Assembly (NCBI GenBank): GCA_947577065.1 | Contig: CANPTT010000021.1 | Location: forward strand, 1-37,632 | Length of the DNA stretch: 37,632 bases | Source of the DNA: an uncultured Pseudoflavonifractor sp. | Lineage (GTDB): Bacteria; Bacillota; Clostridia; Oscillospirales; Oscillospiraceae | Reading direction: 5' to 3' | Shown: piece by piece, positions 1 to 37,632 of the stretch | Position numbering within the stretch: the stretch's first letter is position 1 | Layout of the letters: each line of letters begins with the position of its first letter | Position numbers and translations under genes: made by a program | The notes under the pieces: model-generated | Told to the model about the DNA's origin: nothing | Database searches by the model: none | The model's input: the letters and a program-made list of their open reading frames with translations, nothing else

Positions 1-11
1 CGGCGGTATGA
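1..11 (+). CDS. Probable last codons of azlC (partial)
   Basis: One forward frame of the first eleven bases reads Ala-Val-stop (GCG GTA TGA), and its TGA overlaps the ATG of the next gene as ATGA. This is the usual translational coupling between azlC and azlD. AzlC is the large subunit of the two-gene branched-chain amino acid exporter. Only the position and the overlap support this; no coding sequence long enough to recognise is inside the window. Confidence 0.3.
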
Positions 12-337
12 ACCCAGGCTATACCGCGGCCCTCATCGCCGTGATGACCGCCGTCACCTTTTTGACCCGGGCCCTGCCCTTCCTCCTCTTTGACCGGGGG
101 AAGGAGCCCCCCAAGGTAGTTCTCTACCTGGGCCGGGTCCTTCCCCCGGCGGTGATGGCCATGCTGGTGGTCTACTGCCTGCGGGGGATGAATTTCGCTG
201 CAGCGTCCGGGTGGTTGCCTCAGATCATCGCTGTGGGGGCGGTGGTCCTTCTACACAAATGGAAGCACAATACCCTGCTGTCCATCTTCGGTGGGACGCT
301 GCTCTACATGACTCTGGTGCAGGCAGTGTTTGTGTGA
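8..337 (+). CDS. azlD: AzlD-family branched-chain amino acid transport subunit
   Basis: A 109-residue, very hydrophobic protein with about four membrane segments (roughly residues 5-25, 38-58, 66-84, 88-107). The early TFLTRALPFLLF stretch and the RVLPPAVMAMLVVY stretch are typical of AzlD. AzlD is the small membrane partner of AzlC in exporters of branched-chain amino acids, acting in the cytoplasmic membrane. The length (about 100-110 residues) fits the family. The start codon overlaps what appears to be the azlC stop, so the two are likely coupled. A strong inverted repeat begins one base after the stop and probably ends the transcript. Family assignment is confident; the exact substrate is inferred. 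Confidence 0.88.
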   Translation: MNPGYTAALIAVMTAVTFLTRALPFLLFDRGKEPPKVVLYLGRVLPPAVMAMLVVYCLRGMNFAAASGWLPQIIAVGAVVLLHKWKHNTLLSIFGGTLLYMTLVQAVFV

Positions 338-392
338 GAGATAAAAACGGGTGGTATTTTTCGCTATGAAAAATACCACCCGTTTTTATCTC
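338..392. terminator. Long perfect hairpin, probable bidirectional terminator
   Basis: Arms 338-361 and 369-392 are perfect 24-base complements with a 7-base loop. The outer ends are AT-rich and the core is GGGTGG/CCACCC. The run of A on one side and T on the other lets it work in both directions. It lies directly after azlD and directly before the 3' end of the minus-strand fragment at 393-569. Confidence 0.85.
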
Positions 393-569
393 TTAGTCTT
401 GAAGGTCAAAACTCTGCCCAAAGATGCTCACCGAGATTGCCTCCGCCGGGTCGACGATCTGCGGCAGTTCAAAGCAGTAACGGCCCCGGTCCCGCTCCAG
501 AAGGTCGGTCTTAAATTGGGTGATCATAAATTTGATCTCCCCGGGAGAGAGCTCCCGTCCATCCTCCAT
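393..569 (-). CDS. Small hypothetical protein or 3' fragment of an unknown gene
   Basis: A 58-residue minus-strand reading frame starts at ATG 569 with MEDGRELSPGEIKFMITQF and ends FGQSFDLQD. The sequence has normal protein character and codon use for this genome. No convincing Shine-Dalgarno site lies at the right distance: a GGAG is about 15 bases upstream. The frame stays open a short way upstream until a stop inside the tRNA terminator. It could be a genuine small gene, but it looks more like the surviving C-terminal end of a gene truncated next to the tRNA operon. I do not recognise the family. Confidence 0.35.
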   Translation of the reverse strand: MEDGRELSPGEIKFMITQFKTDLLERDRGRYCFELPQIVDPAEAISVSIFGQSFDLQD

Positions 570-595
570 GGCGAGAGTAATAAGCTCCGGCCAAT

Positions 596-635
596 AAAAA
601 AATCAGGCCACCCTATTGAGTGGCCTGATTTTTTT
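596..635 (-). terminator. Terminator of the tRNA-Val/tRNA-Gly operon
   Basis: Arms 596-611 and 620-635 pair perfectly (core TCAGGCCAC/GTGGCCTGA) with an 8-base loop and run into T7 on the minus strand. The last base overlaps the CCA end of tRNA-Gly. The A7/T7 symmetry means it could also stop plus-strand transcription. Confidence 0.85.
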
Positions 636-710
636 GGAGCGGGCAACGAGGCTCGAACTCGCTACCTCCACCTTGGCAAGGTGGCGCTCTACCAGATGAG
701 CTATGCCCGC
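635..710 (-). tRNA. tRNA-Gly (GCC)
   Basis: The minus strand reads as a complete 76-base tRNA with an encoded CCA. The acceptor stem is GCGGGCA with its complement, the D arm contains AGCTCATCTGGTAGAGC, the anticodon loop is CTTGCCAAG giving GCC, and the T arm contains GTTCGAGCC. It is the second gene of a two-tRNA operon and is followed immediately by a terminator hairpin. Confidence 0.95.
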
Positions 711-742
711 ATATGGCCTGAGACGCTTACCGCTCAGGCGTT

Positions 743-819
743 TGGTGGACGATACAGGACTTGAACCTGTGACCTCCCGCACGTCAAGCGGATGCTCATA
801 CCAGCTGAGCTAATCGTCC
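743..819 (-). tRNA. tRNA-Val (GAC)
   Basis: The minus strand reads as a 77-base tRNA with an encoded CCA. The acceptor stem is GGACGAT, the D arm is AGCTCAGCTGGTATGAGC, the anticodon loop TTGACGT gives GAC, and the T arm contains GTTCAAGTCC. It lies promoter-proximal in the operon; 32 bases separate it from tRNA-Gly. Confidence 0.95.
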
Positions 820-834
820 GAAAAGGCAAGAGTT

Positions 835-863
835 ATTATACCCAAATTCCATCTTCTTGTCAA
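835..863 (-). promoter_or_regulatory. Consensus sigma-A promoter for the tRNA operon
   Basis: The minus strand has TTGACA at 863-858 and TATAAT at 840-835 with exactly 17 bases between them, a perfect housekeeping promoter. Transcription would begin only a few bases before the tRNA-Val 5' end. Confidence 0.92.
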
Positions 864-936
864 CTCTTTTTTCATCTGTGCCCCTTTTTTCATTTTCGCA
901 TAGGATAGAGAGAACAGAGCCAAAGGAGGTATCCCT

Positions 937-1566
937 ATGAACGAGACCCCTACCGCCCCACTGGACCAGGCCGCTTTTCAACGGGTCTGGCGGCGGGTCA
1001 TGCCCCAGGACCGGACCGACTGTCCCTTCACTCTGGAGGAGCTCCCCCTCTCTCCCGCGCCTCAGCCCTTGGTCCGGGCTCCCCTGGCCCAGGCGTCCGT
1101 CCAGGCCCTCGCCCCTCAACCGGTCCCGGTCCAGGCCCTCCCACCCCAAGCCATTCCCTGCCTGGGAGAGGCCAGTGCGGAGGAGCTGCCCACCCTCAAA
1201 AAACGGATGGATGCCGCAGCCCTGTCCCGCAATGCCTACCGCTCCCTGTCAGGGGGACGGCGACAGGGGATCGCCGCCGCCTTGGCCGCGGCCAAAAACC
1301 GGCAGCTCCGGCGGTTGGGCGCCGCCTATTTTCTTATTTCCGGCCAGGACTACACCCCTTCCCAGAAAGGGGGGGCAGGCAGCTCCGCCGGAGCCCTGGC
1401 CCTTCGGGAACGGTTCCGGGCCGAGCAGGCAGAGGCGGCTGACCTGATGGATGCCGCCCGGGACACAGGGGACCCCTGTCTAAGCCAGCTCTACCGGGAG
1501 CTGGCCGAGGAAAACCACGGCTTTGCCGACCGGATCCGCTCCCGGCTGGAGCAGGGGCGGCGATAA
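937..1566 (+). CDS. Hypothetical protein with ferritin-like/helical C-terminal half
   Basis: A 209-residue protein with a good AAAGGAGG site eight bases before the ATG. The first third (to about residue 90) is rich in Pro, Ala and Gln and looks disordered. The C-terminal part (about residues 95-209) is helical with charged Glu/Arg pairs, including ELAEENHGFADRIRSRLE near the end. That pattern of Glu and His spaced along helices resembles the short ferritin-like/rubrerythrin-type proteins of Clostridia, but a full set of metal ligands is not obvious. No signal peptide or membrane segment is seen. It is transcribed alone, between the divergent tRNA promoter and a shared terminator. The function is unassigned; ferritin-like is a weak inference. 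Confidence 0.7.
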   Translation: MNETPTAPLDQAAFQRVWRRVMPQDRTDCPFTLEELPLSPAPQPLVRAPLAQASVQALAPQPVPVQALPPQAIPCLGEASAEELPTLKKRMDAAALSRNAYRSLSGGRRQGIAAALAAAKNRQLRRLGAAYFLISGQDYTPSQKGGAGSSAGALALRERFRAEQAEAADLMDAARDTGDPCLSQLYRELAEENHGFADRIRSRLEQGRR

Positions 1567-1579
1567 TATCCCCAAAAAT

Positions 1580-1631
1580 CAGGCCCCAAAGCCTCCGCCG
1601 TTGTTCGGCAAAGGCTTTGGGGCCTGGTTTT
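1580..1631. terminator. Bidirectional terminator between convergent genes
   Basis: Arms 1580-1594 and 1612-1626 (CAGGCCCCAAAGCCT and its complement) form a 15-bp GC-rich stem followed by TTTT on the plus strand and AAAAA context on the other. It separates the plus-strand gene ending at 1566 from the minus-strand gene ending at 1650. Confidence 0.85.
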
Positions 1632-1649
1632 CTTTCCATAAGGCTCCCC

Positions 1650-2747
1650 CTACGGCGCCGCCACCAGCTTGCCCGTGGTGGACAGATCCGACGCCGCCGG
1701 ATCCACATAGACCACCGCGCTCCCGGTAAGCCCGACCGCCGCCAGGACCTCGTCACAAGCTCCAACTGCTTCAGCTCCAAGGACATACACCCGGTCGGCA
1801 TATTGGCCCAGCAGAGCGGCGCTCTGCCCCGAGAGGGCGTCAGTCCCATTCAGCGCGTCGGCACTCACCGATATGGAGACAAGGATCTCCCGGTCCTTCA
1901 GCGCCTCTCTGACCTCCTGGTAGAACCTCTCCACCGAGGCGGTCAGGTCGGTGGGATCGTATGCCTCTCCCACCTTGATATAGTTCAGATGCCCCGTGGT
2001 GGGCCAACCGGAGTTATCCAGTAAGATTTCGTCAAATCCCATTCCCGCCAGCTCTACGCAAATATCCCTGATATACTGTCGGGCCGCCTGCACGGTAGGG
2101 TTCATCCAGCGGGTATCCTCTCCGTCCCGCCAGTTATAACCGCTGTTGGTCTTGATTGCCAGGGTGCCGTCCGCCTTAGGGGCCAGATTATCTTTAAAAC
2201 AGGAGACCCGGGCGATGGTGTAGAGCTCCCCTTCCGTAACCGCCAGAAGCTGTCCGTTCAAGGCCGACTCCGCCGCCGACGTCCCGGCGGAGATCGCCGC
2301 AGGCAGGGAGGACACATAGCCCAGCGAGCCATCGTTGGCCTTCATATTTAAAAGCGCGGCATTGCCCCCCGCAGCAGTGACCAATCGCTGGGCGCTGCCC
2401 TCTGTGACAGCGGCCCGAAACAGCGACACCGGAGCTACCGCAGGGACCTGGACCGGGGCAAGCGTAGGCTGTGGCACAGGCGTAGCGGCAGGCTCCTCCG
2501 TCACAATGACCAGGGGCTGCTCCTGCGTCTGCACGGGGGGCGCGGGCGTAGCCTGCTGAAGGAAGGGCAGCTCCAGGTGGGCCTGGCCGTCGTCGGTATA
2601 GACCATGTACCTTTGCAGAAGGAAAAAGGCCGCCACCGCCAATATCAGCACGATCAGCAGGATCATAATAAGGACCGTCAGCGCGGTCTGAAGCTTGGTC
2701 CGTCCCCGGTATGTGTCATAGCCGTATGAAGTCCTCAACCGCCTCAC
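1650..2747 (-). CDS. Membrane-anchored glycoside-hydrolase-like protein (DUF4015-type)
   Basis: A 365-residue protein with a short cytoplasmic N-terminus, one membrane segment at about residues 20-46, a Pro/Thr/Val-rich linker at about 66-106, and an extracellular domain to the end. The extracellular domain has features of the DUF4015 putative glycosyl hydrolase family (a TIM-barrel fold): an NSGYNWRDGEDTRWMNPT segment, then AARQYIRDIC, then GFDEILLDNSGWP, the position where an acidic residue sits at a strand end. An anchored enzyme acting on cell-wall or exopolysaccharide is therefore inferred. The start is GTG at 2747, with GAGAGAGGAA just upstream. It lies 90 bases after the MarR gene on the same strand, so the two may be cotranscribed. 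Confidence 0.78.
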   Translation of the reverse strand: MRRLRTSYGYDTYRGRTKLQTALTVLIMILLIVLILAVAAFFLLQRYMVYTDDGQAHLELPFLQQATPAPPVQTQEQPLVIVTEEPAATPVPQPTLAPVQVPAVAPVSLFRAAVTEGSAQRLVTAAGGNAALLNMKANDGSLGYVSSLPAAISAGTSAAESALNGQLLAVTEGELYTIARVSCFKDNLAPKADGTLAIKTNSGYNWRDGEDTRWMNPTVQAARQYIRDICVELAGMGFDEILLDNSGWPTTGHLNYIKVGEAYDPTDLTASVERFYQEVREALKDREILVSISVSADALNGTDALSGQSAALLGQYADRVYVLGAEAVGACDEVLAAVGLTGSAVVYVDPAASDLSTTGKLVAAP

Positions 2748-2837
2748 TTCCTCTCTCCGCCCGTCTTCCCCTCAGACGGTAATTCCCAAAGGGCCGAAAA
2801 GTCCCTTCGGGTGACCCGCTCTCATATGGTCGTCCGC

Positions 2838-3263
2838 CTATTCCTTCCCACCGCTGGTCAGCGCTTTATCCAAAAGCTCCAGGGCACGGGCCACTTCCTC
2901 CCGCTCTTCCGGCTTCAGGTTATCCAAAAGATTGCTGAAATACTCGTTGACCCCTGTCTTCGCCTTATTGCGAAGCTCAATATATTTCTCGGTGGCCTCC
3001 ACATAGATGACGCGGTGGTCCAGCTCAGAACGGGTCCGCTTTGCAAGCTCCAGCCGCTCCAACCGGTCCACAATACCCGATATCGTGGAGTTTGCGGAGC
3101 CCATCTTCTCGGCCAGCTTGCTGATGGGCATGGGACCCTCCGACCCCAGAACACTAAGGGCCAGAGCTTGGGGGAAGGTGAGATTTATCTTTCCAAAGTG
3201 GCTGCGAAACTGCTGAGACAGATGCTGGCTCACCTTGATGTAGTTCATGAGGATCCGATCCAT
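2838..3263 (-). CDS. MarR-family transcriptional regulator
   Basis: A 141-residue protein with the MarR layout: helical N-terminus, winged helix-turn-helix at about residues 45-100 (ISKLAEKMGSANSTISGIVDRLERL), the wing KRTRSELDHRVIYVE, and a helical dimerisation C-terminus. MarR proteins bind palindromic operators as dimers and respond to small ligands, often controlling their own gene and a neighbour. A GAAAGGGGTG site precedes the ATG. A clear promoter lies upstream (3311-3339). The downstream gene on the same strand encodes an anchored hydrolase-like protein, a possible target. The ligand is unknown. Confidence 0.92.
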   Translation of the reverse strand: MDRILMNYIKVSQHLSQQFRSHFGKINLTFPQALALSVLGSEGPMPISKLAEKMGSANSTISGIVDRLERLELAKRTRSELDHRVIYVEATEKYIELRNKAKTGVNEYFSNLLDNLKPEEREEVARALELLDKALTSGGKE

Positions 3264-3310
3264 AACGACACCCCTTTCCCGCTTCTAAGGCAGATAGTAT
3301 TACCGAAGGG

Positions 3311-3339
3311 AGCATATCTTAAAATTCCTTTTTCGTCAA
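3311..3339 (-). promoter_or_regulatory. Probable promoter of the marR-type gene
   Basis: The minus strand has TTGACG (3339-3334) and TATGCT (3316-3311) separated by 17 bases, about 45 bases before the start codon. Confidence 0.7.
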
Positions 3340-3391
3340 GAAGCCCCCGCGATAATTCACAAATCGTTTCCAATCTGGTCACAAATGGAAA

Positions 3392-4006
3392 TCACCCCAC
3401 CGCCGGGGTCCGCATCCGCTGAAGCATCACCGCCAGGGCCGCCCGATTGGCGATCCCCTGCGGCTCCAGGGTGCCGATGTCGCTGCCCTGAAGAATGCCC
3501 ACTCCCACGGCATGGCGCACCGCATCCTCCGCCCAGCTTGAAACCGAGTCGGAATCTTTAAAAAGGCCCAGTGCCCCCGTGGCTACCGTCTCCTCCTTAT
3601 ACTGCGCATACCGGTAAAGAAAGCAGGCCAGCTGCTCCCTCGTCACCAGGTCCCGCCCCCCAAAGGAACCGTCGGCATAGCCCACAGCCACTCCGGTCCC
3701 CTTAGCCCAAGCGGCCTGGGTGGCATACCAATCCTCCTCCGCGTCGGTAAAGGGCTCCTCCACCGACGCGGAGGGCGAGCCCTCCAGCCGCCAAAGAACG
3801 GTTATGACTGTGGCGCGGGTCACCGGCTCATAGGGGCCGAAGACACCGCCCTCCAGGCCGGTCATGATCCCCTCCTCGGTCATGGCGTCCACAGCCTCCT
3901 CAAACCACTCATCCCCTGCCACGTCTGGGTAGCTCCCGCCAGCAGCCAGGGCCGGAAGGAGAATAAGGGACAGGGAGCACAACAGGGCGATCCATCTTTT
4001 TTTCAT
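3392..4006 (-). CDS. Secreted protein made of three SLH domains
   Basis: A 204-residue protein starting with a signal peptide (MKKRWIALLCSLSLILLPALA) and followed by three S-layer homology repeats: YPDVAGDEWFEEAVDAMTEEG, FTDAEEDWYATQAAWAKGTG and FKDSDSVSSWAEDAVRHAVG, each with the following PxxxxTRA/TRE-like helix. SLH triplets bind pyruvylated secondary cell-wall polymer and anchor proteins to the Gram-positive surface. There is no other domain, so it is an anchor-only surface protein. A GAGGTG site lies before ATG 4006. It follows the GH13 gene by 84 bases on the same strand and may be cotranscribed. The length is short for an SLH protein. Confidence 0.9.
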   Translation of the reverse strand: MKKRWIALLCSLSLILLPALAAGGSYPDVAGDEWFEEAVDAMTEEGIMTGLEGGVFGPYEPVTRATVITVLWRLEGSPSASVEEPFTDAEEDWYATQAAWAKGTGVAVGYADGSFGGRDLVTREQLACFLYRYAQYKEETVATGALGLFKDSDSVSSWAEDAVRHAVGVGILQGSDIGTLEPQGIANRAALAVMLQRMRTPAVG

Positions 4007-4090
4007 GGTGACACCTCATTTCCGGGGGTTCTCTGTCACGCCCGCCCTTGCTGAGCAAGGCCCGGCGAATCCTTACAAAAGCCGCAAATT

Positions 4091-5920
4091 TTATATCACA
4101 GGCAAAAAAGTCTCTCCATCCCACCGCAGCAGCTTGGCCGTCATGGCCTCCAGCCGGAAGCGGCTCCCGTCAGGGAGTTCCAGAAGAACGGCGTGCTCTC
4201 CGGCGTTCACCGCCGCCACCACCGTCTCTCCCGCCCAGATCCGGGCGAAGGATATCACCCTGTCACGGCAGGTCATCCACTCCAAGCTTCCCTTTCGAAG
4301 GGGCAATAGCCCCCTGCGGGCCCTGCCCAGAGCGGCAAACCAGTTCACCAACTCCCCATCCTCCTCGCCCCAGGGAAAGGTACGGCGGTTAAAGGGATCT
4401 TCAAACCCCTCCATCCCCGCCTCATCTCCATAGTAGAGCGTAGGGGATCCGGGGAGAGCGTAGAGGAGCAGGCTGCCCAGCTTCAGTCTAGCCTTGGCAA
4501 GCCTCCTCTGATCCGGGCTCAGCCGGTGTCCGGCGCGCCAGTCACGGGAGGTGTCCTCCTTCCGGTCGCTGCCCTCTCCCAAAAGGGTCAGGATCCGGGG
4601 AGTGTCGTGGGTCCCCAGAGAATTCATGCAGGAGTAAAAGGCCCAGTGAGGATAATTTTGCCGTTGGGTCTCCAGCATGCTCTGAAACCAGCCCCCATCC
4701 TCTCCCAGAAGAAAGCCTAAAATGCCGTTGCGGACGGGGTAGTTCATCACTCCGTCGCAGTGCCCTCCCAAGATGTGCCTGCGCCGGACGCTGTACGCGA
4801 TCTTGTTGGACGCGTCCTCCCACACCTCGCCAATAATGACGGCCTCCGGCTTTTCAGCCCGTGCTGCCCTATGAATGGCCTCCACCACAAAATCAGGCAG
4901 CTCGTCGGCCACATCCAGCCGCCAGCCGTCCGCCCCTGCCCGGAGCCAGGAACGGATGATCCCATTTTCTCCGGTAATGTAGTCCAGCCACCCGCGGCTG
5001 TCCTTGTTGGTGGTGGGCAGGGAATAGATCCCCCACCAGGAGGTATACTCATGGGGCCAGTTTTGAAAGCAAAACCAGTCGCGATAGGGAGAGTCGGGAC
5101 TTTGAGCCGCCCCCAGGCCGGGAAAGGAACCGTCGCCGTTAAAATACTTGGACACATAGCCCGTATGGTTAAACACCCCGTCCAGCATCACGTGCATCCC
5201 CAGGGCGTGGGCCTTTCTACATAGACGGGTAAAATCCTCTTTTGTTCCCAACATGGGGTCGATCTTCTCATAATCCGCCGCCCCATAGCGGTGGTTTTCC
5301 GGCCCTTCAAAGATCGGGCAGAGATAGATGGTCTCCACCCCCAGGCTTTGAAGATAGCCCAGCTTTTCCTCAATGCCCGGAAGACTTCCGCCAAAAAAAT
5401 CCCGGTTCCGGATCTCCCCGTGCTCATCAGGGCGATAGACCGGGTCCTCTCCCCAGTTCTGGTGGACCCAGCGCCCCCCCACCATCCCCGTGGGATCGGG
5501 AACGGTCTGGCGGCGGAAACGGTCGGGAAAGATCTGGTAGGTGGCCCCCTCCCCAAACCAGGCAGGCACATTCTCGGCGGGGTCATAGACGGTGAGCTGG
5601 TATTCCCTCGTCTGCTCCACTCCGCCGTCAAACCGCTCCATCCGGATGGTATACCAGATAAGACCCACATAGTCTCCCAGCTCCAAAGCGGCGGAGAACA
5701 GGTCCTTATCCCCATCCAGACCCGTCCAGGGAAGCTCCAATTCCGTGATCCGATCCCCGGCAAATTCCCACCGGGCGATAAGACGTCCCCGTCTGTAAGC
5801 ATCCCGCCGCTTAGGGCGGGCGGTAAAACGGACCTTGGCCCCGGAGGGGGCCGCGCCGTATGGGGACTTGTATTTCAAATCAGCCGGGTCATACCAATAC
5901 TGCGTGGGCTCTGTCTGCAA
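4091..5920 (-). CDS. GH13 alpha-glucan hydrolase (neopullulanase / cyclomaltodextrinase type)
   Basis: A 609-residue enzyme with an N-terminal beta domain of about 120 residues (CBM34-like) and a GH13 barrel. The conserved regions are visible: DGVFNHTG, GWRLDVADE with the nucleophile Asp336, IIGEVWED with the acid/base Glu365, and GTHDTPR with Asp439. FPDRF in region ATYQIFPDRF is also typical of this subfamily. It hydrolyses alpha-1,4 (and probably alpha-1,6) bonds of cyclodextrin, pullulan or short starch products. No signal peptide is seen, so it is probably cytoplasmic and acts on imported maltodextrins. The start appears to be TTG 5920, with AAAGAGTGA upstream, because no ATG lies in frame at a suitable place. 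It sits at the end of the mre/mrdA cluster, 125 bases after mrdA. Confidence 0.92.
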   Translation of the reverse strand: MQTEPTQYWYDPADLKYKSPYGAAPSGAKVRFTARPKRRDAYRRGRLIARWEFAGDRITELELPWTGLDGDKDLFSAALELGDYVGLIWYTIRMERFDGGVEQTREYQLTVYDPAENVPAWFGEGATYQIFPDRFRRQTVPDPTGMVGGRWVHQNWGEDPVYRPDEHGEIRNRDFFGGSLPGIEEKLGYLQSLGVETIYLCPIFEGPENHRYGAADYEKIDPMLGTKEDFTRLCRKAHALGMHVMLDGVFNHTGYVSKYFNGDGSFPGLGAAQSPDSPYRDWFCFQNWPHEYTSWWGIYSLPTTNKDSRGWLDYITGENGIIRSWLRAGADGWRLDVADELPDFVVEAIHRAARAEKPEAVIIGEVWEDASNKIAYSVRRRHILGGHCDGVMNYPVRNGILGFLLGEDGGWFQSMLETQRQNYPHWAFYSCMNSLGTHDTPRILTLLGEGSDRKEDTSRDWRAGHRLSPDQRRLAKARLKLGSLLLYALPGSPTLYYGDEAGMEGFEDPFNRRTFPWGEEDGELVNWFAALGRARRGLLPLRKGSLEWMTCRDRVISFARIWAGETVVAAVNAGEHAVLLELPDGSRFRLEAMTAKLLRWDGETFLPVI

Positions 5921-6045
5921 GGCATATCACTCTTTCTCGAGAAATTAATGAAACGAAGCGCAAGGACAGGCGGCAGCGTCCGATCCTTGTCCATGCCATT
6001 TCGATCCGCCGCCCTTGGCAAAGTCGGCCAGCGGTTCCTTCCCCT

Positions 6046-8154
6046 TTACCGTATCATCGTATTTTCCACAGCCGGGGCCTCCAGGGCGTCCCGAGCGGCA
6101 AAATAGTACTCAAAGATCTCCGCCGCGATCTCGGCCACCAGAGAGCCGGAGCCGCCCCGCTCCACCACGATGGAAATGGCGATCTCCGGGTCGTCGTAAG
6201 GGGCAAAGGCCACCAGGATGGCGTTGGCCTCCTGGTCCCTCGCCACCTGGGCGGTGCCCGTCTTGGCCCCTACCTTTACCGGCAGGTCCCGGAAATAGCC
6301 GGCGGCGGAGCCTTCGGCGGCCACCATGCCCATTCCCTTTTTTACCGCCTCCACATTCGCCGGGTCCAGCTCCAGCCGGTCCAACAGCTCCGGCTCATAC
6401 TCCTCAATGACTTGGGAAAAATCACTGGATTTCACGGTTTTGAGCAGATGGGTCCTATAGTGGTTTCCCCCGTTGACCAGGGTGGCTACATAGTTGGCAA
6501 GCTGGATGGGAGTCACCTGGGTATTGCCCTGCCCGATAGCGGCATACATGGTCTCCCCCTCATACCAGGTCTGCCCATGGTTTTTGCTGGATTCGGGGCC
6601 CGCCACCTCCCCGACCGCCTCATACAGTTCCAGCCCGGTGGTCCTCCCCAGGCCAAACCGTGCCGCGTACTCGTCGATCTTTTGAATCCCCAGACGCAGG
6701 CCGGTCTCATAAAAATATACGTTACAGGAGTCCCGGATGGCCTCAGAGACATTGACATAGCCGTGGGTGCGGCCATATTGCCTGTAATACCAGCACATAG
6801 GCTGATCCTCCACCCGCTCGTAGTGCTTATAGCGTCCTGTATCCTCGATCTTCTCCGTACGGGTGATGAACCCTTCCTCCAAGGCCCCCGCCGCCACCGC
6901 CATCTTAAAGGTGGAACCCGGCGCATAGAGTCCTTGCAGGGCCTTGTTGTGCAAAGGTTGAAGGGGATCTTCCAGCAGTTCATTGTATCTGGTGTAATAC
7001 TCCGCCGGGTCGTAACTGGGGAAGGAGGCGGAGGCCAGCACCCCGCCGGTCATATCCACCACCACACAGGCACCCTTCTGGCTTTCCTCGGTCATCCCGG
7101 GGATATGGCGGCGGAGAGATTCCTCTACCACCTCCTGGAGCTTGATGTCCAGAGTCAGCATGGGGGTCTCCCCCGGCTTGGGGACTTGGAGTTCCCCGGT
7201 CTCCGGGTCCACATGCCAGCTTTCGCTGACGATCTTCCCGTTCTGATTATAGTCTACGTCCTTCACCCCGGAGGTGCCCCGAAGGATCTCCTCAAAGGCC
7301 CGCTCCACCCCGTCGACCCCCACGGTGTCGTTCATGGAATATCCCTTATCCTTATAGCTGTCCCAGTTTTGGATGGCGCCCACCTGTCCCAGCAGATGGG
7401 CGGCGTACTTGGTATTGTATTCCCGGACAGTGGCGGTGTCGATCCGCACCCCGATGAGGCGGCGCTCCTTTACCACCGTAATAAAGTTGACGTCCACGTC
7501 CTGGGCAAAGATATAGCCGCTGCCCTTATAAATATCCCGAGAGCGAAGAAATAGTTCGTAAAGGACCCCCACCAGGGCCCGGCCCTCCGCCTCAGGCACC
7601 GACTCATCCACTTCAAACCAGGTCCGGAGAGACCAAATAAGCTCAGCAGCGGACGGGTCCTGGGGAAGTGGAGCCTTTTTCTGGGTCCACAGCTTCAGGG
7701 AATCCACCAACCGGGACAGCCGGGTGGCGGTCCGGCTCTCTGTCCCGTCCTCCCCCAGGGTCACCACCGTGTAGGGGCTGTCCACCGTGTAATGAAAGGG
7801 CGCCGCCTGGGTGACGGGAAGAGTGTCGGTCCACTCCACCCCCTGCTCCTCACAGACCTGCAAAAGAGCCAGAATGGTCTCATTCCGGTTTTGCGTGGAG
7901 CCCATCATCTGAAGGTCCAGCGTCACCTGATAGGTGGCCCGGTTGGAGACCAGCGCCCGGCCATAGCGGTCCAGGATCGCCCCCCGGGCGGCCTGGACCG
8001 TCTCAGTGTTGGCGATCTTTCGGGTGGACTGCTCCAAATAGTAGCTGCCATTCACTACCTGCAGGTCAAAAAGGGTCCACAGGAGAAGGGCAAAGGCCGC
8101 TGCCAGCATCACCAGCATGGCCCGGGAGCGCAGATGAAAACGTTTGACGTCCAT
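6046..8154 (-). CDS. mrdA: Penicillin-binding protein 2 (elongasome transpeptidase)
   Basis: A 702-residue class B PBP with a short cytoplasmic tail, one membrane anchor at about residues 13-31, a PBP dimerisation domain, and a C-terminal transpeptidase. The active-site motifs are STFK (Ser414, Lys417), SCN (in RDSCNVYF) and KTGT (Lys631). PBP2 crosslinks peptidoglycan during side-wall growth with RodA and MreBCD. The gene begins 12 bases after mreD, with a GGGGGCAGGG site, in the usual mreC-mreD-mrdA order. The length fits the Clostridial PBP2 family. Identification is firm because of both motifs and context. Confidence 0.96.
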   Translation of the reverse strand: MDVKRFHLRSRAMLVMLAAAFALLLWTLFDLQVVNGSYYLEQSTRKIANTETVQAARGAILDRYGRALVSNRATYQVTLDLQMMGSTQNRNETILALLQVCEEQGVEWTDTLPVTQAAPFHYTVDSPYTVVTLGEDGTESRTATRLSRLVDSLKLWTQKKAPLPQDPSAAELIWSLRTWFEVDESVPEAEGRALVGVLYELFLRSRDIYKGSGYIFAQDVDVNFITVVKERRLIGVRIDTATVREYNTKYAAHLLGQVGAIQNWDSYKDKGYSMNDTVGVDGVERAFEEILRGTSGVKDVDYNQNGKIVSESWHVDPETGELQVPKPGETPMLTLDIKLQEVVEESLRRHIPGMTEESQKGACVVVDMTGGVLASASFPSYDPAEYYTRYNELLEDPLQPLHNKALQGLYAPGSTFKMAVAAGALEEGFITRTEKIEDTGRYKHYERVEDQPMCWYYRQYGRTHGYVNVSEAIRDSCNVYFYETGLRLGIQKIDEYAARFGLGRTTGLELYEAVGEVAGPESSKNHGQTWYEGETMYAAIGQGNTQVTPIQLANYVATLVNGGNHYRTHLLKTVKSSDFSQVIEEYEPELLDRLELDPANVEAVKKGMGMVAAEGSAAGYFRDLPVKVGAKTGTAQVARDQEANAILVAFAPYDDPEIAISIVVERGGSGSLVAEIAAEIFEYYFAARDALEAPAVENTMIR

Positions 8155-8166
8155 CGCCCTGCCCCC

Positions 8167-8679
8167 TTACAGTACGGTAGCCTTTGGCACCCGGTGAAAG
8201 ACCCACCGGAAAACCAAATATACCATGGGGACAAAGCACAGGCTCCACAGGATCTCCTTCCCTGCCAGCTCCAGCATAGGCCGAAGGGGAGCCGTGCCCA
8301 TCAGAAGCCGGACGGCGATCCGCAGGGCGTCCATAACGACCAGTGCCAACACCGAACAAAGGAAACACCCCACCAGATCCTGGCGCAGCACGTATTGGGA
8401 CAGGAGCCCCGCCCCCAGGCCCAAAAGGGCCATAATAAAGATCATAGCCCCCGGCACGCCGGGGTCCATGGCGTCAAAGATCACTCCCACCGCCAGGGCA
8501 AAGCCGGTCCCGGCGGTGGCCCCCTCCAGGGTCGCCACCGCGATGGCGCACAGGGGCAGGAGCATAGGCTTCACCCCCCAGAGAGGATAGCGGCTCAAAA
8601 GATATGCCTCTAAAAACCAGATCGGCAGAAGCGCCAGGGCATAGGCCAGCCATTTGACAATAAAATCCTTTCTTGTCAT
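8167..8679 (-). CDS. mreD: Rod shape-determining protein MreD
   Basis: A 170-residue integral membrane protein with about five hydrophobic segments. It is weakly conserved in sequence, as MreD proteins are, but lies exactly between mreC and mrdA. MreD is part of the MreBCD-RodA-PBP2 complex that directs lateral wall synthesis. A GGGAGG site lies before ATG 8679, 31 bases after mreC ends. Assignment rests mostly on topology, size and gene order. Confidence 0.92.
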   Translation of the reverse strand: MTRKDFIVKWLAYALALLPIWFLEAYLLSRYPLWGVKPMLLPLCAIAVATLEGATAGTGFALAVGVIFDAMDPGVPGAMIFIMALLGLGAGLLSQYVLRQDLVGCFLCSVLALVVMDALRIAVRLLMGTAPLRPMLELAGKEILWSLCFVPMVYLVFRWVFHRVPKATVL

Positions 8680-8710
8680 ATCCCGGGCCTCCCTTCCGCG
8701 CGAATCCAGC

Positions 8711-9565
8711 CTATTCTACCACGTTAAATTCCTTGATAATAAATACCTGCTCCAGCGTCTCCAGGTCGGCGGCCGGGGTAAGGACGGCATAGTCGCTCAT
8801 CCCCCCCGCGTCGGAGCGGACCTCGGCCACATAGCCCACCAGGAGCCCCGAGGGATAGGCGGCCGTGCCGCCGGACACCAGGCCAGAGGTCAGAACGGTA
8901 TCCCCCGCCAGAAGCCGGGTATCCTGGGGTAGGTAACTCAATTTTAGTTTTCCCTGCCCCATCAGGGTAAAATCTCCCTCTAAAATAGCGGCCTCATCCG
9001 TGCGGGCAATGAGCCCGCCCATCTCCAGGTCTACATCCACCACCGTGAGGAGCGTAGCCCAGTTGAGGCCCGCCTCCGAAATGATCCCCACCAGGTTTCC
9101 GTACTGGTCGATGACGCAGTTCCCCGCCTCCACCCCGGAGGCAGAGCCCTTGCTGACCGTCAAAGTGGAGGACCAGTTAGAGCTTCCCCGGGCGGTGACC
9201 GTGGCGGGCTCGGTGCGCAGCTCGGTGTGCTTTTGCTGAAAGTCCAGCAGATCCCGGAGCCGCTCATTCTCCCGGCTGGCGGCCTCCCCCTCCCGGGCCT
9301 CGGCCCGCAGGCGGGCGTTCTCCTGTCTCAGCGCCTCCAGCTCCTGCTCCATCTGTTCCCGCTCAAAGGCGTCGGAGTATAGCTCCTCGGCCCACTCCAC
9401 CACTGTGTGGATCCCATTTCGGAAGGGAGTGGACACCATCCCGGCCAGGTTGGCAAAGGGATCGGCCATCCCGCCGAAGGTAAAGGACAACACCGCCGCG
9501 ATGAGAGATAAGAGCAGGGCGATGATAAGGATCAGTATTCCGTTTTGTTTGAGAAAATCTTTCAC
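8711..9565 (-). CDS. mreC: Cell shape-determining protein MreC
   Basis: A 284-residue protein with an N-terminal membrane anchor (residues about 11-31), a coiled coil at about 68-112 (EREQMEQELEALRQENARL) and two beta-barrel domains. The segment ARGSSNWSSTLTVSKGSASGVEAGNCV and the GLVSGGTAAYPSGLLVG stretch are hallmark MreC regions. MreC bridges MreB/MreD to the periplasmic PBPs and activates PBP2. It starts at GTG 9565, whose GTGA overlaps the stop of maf, indicating translational coupling. Confidence 0.95.
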   Translation of the reverse strand: MKDFLKQNGILILIIALLLSLIAAVLSFTFGGMADPFANLAGMVSTPFRNGIHTVVEWAEELYSDAFEREQMEQELEALRQENARLRAEAREGEAASRENERLRDLLDFQQKHTELRTEPATVTARGSSNWSSTLTVSKGSASGVEAGNCVIDQYGNLVGIISEAGLNWATLLTVVDVDLEMGGLIARTDEAAILEGDFTLMGQGKLKLSYLPQDTRLLAGDTVLTSGLVSGGTAAYPSGLLVGYVAEVRSDAGGMSDYAVLTPAADLETLEQVFIIKEFNVVE

Positions 9566-10134
9566 GTCAAACAGTCAACTCCAAAATGCTTCAGCACCAG
9601 TCCCAGCCGGTATACCGGCAGGCCCATGACATTGAAATAGTCTCCCCTGATATCCGCCACGAACAGGGCGCCCTTTCCCTGGATCCCATAGGCCCCCGCC
9701 TTGTCCATGGGCTCTCCGGTGGCGATGTAGGCGGTGATCTCGGCGTCGGACAGCTCCCGGAAGGTCACGGTGGTCATAAACCGGTCGGTCTCCTCCCGCT
9801 CCCCCCGGCGAACGGTAAAGCCGGTATAGACCTGATGGGTCGAGCCGGAGAGGAGACCGAGCATGTCGGCCGCCTCCTCCCGGCTGTGGGGCTTTCCCAG
9901 GATAGTATTCCCCTTTGCCACCACTGTATCAGCGGCAATGATAAGGGGCTCAGGACCCTCCAGAGCGGCACAGGCCGCCGCCTTCTCCCGGGAAATGGTC
10001 TCCACCAACAGCCACGGGGCCATCTGGCGGTCCATATGCTCGTCAATGTCCACCGTGCGGACCCGGTAGCGCAGCCCCATCTGCTTCAAAAGCTCCTGCC
10101 GCCTGGGAGACTGAGAGGCTAAAACAATGTCCAT
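9562..10134 (-). CDS. maf: Maf-family nucleotide pyrophosphatase
   Basis: A 190-residue protein when started at ATG 10134 (MDIVLASQSPRRQELLKQMG), the canonical Maf N-terminus. Other conserved regions include ISREKAAA, IIAADTVVAKGN, GKPHSREEAADMLGLLSGSTHQVYTGF and GAYGIQGKGALFV. Maf proteins hydrolyse non-canonical or methylated NTPs (for example dTTP, UTP, m5UTP) to monophosphates and influence septation. The ribosome binding site GGGGAAGG lies inside the 3' end of dut, only two bases separate the genes, and the end overlaps mreC. A longer in-frame start upstream exists but would run into dut. Confidence 0.94.
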   Translation of the reverse strand: MDIVLASQSPRRQELLKQMGLRYRVRTVDIDEHMDRQMAPWLLVETISREKAAACAALEGPEPLIIAADTVVAKGNTILGKPHSREEAADMLGLLSGSTHQVYTGFTVRRGEREETDRFMTTVTFRELSDAEITAYIATGEPMDKAGAYGIQGKGALFVADIRGDYFNVMGLPVYRLGLVLKHFGVDCLT

Positions 10135-10135
10135 C

Positions 10136-10588
10136 CTATGCCTTCCCCGTAGAGCCAAAGCCGCCGGCGCCCCGCGCCGTCTCGTCCAGCTCCTCCACCA
10201 CGTCGATCCGGGCCTGGGTCACCGGGGTGATGACCATCTGGGCAACACGCTCTCCGGGCTGTATGGTGTATTCCTCCCCGGCATAGTTCTGAAGCGCCAC
10301 CACGATCTCCCCCCGGTAGTCGCTGTCCACCACTCCCACGCAGTTTGCGGGAGCAAGGCCATGCTTGACGGCAAGCCCCGAACGGGCATAAATAAGGGCC
10401 ACCCATCCCGGATCGGGAAGGGCGATGGCAAACCCGGTGGGGATGGCCACCCGCTGTCCCGGAGCCACGGTGACCGGTTCGTCAACGCAGGCCCGCAGAT
10501 CCATTCCGGCCGAGCCGGCTGTGGCATACGAAGGGAAGGGGATCTCTTTCCCCAGCTTGGGGGAAAGCGCCTTTATCTTCAGTTCCAT
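10136..10588 (-). CDS. dut: Deoxyuridine 5'-triphosphate nucleotidohydrolase (dUTPase)
   Basis: A 150-residue trimeric-type dUTPase. The five motifs are in order: AGSAGMDLRA, the PTGFAIALP region with ARSGLAVKHGL, GVVDSDYRGEI, RVAQMVI, and the C-terminal arm RGAGGFGSTG. The enzyme converts dUTP to dUMP and PPi, keeping uracil out of DNA and feeding dTMP synthesis. The start ATG 10588 has GAGGAG about 10 bases upstream and sits at the end of the U32 peptidase gene. A longer in-frame extension lies inside that gene and is not used here. Confidence 0.95.
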   Translation of the reverse strand: MELKIKALSPKLGKEIPFPSYATAGSAGMDLRACVDEPVTVAPGQRVAIPTGFAIALPDPGWVALIYARSGLAVKHGLAPANCVGVVDSDYRGEIVVALQNYAGEEYTIQPGERVAQMVITPVTQARIDVVEELDETARGAGGFGSTGKA

Positions 10589-10589
10589 A

Positions 10590-12671
10590 TCATTCCACTC
10601 CTCGATAGTAAAGTCCCCGTGTAAATTCCGCCGGAGCCCACTGGCTTTCGCCCCGATACCTCTCCAGGGCCTGGGCGCACTCCCAAGGGTTCTCGGTGGT
10701 AAACAGCAGCCGGGCATAGGTGAGCCCCACCCGTTTCCAGTCGGGCTTGTCTGCCAAAAAAAGTTTCTTGCTGTTGAGGATCTCGCTGCGGCAGCCGGGG
10801 GCCTTGACCACGGGGAACCGCTCTCCCTTTCGGTCGGTGAGGATATTCTCCCCCTGGCAGGTACACTGGCCCGTGCGGTTTTTGATAATGCAGTTTTCCG
10901 TGATCATAAGGGGCAGCCGGCCGTAGACGACGGCCTCCAGAGGCAGCGCCTTGCTCAGGTCCCGGATCTGAGCAAGCTTCAGCTCAAAGCTGGCGGTGGC
11001 GGAGACAAAGCCCATATGCTTATACTCCTTGAGCGCCTGGGCGTTGAAAACGGGAAGTCCAAAATCTCCCCGAAGGGTATAGCCCAGCTCCCTGGCGGGC
11101 CCCACCATGCCCAGGCCGCCGATAAGAGCCTCGGTGGCCCCCAGGCCGCGGGCCTTTTCCATGTCCTCCAACAGCGGCTTCTTCTCCCGGTCCCAAACCA
11201 CACGGGGCAGAATGACCCCGAGCGCCGTTTCCCGGCTCAGCTTTTTCACGCATTCCGGATGGGCGGCCAGCTCTGCCGCCGGAATGTAGAGAATGGCGGG
11301 CGCTTGACGCAGCAGGTCGGCGCTGACCTGGCCCGCCCGGCGCACCGACACGGTGAGCGCAGGAGGGGCGGCGGGATTTTCATACCGCACCCCCGCCTGA
11401 AACTGCCCCGTACGGACCTGGGCGGCAGCCTGGCGCTGGGCGGACAGCTCCTCCAGCACCTGACGCCGCAGGGCGTTTAGGCTGGCCAAGGGCACATTGA
11501 GCCCCGGCTCCACCAGAGCCCGTACCTCCCGGCAGCGGTAGGGGGTCCCCCCGGTACGGGAGAGCTGCTTCTCTACCTGCTCCGCGGTCAAAGGCAGCGT
11601 CTGGGCGCTCTGGGGCAGGTCTCCGGCGGTGGTAATGACCCGGCCCTCCGGATCCTCCACCCCTACCCGTACCGGCTCCTCCGGGCGGACCATCGCGTAA
11701 AATTTCACGTCCACCCTGGGATTTTCCTGGTTCTGATAGGTCTGCCGGGCCCGGGCAAACAGCTCCTTTGGCTCCGGCGCCTTCTCCTCCCGGACCCCAA
11801 ACATCTCCGGTCCTGTCTGATCGTCAAAGTATCCCCGGGTAAACCCCTGGCGGGAAAAGACCTCCTCCAGCTCACCCATCTCCTCCGGAGTGGGTATACG
11901 GTCTTCCTTTATAAGGGTGGAGTAGATCCGGGTAATGACGGCCACATATTCCGCCCGCTTCATCCGTCCCTCCAGCTTCAGACAGCGGACGCCCATCTTC
12001 CGCAGCTGGCGCAGCCTGTCTGCCAGACAGGCGTCCTTCAGGGAAAGGGGATAGCCGTCCGGCCGCCCGCCCCAGCCGTATTTCATGCGGCAGGGCTGGG
12101 CGCACAGCCCCCGATTGCCGCTTCTCTCCCCCACCACAGCGGAGAAAAAGCACTGCCCGGAGTAGCACATGCACAGGGCCCCATGTCCAAAGACCTCGAT
12201 CTCAATGGGGGAGTGGGTACAAATGTACTCGATCTCACTGGCGGGAAGCTCCCTGGAGAGGACCGCCCTGGTCATCCCCAGATCAGCGCAGAGCTTCACC
12301 CCGTCCAGGTCGTGGACGGTCATCTGCGTGGAGGCGTGGACGGCAAGGTCGGGAGCGGCCTGCCGCACGGCCCGCAGGACCCCCAGGTCCTGGATCAGCA
12401 CCGCGTCCGCCCCCAGCACGGAAGCCCGCCGGGCCAGATCGGCGGCGGCGGGCAGTTCTCTGTCGGTCAAAAGGGTATTGAGGGTCAGATAGACCTTGAC
12501 CCCCCGCAAATGGCAATAGGAGACCGCCGGGGCAAGGTCTGCCTCGGTAAAATTCTTGGCGTTCCGACGGGCGTTAAAGTCGCCGAAGCCCAGATAGACC
12601 GCATCCGCTCCGTTCTGGACGGCAGCGGTCAGCGCCTCGGGGGATCCGGCGGGGGCCAGCAGTTCCAGCAT
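10590..12671 (-). CDS. U32-family peptidase / tRNA- or rRNA-modification type protein
   Basis: A 693-residue protein. The N-terminal half is the U32 domain: LELLAPAGSPEALTAAVQNGADAVYLG, the HASTQMTVHD segment, and the cluster ALCMCYSGQCFFS...RGLCAQPCR whose cysteines probably bind an iron-sulfur cluster. The C-terminal half matches the DUF3656-type extension found in long U32 proteins. Long U32 proteins have been linked to collagen/peptide degradation in older work and, for several relatives (RlhA, TrhP), to hydroxylation of tRNA or rRNA with a prephenate-derived pathway. Which role applies here is not visible. It begins one base after zapA ends, so the two are surely cotranscribed. Confidence 0.93.
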   Translation of the reverse strand: MLELLAPAGSPEALTAAVQNGADAVYLGFGDFNARRNAKNFTEADLAPAVSYCHLRGVKVYLTLNTLLTDRELPAAADLARRASVLGADAVLIQDLGVLRAVRQAAPDLAVHASTQMTVHDLDGVKLCADLGMTRAVLSRELPASEIEYICTHSPIEIEVFGHGALCMCYSGQCFFSAVVGERSGNRGLCAQPCRMKYGWGGRPDGYPLSLKDACLADRLRQLRKMGVRCLKLEGRMKRAEYVAVITRIYSTLIKEDRIPTPEEMGELEEVFSRQGFTRGYFDDQTGPEMFGVREEKAPEPKELFARARQTYQNQENPRVDVKFYAMVRPEEPVRVGVEDPEGRVITTAGDLPQSAQTLPLTAEQVEKQLSRTGGTPYRCREVRALVEPGLNVPLASLNALRRQVLEELSAQRQAAAQVRTGQFQAGVRYENPAAPPALTVSVRRAGQVSADLLRQAPAILYIPAAELAAHPECVKKLSRETALGVILPRVVWDREKKPLLEDMEKARGLGATEALIGGLGMVGPARELGYTLRGDFGLPVFNAQALKEYKHMGFVSATASFELKLAQIRDLSKALPLEAVVYGRLPLMITENCIIKNRTGQCTCQGENILTDRKGERFPVVKAPGCRSEILNSKKLFLADKPDWKRVGLTYARLLFTTENPWECAQALERYRGESQWAPAEFTRGLYYRGVE

Positions 12672-12672
12672 C

Positions 12673-12993
12673 TTACTTTTTCTTCTGGTTCTGGAGGCCG
12701 AAGATCTCCCGCTTGGCCTCGCTGAGCTCCATGTTCAGACGCTTGCTCTCCTCCAGGCTCTCCTTGATCTGGGCGCGAAGATTTTCGGCGTGCTCCAGAC
12801 CCTTGAAATACTCATCGGCCATATTGAGGGCGGCCAGGACGGCGGCGTCGGTGGCGGAGACCTTTCCTCCCTGCCGCACCTCCCGGATCTTGGCGTCCAC
12901 ATGGGCGGCCACCTTTTTCATATAGGCGGCGTCCTCGGAGGCTACCAGCGTATACTCCTGGTCGTCGATGGTCACGGTCACCTTGTTTTGCAC
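12673..12993 (-). CDS. zapA: Cell division protein ZapA
   Basis: A 106-residue protein with the ZapA N-terminal domain (VTVTIDDQEYTLVASEDAAYMKKVA) and a C-terminal coiled coil (about residues 65-106) ending in a basic tail. ZapA crosslinks FtsZ filaments and stabilises the Z ring. It starts with GTG 12993, with a strong AAGGAGGGG site. It leads the long minus-strand cluster of U32 peptidase, dut, maf, mreCD and mrdA, linking division and elongation genes. Confidence 0.93.
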   Translation of the reverse strand: MQNKVTVTIDDQEYTLVASEDAAYMKKVAAHVDAKIREVRQGGKVSATDAAVLAALNMADEYFKGLEHAENLRAQIKESLEESKRLNMELSEAKREIFGLQNQKKK

Positions 12994-13024
12994 GGCGTAC
13001 CCCTCCTTATTTTATCTCTATCGT

Positions 13025-13047
13025 ATTATAGCATAGTACAGGCAAAT
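13025..13047 (-). promoter_or_regulatory. Promoter of the zapA cluster (extended -10)
   Basis: The minus strand carries TGCTATAAT, an extended -10 (TATAAT at 13030-13025), about 30 bases before the zapA GTG. The -35 region is weak (TTTTCA-like). Confidence 0.65.
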
Positions 13048-13223
13048 TGAAAAACAAAAAATTCGTGAATTTTTGAATTTTTCGCCTTTTTTCTCAGATC
13101 GCTCCCATCGAGAAGGGGAAAAACGCGCCCCGGAGAGCCCCGCAAAACGTTCCGCCTGCCGGCCCGATCCTGCGGCGGACATCCAAACCCGCCGTTTTTT
13201 CCTCCTTCCCGTTTACTTTTTTC

Positions 13224-13252
13224 TTTACCTTCCCTCCCTTTTGGTATAGAAT
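13224..13252 (+). promoter_or_regulatory. Probable promoter of the dnaD/dnaI pair
   Basis: TTTACC at 13224-13229 and TAGAAT at 13247-13252 are 17 bases apart and about 40 bases before the start codon. The overlapping TATAGA is an alternative -10. Confidence 0.5.
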
Positions 13253-13294
13253 AGACTTGTAGTTTTATGACCACTCGGAAAGGAGGCGTTTCCC

Positions 13295-14272
13295 ATGTCC
13301 GATCCCACATATCTCCCCGGCAATATTCTGTCTCTGCCCGCCGGAGCGGCGGAGCGGCTCATCACTGCAGGCAGCGGAGACGCCGCCCTTTTGTATCTGT
13401 ATCTTTTGAAAAACGGCGGGCGGTATGAGCCTGCCCACGGGGCCAGGGCGCTGAAATGGGACAGCCCCCGCCTCAGCGCCGCTCTGTCCCTTTTGATCGG
13501 AATGGGGCTTGCCCAGGCTCCCGCCCAGGCCCCCGCGCCTGCCCCGGTCCCGGAGCCGCCCGAGTACTCCGCCGCCGATATCAACCGGGAGCTGGAAAAC
13601 AGCGTCTCCCCCTTTCCCATTCTGGTCCAGGAGGTCCAGCGGCGGCTGGGCAAGGTGCTGTCCACCAGCGATCTGAAAAGCCTCTATACCATCTATGACT
13701 TCTCCGGCCTCCCCCCCGAGGTGATCCTGCTGGCGGTGAGCTGGTCCATTGAGGAATTCCAGCGCAAGTATGGCCCCGGCCACTTCCCCCGGATGCCCCA
13801 GATCCAGCGGGAGGCCATGCTCTGGAAGGAGAAGGGCGTGGATACGGTGGAGAGCGCCGAGGCCCACCTGAAGCGGCTCTCCCTTCTGCGGGAGCGGTCG
13901 GTCCAGATCCTGGCCCTGCTGGATATCCGGGACAGGCCCCCGGTGGCCCGGGAAAGGGAGTATATCACCTCCTGGATAGACATGGGCTTTCCCGACGAGG
14001 CCATTCGTCTGGCCTATGAGAAAACCGTATTGAAAAAGCAGAGTATGAGCTGGCCCTATATGAACTCCATTTTAAAAAATTGGCATGAGAAGGGGCTCCA
14101 CACGGCGAAGGAGATCGCCGCCTCCGACTCCGTCCGGGCTCCTAGGGTCCGGCCAGGCGCCGGAGCCACCGCCCCCCAGCCCTCCGCCCACGGCGAGGCG
14201 GACCGCCGGGCCAGGGAGGACATGGAGCGGCTGAGAGCTTTTCTCAAGCGGCAGGAAAAGGAGGGGAACTGA
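13295..14272 (+). CDS. DnaD-domain replication initiation protein
   Basis: A 325-residue protein with an N-terminal winged-helix-like region (residues about 1-70), a Pro/Ala linker (about 72-88) and one or two DnaD domains. The best is around residues 120-185 (LYTIYDFSGLPPEVILLAVSW...), with a second helical block containing WIDMGFPDEAIRLAYE and SWPYMNSILKNW, the conserved YxxxILxxW signature. DnaD proteins remodel DNA and help load the replicative helicase at oriC or restart sites. An AGGAGG site is well placed. The next gene, a DnaC/DnaI-like loader, starts two bases after the stop, so they act as a pair. Confidence 0.92.
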   Translation: MSDPTYLPGNILSLPAGAAERLITAGSGDAALLYLYLLKNGGRYEPAHGARALKWDSPRLSAALSLLIGMGLAQAPAQAPAPAPVPEPPEYSAADINRELENSVSPFPILVQEVQRRLGKVLSTSDLKSLYTIYDFSGLPPEVILLAVSWSIEEFQRKYGPGHFPRMPQIQREAMLWKEKGVDTVESAEAHLKRLSLLRERSVQILALLDIRDRPPVAREREYITSWIDMGFPDEAIRLAYEKTVLKKQSMSWPYMNSILKNWHEKGLHTAKEIAASDSVRAPRVRPGAGATAPQPSAHGEADRRAREDMERLRAFLKRQEKEGN

Positions 14273-14273
14273 A

Positions 14274-15278
14274 ATGGCATACGATCCCGCCGTGCTCCGC
14301 CGGGCCGCCCAGCGGCTGGAGCAGAGCCGGAAGGCCCGGGAGGAGAGCCGGGAGGAGCTGCGCCGGCAGCTTTATTCCCAGTGTCCCGAATTGGGCGACA
14401 TCGACCGCCAGCTCAAGGGGACCATCCTTGACATCATCACCTCCAGTCTGCGCTCCGGCAGCGATCCCGGTCCCGCCCTTCAGGTCATCCGGGACAAAAA
14501 CATGGATCTCCAGCTCCGCCAGGCTCAGCTCCTGCGGGAACTGGGCTACTCCCCTGACGCGCTGGAGGAGATCCCCGTCTGCAAGACCTGCGGCGATTCG
14601 GGCTGGGTGGGGACCCGGATGTGCCAGTGTCTGAAGAGCCTGTGCGCCCAAGAGCAAGTGAAGGAACTGAGCAAGCTTTTGGATCTGGGAGAGCAGTCCT
14701 TCGACTCCTTTTCCCTGGATTGGTACTCCCCCCTCCCCTGGCCGGGAGAGGTCCTGTCTCCCCGGGAAAACATGGAATTTATCTACGACTTTTGCCTGAA
14801 CTACGCCCACAAGTTCGGAAAGTTCCTTTTCCCCAACCTGTTTTTGACGGGAGAGCCGGGGCTTGGCAAGACCTTTCTCTCCTCCTGTATTGCCCGAACG
14901 GTGGCGGAAAACGGCTTTTCCGTGGTCTACGACACTGCCGTCAATCTTTTTGCCCGGTTTGAGGAACAAAAATTTTCCAGGAACGTCCAAGAGGGACGGG
15001 AGGCCAAAGACGAGACCCGTCGGTATCTGGGCTGCGACCTGCTGATCCTGGACGACCTGGGCAGCGAGCTCACCACCCCCTTTGTTCAGAGCGCCCTCTA
15101 CACCCTTGTCAATTCCCGCCTCACCCAGGGCCGGGCCACGGTGATCTCCTCCAACCTCTCTATGGATGGGATGCGCGTCCGCTATAACGGTCAGACCGCC
15201 TCCCGGCTAGAGGGGGAGTACCGGGCCCTGCGGTTCTACGGGGAGGATATCCGCCTGCAGCGGAAAAGCCGGCTGTGA
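14274..15278 (+). CDS. dnaC: DnaC/DnaI-type helicase loader ATPase
   Basis: A 334-residue protein. The N-terminal third is helical and followed by a Cys pattern (CKTCGDSGWVG...CQC, about residues 102-121) like the zinc-binding region of DnaI. The AAA+ core has Walker A GEPGLGKT (Lys199, Thr200), Walker B LLILDDLGSE, and a sensor region VISSNLS. These ATPases load the DnaB-type replicative helicase. The gene follows the dnaD-like gene by one base with an AGGAGGGG site inside that gene's end. IstB-type transposition ATPases share the core, but the zinc region and the partner make a replication role more likely. Confidence 0.93.
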   Translation: MAYDPAVLRRAAQRLEQSRKAREESREELRRQLYSQCPELGDIDRQLKGTILDIITSSLRSGSDPGPALQVIRDKNMDLQLRQAQLLRELGYSPDALEEIPVCKTCGDSGWVGTRMCQCLKSLCAQEQVKELSKLLDLGEQSFDSFSLDWYSPLPWPGEVLSPRENMEFIYDFCLNYAHKFGKFLFPNLFLTGEPGLGKTFLSSCIARTVAENGFSVVYDTAVNLFARFEEQKFSRNVQEGREAKDETRRYLGCDLLILDDLGSELTTPFVQSALYTLVNSRLTQGRATVISSNLSMDGMRVRYNGQTASRLEGEYRALRFYGEDIRLQRKSRL

Positions 15279-15341
15279 CCGGTAGACAGCCCGCTTCCCC
15301 GCGCGGATCCTCTGGCAAATAAATCCGCCCCAGGGAAATCA

Positions 15342-15370
15342 TTGCTTTTCTTGTAAAAACAGCGTATAAT
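15342..15370 (+). promoter_or_regulatory. Promoter of the first large SLH gene
   Basis: TTGCTT (15342-15347) and TATAAT (15365-15370) are separated by 17 bases and lie about 55 bases before the start codon. Confidence 0.8.
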
Positions 15371-15424
15371 GTGCTCTATAAAATGGCTTACTACCCCATC
15401 TTGAATGTCTGGAGGAAAATACTT

Positions 15425-17797
15425 ATGAAACTAAAACGGTTCGGGGCGCTTGCTCTCACTCTGGCGCTGACCCTCTCTATGACGGTGGTCCCCGCCCGGG
15501 CGGTGGAATTTTCCGATGTGACGGAGGAGTTCTGGGGCTATGAGGACATTACCAAAATGTCCAACCTGGGCTATGCCAAGGGCTATGACGACGGCACCTT
15601 TAAGCCCAACGGGCGGATGACCGCCGCCGAGACCCTTCTGTTCTGCGCCCGGGCCACCGGAGTGGACTCCGACATCCAGGCCAAGATCGCCGAAGCCCGG
15701 AAGGAGGAGATGGCCGAGACTCTTCCCAAGGCCAATAACATGAATGTCTGGGCCGCCGCCGAAATGGCCCTGGCCGTGGAGACAGGCGTGCTGTCCATCT
15801 CCGAGCTGGAGGCGCTGTCCCAGGTGGACCCCAAAACGGTGGGCGCCTCCAACAAGGAAAAGACCTATCTGGAGGAGACCATGTCCCGGGAAAAGATCTG
15901 CATGTACCTGGTCCGGGCCATGCAGCTGGAGCCTTTGGCCCGCGGCCTGTCCAACTACTCTCTGAGCTATGCCGACAAGGAGGATGTGACCCCCGCCCTC
16001 CAGCCCTATATCTATGTTCTGACCAACTTTGGCATCGTCAAGGGAAAGGACGAGGGGAACTTTGACCCCCAGGGCCCCGTGACGAGAGCCGAGATGACCA
16101 CTATGCTCAGCCGGGCCCTCAGCTTTATGACCAAGGCCGGGATCACCACCGAGCTCAGCGAGTATACCACCTACGACTGGAAGGCGGGCGTGATCTCCAG
16201 CGTGACCAACGCCGCCGACGGCACCATCCTCCTCACTCTGACCAGCGAGATCTCCGGAGCCCAGTCCTATTCGGTGCCCGCCACCGCCAGTATCTATGAC
16301 GACAATATGCTCACCGCCGCCTCCGCCCTTCGGGCAGGGCAGTACGCCCGGCTCAACTTCACCAGCGCCGGCGCCGTTCGGGAGGTGCGCCTCAGCGGCG
16401 CTATGTCCTCCTATTCCGGCACCATTTCGGACCTGACCGACAACAAGCTCACCCTGCTCATCAACGGCATGGCCCACACCCTTACCATTGACCGGTTTAC
16501 CGAGGTGGCCGTCGGCAAATCTCTGGGCGACCGCTCCATTATTGACGAGGAGGCCGGGTACACCTCCGCCATCTGTTACGTGGACGAGATGGGCCATCTG
16601 GCCGGCGTTCGCTTCTCCGGCGGGACCCAGCTGATGAACGGTCTTGTGGAGAGCGTTACCACCATCGGCAGCACCACCACCTTGGGCGTCACCGGCTTTA
16701 ACGGCGTGGTCTACCACTACTCCGTCCCCTCGGGGATCACGGTCACCGTCAACGGAGTCCTGGGCTCCCTGTCCGCCGCCCATGTGGGAAAATATGTCCA
16801 GATCCGGGTGGGCACCGACAACAGCCAGCTCGCCAGCATTGCGGTGGATACCGTAAGCAATTTTGTCCAGGGTCCCATTAAGCGTCTTGGCACCGTGGGC
16901 ACCGCCCGCAGCGTCTATATCTCCGACATTTTCTCCGGCAAAGAGGTCGTCCCCACCGTAAGCCAGAGCGCCGCCATCACCTATAACGGCGAGGCTAAGT
17001 CCATCAGCCAGATCGAGTCTGGCTGGTATGTGACGGCTATGCTTACCGGGAACATGATCGTGCAGATGGACGCCTTTCCCGGCTCCGCCACAGTGGAGGG
17101 GACCCTTACCTCCATCAACTACGGCTCCCCCCTCACCACCATCCAGGTCACTCAGGAGGACGACAGCGTGGTCACCTACAGCCTGGACCTCACCGATCTG
17201 CCCACCATTAACCGGGACGGAAAGGCTGGTTCCATCACCGACCTTATCACCGGCGACCACGTGCTCATCACCATTCGCTATAATGAGGTAGAGCGCATTG
17301 ACGCCACCCCCCAGACCGCCGACCTGACCGGCGTCATTGAGGAGATCAGCATGTCCAACTCCGGCGTCACCATGCGGGTAAAGCTCTCCACCGGCTCCAC
17401 CTCCACCTACACCGTTTACGACGGAGTCTCGGTGACCCAGGGAGGGAAAGCCTCCAACATCTACAATCTGAAGCCCGGCTTCACCGTCGCCATGGTGACC
17501 AACGGGGATCAGGTGGTCTCTATTGATATTACCGCCGTGGCCTCCTCCTCCACAGAGCTGACAGGCTCGGTGCTGCTGATCAACAATACCAGCACCTCCA
17601 AAACCATCACCCTCCAGGTCACCGACTCCATGGGCAAGACCTCCCTTGTGGTGGTAGATGTGAAGAACGCCAACCTGCTGGATCTGACCGGCGCCAGTCT
17701 GAGCCTGGGCCGAGATTTTGACTCGGGCAACATCATCCGGGCCTTCGGCAGCTATGACGGGGCCACCTTTGTGTCCACCATCGTCATCAAGCAGTGA
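15425..17797 (+). CDS. SLH-anchored surface protein with beta-rich repeats
   Basis: A 790-residue protein starting at ATG 15425 with GGAGG nine bases upstream. The signal peptide is MKLKRFGALALTLALTLSMT with a PARA-type cleavage site. Three SLH regions follow to about residue 235, including FSDVTEEFWGYEDITKM, VWAAAEMALAVETGVL and TNFGIVKGKDEGNFDPQGPVTRAEM. The rest (about 250-790) is made of repeated beta-strand units of roughly 60-70 residues, each with a pattern such as GTISDLTDNKLTLLING or GVIEEISMSNSGVTMRV. It probably forms a rod on the cell surface. Codon use is strongly biased to C-ending codons, consistent with a highly expressed S-layer-type protein. Confidence 0.9.
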   Translation: MKLKRFGALALTLALTLSMTVVPARAVEFSDVTEEFWGYEDITKMSNLGYAKGYDDGTFKPNGRMTAAETLLFCARATGVDSDIQAKIAEARKEEMAETLPKANNMNVWAAAEMALAVETGVLSISELEALSQVDPKTVGASNKEKTYLEETMSREKICMYLVRAMQLEPLARGLSNYSLSYADKEDVTPALQPYIYVLTNFGIVKGKDEGNFDPQGPVTRAEMTTMLSRALSFMTKAGITTELSEYTTYDWKAGVISSVTNAADGTILLTLTSEISGAQSYSVPATASIYDDNMLTAASALRAGQYARLNFTSAGAVREVRLSGAMSSYSGTISDLTDNKLTLLINGMAHTLTIDRFTEVAVGKSLGDRSIIDEEAGYTSAICYVDEMGHLAGVRFSGGTQLMNGLVESVTTIGSTTTLGVTGFNGVVYHYSVPSGITVTVNGVLGSLSAAHVGKYVQIRVGTDNSQLASIAVDTVSNFVQGPIKRLGTVGTARSVYISDIFSGKEVVPTVSQSAAITYNGEAKSISQIESGWYVTAMLTGNMIVQMDAFPGSATVEGTLTSINYGSPLTTIQVTQEDDSVVTYSLDLTDLPTINRDGKAGSITDLITGDHVLITIRYNEVERIDATPQTADLTGVIEEISMSNSGVTMRVKLSTGSTSTYTVYDGVSVTQGGKASNIYNLKPGFTVAMVTNGDQVVSIDITAVASSSTELTGSVLLINNTSTSKTITLQVTDSMGKTSLVVVDVKNANLLDLTGASLSLGRDFDSGNIIRAFGSYDGATFVSTIVIKQ

Positions 17798-17810
17798 TCC
17801 AGCCCCTCCA

Positions 17811-17848
17811 CGCCCCGCCGCAGTCTTTTCTGCGGCGGGGCGTTTTTT
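17811..17848 (+). terminator. Strong intrinsic terminator
   Basis: Arms 17811-17822 and 17831-17842 (CGCCCCGCCGCA and its complement) form a 12-bp GC stem with an 8-base loop followed by six T. It ends the SLH gene 13 bases after its stop. Confidence 0.93.
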
Positions 17849-17908
17849 ATTTTATGACCCTCCTCGACCGGTCCGCTTTTTTCCCTTCCCCCCTTGTGGC
17901 ATGGCATA

Positions 17909-17937
17909 TTGTTTTTTTCTTCCAAAGGTTCTATAAT
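17909..17937 (+). promoter_or_regulatory. Promoter of the SLH/VCBS gene
   Basis: TTGTTT (17909-17914) and TATAAT (17932-17937) with a 17-base spacer lie about 40 bases before the start codon. Confidence 0.8.
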
Positions 17938-17974
17938 AGCCTTAGCTTTTATTTTAAGGAGGCAGAACCACACC

Positions 17975-20248
17975 ATGAAAAAACGCGTTCTTGCTCTTTT
18001 TTCCGCTCTGATCATGGCTTTTGCCCTGGCCCTTCCCGCCACAGCAGCCCAGGATGCCCCCTCCGCCTGGGCAAGCGACGCCGTCACCTGGCTCCGGGGG
18101 ACAGGTAAACTGACAGAGGCCGATTTTTCCGGCTATGACCGCACCGTGACCCGCTCCGATTTCGCCCGGCTGGGCGTCATCCTCTATGAGCTGATCACCG
18201 GAATGCCCAAGCCCGACCCGGCGGACGTGAAGAATCCCTTTACCGACACCAGCGATCCGGATATCCTCCGGGCCTATAAGATCAAGATCATCTCCGGCAC
18301 AGGGGACGGGACCACCTTCTCCCCCGGCGACAGCGTCAACCGGGAGCAGATCGCCGTCATGCTTCTGCGGGTGCTGGACGCCTGTAAGGTCACCTACAGC
18401 CAGGCCGATGTGAACGGCATCGTCTTCTCCGACGAGGCCGAGCTGAGCGGGTGGGCCGCCGAAAGCGTAAAGCGGGCCTATCTCATCCAGATCATGAACG
18501 GCACAGGCGGCTCATCTATGTCCCCCAAGATGACCGTCTCCATGGAGCAGGCATACCAGCTTCTCTACAACGTATACACCAACCGGGACGCCATTCGTTC
18601 CGGAGCGGTGCGCACCATCTCCGCCGGGCAGGCCGGCACTGTGTCGGTAAAGTACGCCGGCGGCGGCAAGTATGACACCGGCTGGTGTGAGGACGCCTAT
18701 CACGCCCAGCCGGTCCTGTGCGACATCGACGGGGACGGCTCCATGGAGCTTCTCGCCGCCTCCTACTCCATCCAGTGCCTGGACGCCGCCACCGGTTCCC
18801 TCAAGTGGCGCTTCCCCGTGGGCGCTGACCGCAATTCCACCACCAACGGCCTGGACCTGTCCCTGCGCACTTGGCCCAGCCTGTACGTGGGCGACGTCGA
18901 CGGCGACGGAAGAAACGAGATCGTGGCCGGCCACGGCAGCAGCATTCTCCACCAGGGTCTTGTGGCCGTCTATGACGAAAACGGCTACTTTAAGCCCGGC
19001 TGGCCCCAGTCTCTGCCCAACGAGGTCTACTCCATTGAGGTGGCCGACCTGGACAATGACGGCACCATGGAGATCGCCGCAGGCGTCGGCGTAGCCGACG
19101 GTCAGAGCGTCTATGTCTATGAGCATGACGGCTCCATCCGCCCCGGCTGGCCTCAGTTGGACGCCGCCCACGACGGCAACAAGACCCTTGTCCTGCCTGA
19201 CTCCGACCCCAAGGCCCCCTCTCTGGGCTACTCCTACGGCATTTTTAACGACAACCTGGCCATCGGGGACATTGACGGAGACGGAGTAAAGGAGATCGTA
19301 GCCCCCGCCGACATGGGCCAGATCTGCGCCTATAAGCCTGACGGCACCCAGGTCCGCTCCTCCTTCCAGATGGAGATCGGCAAAAACAACTATAACGTTA
19401 CAGAGCCCGTTGTCTGGGGCCGGGTGGGCGCCTTCTCCAATGCGGAGTATGAGTCTAAGGTCTACAACGGCGGCTTTGGCCGCCAGAACGACCTGATGGG
19501 CAACGAGCTGAGCCTCTCCTCCCTGCCCATGGACGAGCGGCTCACCGCCCACTTCACCCTCAGCAAGGCCCTTATCGCCGATGTGGACGGCAACGGGAAA
19601 AATGAGGTGGTGGTCGTGGGCGATATCCACGACCGGGCCCACGAGGCCGCAGCCAATGCGGGGGCCGATCTGCCCCACCTCTACAACGAGCTGTTTATCT
19701 TTAATGGGGACCGGACCCGCTTCAACGACGTCTGGGCCACCGAGCCCACGGTGAAGGAGCCCCCCCTGTGCCCCCTGACCAACTCCGACTGGGAGACCAT
19801 GGACCGCTGCATGCCCGATCCCGTCTGCGCCGATCTGGACGGCGACGGCAAGCTGGAGATCCTCTATCCCGACTACTCCGGCAAGCTCAATTGCTACTGG
19901 CTGGACCACACCCAGCACGAAAGCTGGCCCATCAACGTCTATGACGGCTCCACCATAGAGTACGCCGGAGCCCCCACAGTCCAGGATCTGAACGGGGACG
20001 GCGTTCCCGAGGTCATCTTTACCACCTACACCCAAAAGCAGGGGGCCAAAAGGGGTTCCCTCTACATTGCGGACAACAAGGGCAATGTGCTGCAGAAGGT
20101 AGAGCTGCCCGCCGCCACCGACACCTCCAACACCGTTCCCAACGGCTGCATGGCCGCCCCCTTGGTGGCCGACGTGGACGCCGACGGCAAGCCGGAGATC
20201 GTCCTTCACACCCATCTGTCCGGCATCACCGTGTACGACCTGGACTGA
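17975..20248 (+). CDS. SLH-anchored surface protein with VCBS/FG-GAP-like repeats
   Basis: A 757-residue protein starting at ATG 17975 (AAGGAGG upstream). It has a signal peptide (MKKRVLALFSALIMAFALA) and three SLH regions (to about residue 200), then a beta-propeller-like part. Eight DxDxDG-type calcium loops are visible: CDIDGDGSMELL, GDVDGDGRNEIV, ADLDNDGTMEIA, GDIDGDGVKEIV, ADVDGNGKNEVV, ADLDGDGKLEIL, QDLNGDGVPEVI and ADVDADGKPEIV. Such repeats build integrin-alpha-like propellers that bind partners or glycans outside the cell. No catalytic domain is seen. It has its own promoter and terminator and the same rich codon bias as its neighbour, so both are probably abundant wall-bound proteins. 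The ligand is unknown. Confidence 0.92.
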   Translation: MKKRVLALFSALIMAFALALPATAAQDAPSAWASDAVTWLRGTGKLTEADFSGYDRTVTRSDFARLGVILYELITGMPKPDPADVKNPFTDTSDPDILRAYKIKIISGTGDGTTFSPGDSVNREQIAVMLLRVLDACKVTYSQADVNGIVFSDEAELSGWAAESVKRAYLIQIMNGTGGSSMSPKMTVSMEQAYQLLYNVYTNRDAIRSGAVRTISAGQAGTVSVKYAGGGKYDTGWCEDAYHAQPVLCDIDGDGSMELLAASYSIQCLDAATGSLKWRFPVGADRNSTTNGLDLSLRTWPSLYVGDVDGDGRNEIVAGHGSSILHQGLVAVYDENGYFKPGWPQSLPNEVYSIEVADLDNDGTMEIAAGVGVADGQSVYVYEHDGSIRPGWPQLDAAHDGNKTLVLPDSDPKAPSLGYSYGIFNDNLAIGDIDGDGVKEIVAPADMGQICAYKPDGTQVRSSFQMEIGKNNYNVTEPVVWGRVGAFSNAEYESKVYNGGFGRQNDLMGNELSLSSLPMDERLTAHFTLSKALIADVDGNGKNEVVVVGDIHDRAHEAAANAGADLPHLYNELFIFNGDRTRFNDVWATEPTVKEPPLCPLTNSDWETMDRCMPDPVCADLDGDGKLEILYPDYSGKLNCYWLDHTQHESWPINVYDGSTIEYAGAPTVQDLNGDGVPEVIFTTYTQKQGAKRGSLYIADNKGNVLQKVELPAATDTSNTVPNGCMAAPLVADVDADGKPEIVLHTHLSGITVYDLD

Positions 20249-20293
20249 GGGCCATAGAGAGAAAGGAATGTACGCTGCAAAATAGGGCTTTAA

Positions 20294-20337
20294 AAAAGCA
20301 GAGCGGTCAGCCTAAAAAGCTTGACCGCTCTGCTTTT
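20294..20337. terminator. Terminator after the SLH/VCBS gene
   Basis: Arms 20294-20309 and 20322-20337 are perfect 16-base complements (core GCAGAGCGGTCA) ending in TTTT, with a 12-base loop. It is symmetric enough to work both ways. Confidence 0.88.
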
Positions 20338-20499
20338 CTCTGCGCTTTTTTGTAAGGATTTTCTTGCTACCATTCCTTCTAATGGTTCACCCCAAAATTT
20401 TTTCAAAAAAGTGGGGATTTACAGGCGGAAAAATGAGAGCTATCTGTTATGATAATAGAACAACCGTTCGTGTAGGCAGACAAAGAAAGGAGAATGTCA

Positions 20500-23400
20500 A
20501 TGGAAAGAAGAAAACAAGACCTATGGGAAAGGAAGGGGAGATGGGAGAAGACCGGGGGGCTCAAGCCCCCCTCCGCCCCCTCCTTTTCCAAGCCGGCGCC
20601 GGTCAGCAAAAAGACCAAGCTGCCGGAGGTGACCACCGGGCCGGGACCCCGGAAGGTCTTCAGCTTGGGAGGGGGAGCCAAAAAGTCCCCAGACTTTGCC
20701 GCCGTGACAGAGTCGGCCAAACAGCGGACCAAGGAGTCTATCCTGAAGAAATACGGCGTTTCCACCTCCACCCCCGGCGGGGGAGGGGATATGACCTCCA
20801 CCGGGTCGGCGGACAGGACCAAGGACTCCATCCTGAAGAAGTACGGTGTGAAAACCGATCCCACCCCCAAGAGCTGGTCCCCCTCCACCCTCACCACCGG
20901 AGGGAGGAAGCCGGTCTCGGCCTCCTCCTACCAAAGCCTCTTCCCCAAGGGGAAGGCCCCGGAGCGGCCGGCGGTCCCCCAGGCCCGGATCGAGGCGGAC
21001 CGGCGGGAGGCCGGGGCCCTGGAGTCCAGGCTGCGGCTGGGGGAGGCCACGGAGGAGGACTTTACGGGATATCTGGAGGACGTCCGGGGTACCTACAACT
21101 ATACCCCGGAGCCGGGGAGCTGGGAGGAGATGCTCCAAATGACCCAAAGCTACCTGCGCAGCCTGGAGCCCAGGGCGGAGACCTTCGCCGACCGGAGGGC
21201 GGAGGGCCGGGATCTCCTGAGCAGGCTTGCCAATACCGTGACGGGGGCGGCCAAGGAGTACGCCGGAAGCATGGCAAGCGCGGCGTCCACCCTCTACCAG
21301 TCCAACTACAAAAACACGGTGGACCACCTTCTGAACGGCGGGGTGGACCCGGAACTGGAAGGGCTGGTGGATCCGGAGGAGTACGCCCGGAGGATCCAGG
21401 AACACTCCCGCAGGGCGATAGAAAAAATGAACGGCTGGGCGGAGGATGTGACCCAGAGCGGGGCGGCGGATATCGCCAAGGCCCGGGAAGGACTGAACCC
21501 GGCGGGGAAGCTGGCAGTGGACCTGGGGGTGGCGGTGACCCAGATGGCGGGGGACGGGACCGTGGGCATGGTGACCGGGGGCGGGGGGATGCTCCCCCTG
21601 CTGGTGCGCTCCTTCGGGGGCGGAGCCTACGAGGCCCGACAGAAGGGCTACAGCGAGGAGGAGCAGGTGGCTCTCGGCCTTGCCAGGGCGGCCACGGAGT
21701 ATTTCACGGAGCGGCTGTTTGGCGGGAATCCGGTCTACGACAGGGACGCGGGACTGGTAAATAAGCTGGTGGAGAAGGTTACGGGCGACTCCAGGCTCCT
21801 GGCGGTGCTGACCTCCCCCTTTTTTGACAAGGTAGAAGAGGGTCTGGAGGAGGTGGTCGGCAACGTGCTGGACCCCATGGCGGAGTGGGTCATCACGGGA
21901 AACTGGGAGGGCTATGACCTGGACCGGATCGTGGAGGAGGGGGTCATAGGGATCCTGGCCGCCATGATCGCCAAGGGCGGAGCCAGGGTGATGAACGGGG
22001 CGAAGGGCAGGGTCGGGGAAGCGCTGAATGTCCAGGGGGACGCGGCGGCGGAGCAGCCCTCCCCGATCGGCGACCAGGCCCTGAACGAGCTGATGCACGA
22101 CCGGGGCTTCCTGAGCTATCTGGAACGCAAGGGCGATCTGAAACTGACAAAGGACATGACCCAGGACCAGAAGCGCACGGCCATCCGGGAGGCTATGGAG
22201 AGAAGCGTGCAAAAAGAACCTGCCTCCACAAAGGAGACGGAAGATATCCACTACTCCTTGAAAGCGTTTGCGGATGGACGGCGGTTTGTGGAGGTGGACA
22301 CAGATCAAGCCCAGTTTGATGGTTTATCATTTAAACAATTAGGATACCAGGCAAGAAAAGTGATAAAAGAAAAATTCAAAGGGAAAGTTATTGGGATTGA
22401 AAACCGTGCATTTGTAAACGGAAATACAGCGGAAGAGTATGGACATCCGATAAAAAAATTGTCGCCACAAGAGCATGAAGCGAAAATGCGAGCATCTACA
22501 GAACTTGACAATCTCCTTGATGCGGGAACAAATTTCAGAACAGAAGCAGATGGGCGGGATGGGCACATCCATCCTGGTATAGTTGGTGATTTTCAGTACT
22601 TTGATACTATCTTTAAAGTCGGAGACGAGTTCTATAAGGGAGTTATCAACATAAAACCTACCTCAAAAGGGCTTCTGCTTAAGGACATTACAAAAATTGA
22701 AAACATCACCCAGGACATAAGTAGCTCATACGGACAAAATCCGAAGTCTACATTCCTGCGTGATGTTTCCATGGACAGTATACGCCAAAACACACAAAAA
22801 GACAACAGGGAAGTTCCGACAGAAGCCGAGGTCAAGCCCGAAAGCAGACCCTTCGCCACCGAGAAAGGAACTGAAGCGGGGCTGGTGTGGGACCAGTATG
22901 TGGAAAAGCGCCTCCGCCCGGAGACAGCGGACCGGATCAATATCATCGCCCGGGAGTTGGGGATGCGGGTGCGGTTTGTGGACAGCGTCCGGGGTGGCAG
23001 GGCCAACGCCGGTATCCAGGGAAGCGAGATCCGGATCGAGCGGTATAACCCCAACCCGGCGACCTACCTTCTGGGCCATGAGCTGACCCACCGGCTCCAG
23101 GAGACGGCGCCGGAGGCTTACGCCCGGTTCCGGGAGGCGGTGCGCTCCGAGGCGGAGAAGGAGGCCCGGGGACTCTATGAGCTCTACCGGGGCGAGGGGA
23201 TTGAGATGGACTACGCCGGAGCGCTGGACGAGGCCACGGCCAACTGCGCGGGACGACTGCTTCAGGACGGAAGGGTGCTGGAGGAGTTCATCGAGAGGCA
23301 CCGGACAGACCGGAGCATGCTGGAGAAGCTGCTGGAGGCCATCCGGGGACTGATCTCCAAGCTGACGGGGGAGGAGAAGCGAAAGGCCCAGACAGCGGAG

Positions 23401-24099
23401 GGCAAGCTGCTGGCAGCCCTGGAGGAAGGCAGACGGCAGGCGAAAACGGCAGAAGGGCAGGGGAGCGCTGTCCTGGAGAGCGGTGAGGCACGGTATTCTA
23501 TCAACGAAGCTTTTAGAGAAGAGGTTGCAGCTTGGGACTGGGCAGGACGGCCCGAGGGGGAATGGTTCACTTTAGGGAGTACCGGACCAGTCATGCAAGG
23601 TCTGGGTGCGATTGAAAGTGATATTTTCATGGAGGGAGATAAAATTGGAAAGATCCTTTATGACCACCCGGAAATGACCATCCGTGAGATACAGAGAATT
23701 CCAGAAATCTTGGAGGATCCTGTACTGGTTGTAAAGAGTCGAGGCGGAAATCGTCGAGGGCAGAACAGTCGATTGGTCATTTTTGGAAGTGTTAAGGCCC
23801 AGAATGGACAACCGATCATGACTGTTTTTGATCTGCGGCCTGTGGATGGATATTTTGTGTTAGATGATATGCAAAAGGTGAATAGCTCATACGCCAGAAG
23901 TAATGCACTAAACTATGTCCAAGGTGGAGAGATCCTTCACGCAGACGAAAAAAGAACCGCTTCGCTGCTTCGGTCAATAGGCTTGCATGGGCCTATCGAG
24001 CTGCAACAAAGTGGCTCTATTGGTAGTATATCCTATTATCAGCGTTCTGTCAACGTCAAGGGGGTGCCATTTTTTGATGTGGTAAAAGTAGGGGAATGA
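20500..24099 (+). CDS. Phage/ICE-type polyvalent protein with zincin peptidase and two BECR-like toxin modules
   Basis: A 1199-residue protein. Start ATG 20500 is preferred because GGAG (20489-20492) is seven bases upstream; ATG 20494 is too close. Layout: a basic Ser/Pro/Gly-rich N-terminus with two copies of ILKKYGV (about residues 80 and 113); a helical region (150-270); a hydrophobic glycine-rich segment (about 345-380) followed by conserved helices typical of phage structural/polyvalent proteins; an internal module (about 593-777) resembling the LPD3/BECR nuclease-like domains; a zincin metallopeptidase with HELTH (His860, Glu861, His864) and DEATANC downstream; a helical linker; and a C-terminal module (about 1002-1199) resembling phage MuF C-terminal toxins. 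Both modules are markedly AT-rich while the scaffold is GC-rich. No signal peptide and no other phage genes are adjacent. Domain names are from memory of the families and need profile searches. Confidence 0.82.
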   Translation: MERRKQDLWERKGRWEKTGGLKPPSAPSFSKPAPVSKKTKLPEVTTGPGPRKVFSLGGGAKKSPDFAAVTESAKQRTKESILKKYGVSTSTPGGGGDMTSTGSADRTKDSILKKYGVKTDPTPKSWSPSTLTTGGRKPVSASSYQSLFPKGKAPERPAVPQARIEADRREAGALESRLRLGEATEEDFTGYLEDVRGTYNYTPEPGSWEEMLQMTQSYLRSLEPRAETFADRRAEGRDLLSRLANTVTGAAKEYAGSMASAASTLYQSNYKNTVDHLLNGGVDPELEGLVDPEEYARRIQEHSRRAIEKMNGWAEDVTQSGAADIAKAREGLNPAGKLAVDLGVAVTQMAGDGTVGMVTGGGGMLPLLVRSFGGGAYEARQKGYSEEEQVALGLARAATEYFTERLFGGNPVYDRDAGLVNKLVEKVTGDSRLLAVLTSPFFDKVEEGLEEVVGNVLDPMAEWVITGNWEGYDLDRIVEEGVIGILAAMIAKGGARVMNGAKGRVGEALNVQGDAAAEQPSPIGDQALNELMHDRGFLSYLERKGDLKLTKDMTQDQKRTAIREAMERSVQKEPASTKETEDIHYSLKAFADGRRFVEVDTDQAQFDGLSFKQLGYQARKVIKEKFKGKVIGIENRAFVNGNTAEEYGHPIKKLSPQEHEAKMRASTELDNLLDAGTNFRTEADGRDGHIHPGIVGDFQYFDTIFKVGDEFYKGVINIKPTSKGLLLKDITKIENITQDISSSYGQNPKSTFLRDVSMDSIRQNTQKDNREVPTEAEVKPESRPFATEKGTEAGLVWDQYVEKRLRPETADRINIIARELGMRVRFVDSVRGGRANAGIQGSEIRIERYNPNPATYLLGHELTHRLQETAPEAYARFREAVRSEAEKEARGLYELYRGEGIEMDYAGALDEATANCAGRLLQDGRVLEEFIERHRTDRSMLEKLLEAIRGLISKLTGEEKRKAQTAEGKLLAALEEGRRQAKTAEGQGSAVLESGEARYSINEAFREEVAAWDWAGRPEGEWFTLGSTGPVMQGLGAIESDIFMEGDKIGKILYDHPEMTIREIQRIPEILEDPVLVVKSRGGNRRGQNSRLVIFGSVKAQNGQPIMTVFDLRPVDGYFVLDDMQKVNSSYARSNALNYVQGGEILHADEKRTASLLRSIGLHGPIELQQSGSIGSISYYQRSVNVKGVPFFDVVKVGE

Positions 24100-24201
24100 T
24101 ACAAGGGGACGGCTCTTTCGCTAAAAGCGACGCTCTAAAAAATGAGAAATCCTCTTCCTAAATTCACTATATGCCAAAGCGGAGAAAAAGCAAACGCAAA
24201 A

Positions 24202-24256
24202 CCTTCCAAGGGGACGGCCTTTATGTACACAGACGGCATGGAAGGACCATCCCCTT
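24202..24256. repeat. Inverted-repeat element of the GGGGACGG type
   Basis: AAGGGGACGG (24208-24217) pairs with CCATCCCCTT (24247-24256), and CCTTCCA (24202-24208) pairs with TGGAAGG (24239-24245). A related half-copy (CAAGGGGACGGCTCTTT) lies at 24103-24119, right after the polyvalent gene. The same words recur at 25311-25368. Confidence 0.6.
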
Positions 24257-24304
24257 AAACAAATGGGCCTGGAGGGCTCCGGGCCATGAGAGAGGAGAAA
24301 AGAT

Positions 24305-24352
24305 ATGAAACGAACGATCATACCCTGTCAGGTGCGCTGTGAACAGGTGCTG
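24305..24352 (+). pseudogene. Start of a truncated gene with good ribosome binding site
   Basis: ATG 24305 follows GGAGAAAAGAT and begins MKRTIIPCQVRCEQVLG, then runs into sequence copied from the metallopeptidase region in a different frame and soon stops. It seems to be the 5' end of another gene cut off by the rearrangement that produced the remnant at 24353-25044. The N-terminal sequence recalls phage tail-region proteins of Oscillospiraceae, but that is only a memory-based guess. Confidence 0.4.
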
Positions 24353-25044
24353 GGGGCGGCAGGGCCAACGCCGGCATCCAGGGCCGGGAGATCTGGATCG
24401 AGCGGTATAACCCCAACCCGGTGACCTACCTTCCGGGCCATGAGCTGACCCACTGGCTCCAGGAGACGGCGCCGGAGCGCTGGACGAGGCCACGGCCAAC
24501 TGCGCGGGACGACTGCTTCAGGACGGAAGGGTGCTGGAGGAGTTCATCGAGAGGCACCGGACAGACCGGAGCATGCTGGAGAAGCTGCTGGAGGCCATCC
24601 GGGAGGCTATGGAGAGAAGCGTGCAAAAAGAACCTGCCTCCACAAAGGAGACGGAAGATATCCACTGCTCCTTGAAAGCGTTTGCGGATGGACGGCAGTT
24701 TGTGGAGGTGGACACAGATCAAGCCCAGTTTGATGGTTTCATGAAATCATTAATATTGAGCCTGTGGCAAAAGGGCTCCTGTTAAAGGACATCACAGATA
24801 TAAGAAACATCACACAGGAGACTCGTGACTCTTACGGGGAAAATCCCCAGGTCAGATTCCTGTGTGATGCCTCTATGGACAGTATACGCTCAAACATACA
24901 AAAAGGCAACAGAGAAGTTTCGACAGAGTCCAAAGCAAAACCCACACGCGGACCCTTCGCCACCGAGAAAGGGACCGAAGCGAGGCTGGTGTGGGATCAG
25001 TATGTGGGCAAGCGCCTCCACCCGGAGACGGCGGACCGGATCAA
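24353..25044 (+). pseudogene. Scrambled remnant of a second polyvalent toxin gene
   Basis: Three blocks copy parts of the 20500-24099 gene in a different order. Block 1 (24353-24603) matches 22991-23347 with a 106-base deletion that breaks the frame; it keeps HELTHWLQE, and its last 127 bases are identical to 23221-23347. Block 2 (24595-24739) matches 22181-22325 with two mismatches. Block 3 (about 24740-25044) matches about 22640-22940 but is clearly divergent: protein frame HEIINIEPVAKGLLLKDIT against GVINIKPTSKGLLLKDIT. Blocks 1 and 2 join at the shared word GGCCATCCGGG. The catalytic part of the internal module (22326-22640) is missing. The stretch is non-coding as a whole; it shows that another allele of the toxin existed here. 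Confidence 0.85.
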
Positions 25045-25075
25045 CGCGTATTGCGTTTCTCTCTTGTTATCTATA

Positions 25076-25102
25076 TTGTAAAATAGTAAAATATGGTATA
25101 AT
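25076..25102 (+). promoter_or_regulatory. Probable promoter of the DUF4926-like gene
   Basis: An extended -10, TGGTATAAT (hexamer 25097-25102), lies about 35-45 bases before the small gene. TTGTAA (25076-25081) is a possible -35, with a short 15-base spacer. Confidence 0.55.
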
Positions 25103-25142
25103 CATTTTATATCCAGGAAAGAAGGAAGCGTAGATAAAGGAA

Positions 25143-25310
25143 TTGGATCATGTGCGGCTGATCAGAAATTTTGAGGATCTGCCATCTGGGACAGAAGGAA
25201 CCATCGTTTTCGTATATGATGGATCCAATTTTAAGATTGAATTTTTTGACAATAATGGTGATACGATCGGCATTTACACGATTGAGAAAAAATATCTTGA
25301 AAGAGTATAA
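25143..25310 (+). CDS. DUF4926-like small protein, possible orphan immunity protein
   Basis: A 55-residue protein (from TTG 25143) reading LDHVRLIRNFEDLPSGTEG... and ending IEKKYLERV. The pattern (short acidic protein, early D.V.L, the GTEGTIV turn, a F.IEF.D..GDTI stretch and a closing L) matches the DUF4926 family, small beta-rich proteins often encoded next to toxins. The best Shine-Dalgarno (GGAAG, 25124-25128) is five bases before an in-frame ATA at 25134, which would give MKELDHVRL; TTG 25143 and GTG 25152 are other in-frame starts. It is AT-rich, has its own promoter, and directly follows the broken toxin copy. Immunity to a lost toxin is inferred, not shown. Confidence 0.65.
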   Translation: MDHVRLIRNFEDLPSGTEGTIVFVYDGSNFKIEFFDNNGDTIGIYTIEKKYLERV

Positions 25311-25368
25311 GACAGAGGGACGGTTCTTTTACGCAGAAATCATCGCGTGAAAGAACCATCCCCCTGTC
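25311..25368. repeat. Inverted repeat, GGGACGGTTCTTTT type
   Basis: Arms 25311-25334 and 25345-25368 pair over 24 bases with three mismatches, around a 10-base loop. The element starts at the base after the DUF4926-like stop codon and could act as its terminator. It shares GGGACGG...CCATCCCC with the elements at 24103 and 24202, so it belongs to a repeat family. Confidence 0.75.
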
Positions 25369-25370
25369 TC

Positions 25371-25404
25371 AGGAGCCGTCGTTATAAAACGGCGGCTCCC
25401 TTTT
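25371..25404 (+). terminator. Hairpin with short T run
   Basis: GGAGCCGTCGTT (25372-25383) pairs with AACGGCGGCTCC (25388-25399) with one G-T pair, followed by CTTTT. It probably closes the accessory island on the plus strand and insulates the convergent GTPase gene. Confidence 0.6.
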
Positions 25405-25480
25405 GTTGTATCAATGGGAATTTTCCGTTGCGCCGGTATGCAGCAGGACGGTCCTCCCGGACCGGCGGAGCGGCAAGCTC

Positions 25481-28102
25481 TTACTTCCTCTCCGCCCGCT
25501 CAAAGGCGTCCTTTACCGGACTGTTGGGCAGGCGCATATTGGTCTTTTTCAAAATGGCCGCGATCTCCCCCTGGGCCTGCTCCACCTCGGCCCGCAGGTC
25601 CTGGGCCGAAAGGCGCAGGGCCCCGTGGCCCAGGATGATGAACTGGACCGGGCCGTCGGAGGTGGCCACACAGACCCGGTTGTTCCCCTCCTTCTGGAGC
25701 CGGTAGCTGGCCTTTTCAATGTAGCTGTCCGCCGTCTCGGCCTCCTTGGTGTAAACGACGTGGATGTTGTGATATTTGCTCACCGAGCCGGTCCCCTGAG
25801 GGACCTTGTAGGCGTCAAAAACCAGGATCACCCGGTTTTTGCGAAACCCCTGATAGTTGCTCAGAATATCAGCCAAAGTCTTCCGGGCAGCGGACAGATC
25901 CTCCCGGGCCAGGGCCTTGAGCTCCTCCCAGGCGAAGATCATGTTGTAGCCGTCCACCAGCAAATACTCCGGGCCGCTGGGGGCAGGCGGGATGGTGCGG
26001 GGAGCGTCGGAAAGACTGGTACGTCTGGGCTTAGGGGGCGGTTCAAAGGCCCGGGGCTTAACAGCTCCGTAGGTCTTTTCAAAGATGGCCTTCAACTCCC
26101 TGTCCTCCTCCAGGCTGCCGGAGATGGCGGCCCTTCGGGGAGCAGGCTTTTCTGGTTCAGCGGGGGCGGGCTTTTCGGTCAGTGAGATGGACAGGTGCAT
26201 ATGGTTTTCCACCTCATCCCAGGGCACATAATAGCCCGCCCCGTGGGCACAGAAGATGGAGCCGGTGGGGTTTTCGGTATCTCCATCGGGGTCATAGGAG
26301 GACCGGGCCACAATGGTCTCCTGGTCCGGGCAGGGGCGGTAGGGACCGGGAAGGCAGGTCAATCTGCCCCGGCCCTTCGTGTAGGCCGCCACCTCAGCGG
26401 CATAGTCCCGAAGCTGAGAGACAGGGCCGCCGCCTGTCAGGACCACCTCCCCGCCCACAGTCTCCGGGGCGTCCGTCTCTCCGCCCATGCGCTGAAGGTC
26501 CGCCAGGGCATGGCCCAAATTGGCCTGGGGCAGCTCCAGCCGGAAGGAATACCAGGGCTCCAGCAGAACGCTTTTCGCCTTGCGGAGTCCCTGTCGAACG
26601 GCCCGGTAGGTGGCCTGACGAAAGTCCCCTCCCTCGGTGTGCTTCTCGTGGGCCCGGCCCGCCACCAGCGTCAGCTTCATATCGGTGATGGGGGACCCGG
26701 TCAGCACGCCGCGGTGGGGCTTTTCCGCCAGATGGGTCAGGATGAGCCGCTGCCAGTTCCGGTCCAGCACGTCCTCCGAGCAGATGGCGTCAAACTGGAG
26801 ACCGCTGCCAGGGGGCAGAGGCTCCAGCAGGACATGGACCTCGGCATAGTGGCGAAGGGGCTCAAAGTGGCCCACCCCCTCCACAGGGGCGGCGATGGTC
26901 TCGGCATAGACGATGTTTCCGGGGCCGAAGTCCACCGCAAGGCCAAAACGGTCTAAAATAAGCCGCTTCAAAATCTCCGCCTGGACCTGCCCCATGAGCC
27001 GGAGATGGATCTCCCCCAACTCCTCGTTCCATTCCAGATGGAGCCGGGGATCCTCCTCCTCCAGAAGCCGCAGCTTGGGAAGAACGGCGTGGGGGTCGGC
27101 CCCCTCGGGCAGGATCAGCTGATAGGCCAGGGCGGGCTCCAAAGCGGGCGGAGCCCATGGCCCCTCCGCCCCAAGGGGCTGCCCGGGGCAGGTGGAGGAA
27201 AGCCCGGTGACAGCGCACACCGTCCCCGCCGGAGCCTCCTCCACAGGGGTAAATTTGGCCCCGGAATAGATGCGGATCTGGTCCACCTTCTCCGTTCCAT
27301 CCCCAGTGGGCAGGACAGAGCGGACCCGGAGGGCGCCCCCCGTGATCTTCATGTGAGAGAGCCTGCCCCCCTGTGGATCCCGGGATATTTTAAAAACCCG
27401 GGCGGCAAACTCCTTTCCCCACCGGGGCCGGGGAGCAAAGCGGGAAAGGGCACGCAGAAGTTCATCCACCCCCTCCACCTTCAACGCCGAGCCAAACAGG
27501 CAGGGAAAGAGCTCTCTCTGCCCGATCAGGCGGCGGAGTGTGTCGTCGGATAGACTCTCCGCCGCCATATATTCCTCCAAGGCCCCCTCATCCCCCAGGG
27601 CCGCCTCCTCCCAAAAGGGGGACGTACCGATGGTCGTCCAGTCCAGAACGGTAGGGGAGAGGGCGGCGCGGAGCTTTTCCAGCAGGGCGGCCCGGTCCGT
27701 TCCCGGCTGGTCCATCTTATTGAGAAAAAGGAAGGTGGGTACGCCATGGCGCTCCAGCAGCTTCCACAGCGTCAAGGTATGGCCCTGGGGCCCGTCAGGG
27801 CCGGAGATGACCAGAATGGCGCAGTCCAAAACGCACAAGGTACGCTCGGCCTCGGCGGAAAAGTCCACATGGCCGGGGGTATCCAAAAGGGTCAGCTCCA
27901 CATCCGGGAGGGGCAGGACGGCCTGCTTGGAGAAAATGGTGATGCCCCGCTCCCGCTCCAGAGCGTCGGTGTCCAGAAAGGCGTCGGCGTGGTCCACCCG
28001 CCCCAGTCTGCGAAGGGCTCCCCCCCGGTAAAGGAGGGCTTCCGACAAGGTGGTCTTTCCCGCGTCCACATGGGCCAGAATGCCAACAGTGAGCTTGTCC
28101 AT
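25481..28102 (-). CDS. TetM/EF-G-like ribosomal GTPase fused to a YacP/Rae1-type NYN ribonuclease domain
   Basis: An 873-residue protein from ATG 28102 (GGAGG eight bases upstream). Residues 1 to about 640 follow the TetM/EF-G plan: G1 AHVDAGKTT (Lys16), RGITI, DTPGHVDF (Asp74), NKMD (128-131), SALKVEG, then domains II-V including SPITDMKLTLVAGRAHEKHTE and a LLEPWYSFRLELPQANLG stretch like ribosomal protection proteins. A Pro-rich linker (about 640-708) leads to an NYN domain (about 710-873) with acidic residues Asp717 (VDGYNM), Asp763 (VFDAYK), Asp792 (TADSYIE) and Asp816 (ATSDG). B. subtilis YacP/Rae1 cuts mRNA in the ribosomal A site, and EF-G/TetM bind the same site. The fusion therefore suggests a GTPase-delivered A-site ribonuclease or rescue factor. 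It could also confer tetracycline protection; that is unproven. Confidence 0.92.
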   Translation of the reverse strand: MDKLTVGILAHVDAGKTTLSEALLYRGGALRRLGRVDHADAFLDTDALERERGITIFSKQAVLPLPDVELTLLDTPGHVDFSAEAERTLCVLDCAILVISGPDGPQGHTLTLWKLLERHGVPTFLFLNKMDQPGTDRAALLEKLRAALSPTVLDWTTIGTSPFWEEAALGDEGALEEYMAAESLSDDTLRRLIGQRELFPCLFGSALKVEGVDELLRALSRFAPRPRWGKEFAARVFKISRDPQGGRLSHMKITGGALRVRSVLPTGDGTEKVDQIRIYSGAKFTPVEEAPAGTVCAVTGLSSTCPGQPLGAEGPWAPPALEPALAYQLILPEGADPHAVLPKLRLLEEEDPRLHLEWNEELGEIHLRLMGQVQAEILKRLILDRFGLAVDFGPGNIVYAETIAAPVEGVGHFEPLRHYAEVHVLLEPLPPGSGLQFDAICSEDVLDRNWQRLILTHLAEKPHRGVLTGSPITDMKLTLVAGRAHEKHTEGGDFRQATYRAVRQGLRKAKSVLLEPWYSFRLELPQANLGHALADLQRMGGETDAPETVGGEVVLTGGGPVSQLRDYAAEVAAYTKGRGRLTCLPGPYRPCPDQETIVARSSYDPDGDTENPTGSIFCAHGAGYYVPWDEVENHMHLSISLTEKPAPAEPEKPAPRRAAISGSLEEDRELKAIFEKTYGAVKPRAFEPPPKPRRTSLSDAPRTIPPAPSGPEYLLVDGYNMIFAWEELKALAREDLSAARKTLADILSNYQGFRKNRVILVFDAYKVPQGTGSVSKYHNIHVVYTKEAETADSYIEKASYRLQKEGNNRVCVATSDGPVQFIILGHGALRLSAQDLRAEVEQAQGEIAAILKKTNMRLPNSPVKDAFERAERK

Positions 28103-28171
28103 AGGGGGAGCCTCCTTTCCGGCAGAATCGTTTTTACAATTATACCACAAAGGGGCGGAGAGTCACAAGGG

Positions 28172-28429
28172 TCAGGGGGCTTTCTCCTCCGCCTTGGCGG
28201 CCAGATAGCCCTGGCAAAAGTAGTGAAGGCAGCCAAAACGTTCCACCTCAAAGTAGGCATAGAGGAAATCGTTCAGGAGTTTTTGGGCCTCCGGTCCATA
28301 GAGTTCGCCCATTTTCTTCTCTAAGTCAAATGTGATGTTATTGCAGCGCATGTACTCCGGGTCTCGGTAGAGTTCCCCCTCGTCAAAGGGCTGGGCCTGC
28401 TCAAAGAGTTCTTCTATGTGCTTGTCCAT
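28172..28429 (-). CDS. DUF6809-like small protein
   Basis: An 85-residue protein (MDKHIEELFEQAQPFDEG...) with GGAGGAAATTT before ATG 28429. It is acidic and helical, without signal peptide or membrane segment, and resembles small Clostridial proteins of the DUF6809 type, which often lie beside a small helix-turn-helix gene. Here it is divergent from exactly such a gene (28530), and both share a palindrome-rich control region. The biochemical role is unknown. It ends about 70 bases before the GTPase-NYN gene starts, on the same strand, so some read-through into that gene is possible. Confidence 0.75.
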   Translation of the reverse strand: MDKHIEELFEQAQPFDEGELYRDPEYMRCNNITFDLEKKMGELYGPEAQKLLNDFLYAYFEVERFGCLHYFCQGYLAAKAEEKAP

Positions 28430-28448
28430 AAATTTCCTCCTTCTCTGT

Positions 28449-28508
28449 ATAGGCAATATTGCCTATCACACTTATCTCTTATTATAGGCAATAATAGAGA
28501 TAAGTCAA
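28449..28508. promoter_or_regulatory. Shared promoter/operator between DUF6809-like and Xre genes
   Basis: The minus strand has TTGACT (28508-28503) and TATAAT (28486-28481), 16 bases apart, for the DUF6809-like gene. A perfect 18-bp palindrome, ATAGGCAATATTGCCTAT, covers 28449-28466. A second dyad (CTTATCTCTTATTAT ... ATAATAGAGATAAG, about 28471-28504) covers the promoter itself. The TAGGCAATA half-word occurs in both. Binding and autoregulation by the Xre protein is likely. Confidence 0.7.
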
Positions 28509-28529
28509 CAGGGAACGGAGGTGGAACCC

Positions 28530-28745
28530 ATGATTTCTTATGCGCCGCTTTGGGAAACCATGAAAAAGCGGGGTGCGACGACTTACACATTACAGGTCAA
28601 GGGAGATATCAGTAGTTCCACCATCCGCAGGATGAAAGCAGGACAGTCTATTTCCACAAATTCTTTGGATGCCTTATGTAAGCTGTTACAGTGTGGATTG
28701 GAAGATATTGCCGTATACTTGCCTGATAACGAGGAACCGAAATAA
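28530..28745 (+). CDS. Small Xre/Cro-type helix-turn-helix regulator
   Basis: A 71-residue single-domain DNA-binding protein: MISYAPLWETMKKRGATTYTL, then DISSSTIRRMKAGQSISTNSLDALCKLLQC, the helix-turn-helix, and DIAVYLPD at the end, as in many small YozG/Cro-like regulators. ATG 28530 has CGGAGGTG six bases upstream; a GTG further up would be inside that site. It is divergent from the DUF6809-like gene and lies beside two palindromes. It probably represses the shared region. Confidence 0.88.
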   Translation: MISYAPLWETMKKRGATTYTLQVKGDISSSTIRRMKAGQSISTNSLDALCKLLQCGLEDIAVYLPDNEEPK

Positions 28746-28782
28746 CGTCCGGTGGCTATTTACCACCGGGCGTTTCTGTTTT
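28746..28782. terminator. Shared terminator of two convergent regulators
   Basis: CGTCCGGTGG (28746-28755) pairs with CCACCGGGCG (28763-28772) with one G-T pair, followed by TTTCTGTTTT. It lies right after the plus-strand regulator and overlaps the end of the minus-strand one. Confidence 0.75.
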
Positions 28783-29007
28783 ATCAGGGAGCAGGTTTTC
28801 ATAGGGCACATTCAAAATTTTCTGTAAAACCCGCAGTTCCCAAACGCAAATATGCCGCTGTCCTACTTCAATTTTTGCCAGCGCAATACGGGCAATGTCA
28901 CAATCATGGGTCTGAAGACGGGCGGCAAGCTGTTCCTGCGTCAGTCCCCGCTGCTCCCGCGCCGCACGAATACATTGTCCCACTTCCCTGTCAGAGTCAT
29001 AATTCAC
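28756..29007 (-). CDS. Xre-family helix-turn-helix regulator
   Basis: An 83-residue protein from GTG 29007, chosen because GGGGAGG is seven bases upstream. It reads MNYDSDREVGQCIRAAREQRG, then LTQEQLAARLQTHDCDIARIALAKIEVGQRHI, a clear helix-turn-helix, and ends at a flexible tail after LNVPYENLLP. It has no effector domain. A dyad TTGCAC-8-GTGCAA lies just upstream (29023-29042) and is a likely autoregulatory operator. The targets are unknown. Confidence 0.88.
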   Translation of the reverse strand: MNYDSDREVGQCIRAAREQRGLTQEQLAARLQTHDCDIARIALAKIEVGQRHICVWELRVLQKILNVPYENLLPDKTETPGGK

Positions 29008-29022
29008 GCTGCCGCCTCCCCA

Positions 29023-29042
29023 TTGCACCTATATTAGTGCAA
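29023..29042. promoter_or_regulatory. Likely operator dyad of the Xre regulator
   Basis: TTGCAC (29023-29028) and GTGCAA (29037-29042) form a perfect inverted repeat around an 8-base AT-rich spacer, 16 bases before the start codon. The spacer read on the minus strand (TAATATAG) could be the -10 region. Confidence 0.6.
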
Positions 29043-29101
29043 CGCAAAAAAGAATATGATCCACCTGATTTCCTCTGTTTTAGGTGGGTGAGCCGGAGGA
29101 C

Positions 29102-29161
29102 CATTCTTTGCCGCCAAAGAATGACCCCCCGGAACCCTGTAGGGGCGCATAGTATGCGCCC
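29102..29161. repeat. Two short palindromic repeats in a gene-free stretch
   Basis: CATTCTTTG-CCGC-CAAAGAATG (29102-29123) is a perfect 9-bp inverted repeat. GGGCGCAT-AGT-ATGCGCCC (29143-29161) is a perfect 8-bp inverted repeat preceded by GTAGG. The second is repeated in opposite orientation at 31144-31162. They look like dispersed intergenic repeats rather than terminators. Confidence 0.65.
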
Positions 29162-29208
29162 GTTCCGGTTCCACTCCAAGGACCAGGAGACCTTAGGGGC
29201 GAGCAAAG

Positions 29209-29239
29209 AAAAGACCGACTGAACCTTTGTCAGTCGGCC
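29209..29239 (-). terminator. Terminator of the Fic gene
   Basis: On the minus strand GGCCGACTGA-CAAAGGT-TCAGTCGGTC forms a stem (arms 29230-29239 and 29213-29222) followed by TTTTC. It begins six bases after the fic stop. Confidence 0.8.
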
Positions 29240-29245
29240 CTTCCC

Positions 29246-30016
29246 TTATCTTGTCCCTTTGTCCCTTTGCCTTTCCGCTCGCTCGATCTGCTTTGCCCAG
29301 GTTTTTTCTGTCTGCGCCCGTAGAAAGGTCCGCAGCGGCTCCAGCTCCTGCCGGGTGTCCCATGCCTCCAGCGCCTCGTAATATCTCCGCCGGTCCTCCT
29401 CGTGGATGATGATAGGGGGATGGCCGTGGAGAACCAGCAGATAGTTCATCGTCAACCTGCCCACTCTGCCGTTTCCGTCCGCGAAAGGATGGATGTTCTC
29501 AAACTTGGCGTGGAAGTATGCCGCAGCCGTCAGAACGTCTTTGGGATCAATGCCCCTCACTTCCTCCAGCAGCTCCGCCATTTCCACCCCCACATCCTCC
29601 GGGGCGGCGCCCACTTCCTCCCTGCCCGTCACATAGTCGTGGCGCTTGTACTCGCCGGGGCGCTCCCCAAGCTGCCAACGGCGCGAGTCGTAGGTTCCGT
29701 GGGTCAACTGGAGCTGAAATTCACGAATCAAAGCTTCGTCCAAGGGGCGTCTGTCCCGAAAGGCCAAAAGAAACAGCTCATTGGCCTCCTTGGCATTGCG
29801 GATCTCAAAGAGGGTCCGCAGGTCCCCGGTATAGGAGGTAACGCCGTCATGCTCAAAGACCTCTCTGGTGTCGTGATAGGTGATCTTCTCGTTTTCGATT
29901 TTCCCGGAGTGGTAAGCAAAGGCGATACTGTGGCCGTTCAGGGCTTCGGCCAGTTCCGCATCTGTCTGTGGTTTTTTGTGCCGCCACAATTCCAGCGCCC
30001 TCTCATAATTGTTCAT
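29246..30016 (-). CDS. Fic-family AMP-transferase with N-terminal inhibitory helix
   Basis: A 256-residue protein from ATG 30016 (GGAGG upstream). The active site motif is HPFADGNGRVGR, with catalytic His176. A motif of the S/TxxxE(G/N) type, SGKIEN (Ser37, Glu41, Asn42), lies near the N-terminus. In class II Fic proteins this helix blocks ATP binding and keeps the enzyme off. Fic enzymes transfer AMP (or another nucleotide moiety) from a nucleotide to Ser/Thr/Tyr of a target protein. No separate antitoxin gene of the VbhA/PhD type is adjacent, in line with intramolecular control. The target is unknown. It lies among small regulators in an accessory patch. Confidence 0.93.
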   Translation of the reverse strand: MNNYERALELWRHKKPQTDAELAEALNGHSIAFAYHSGKIENEKITYHDTREVFEHDGVTSYTGDLRTLFEIRNAKEANELFLLAFRDRRPLDEALIREFQLQLTHGTYDSRRWQLGERPGEYKRHDYVTGREEVGAAPEDVGVEMAELLEEVRGIDPKDVLTAAAYFHAKFENIHPFADGNGRVGRLTMNYLLVLHGHPPIIIHEEDRRRYYEALEAWDTRQELEPLRTFLRAQTEKTWAKQIERAERQRDKGTR

Positions 30017-30112
30017 GGAAAATCCTCCTACGTTCGGCAAGAGGTATTATACCACAAATCCGAAGCCTTGCGGAAAGAAATTTGCGGTGCTCAAGCGGAA
30101 TGAGGAGAATTG

Positions 30113-30151
30113 AAAAAAGGACCGTTTCCCAGTGGGAAGCAGTCCCTTTTT
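30113..30151 (-). terminator. Terminator of the small regulator at 30150-30371
   Basis: AAAAAGGACCGTTTCCCA pairs with TGGGAAGCAGTCCCTTTTT (arms about 30113-30131 and 30133-30151) with a one-base apex region and two weak pairs. It overlaps the stop codon of the minus-strand regulator. Confidence 0.75.
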
Positions 30152-30371
30152 ATTCCTCCGGCGCCGTGTATTCAATGAGTTCCCCTACGTCCACCTTCAG
30201 ATACCAGCACAGCTTACAGATCAGAGCTGCGTCGATCCGTTGGAAGTCATTGCGGCAATATTTATTGAAATTTGAACGAGGAATATCCAAGGCTTTACAA
30301 ATACTATTCTTGGAAACACGTTTTTCCTCTAAAATGCGGTTGATATTTAACGTTATTTTCCCGTAGTCCAT
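30150..30371 (-). CDS. Small Cro/cI-type helix-turn-helix regulator
   Basis: A 73-residue protein: MDYGKITLNINRILEEKRVSK, then NSICKALDIPRSNFNKYCRND, a helix-turn-helix, and a C-terminal YLKVDVGELIEY, the usual end of single-domain Xre proteins in Firmicutes. AAAGAGGG lies seven bases before ATG. The upstream region is very AT-rich (30390-30450) and contains TATAAT-like words for its promoter. It is not paired with an obvious target gene. Confidence 0.88.
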   Translation of the reverse strand: MDYGKITLNINRILEEKRVSKNSICKALDIPRSNFNKYCRNDFQRIDAALICKLCWYLKVDVGELIEYTAPEE

Positions 30372-30600
30372 AATAAAACCCTCTTTACTTCGATGGGTTT
30401 ATTATATATAATACTATCACATTTAATAATTCCCAATTACACGATTCTTTATAAGAGGAATCATTATATTGTGAGTATTAGGGGAGTTGTACGCGGACAA
30501 ACCTGCTGTTTCACCGGGCGCAGAGAGATACCGATACGGGACCGGGGAGTTCGATAAACCAGCAGAGGAGACCGAGTAATGGAAAGGGGCGGGGAAATCT

Positions 30601-31104
30601 GTGAAAAAGAAAAGGGTCCTGCTTTTCGTGCTTGCCGCCGGGGTCTGCCTGCCGCTTTTGCGATTCCCTTTTCCGCCAAAGTCCTCTCCCCGGGAGGAGC
30701 TTTATGAATGGCTGGAACGGGCGGAACGGGCCGTGGAGCAGTTGGCGGGCGGCTGGGAAAAACGGTCCATGACCGAGGTCGTCCCCCTCACTTACAAATG
30801 CAAGTCGGGGGACCCCATCGTCTATTACATCTGCAAAACCACCTATTATCAGGCCGTTCCGGAGGAGGCGGGGCTGGATCCGGCGGCTCTGGCCTGCGTG
30901 GTGGATCCGGAGACGGCGGATGAGAGCCGGGTATGTCAGGTGAACGGGGCGGAGGCCATGCTGTATACCGTGGGGGAACGGGCCTATCTCTGCTGGACCG
31001 CCGTCCCGGGGTATACCTTTGTCTTGGAGTACAACCCGGGAGAGGTGGCGGAGGAGGATATCTTCCGGATGGCGGAGAGCGTTCCTCTGGGGCAGGGGGA
31101 ATAG
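30601..31104 (+). CDS. Exported DUF4367-like protein
   Basis: A 167-residue protein from GTG 30601, preceded by AAGGGGCGGGGA. It has a short signal or anchor (KKKRVLLFVLAAGVCLPLL) followed by a mature part. The end, FVLEYNPGEVAEEDIFRMAESV, matches the closing pattern of DUF4367 domains, which occur in extracytoplasmic sensors and anti-sigma-like proteins of Clostridia. CKSGDPIVYYICKTTYYQA and the YTVGERAYLCWT strand fit a small beta-rich domain. There is no partner sigma factor nearby, so the role is unknown. Confidence 0.78.
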   Translation: MKKKRVLLFVLAAGVCLPLLRFPFPPKSSPREELYEWLERAERAVEQLAGGWEKRSMTEVVPLTYKCKSGDPIVYYICKTTYYQAVPEEAGLDPAALACVVDPETADESRVCQVNGAEAMLYTVGERAYLCWTAVPGYTFVLEYNPGEVAEEDIFRMAESVPLGQGE

Positions 31105-31143
31105 ACGGGGCGGGGGGGATCGTAGGCGGCGCCATGCCTGGGC

Positions 31144-31162
31144 GGGCGCATGATATGCGCCC
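31144..31162. repeat. Dispersed palindrome GGGCGCAT-NNN-ATGCGCCC
   Basis: Perfect 8-bp arms around GAT, followed by CTACAGG. The same element, inverted, with flanking GTAGG, is at 29143-29161. The rest of 31105-31267 holds no gene; a small CTGGC/GCCAG stem lies near 31196-31210. Confidence 0.6.
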
Positions 31163-31267
31163 CTACAGGACCTTGTCATTTAAGGTACTATACCTGGCGG
31201 CGCGCCAGGTCGTCGCGCCCCACAGGGGTGCAGGGGGCCACAGAGATGAAGGGCCCGGGAGAGGTAT

Positions 31268-31303
31268 AAAAACAGGGCCGCCCCGGAGGGCGGCCCTGTT
31301 TTT
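31268..31303. terminator. Terminator of pnp
   Basis: Arms 31268-31282 and 31289-31303 (AAAAACAGGGCCGCC and its complement) form a perfect 15-bp stem with a 6-base loop and T/A runs on both sides. It lies 15 bases after the pnp stop. Confidence 0.9.
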
Positions 31304-31317
31304 ATGGTTTTTGGGGT

Positions 31318-33459
31318 TTACTTCTTCAGTCCGGGATTGTTCTCCATCTCCCGCAGAGCGTCCTTATAGGACAGGTTCACCCGGCCCTTCTCGTCGATCT
31401 CGGTGACCTTCACCCAGATCATATCGCCGATGTTCACCACATCCTCCACCTTCTCCACCCGGCGCTCAGCCAGCTTGGAGATGTGGACCATCCCGTCCTT
31501 GCCGGGGGCCAGCTCCACAAAGGCGCCGAAGGCCATGATCCGGACCACCTTGCCGTAGTAAAGCTGTCCCACCTCAGGGACGAAGACGATGGTCTCGATC
31601 ATCTTCTTGGCAATGTCGCACTTCTCAGCGTCGGGAGAGGCGATGTGGATGGTTCCGTCCTCCTCGATATCGATCTGGGCGCCCGACTCGGCGGTGATCT
31701 TCTGGATCACGCTGCCGCCCTTACCGATGACGTCCCGGATATTGTCCACGTTGATCTTCATGGTCAGCATCTTGGGGGCGTAACGGCTCACCTCGGGACG
31801 GGGCTTGTCGATGCAGGGGAGCATGATCTCGTCCAGGATGGCGTACCGGGCGTCACGGGTGATGTCCAGGGCCTCCTTGATGATGGCGTGGGAAAGACCG
31901 TCGTTCTTGATATCCATCTGGATGGCGGTGATGCCCGCCTTGGTGCCGGCCACCTTGAAGTCCATCTCCCCGTGGAAGTCCTCCACGCCCTGGATGTCGA
32001 TGAAGGTGGTGAAGCCGCCGTCGTCGTCCTGGATGAGGCCGCAGGAGATGCCGGCCACAGGGGCCTTGATGGGCACGCCCGCGTCCATGAGGGCCAGGGT
32101 GGAGCCGCAGATGGAGCCCTGAGAGGTGGAGCCGTTGGAGCTCAGCACCTCAGAGACCACCCGGATGGCGTAGGGGAACTCCTCCTCGCTGGGGATGACC
32201 GGCTCCAGCGCCCGCTCGGCCAGGGCGCCGTGGCCCTTCTCCCGGCGGTTGGTGGACCGGGCGGCCCGGGCCTCGCCCACGGAGTAGGAGGGGAAGTTGT
32301 AGTGGTGCATGTACCGCCGCTCCTCCTCCTCCCAGATGGTGTCCAGCTTCTGAGAGGCAGCCAGGGTGTTCAGGGTACAGACGGAGAGGACCTGGGTCTG
32401 GCCCCGGGTAAAGAGACCGGAGCCGTGGACCCGGGGCAGAACGCCCACCTCGGCGCCCAGGGGCCGGATCTCGTTCTTGGCCCGGCCGTCCACCCGGTGG
32501 CCCTCCAGGAGCCACTGCTTGACGATCTTCTTCTGGAACTTGTAGGTGATCTCCTCCAGGAACTGATCCATGTCGGGGTGATCCTCCAGGTACTTCTCGT
32601 GCCACTTCTCGATCATGGCGTTCCAGCGCTCTTCCCGGACGTTCTTGTCGTCGGTGTCCATGGCGGCCTTGGCCTCGTCCATAAAGTCGGCGACGATCTT
32701 GTCAAAGAGCTCCTGGTCGAAGGCGGCGTGATCGTAGGTCATCTTCTCCCTGCCGATCTCGGAGACCATGGTGTTGATCAGGCTGACCTGCTTCTGGATC
32801 TCCTCATGGGCCTTCAGGATGGCGTCATACATGATGTCGTCGGGCAGCTCCTTGGCCCCGGCCTCGATCATAATGACCTTCTGGGCGGTGGCGGCCACGG
32901 TCAGATCCAGCTGGGAGGCATGCTTTTCCTCCTGGGTGGGGTTATAGACGATCTTCCCGTCCACATAGCCCATCTCCAGGCAGCCGATGGGCCCGGCCCA
33001 GGGGATGTTGGAGACGGCGAGGCAGGCGGACACGCCGATCATGGCGGTGACCTCGGGCGAGCAGTCCCGGTCCACGCTCATGACGGTGCAGGTGCATACC
33101 ACGTCGTTGCGGAAATCATAGGGGAACAGGGGCCGAATGGACCGGTCAATGACACGGCTGGCCAGCACGGCGGGCAGGGAGGGCTGCCCCTCCCGGCGCA
33201 TGAAGGAGCCGGGGATCCGGCCCACGGCGTACAGCTTCTCCTCAAAGTCCACGCTGAGGGGGAAGAAGTCGATGCCGTCCCGGGGACGGGGGGAGCAGGT
33301 GACGGCCACCAGGACGGTGGTCTCGCCGTAGGTCACCATAGCGGAAGCGGTAGCCAGTTCGGCCACCTTGCCCATGTTGATCTTCAGGGGGCGGCCGCAC
33401 AGGTCCATGGACCAAGTCTTCTCATTGGGGAACTGTTTGCGGGTGATCACAGTCGACAT
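31318..33459 (-). CDS. pnp: Polynucleotide phosphorylase (PNPase)
   Basis: A 713-residue protein from ATG 33459, with AAAGGAGG upstream. Two RNase PH domains are separated by a helical domain. The second has DIQGVEDFHGEMDFKVAGT, the conserved acidic catalytic region. A KH domain follows at about 555-615 (VIGKGGSVIQKITAESGAQIDI), then an S1 domain at about 620-695 (GKVVRIMAFGAFVELAPGKDGMVHIS). PNPase degrades RNA 3'-5' with phosphate and can add tails. It lies downstream of rpsO, the widespread arrangement, but a terminator and a structured leader separate them. A longer in-frame extension covers the leader repeat and is not coding. Confidence 0.97.
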   Translation of the reverse strand: MSTVITRKQFPNEKTWSMDLCGRPLKINMGKVAELATASAMVTYGETTVLVAVTCSPRPRDGIDFFPLSVDFEEKLYAVGRIPGSFMRREGQPSLPAVLASRVIDRSIRPLFPYDFRNDVVCTCTVMSVDRDCSPEVTAMIGVSACLAVSNIPWAGPIGCLEMGYVDGKIVYNPTQEEKHASQLDLTVAATAQKVIMIEAGAKELPDDIMYDAILKAHEEIQKQVSLINTMVSEIGREKMTYDHAAFDQELFDKIVADFMDEAKAAMDTDDKNVREERWNAMIEKWHEKYLEDHPDMDQFLEEITYKFQKKIVKQWLLEGHRVDGRAKNEIRPLGAEVGVLPRVHGSGLFTRGQTQVLSVCTLNTLAASQKLDTIWEEEERRYMHHYNFPSYSVGEARAARSTNRREKGHGALAERALEPVIPSEEEFPYAIRVVSEVLSSNGSTSQGSICGSTLALMDAGVPIKAPVAGISCGLIQDDDGGFTTFIDIQGVEDFHGEMDFKVAGTKAGITAIQMDIKNDGLSHAIIKEALDITRDARYAILDEIMLPCIDKPRPEVSRYAPKMLTMKINVDNIRDVIGKGGSVIQKITAESGAQIDIEEDGTIHIASPDAEKCDIAKKMIETIVFVPEVGQLYYGKVVRIMAFGAFVELAPGKDGMVHISKLAERRVEKVEDVVNIGDMIWVKVTEIDEKGRVNLSYKDALREMENNPGLKK

Positions 33460-33496
33460 TGTTTTGTCCTCCTTTGTTTTCCCCCGCCATTCTCTG

Positions 33497-33662
33497 GATT
33501 CAGCACTTGGATTTGGGTCCGAATGGGGATGGCCGCAAAGGGAAGCCAGGGGGATGGCTCGTGGCACGGCCGGGGGAGGCCGAGACCACAATTTACGGCT
33601 TAGGGAGCCTCTGGGGGAAGAGGCGAAGGGGGGTATTCGGACCCAAATCCAACTGCTAAATC
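33497..33662 (-). ncRNA. Structured leader / candidate regulatory RNA before pnp
   Basis: Arms 33497-33524 and 33635-33662 pair over 28 bases with two mismatches, one of them a G-U in one strand. They enclose 110 bases holding three hairpins: AGCCA/TGGCT (33544-33559), CGGCC/GGCCG (33567-33582, with an outer GTGG/CCAC) and GCCTCT/AGAGGC (33607-33624). All three have the loop GGGGGA on the plus strand, UCCCCC in the rpsO-pnp RNA sense. No gene fits here. A long stem in the pnp leader recalls the E. coli RNase III site used for PNPase autocontrol; repeated UCCCCC loops recall the C-rich loops of Staphylococcus sRNAs that pair with Shine-Dalgarno sites. Both roles are inference. Confidence 0.65.
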
Positions 33663-33693
33663 AGGACGCGGAGGGCAGATTTTGGGGGTTCAT

Positions 33694-33746
33694 AAAATAG
33701 AAGCCAGGGCAGCGGGGGTCTTTCCCGCGCTGCCCCGGCCTATTTT
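33694..33746 (-). terminator. Terminator of rpsO
   Basis: On the minus strand AAAATAGGCCGGGGCAGCGCGGG pairs with a near-complement ending CTATTTT. The hairpin starts three bases after the rpsO stop codon (arms about 33724-33746 and 33694-33717). Part of the transcription would pass into pnp. Confidence 0.85.
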
Positions 33747-33748
33747 TC

Positions 33749-34015
33749 TTACTTTCGGATGCCCAGCTTGGCGATAATGGCGCGGTATCGCTCAATATCC
33801 TTGCGCATCAGGTAGTCCAGCAGCTTGCGGCGCTTACCGATCATCTTGTAAAGGCCCCGGCGGCTGTGGTTGTCATGGATGTGCACCCGCAGGTGCTCGG
33901 TGAGCTCGTTGATGCGCTTGGTGAGAATGGCGATCTGCACCTCGGGGGAGCCGGTGTCGGTCTCATGGGTGCGGTTGGCCTCGATCACGGCTGTCTTTTC
34001 GTCCTTACGGATCAT
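33749..34015 (-). CDS. rpsO: Ribosomal protein S15
   Basis: An 88-residue protein with the full S15 signature: [49 protein letters not shown], ending [13 protein letters not shown]15 binds 16S rRNA helices 20-22 and leads assembly of the small-subunit platform. The length fits exactly. AAAGGTGG precedes the ATG. S15 genes are often autoregulated by their leader RNA; the 110-base leader here contains two mutually exclusive hairpins. Confidence 0.98.
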
Positions 34016-34074
34016 GGTTGTTTTCCACCTTTCATTGATTCTGTCCTACCAGCCGGGGGATGGGGGGATGGAGC

Positions 34075-34095
34075 CCTCTGACACAGAGGTGTGTC
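34075..34095 (-). promoter_or_regulatory. Alternative hairpins in the rpsO leader
   Basis: CCTCTG-ACA-CAGAGG (34075-34089) and GACACA-GAGG-TGTGTC (34080-34095) overlap, so only one can form at a time. They lie between the rpsO promoter and start codon. A role in S15 autocontrol is possible but unproven. Confidence 0.35.
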
Positions 34096-34131
34096 CCGTC
34101 TCTAAGCCGATGGACGGTTACGTGCCCAGAT

Positions 34132-34160
34132 ACTATACCACAATTTTTCCCTGTTGTAAA
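34132..34160 (-). promoter_or_regulatory. Promoter of rpsO
   Basis: The minus strand has TTTACA (34160-34155) and TATAGT (34137-34132) with 17 bases between them, about 115 bases before rpsO. Confidence 0.88.
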
Positions 34161-34186
34161 GAAAATTATTGGCTTTTCCCTTCCTT

Positions 34187-35290
34187 TTACGGCTCTCCGG
34201 CGCTCTCTCCCTCCGGCTGCCCCGGTCCCCCCTCCCAGCGGTAGCCCGCCTCAAAAAGCTCCTGGGCGGTGTAGATGGCCCCTGTGCCCTCGGAGGGATC
34301 CAGGTAGAGCGTCTCCCCCGGCAGGCCCAGGTCGATCCAAAAGCGGGGGGCGTCCCGCAGCGTCCCCTCCACCACCTGACCGCCCGAGAGCAGCGCGTAG
34401 GCCAGGGCCATGCCCTCGTCGTTGGCCACCCCGGCCACCAGGGCGTCGTAGGCGGTGCTCCCCCCGTCGGGGGCATAGACTGCCTCCGCCCACAAGGCGG
34501 AGATGTTCCTTTGGGCCCGCTCCTCCGGGGTCTCCTTTTCCGTTGTGACGGGCTGAAAGCCCCCCTCCGCGGCCAGCTCCCTGCCCTTGTCGCTCAGCGC
34601 CTCGCTCTTGCGGCGCAGCTCCTCGGCGCTCTCGGGGTAGGTGAGTAAAATTTCCACCACCCTCTCCCGCCCGGAATCGGGGTACAGGACGATCTCCGCC
34701 TCCGGACAGCCCAGGGCGGCGGCAGGCGTATCGTAATAGGCCTGGCGGATCAGCTGGGCGATGGACTGCTCATCCTCGGAAAAATAAGCCACCCGAAGGA
34801 CCACCTCGCCCGTAAATTGGGCCAGGGCCTGCCGCAGCTCGGTACGGATGGCCCCGGTCCCCGTGACCCGCACCATGGAGCGTACCTGCTCCTGGGTCCG
34901 GCGGTAGTGGATATCCAGGGTCGCCTGATAATAGGACACCACACGGGTATACTCATGCTTGATATAGTCCACACAGTAGGCCCCCAGAGGATCCTCAGCC
35001 GTCACCTCCAGGCAGGCCGCCGTCAGGTCGTTTTCCACCACCCCGGCGTAATCATGGAGCTGGATGATCCCCTCCTCCGCCCCCTCGCTCACCAGATAGA
35101 GCACGGCGGACACCAACTCCCGATAGTTCTCCACCCGGAGAATAGAGGAGTCCTCGGCGGTGGTGGGCCGGTCCACATGGGCCGTGGAGGAGGTATAGGA
35201 GCGCTCCAGCATGGAGGCGCAGCCCGGCACAGTAAGCAGCAGGCCAAGGGCAAGCCCCAGCGCCGTCATTCGGTTTTTCGTGGCGGACAC
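34187..35290 (-). CDS. Predicted lipoprotein, hypothetical
   Basis: A 367-residue protein with an N-terminal signal ending in VPGC, a plausible lipobox, so it is probably lipid-anchored outside the membrane. The body is acidic with long helices (ILRVENYRELVSAVLYLVSEGAEEG, near residue 50) and a C-terminal segment with ANDEGMALAYALLSGGQVVEGT and WIDLGLPGETLYLDPSEG, which vaguely recalls a transglutaminase-like fold without its cysteine. The start is unsettled: GTG 35290 has AAGGGG too close, and ATG 35269 (MTALGLALG) has no strong site. It follows the LUD gene by 35 bases. I cannot assign a function. Confidence 0.75.
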   Translation of the reverse strand: MSATKNRMTALGLALGLLLTVPGCASMLERSYTSSTAHVDRPTTAEDSSILRVENYRELVSAVLYLVSEGAEEGIIQLHDYAGVVENDLTAACLEVTAEDPLGAYCVDYIKHEYTRVVSYYQATLDIHYRRTQEQVRSMVRVTGTGAIRTELRQALAQFTGEVVLRVAYFSEDEQSIAQLIRQAYYDTPAAALGCPEAEIVLYPDSGRERVVEILLTYPESAEELRRKSEALSDKGRELAAEGGFQPVTTEKETPEERAQRNISALWAEAVYAPDGGSTAYDALVAGVANDEGMALAYALLSGGQVVEGTLRDAPRFWIDLGLPGETLYLDPSEGTGAIYTAQELFEAGYRWEGGPGQPEGESAGEP

Positions 35291-35325
35291 CCCCCTTCAC
35301 GCAAATCGGAAGATCCCACGGCCGC

Positions 35326-35925
35326 TCAGTAGCCCAGTTTCTCCTCCACCAGCACCACGCGCATGGTTTTGATCCCCGCAGGCTTGCGCCACAGGACCAC
35401 CAGGGCCGCGCAGCCCCGGTCGGGGCTCTGACAGTCGTAGCATTGGTCACAGCTTGCGGTGCAGGGGGTCTTCTTCCCCGTGCGGCGGTTATTCAGGGGG
35501 GAGGCCACGTTCCGGGCCCGGCGAAGGGCCGCGCTCTCGTCGGGGGCGATCTTGTTGACCCCCACCACGAACCAGACCTCCTCATGTCCGTACAGAGTGG
35601 CCGAGACCCGGTTGCCCACCCCGTCGATATTAACGATCTCCCCTGTCTCAGAGACCGCGTTGGCCGAGCAGAGATAGACAGGGGCCGCAATGGCCGCCTC
35701 CCGGGCGGCAGGACCTTCCTCGGTCCAATGCCAGTGGACCCGGTTGTGAGCGGAGAGTCGCTCGTAAAGCCCCAGCTCCTTTACCGTCATGGACCCGCCC
35801 ACGCCGATGGTCCTGCCGTCCAGCTGGGCGTCTATGTACGCTGCCGCCTCTGCCGCCGTGGCAAAGCGGGAAACGGCAAAGCCGTGCTTTTCCAGGTTTT
35901 CCGTCAATTTTTTCCAGTCTGGCAT
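35326..35925 (-). CDS. LUD-domain protein (LutC/DUF162-type)
   Basis: A 199-residue protein. TIGVGGSMTVKELGL, the ANAVSETGEIVNIDGVGNRVSAT segment and the VGVNKIAPDESAALRRARNVASP stretch are the conserved LUD blocks. The C-terminal part holds a cysteine group CTASCDQCYDCQSPDRGC, as in many stand-alone clostridial LUD proteins, possibly a metal or iron-sulfur site. LUD proteins such as LutC take part in lactate oxidation complexes, but no lutAB genes are adjacent. GGGGAGGGG precedes ATG 35925. It is likely cotranscribed with the yitT-like gene, 24 bases away. Confidence 0.9.
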   Translation of the reverse strand: MPDWKKLTENLEKHGFAVSRFATAAEAAAYIDAQLDGRTIGVGGSMTVKELGLYERLSAHNRVHWHWTEEGPAAREAAIAAPVYLCSANAVSETGEIVNIDGVGNRVSATLYGHEEVWFVVGVNKIAPDESAALRRARNVASPLNNRRTGKKTPCTASCDQCYDCQSPDRGCAALVVLWRKPAGIKTMRVVLVEEKLGY

Positions 35926-35949
35926 ACAGATCCCCTCCCCGTTTTCTTT

Positions 35950-36822
35950 TTACAGGTCGCTCCCATGGTAGCTTCCAAATCCCTCTCCCAGCACCTCATG
36001 GGCGTTGGTGACGATCATAAACGCGTTGGGGTCGGCCTGGCGGACCGCCTCCTTCACGGCCACGATCTCCCGCTGCTTAAAGGCGCACATAAGCACCTTT
36101 TTGGGATCCCCCGAGTAGGCCCCCTCCCCATGGAGGATGGTCACTCCCCGCTCCAGGCCGTCCATAATGACCCGGGCGATGGCTCCGGGCCTGGCGGAAA
36201 TGATATAGGCCACCTTAGCGTTGTCCATCCCATAGAGGACCTGGTCCATCACCACAGTGGACAGGTAGAGGGCCACCACACCGTAGAGGGCGGTGCCCAT
36301 GCTGTGGAACACCAGCGCCACCAGCGCCACCACCGTCAGGTCCGCCAAAAGCAGCAGCTTTCCCACCGGCAACCACGCAAGCTTCAGCTTGAGGAGCCGG
36401 GCCACGATCTCGGTCCCCCCGGTGGTGGCGCCCTGGAGAAAGGTGATCCCCAGTCCCACCCCCAGCACCACTCCGCCGATAAGACAGGCCAGAAGAGTGT
36501 CCTCCATGGGGGGAAAGGTATAAAACATGGGATAGAGGTCGATGAACAGAGAGGACACGGTCATGGCGAAGAGGGAGGAGACCAGCATATGCCCCCCCAG
36601 CAGCTTCCACCCCAAAAGAAACAGGGGGATGTTAAACAGGATGACCAACGTGCCCACAGGGACCTGGGGCAGAAAGAAATTCGCGATCTGGGCAAGGCCG
36701 GTGACCCCGCCGAAGGCAATGCCGTTGGGCACGAAGAAGGCGTCAAAGGCCAGGGCGTATACCGCCGCGCCCACCAAAATGAGCAGATAATTTTTTGCCA
36801 ACTGGGCCGGGGTCCGCTTCAT
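35950..36822 (-). CDS. YitT-family membrane protein
   Basis: A 290-residue protein with five or six membrane segments in the first 200 residues (PNGIAFGGVTGLAQIANFF, GVGLGITFLQGATTGGTEIVARLL) and a soluble C-terminal DUF2179 domain (about 205-285, AYIISARPGAIARVIMDGLERGVTILHGEGAYSG). YitT proteins are common in Firmicutes; their substrate is not established. GAGGAGGAA precedes ATG 36822. It begins 12 bases after the topoisomerase gene ends. Confidence 0.93.
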   Translation of the reverse strand: MKRTPAQLAKNYLLILVGAAVYALAFDAFFVPNGIAFGGVTGLAQIANFFLPQVPVGTLVILFNIPLFLLGWKLLGGHMLVSSLFAMTVSSLFIDLYPMFYTFPPMEDTLLACLIGGVVLGVGLGITFLQGATTGGTEIVARLLKLKLAWLPVGKLLLLADLTVVALVALVFHSMGTALYGVVALYLSTVVMDQVLYGMDNAKVAYIISARPGAIARVIMDGLERGVTILHGEGAYSGDPKKVLMCAFKQREIVAVKEAVRQADPNAFMIVTNAHEVLGEGFGSYHGSDL

Positions 36823-36834
36823 GGGACTTCCTCC

Positions 36835-37632
36835 TCAAAATAGAGACATCTGCTCCTGGCCCTTGTCCTCCGGCTTGAGGATGGCTCCCATCACGGGCAG
36901 GGAGCGGGCCCGGTAGCGGGCAAAGTCGCTGACCGGCAGCTCTTCCAGGGGGCGGACCGCCTCCACCCTCCGTTTGGGCTTTAGCGTCATAACGGCCACT
37001 CCCTGGGTATTCCGGGTGGTCTTGGGGGCCAGAACAGCGGTATGGAACACCACACAGCGGTTTTCGCTGGAGACCACCGCCAGCTCCCTATCCTCCCGAA
37101 GAAGGAAGGCCGTCACAAGAGGCGATTTGTCCGAGTAAGCCCCCGTCAGCTTCTTTCTGCGGGTCTGAGTCTGGTAGGCGGACAGCTCCACCCGGGCGGC
37201 CTTGCCGTTCTCAAAGAAGAAGAGAAGCTGGCCGGTATAGTCCCCGATCACACAAGCCCACACCACATTCTCCCCGCCGTCCATACCCAGCTTGGTGGGC
37301 AGATAGTCGCCCAGCACGCTGGCCTTGGCGTCGTCAAAGTCGGAAAGCCGGGTCTTATAGCACTGCTGGCGGTCGGTAAAGACCAGCAGCTCATCCCGGT
37401 TGGTGGCGGTCCATTGCGCCTTGGGCCCGTCCCCCTCCTTATACTTCTGCTCGCTTGCCATACGGAGGGATTGGGGGGTGATCTTTTTCAAGTATCCCTC
37501 CCTGGACAGGAATACATTCACCGGGTAGTCGGGAACCTCGTCCTCTCCCTCGTCCTCCACCGTCGTCTGGTACTCATAGACGATCTCGGTGCGCCGGGGG
37601 GAGGGATATTTTTTCATCACGTCCTTCAGCTC
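36835..37632 (-). CDS. parC: Topoisomerase IV / gyrase subunit A, C-terminal part (truncated by window)
   Basis: The reading frame is open to the window edge (ELKDVMKK just before the segment), so only the last about 265 residues are seen. MKKYPSPRRTEIVYE is the end of the breakage-reunion tail, and the rest is the beta-pinwheel C-terminal domain (repeats such as VFLSREGYLKKIT, LLVFTDRQQCYKTRLSDF, GQLLFFFENGKAARVEL, LAVVSSENRCVVFHTAVL). No clear GyrA-box QRRGGKG-type motif is visible in this part; RRKKLTGAYS occupies a similar place, so ParC is preferred over GyrA. The protein ends EQMSLF. Confidence 0.85.
   Translation of the reverse strand, partial: ELKDVMKKYPSPRRTEIVYEYQTTVEDEGEDEVPDYPVNVFLSREGYLKKITPQSLRMASEQKYKEGDGPKAQWTATNRDELLVFTDRQQCYKTRLSDFDDAKASVLGDYLPTKLGMDGGENVVWACVIGDYTGQLLFFFENGKAARVELSAYQTQTRRKKLTGAYSDKSPLVTAFLLREDRELAVVSSENRCVVFHTAVLAPKTTRNTQGVAVMTLKPKRRVEAVRPLEELPVSDFARYRARSLPVMGAILKPEDKGQEQMSLF

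Follow-up and report, generated by a model that had tools for sequence, protein, structure and literature searches.

The gap between rpsO and pnp in an uncultured Pseudoflavonifractor sp. contains a long hairpin which, with a probability of roughly 0.57, is a conserved cis-acting pnp leader RNA, present in Oscillospirales and some other Clostridia, that is cut by RNase III and through which PNPase would feed back on its own synthesis. The leader lies upstream of pnp and shows a strand bias, its sequence and its covariation-based structure are conserved, and its tip is exchanged between species. The window referred to throughout is the whole stretch of DNA that was analysed, 37,632 nucleotides of contig C21 from an assembly of 2.0 Mb that is 84.6% complete. 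A first-pass annotation of this DNA had offered an autocontrol leader for RNase III and PNPase, resembling that of E. coli but of different form, as one of two hypotheses; this has become the best-supported reading, with its regulatory function a prediction.

The rpsO-pnp gap of the window

The elements of the locus are collected in Table 1. The two arms of the long stem are 28 nt each, are 93% complementary and are spaced by 110 nt. They fail to match at two positions: in the sense RNA, 33658 and 33501 form a G.U pair, and 33653 and 33506 make up a G.G mismatch that is conserved in relatives. Three apical hairpins lie between the arms, and their sequences in the sense RNA are GCCUCU-UCCCCC-AGAGGC, CGGCC-UCCCCC-GGCCG and GAGCCA-UCCCCC-UGGCUU, with loops that all read GGGGGA on the plus strand. 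The sense RNA of rpsO and pnp is the minus strand, which is the strand to which UCCCCC loops had been assigned at first reading. The tip of the leader is a multibranch structure in which helix P holds hairpins 2 and 3, and two further unpaired C-runs flank the arms. When folded, the sense strand of the element had an energy of -107.1 kcal/mol, compared to -66.3 +/- 4.8 kcal/mol for 200 shuffled sequences (z -8.5, with 0 as low), and the coordinates together with this fold confirm the 28-base arms and the three hairpins with identical loops that the first-pass annotation had described.

The element occupies a single place in its own genome, as represented by the 84.6% complete assembly, barring the mutual match of its two arms. 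A simple promoter scan of 33300-34300 gave one match, at 34160-34132 on the minus strand upstream of rpsO, and nothing within the rpsO-pnp gap. The hairpin that is the probable terminator of rpsO was absent from the output of a simple terminator scan.

Two other genes of the window were recorded. The minus-strand gene at 25481-28150 encodes an EF-G/TetM-like GTPase (GTP_EFTU, EFG_IV, EFG_C) with a C-terminal YacP-like NYN domain (PF05991, E 2.8e-48), a fusion of a translation factor with a putative RNase, and the gene at 29246-30040, also on the minus strand, encodes a Fic/DOC family protein (PF02661, E 1.7e-19).

Table 1. Features of the rpsO-pnp locus in the window, in the order of the sense RNA
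Feature	Coordinates	Strand	Basis
rpsO, ribosomal protein S15, upstream gene	33749..34015	-	ORF; Pfam PF00312, E 1.3e-36
Hairpin 3' of rpsO, probable rpsO terminator	33694..33747	-	inverted repeat I2; fold
CCCC predicted to pair with Shine-Dalgarno GG.GG in the lowest-energy fold	33684..33687	-	fold
Outer stem, 5' strand (partner 33481-33496)	33662..33675	-	fold; flank coevolution in 58 reduced relatives
Long stem, whole 5' arm	33635..33662	-	inverted-repeat search
Conserved 5' core arm UUUAGCAGUUGGA, mismatch G at 33653	33648..33660	-	40/40 gaps
Apical hairpin 1, loop UCCCCC at 33613-33618	33607..33624	-	sequence, fold; C-loop kept in four species
Apical helix P, 5' strand GCCGUAAA, encloses hairpins 2 and 3	33592..33599	-	fold; complementary variants in three relatives
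Apical hairpin 2, loop UCCCCC at 33572-33577	33567..33582	-	sequence, fold
Apical hairpin 3, loop UCCCCC at 33549-33554	33543..33560	-	sequence, fold
Apical helix P, 3' strand UUUGCGGC	33532..33539	-	fold; relatives
Long stem, whole 3' arm	33497..33524	-	inverted-repeat search
Conserved 3' core arm UCCAAGUGCUGAAUC, mismatch G at 33506	33497..33511	-	40/40 gaps
Outer stem, 3' strand, contains G-run GCGGGGG (33481-33487)	33481..33496	-	fold
pnp Shine-Dalgarno GGAGG	33468..33472	-	sequence
pnp, PNPase with KH and S1 domains	31318..33459	-	ORF; Pfam RNase_PH, KH_1, S1

A core stem with a purine-purine mismatch is conserved in relatives

Relatives were sought with the first 120 residues of PNPase, and pnp was found in 14 of 16 genomes of the genus and 179 of 200 genomes of the family. 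We retrieved 40 loci by PNPase similarity, with no pattern used (14 from the genus and the 26 best from elsewhere in the family). In all 40, rpsO was directly upstream of pnp, and the gap contained the core UUAGCAGUU...AAGUGCUAA, which forms a stem interrupted by one purine-purine mismatch and is seen on the pnp strand as AGCA[AG]TTG[AG]A ... T[TC]CAA[AG]TGCT. In the window, these core sequences are the ends of the 28-nt arms. The 3' core arm ends 36-60 nt upstream of the pnp start, and the mismatch is G.G in 32 gaps, G.A in 5 and A.G in 3. The apex between the core arms is 25-43 nt long in 31 of the 40 gaps and 71-189 nt long in the remaining 9. The core folded together with 30 nt on either side formed at least 32 pairs in each of the 40 gaps (median 40), which is the size of an RNase III substrate.

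Covariation was measured in two alignments. The first (A2) comprised 30 of the 31 short-apex sequences from the unselected gaps, with L052 left out; here, both partners change in 9 of 21 pairs, and 93.3% of the cells pair compared to 82.3% in shuffles. In the second (A4; 66 diverse sequences, 65 of them distinct), both partners change in 13 of 21 pairs, and the covariation score was 0.424 compared to 0.125 +/- 0.010 on shuffling, with all slid registers at or below 0.124. Covariation in homologous rpsO-pnp gaps, which had been named earlier as the check to make, is therefore strong. A further alignment, A3, was dropped as a model source as it mixed both strands of the palindrome.

Eight core pairs are invariant in the 40 unselected gaps, and hence also in A2, which represents 30 of them, while the pair next to these eight changes from G-C to A-U in nine rows of A4. 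It is the 40 gaps that provide unselected evidence for the invariance of the core. The rows of A4 and a set of 183 elements were selected with a pattern in which most of the core is fixed and only purines are allowed at the mismatch, so that the invariance seen at the mismatch in the 183 (GG 169, GA 9, AG 5) is largely built in by selection.

The outer stem below the core coevolves without conservation of its sequence. Using 58 relatives, reduced from 170, we found that own outer flanks folded with a mean of -20.7 kcal/mol, compared to -12.9 kcal/mol (sd 0.47) for permuted and -11.7 kcal/mol for shuffled flanks. The own 3' flank was the best of the 58 possible partners in 12 cases and within the top 5% in 27. 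On the pnp strand, G.U pairs outnumber A.C combinations by 86 to 46, as is expected if that strand is the RNA. The loops would look like CsrA sites only if the plus strand were transcribed, and both the synteny and this excess of G.U over A.C favour the minus strand.

Distribution of the leader

Covariance model R1 matched 150 of 200 genomes of the family at an E value of 0.01, 107 of 295 genomes of the order (own family included) and 17 of 291 genomes of the class at an E value of 0.001. A broader model, R2, matched 36 of the 291 class genomes at an E value of 0.01. In 30 of these the match was checked to be at pnp; it is elsewhere in G601 (locus L281) and in G566, where the match is on contig C29 and pnp on C11, and it falls within the pnp upstream region but on the opposite strand in G570. 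The position relative to pnp was read for all of the 36 but G604, G613 and G756. When R2 was applied to the phylum, 6 of 299 genomes matched, and only L248 and L249, which come from the window's own order, were at pnp; the matches in L250-L254 are weak and lie elsewhere. The distribution that we claim for the leader is that within the class Clostridia.

An exact-pattern scan of GTDB species genomes found at least 119 places; among those listed, 117 are upstream of pnp and the two remaining are contig ends adjoining rpsO. The taxa listed include Flavonifractor plautii, Pseudoflavonifractor, Oscillibacter, Butyricicoccus, Agathobaculum and metagenome-assembled Oscillospiraceae genomes, and the listed loci are 22-183 nt from the extrapolated pnp start. 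Counting only elements that are upstream of pnp, on its strand and within 400 nt, the location held for 68 of 71 R1 loci, 117 of the 119 listed pattern loci and 27 of 35 R2 loci. The exceptions are contig ends with rpsO (L078, L164, L201), loci that the search expression left unlocated and yet have a stem visible before pnp (L122, L126, L274, L278), and loci in which pnp is absent (L250-L254, L281). L281, from a relative within the class, has a paired TTTAGCACTTAAATTCC...GGAATTTAAGTGCTA palindrome that resembles the leader core minus the mismatch.

The window's own copy was left unscored in the R1 and R2 genome searches because its apex is long (136 nt); it is a member of the leader family by its arms, its mismatch, its outer stem and its position. 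Fifty of the 200 family genomes were without an R1 match, and 20 R1-negative pnp gaps of the family were inspected by eye. In one of them, L398, the canonical core encloses a large insert. Nine (L397, L399, L401, L405, L407, L408, L411, L412 and L415) have the 3' arm (UUCAAGUGCUAA, UUCAAGUAC, UCAAGUGAUAA) or a diverged stem only, and no similar stem was seen by eye in the other ten.

Similar stems in the wider class

Of the 114 class genomes that have pnp, we examined 107 in the region upstream of this gene. The seven left out were the window's own genome (G000) and six known R2 carriers (G103, G499, G517, G525, G533 and G587), and two of the 107 stretches, L363 and L382, are shortened by contig ends. 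Strict patterns fitted 9 of 79 short class pnp stretches. A loose stem test (TAG...CTA, six inner pairs and at least 10 of 13 positions paired) fitted 34 of the 107 stretches, compared to 2-6 of 107 in five shuffles; the reverse strand also gave 34 of 107, which is void as a control for a palindrome, and the shuffles alone count. Among these 34 matches, in which six of the picks were out of register, the mismatch is at positions 5-7 in 25, and position 7 is purine-purine in 17.

Three types of stem were seen in the class, namely a UUAGCAG type, a GUAGAAGGUAGAU/AUCUACAUCCUAC type and a UUAGCCAUUAGAU type. In some carriers the place of the mismatch is paired, by G-C in L282/L305 and by U.G in L291, L300 and L310. 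Stems of the form UAG...UAGA / UCUA...CUA, with a mismatch zone at a similar place, are present in other Clostridia families. Judging from these likenesses, a single ancient pnp operator may be common to part of the class, and the stem types may have a common origin.

Separately, a second sequence-conserved pnp leader stem, GUAG...GUAGAUU / GAAUCUAC...CUAC, was observed in other Clostridia families (L298, L302, L306-L308, L312, L326, L340 and L345), and an Rfam scan of two of these loci, L326 and L340, gave no match. One pnp upstream region (L329:129-236, minus strand) scored 29.2 bits to the Staphylococcus sRNA sau-5971, for which the gathering score is 90, probably by chance.

Proposed mechanism and the role of the core stem

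In the mechanism that we propose, transcription would pass the rpsO terminator and the leader, presumably as a single leader transcript, would fold into a long hairpin composed of a variable outer stem, the conserved inner stem UUAGCAGUU/AAGUGCUAA with its mismatch, and a variable tip. RNase III would cut the stem where the mismatch dictates, and the tip would be discarded. PNPase would then bind the nicked duplex through its KH and S1 domains and digest it, and this would expose the pnp mRNA to decay, so that an excess of PNPase would reduce its own synthesis. The tip would be free to vary, and the three-hairpin C-loop unit carried by some species of one genus would perhaps serve as an extra dock for the KH and S1 domains. 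The window PNPase has KH and S1 domains. From the logic of the E. coli and S. coelicolor systems we infer that the same autocontrol would operate here, and the tolerance of the tip for inserts fits with its excision.

RNase III normally requires no fixed stem sequence, and the conservation of the core sequence beyond this need hints at a sequence-specific binder, so that an additional protein that recognises the core stem may exist. To our knowledge, no binder of the core stem has been described. Taken further, the core stem could be the specific site of a putative protein, or of the KH and S1 domains of PNPase, with a direct effect on translation or elongation that would bypass RNase III. In keeping with such a site, the eight core pairs are invariant in the 40 pattern-free gaps, where the remainder covaries freely. 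The position of the Shine-Dalgarno sequence fits less well, as it lies 22-44 nt past the 3' core arm in the 40 leaders, with a mean unpaired probability of 0.54 that falls below 0.3 in only 2 of them, and the core hairpin itself does not cover it. For the window, the unpaired probability was 0.65 in one flank context and 0.22-0.34 in three other or longer folds. In the longer folds the Shine-Dalgarno sequence is paired with the CCCC at 33684-33687, making direct translational control possible, and the predicted fold may thus hold the Shine-Dalgarno sequence of the window. Natural RNase III substrates include long near-perfect duplexes, which also counts against a direct binder acting alone, and we consider this explanation conceivable but unlikely.

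The C-loop tip

Although the leader is widespread, the C-loop tip is found in just 4 of 14 congeneric gaps (L018, which is the window, L020, L022 and L025). The four tips fold alike, with hairpin 1 and a helix enclosing hairpins 2 and 3, and CCCC is kept in 12 of 12 loops on stems that differ. Species by species, the loops are UCCCCC three times; UUCCCC, UUCCCC and CCCCCC; UCCCC, UCCCCC and CCCCCC; and UCCCCC, CCCCCU and CCCCCC. At least three CCCC loops per apex occurred in 2, 1, 3 and 2 of 300 composition shuffles for the four species (2 for the window). The enclosing helix remains complementary despite changes in its sequence (GCCGUAAA/UUUGCGGC in the window compared to CCGCGGA/UCCGCGG in L022). 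On the rpsO and pnp tree of the genus, the C-loop apex requires at least two changes, and from the sequences it may be either old and lost, or have moved. The proposal that a constant loop on changing stems is the mark of selection thus holds where the loops are present, since they look selected there, but the loops are confined to these few gaps and the widely conserved part of the element is its arms. The C-loop hairpins are a decoration of the conserved leader in four related species, and may act as a dock for PNPase or as an excised sRNA.

Most other congeners have a short loop as their tip; the tip of L019 is 71 nt long and L021 has a different palindrome. The tip of L023, from genome G015, is filled by a dispersed repeat of ~150 nt, as would be expected were the tip cut away. 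This repeat has 25 places in G015, is matched in 7 of 16 congeneric genomes and is absent from the window's own. Long tip inserts that resemble it by eye are present in L034 and L037. Look-alikes of the repeat were also noticed by eye in the gaps of L020, L025, L027, L034 and L037.

The other hypothesis of the first-pass annotation was a processed sRNA. By analogy with RsaE, RNase III would free a ~110-nt RNA of three hairpins whose UCCCCC loops pair in trans with G-rich ribosome-binding sites, and in the C-loop species the pnp leader would also serve as an sRNA gene. The constancy of CCCC in all 12 loops on differing stems, which only 1-3 of 300 shuffles per species equalled in richness, and the preservation of the arms and of the multibranch fold in these species are compatible with this, as is the UCCCC seed motif with which sRNAs of S. 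aureus pair to Shine-Dalgarno sites, as described in the part of PMC9217828 available to us. However, the C-loops are restricted to 4 of the 14 gaps from the genus, the pairing of UCCCCC to the usual GGAGG is imperfect, and the promoter scan of 33300-34300 gave nothing inside the gap, and a trans-acting role on these terms seems doubtful. Similarly tentative is the idea that the Clostridia pnp operator might be a class-wide cut-out cassette, from which RNase III excises any content of the tip, and which one gut lineage filled with the three-hairpin C-loop RNA, to act after excision as an sRNA or as a sponge or dock for PNPase. If this were true, making the PNPase mRNA would also make a regulator.

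It is very unlikely that the C-loops serve instead to rearrange the leader, by pairing with the outer-stem G-run at 33481-33487, for which the tip would compete with the 5' C-run. The G-run could pair in this alternative way with a UCCCCC loop, GGGGGA (which includes 33480) being perfectly complementary to it, and GGGGA is found in all four C-loop species; however, the G-run is equally kept in congeners that do not have C-loops, and four species are too few for a test of coevolution.

Explanations at the level of DNA

The CIRCE consensus is TTAGCACTC-N9-GAGTGCTAA, and AAGTGCTAA and TTAGCA resemble it, which raised the question of a DNA element, either a CIRCE-like operator for HrcA or another palindromic repressor site. 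The arms of the leader are 25-189 nt apart rather than 9, and its left arm, AGCA[AG]TT, has G (37 of 40) or A (3 of 40) where the palindrome needs C; on these two features the identity with a CIRCE/HrcA operator was rejected. The apical and outer stems also covary with G.U pairs, which a DNA site would leave unexplained, and a DNA element is highly improbable. A mobile palindromic repeat situated before pnp by chance, the objection raised in the first-pass annotation, can be practically dismissed, for although dispersed repeats occur in the genus, including the one that fills this tip in G015, the element has one place in its own genome (84.6% complete assembly), and 117 of 119 listed pattern places are upstream of pnp with the other two at contig ends beside rpsO.

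Comparison with known systems

A leader RNA cut by RNase III and subject to PNPase feedback would place these Clostridia alongside well-studied systems. In E. coli and S. coelicolor, RNase III cuts a hairpin between rpsO and pnp at or beside an internal loop and thereby destabilises the pnp mRNA and reduces the expression of pnp, and PNPase participates in the feedback, according to the portions available to us of PMC10126417, PMC5872136, PMC8708148 and PMC4681348. The same portions report that loss of rnc in S. coelicolor raises PNPase activity 2-4 fold (PMC10126417), that the KH and S1 domains are said to be involved in PNPase autoregulation (PMC10126417), and that the repression of PNPase by RNase III is said to extend, as a conserved trait, to S. 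pyogenes, B. burgdorferi and C. jejuni (PMC8708148). The E. coli leader is alike in occupying the same rpsO-pnp gap before the Shine-Dalgarno sequence and in forming a long hairpin with internal loops. Its stem sequence, however, is unlike that of the Clostridia leader, and R2 gave 0 matches up to an E value of 10 in NC_000913 3307000-3313500. The S. coelicolor hairpin differs in having a [4/4] internal loop in place of the single purine mismatch.

The Actino-pnp RNA, RF01688, presumably also sits before pnp, as its name implies. An excerpt of PMC2864571 describes it as conserved and marked cis-regulatory in Actinomycetales. RF01688 had no match in the window or in the loci of 15 relatives (six scanned at the gathering score and nine up to an E value of 5), and a genome search gave 0 of 118, which carries no weight as its controls were equally silent. 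With Rfam 15, the window contained only two tRNAs, and the relatives' loci that were scanned contained no family at the gathering score; lenient scans of both gave chance matches only, all below the gathering scores. The leader was undescribed in Rfam 15 and in the open-access literature searched, parts of which were accessible as excerpts, and subscription papers or the 2017 survey of candidate RNAs could describe it. While pnp leaders are already known from E. coli, Streptomyces and Actino-pnp, the sequence-defined leader of Clostridia thus appears to be new. PNPase self-control is the classic case of an RNA-decay enzyme that tunes itself, and was worked out in E. coli and Streptomyces; here, the mismatch in the leader predicts a precise site of action for RNase III or PNPase.

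The C-loops share C-rich seed motifs with the UCCCC-motif RNAs of Staphylococcus, RsaE and RNAIII, as given in the part of PMC9217828 available to us. RsaE and RNAIII are sRNAs, whereas the C-loops of Clostridia lie inside an mRNA leader, as read from sequence alone. Intervening sequences of 23S rRNA are excised by RNase III. They resemble the leader in that a helix tolerates foreign inserts (PMC4990558, in excerpt); the Clostridia case differs in that the helix belongs to an mRNA leader, from which the tip would be excised. An exchangeable tip that can hold a three-hairpin unit suggests how a new small RNA could emerge from a processing site.
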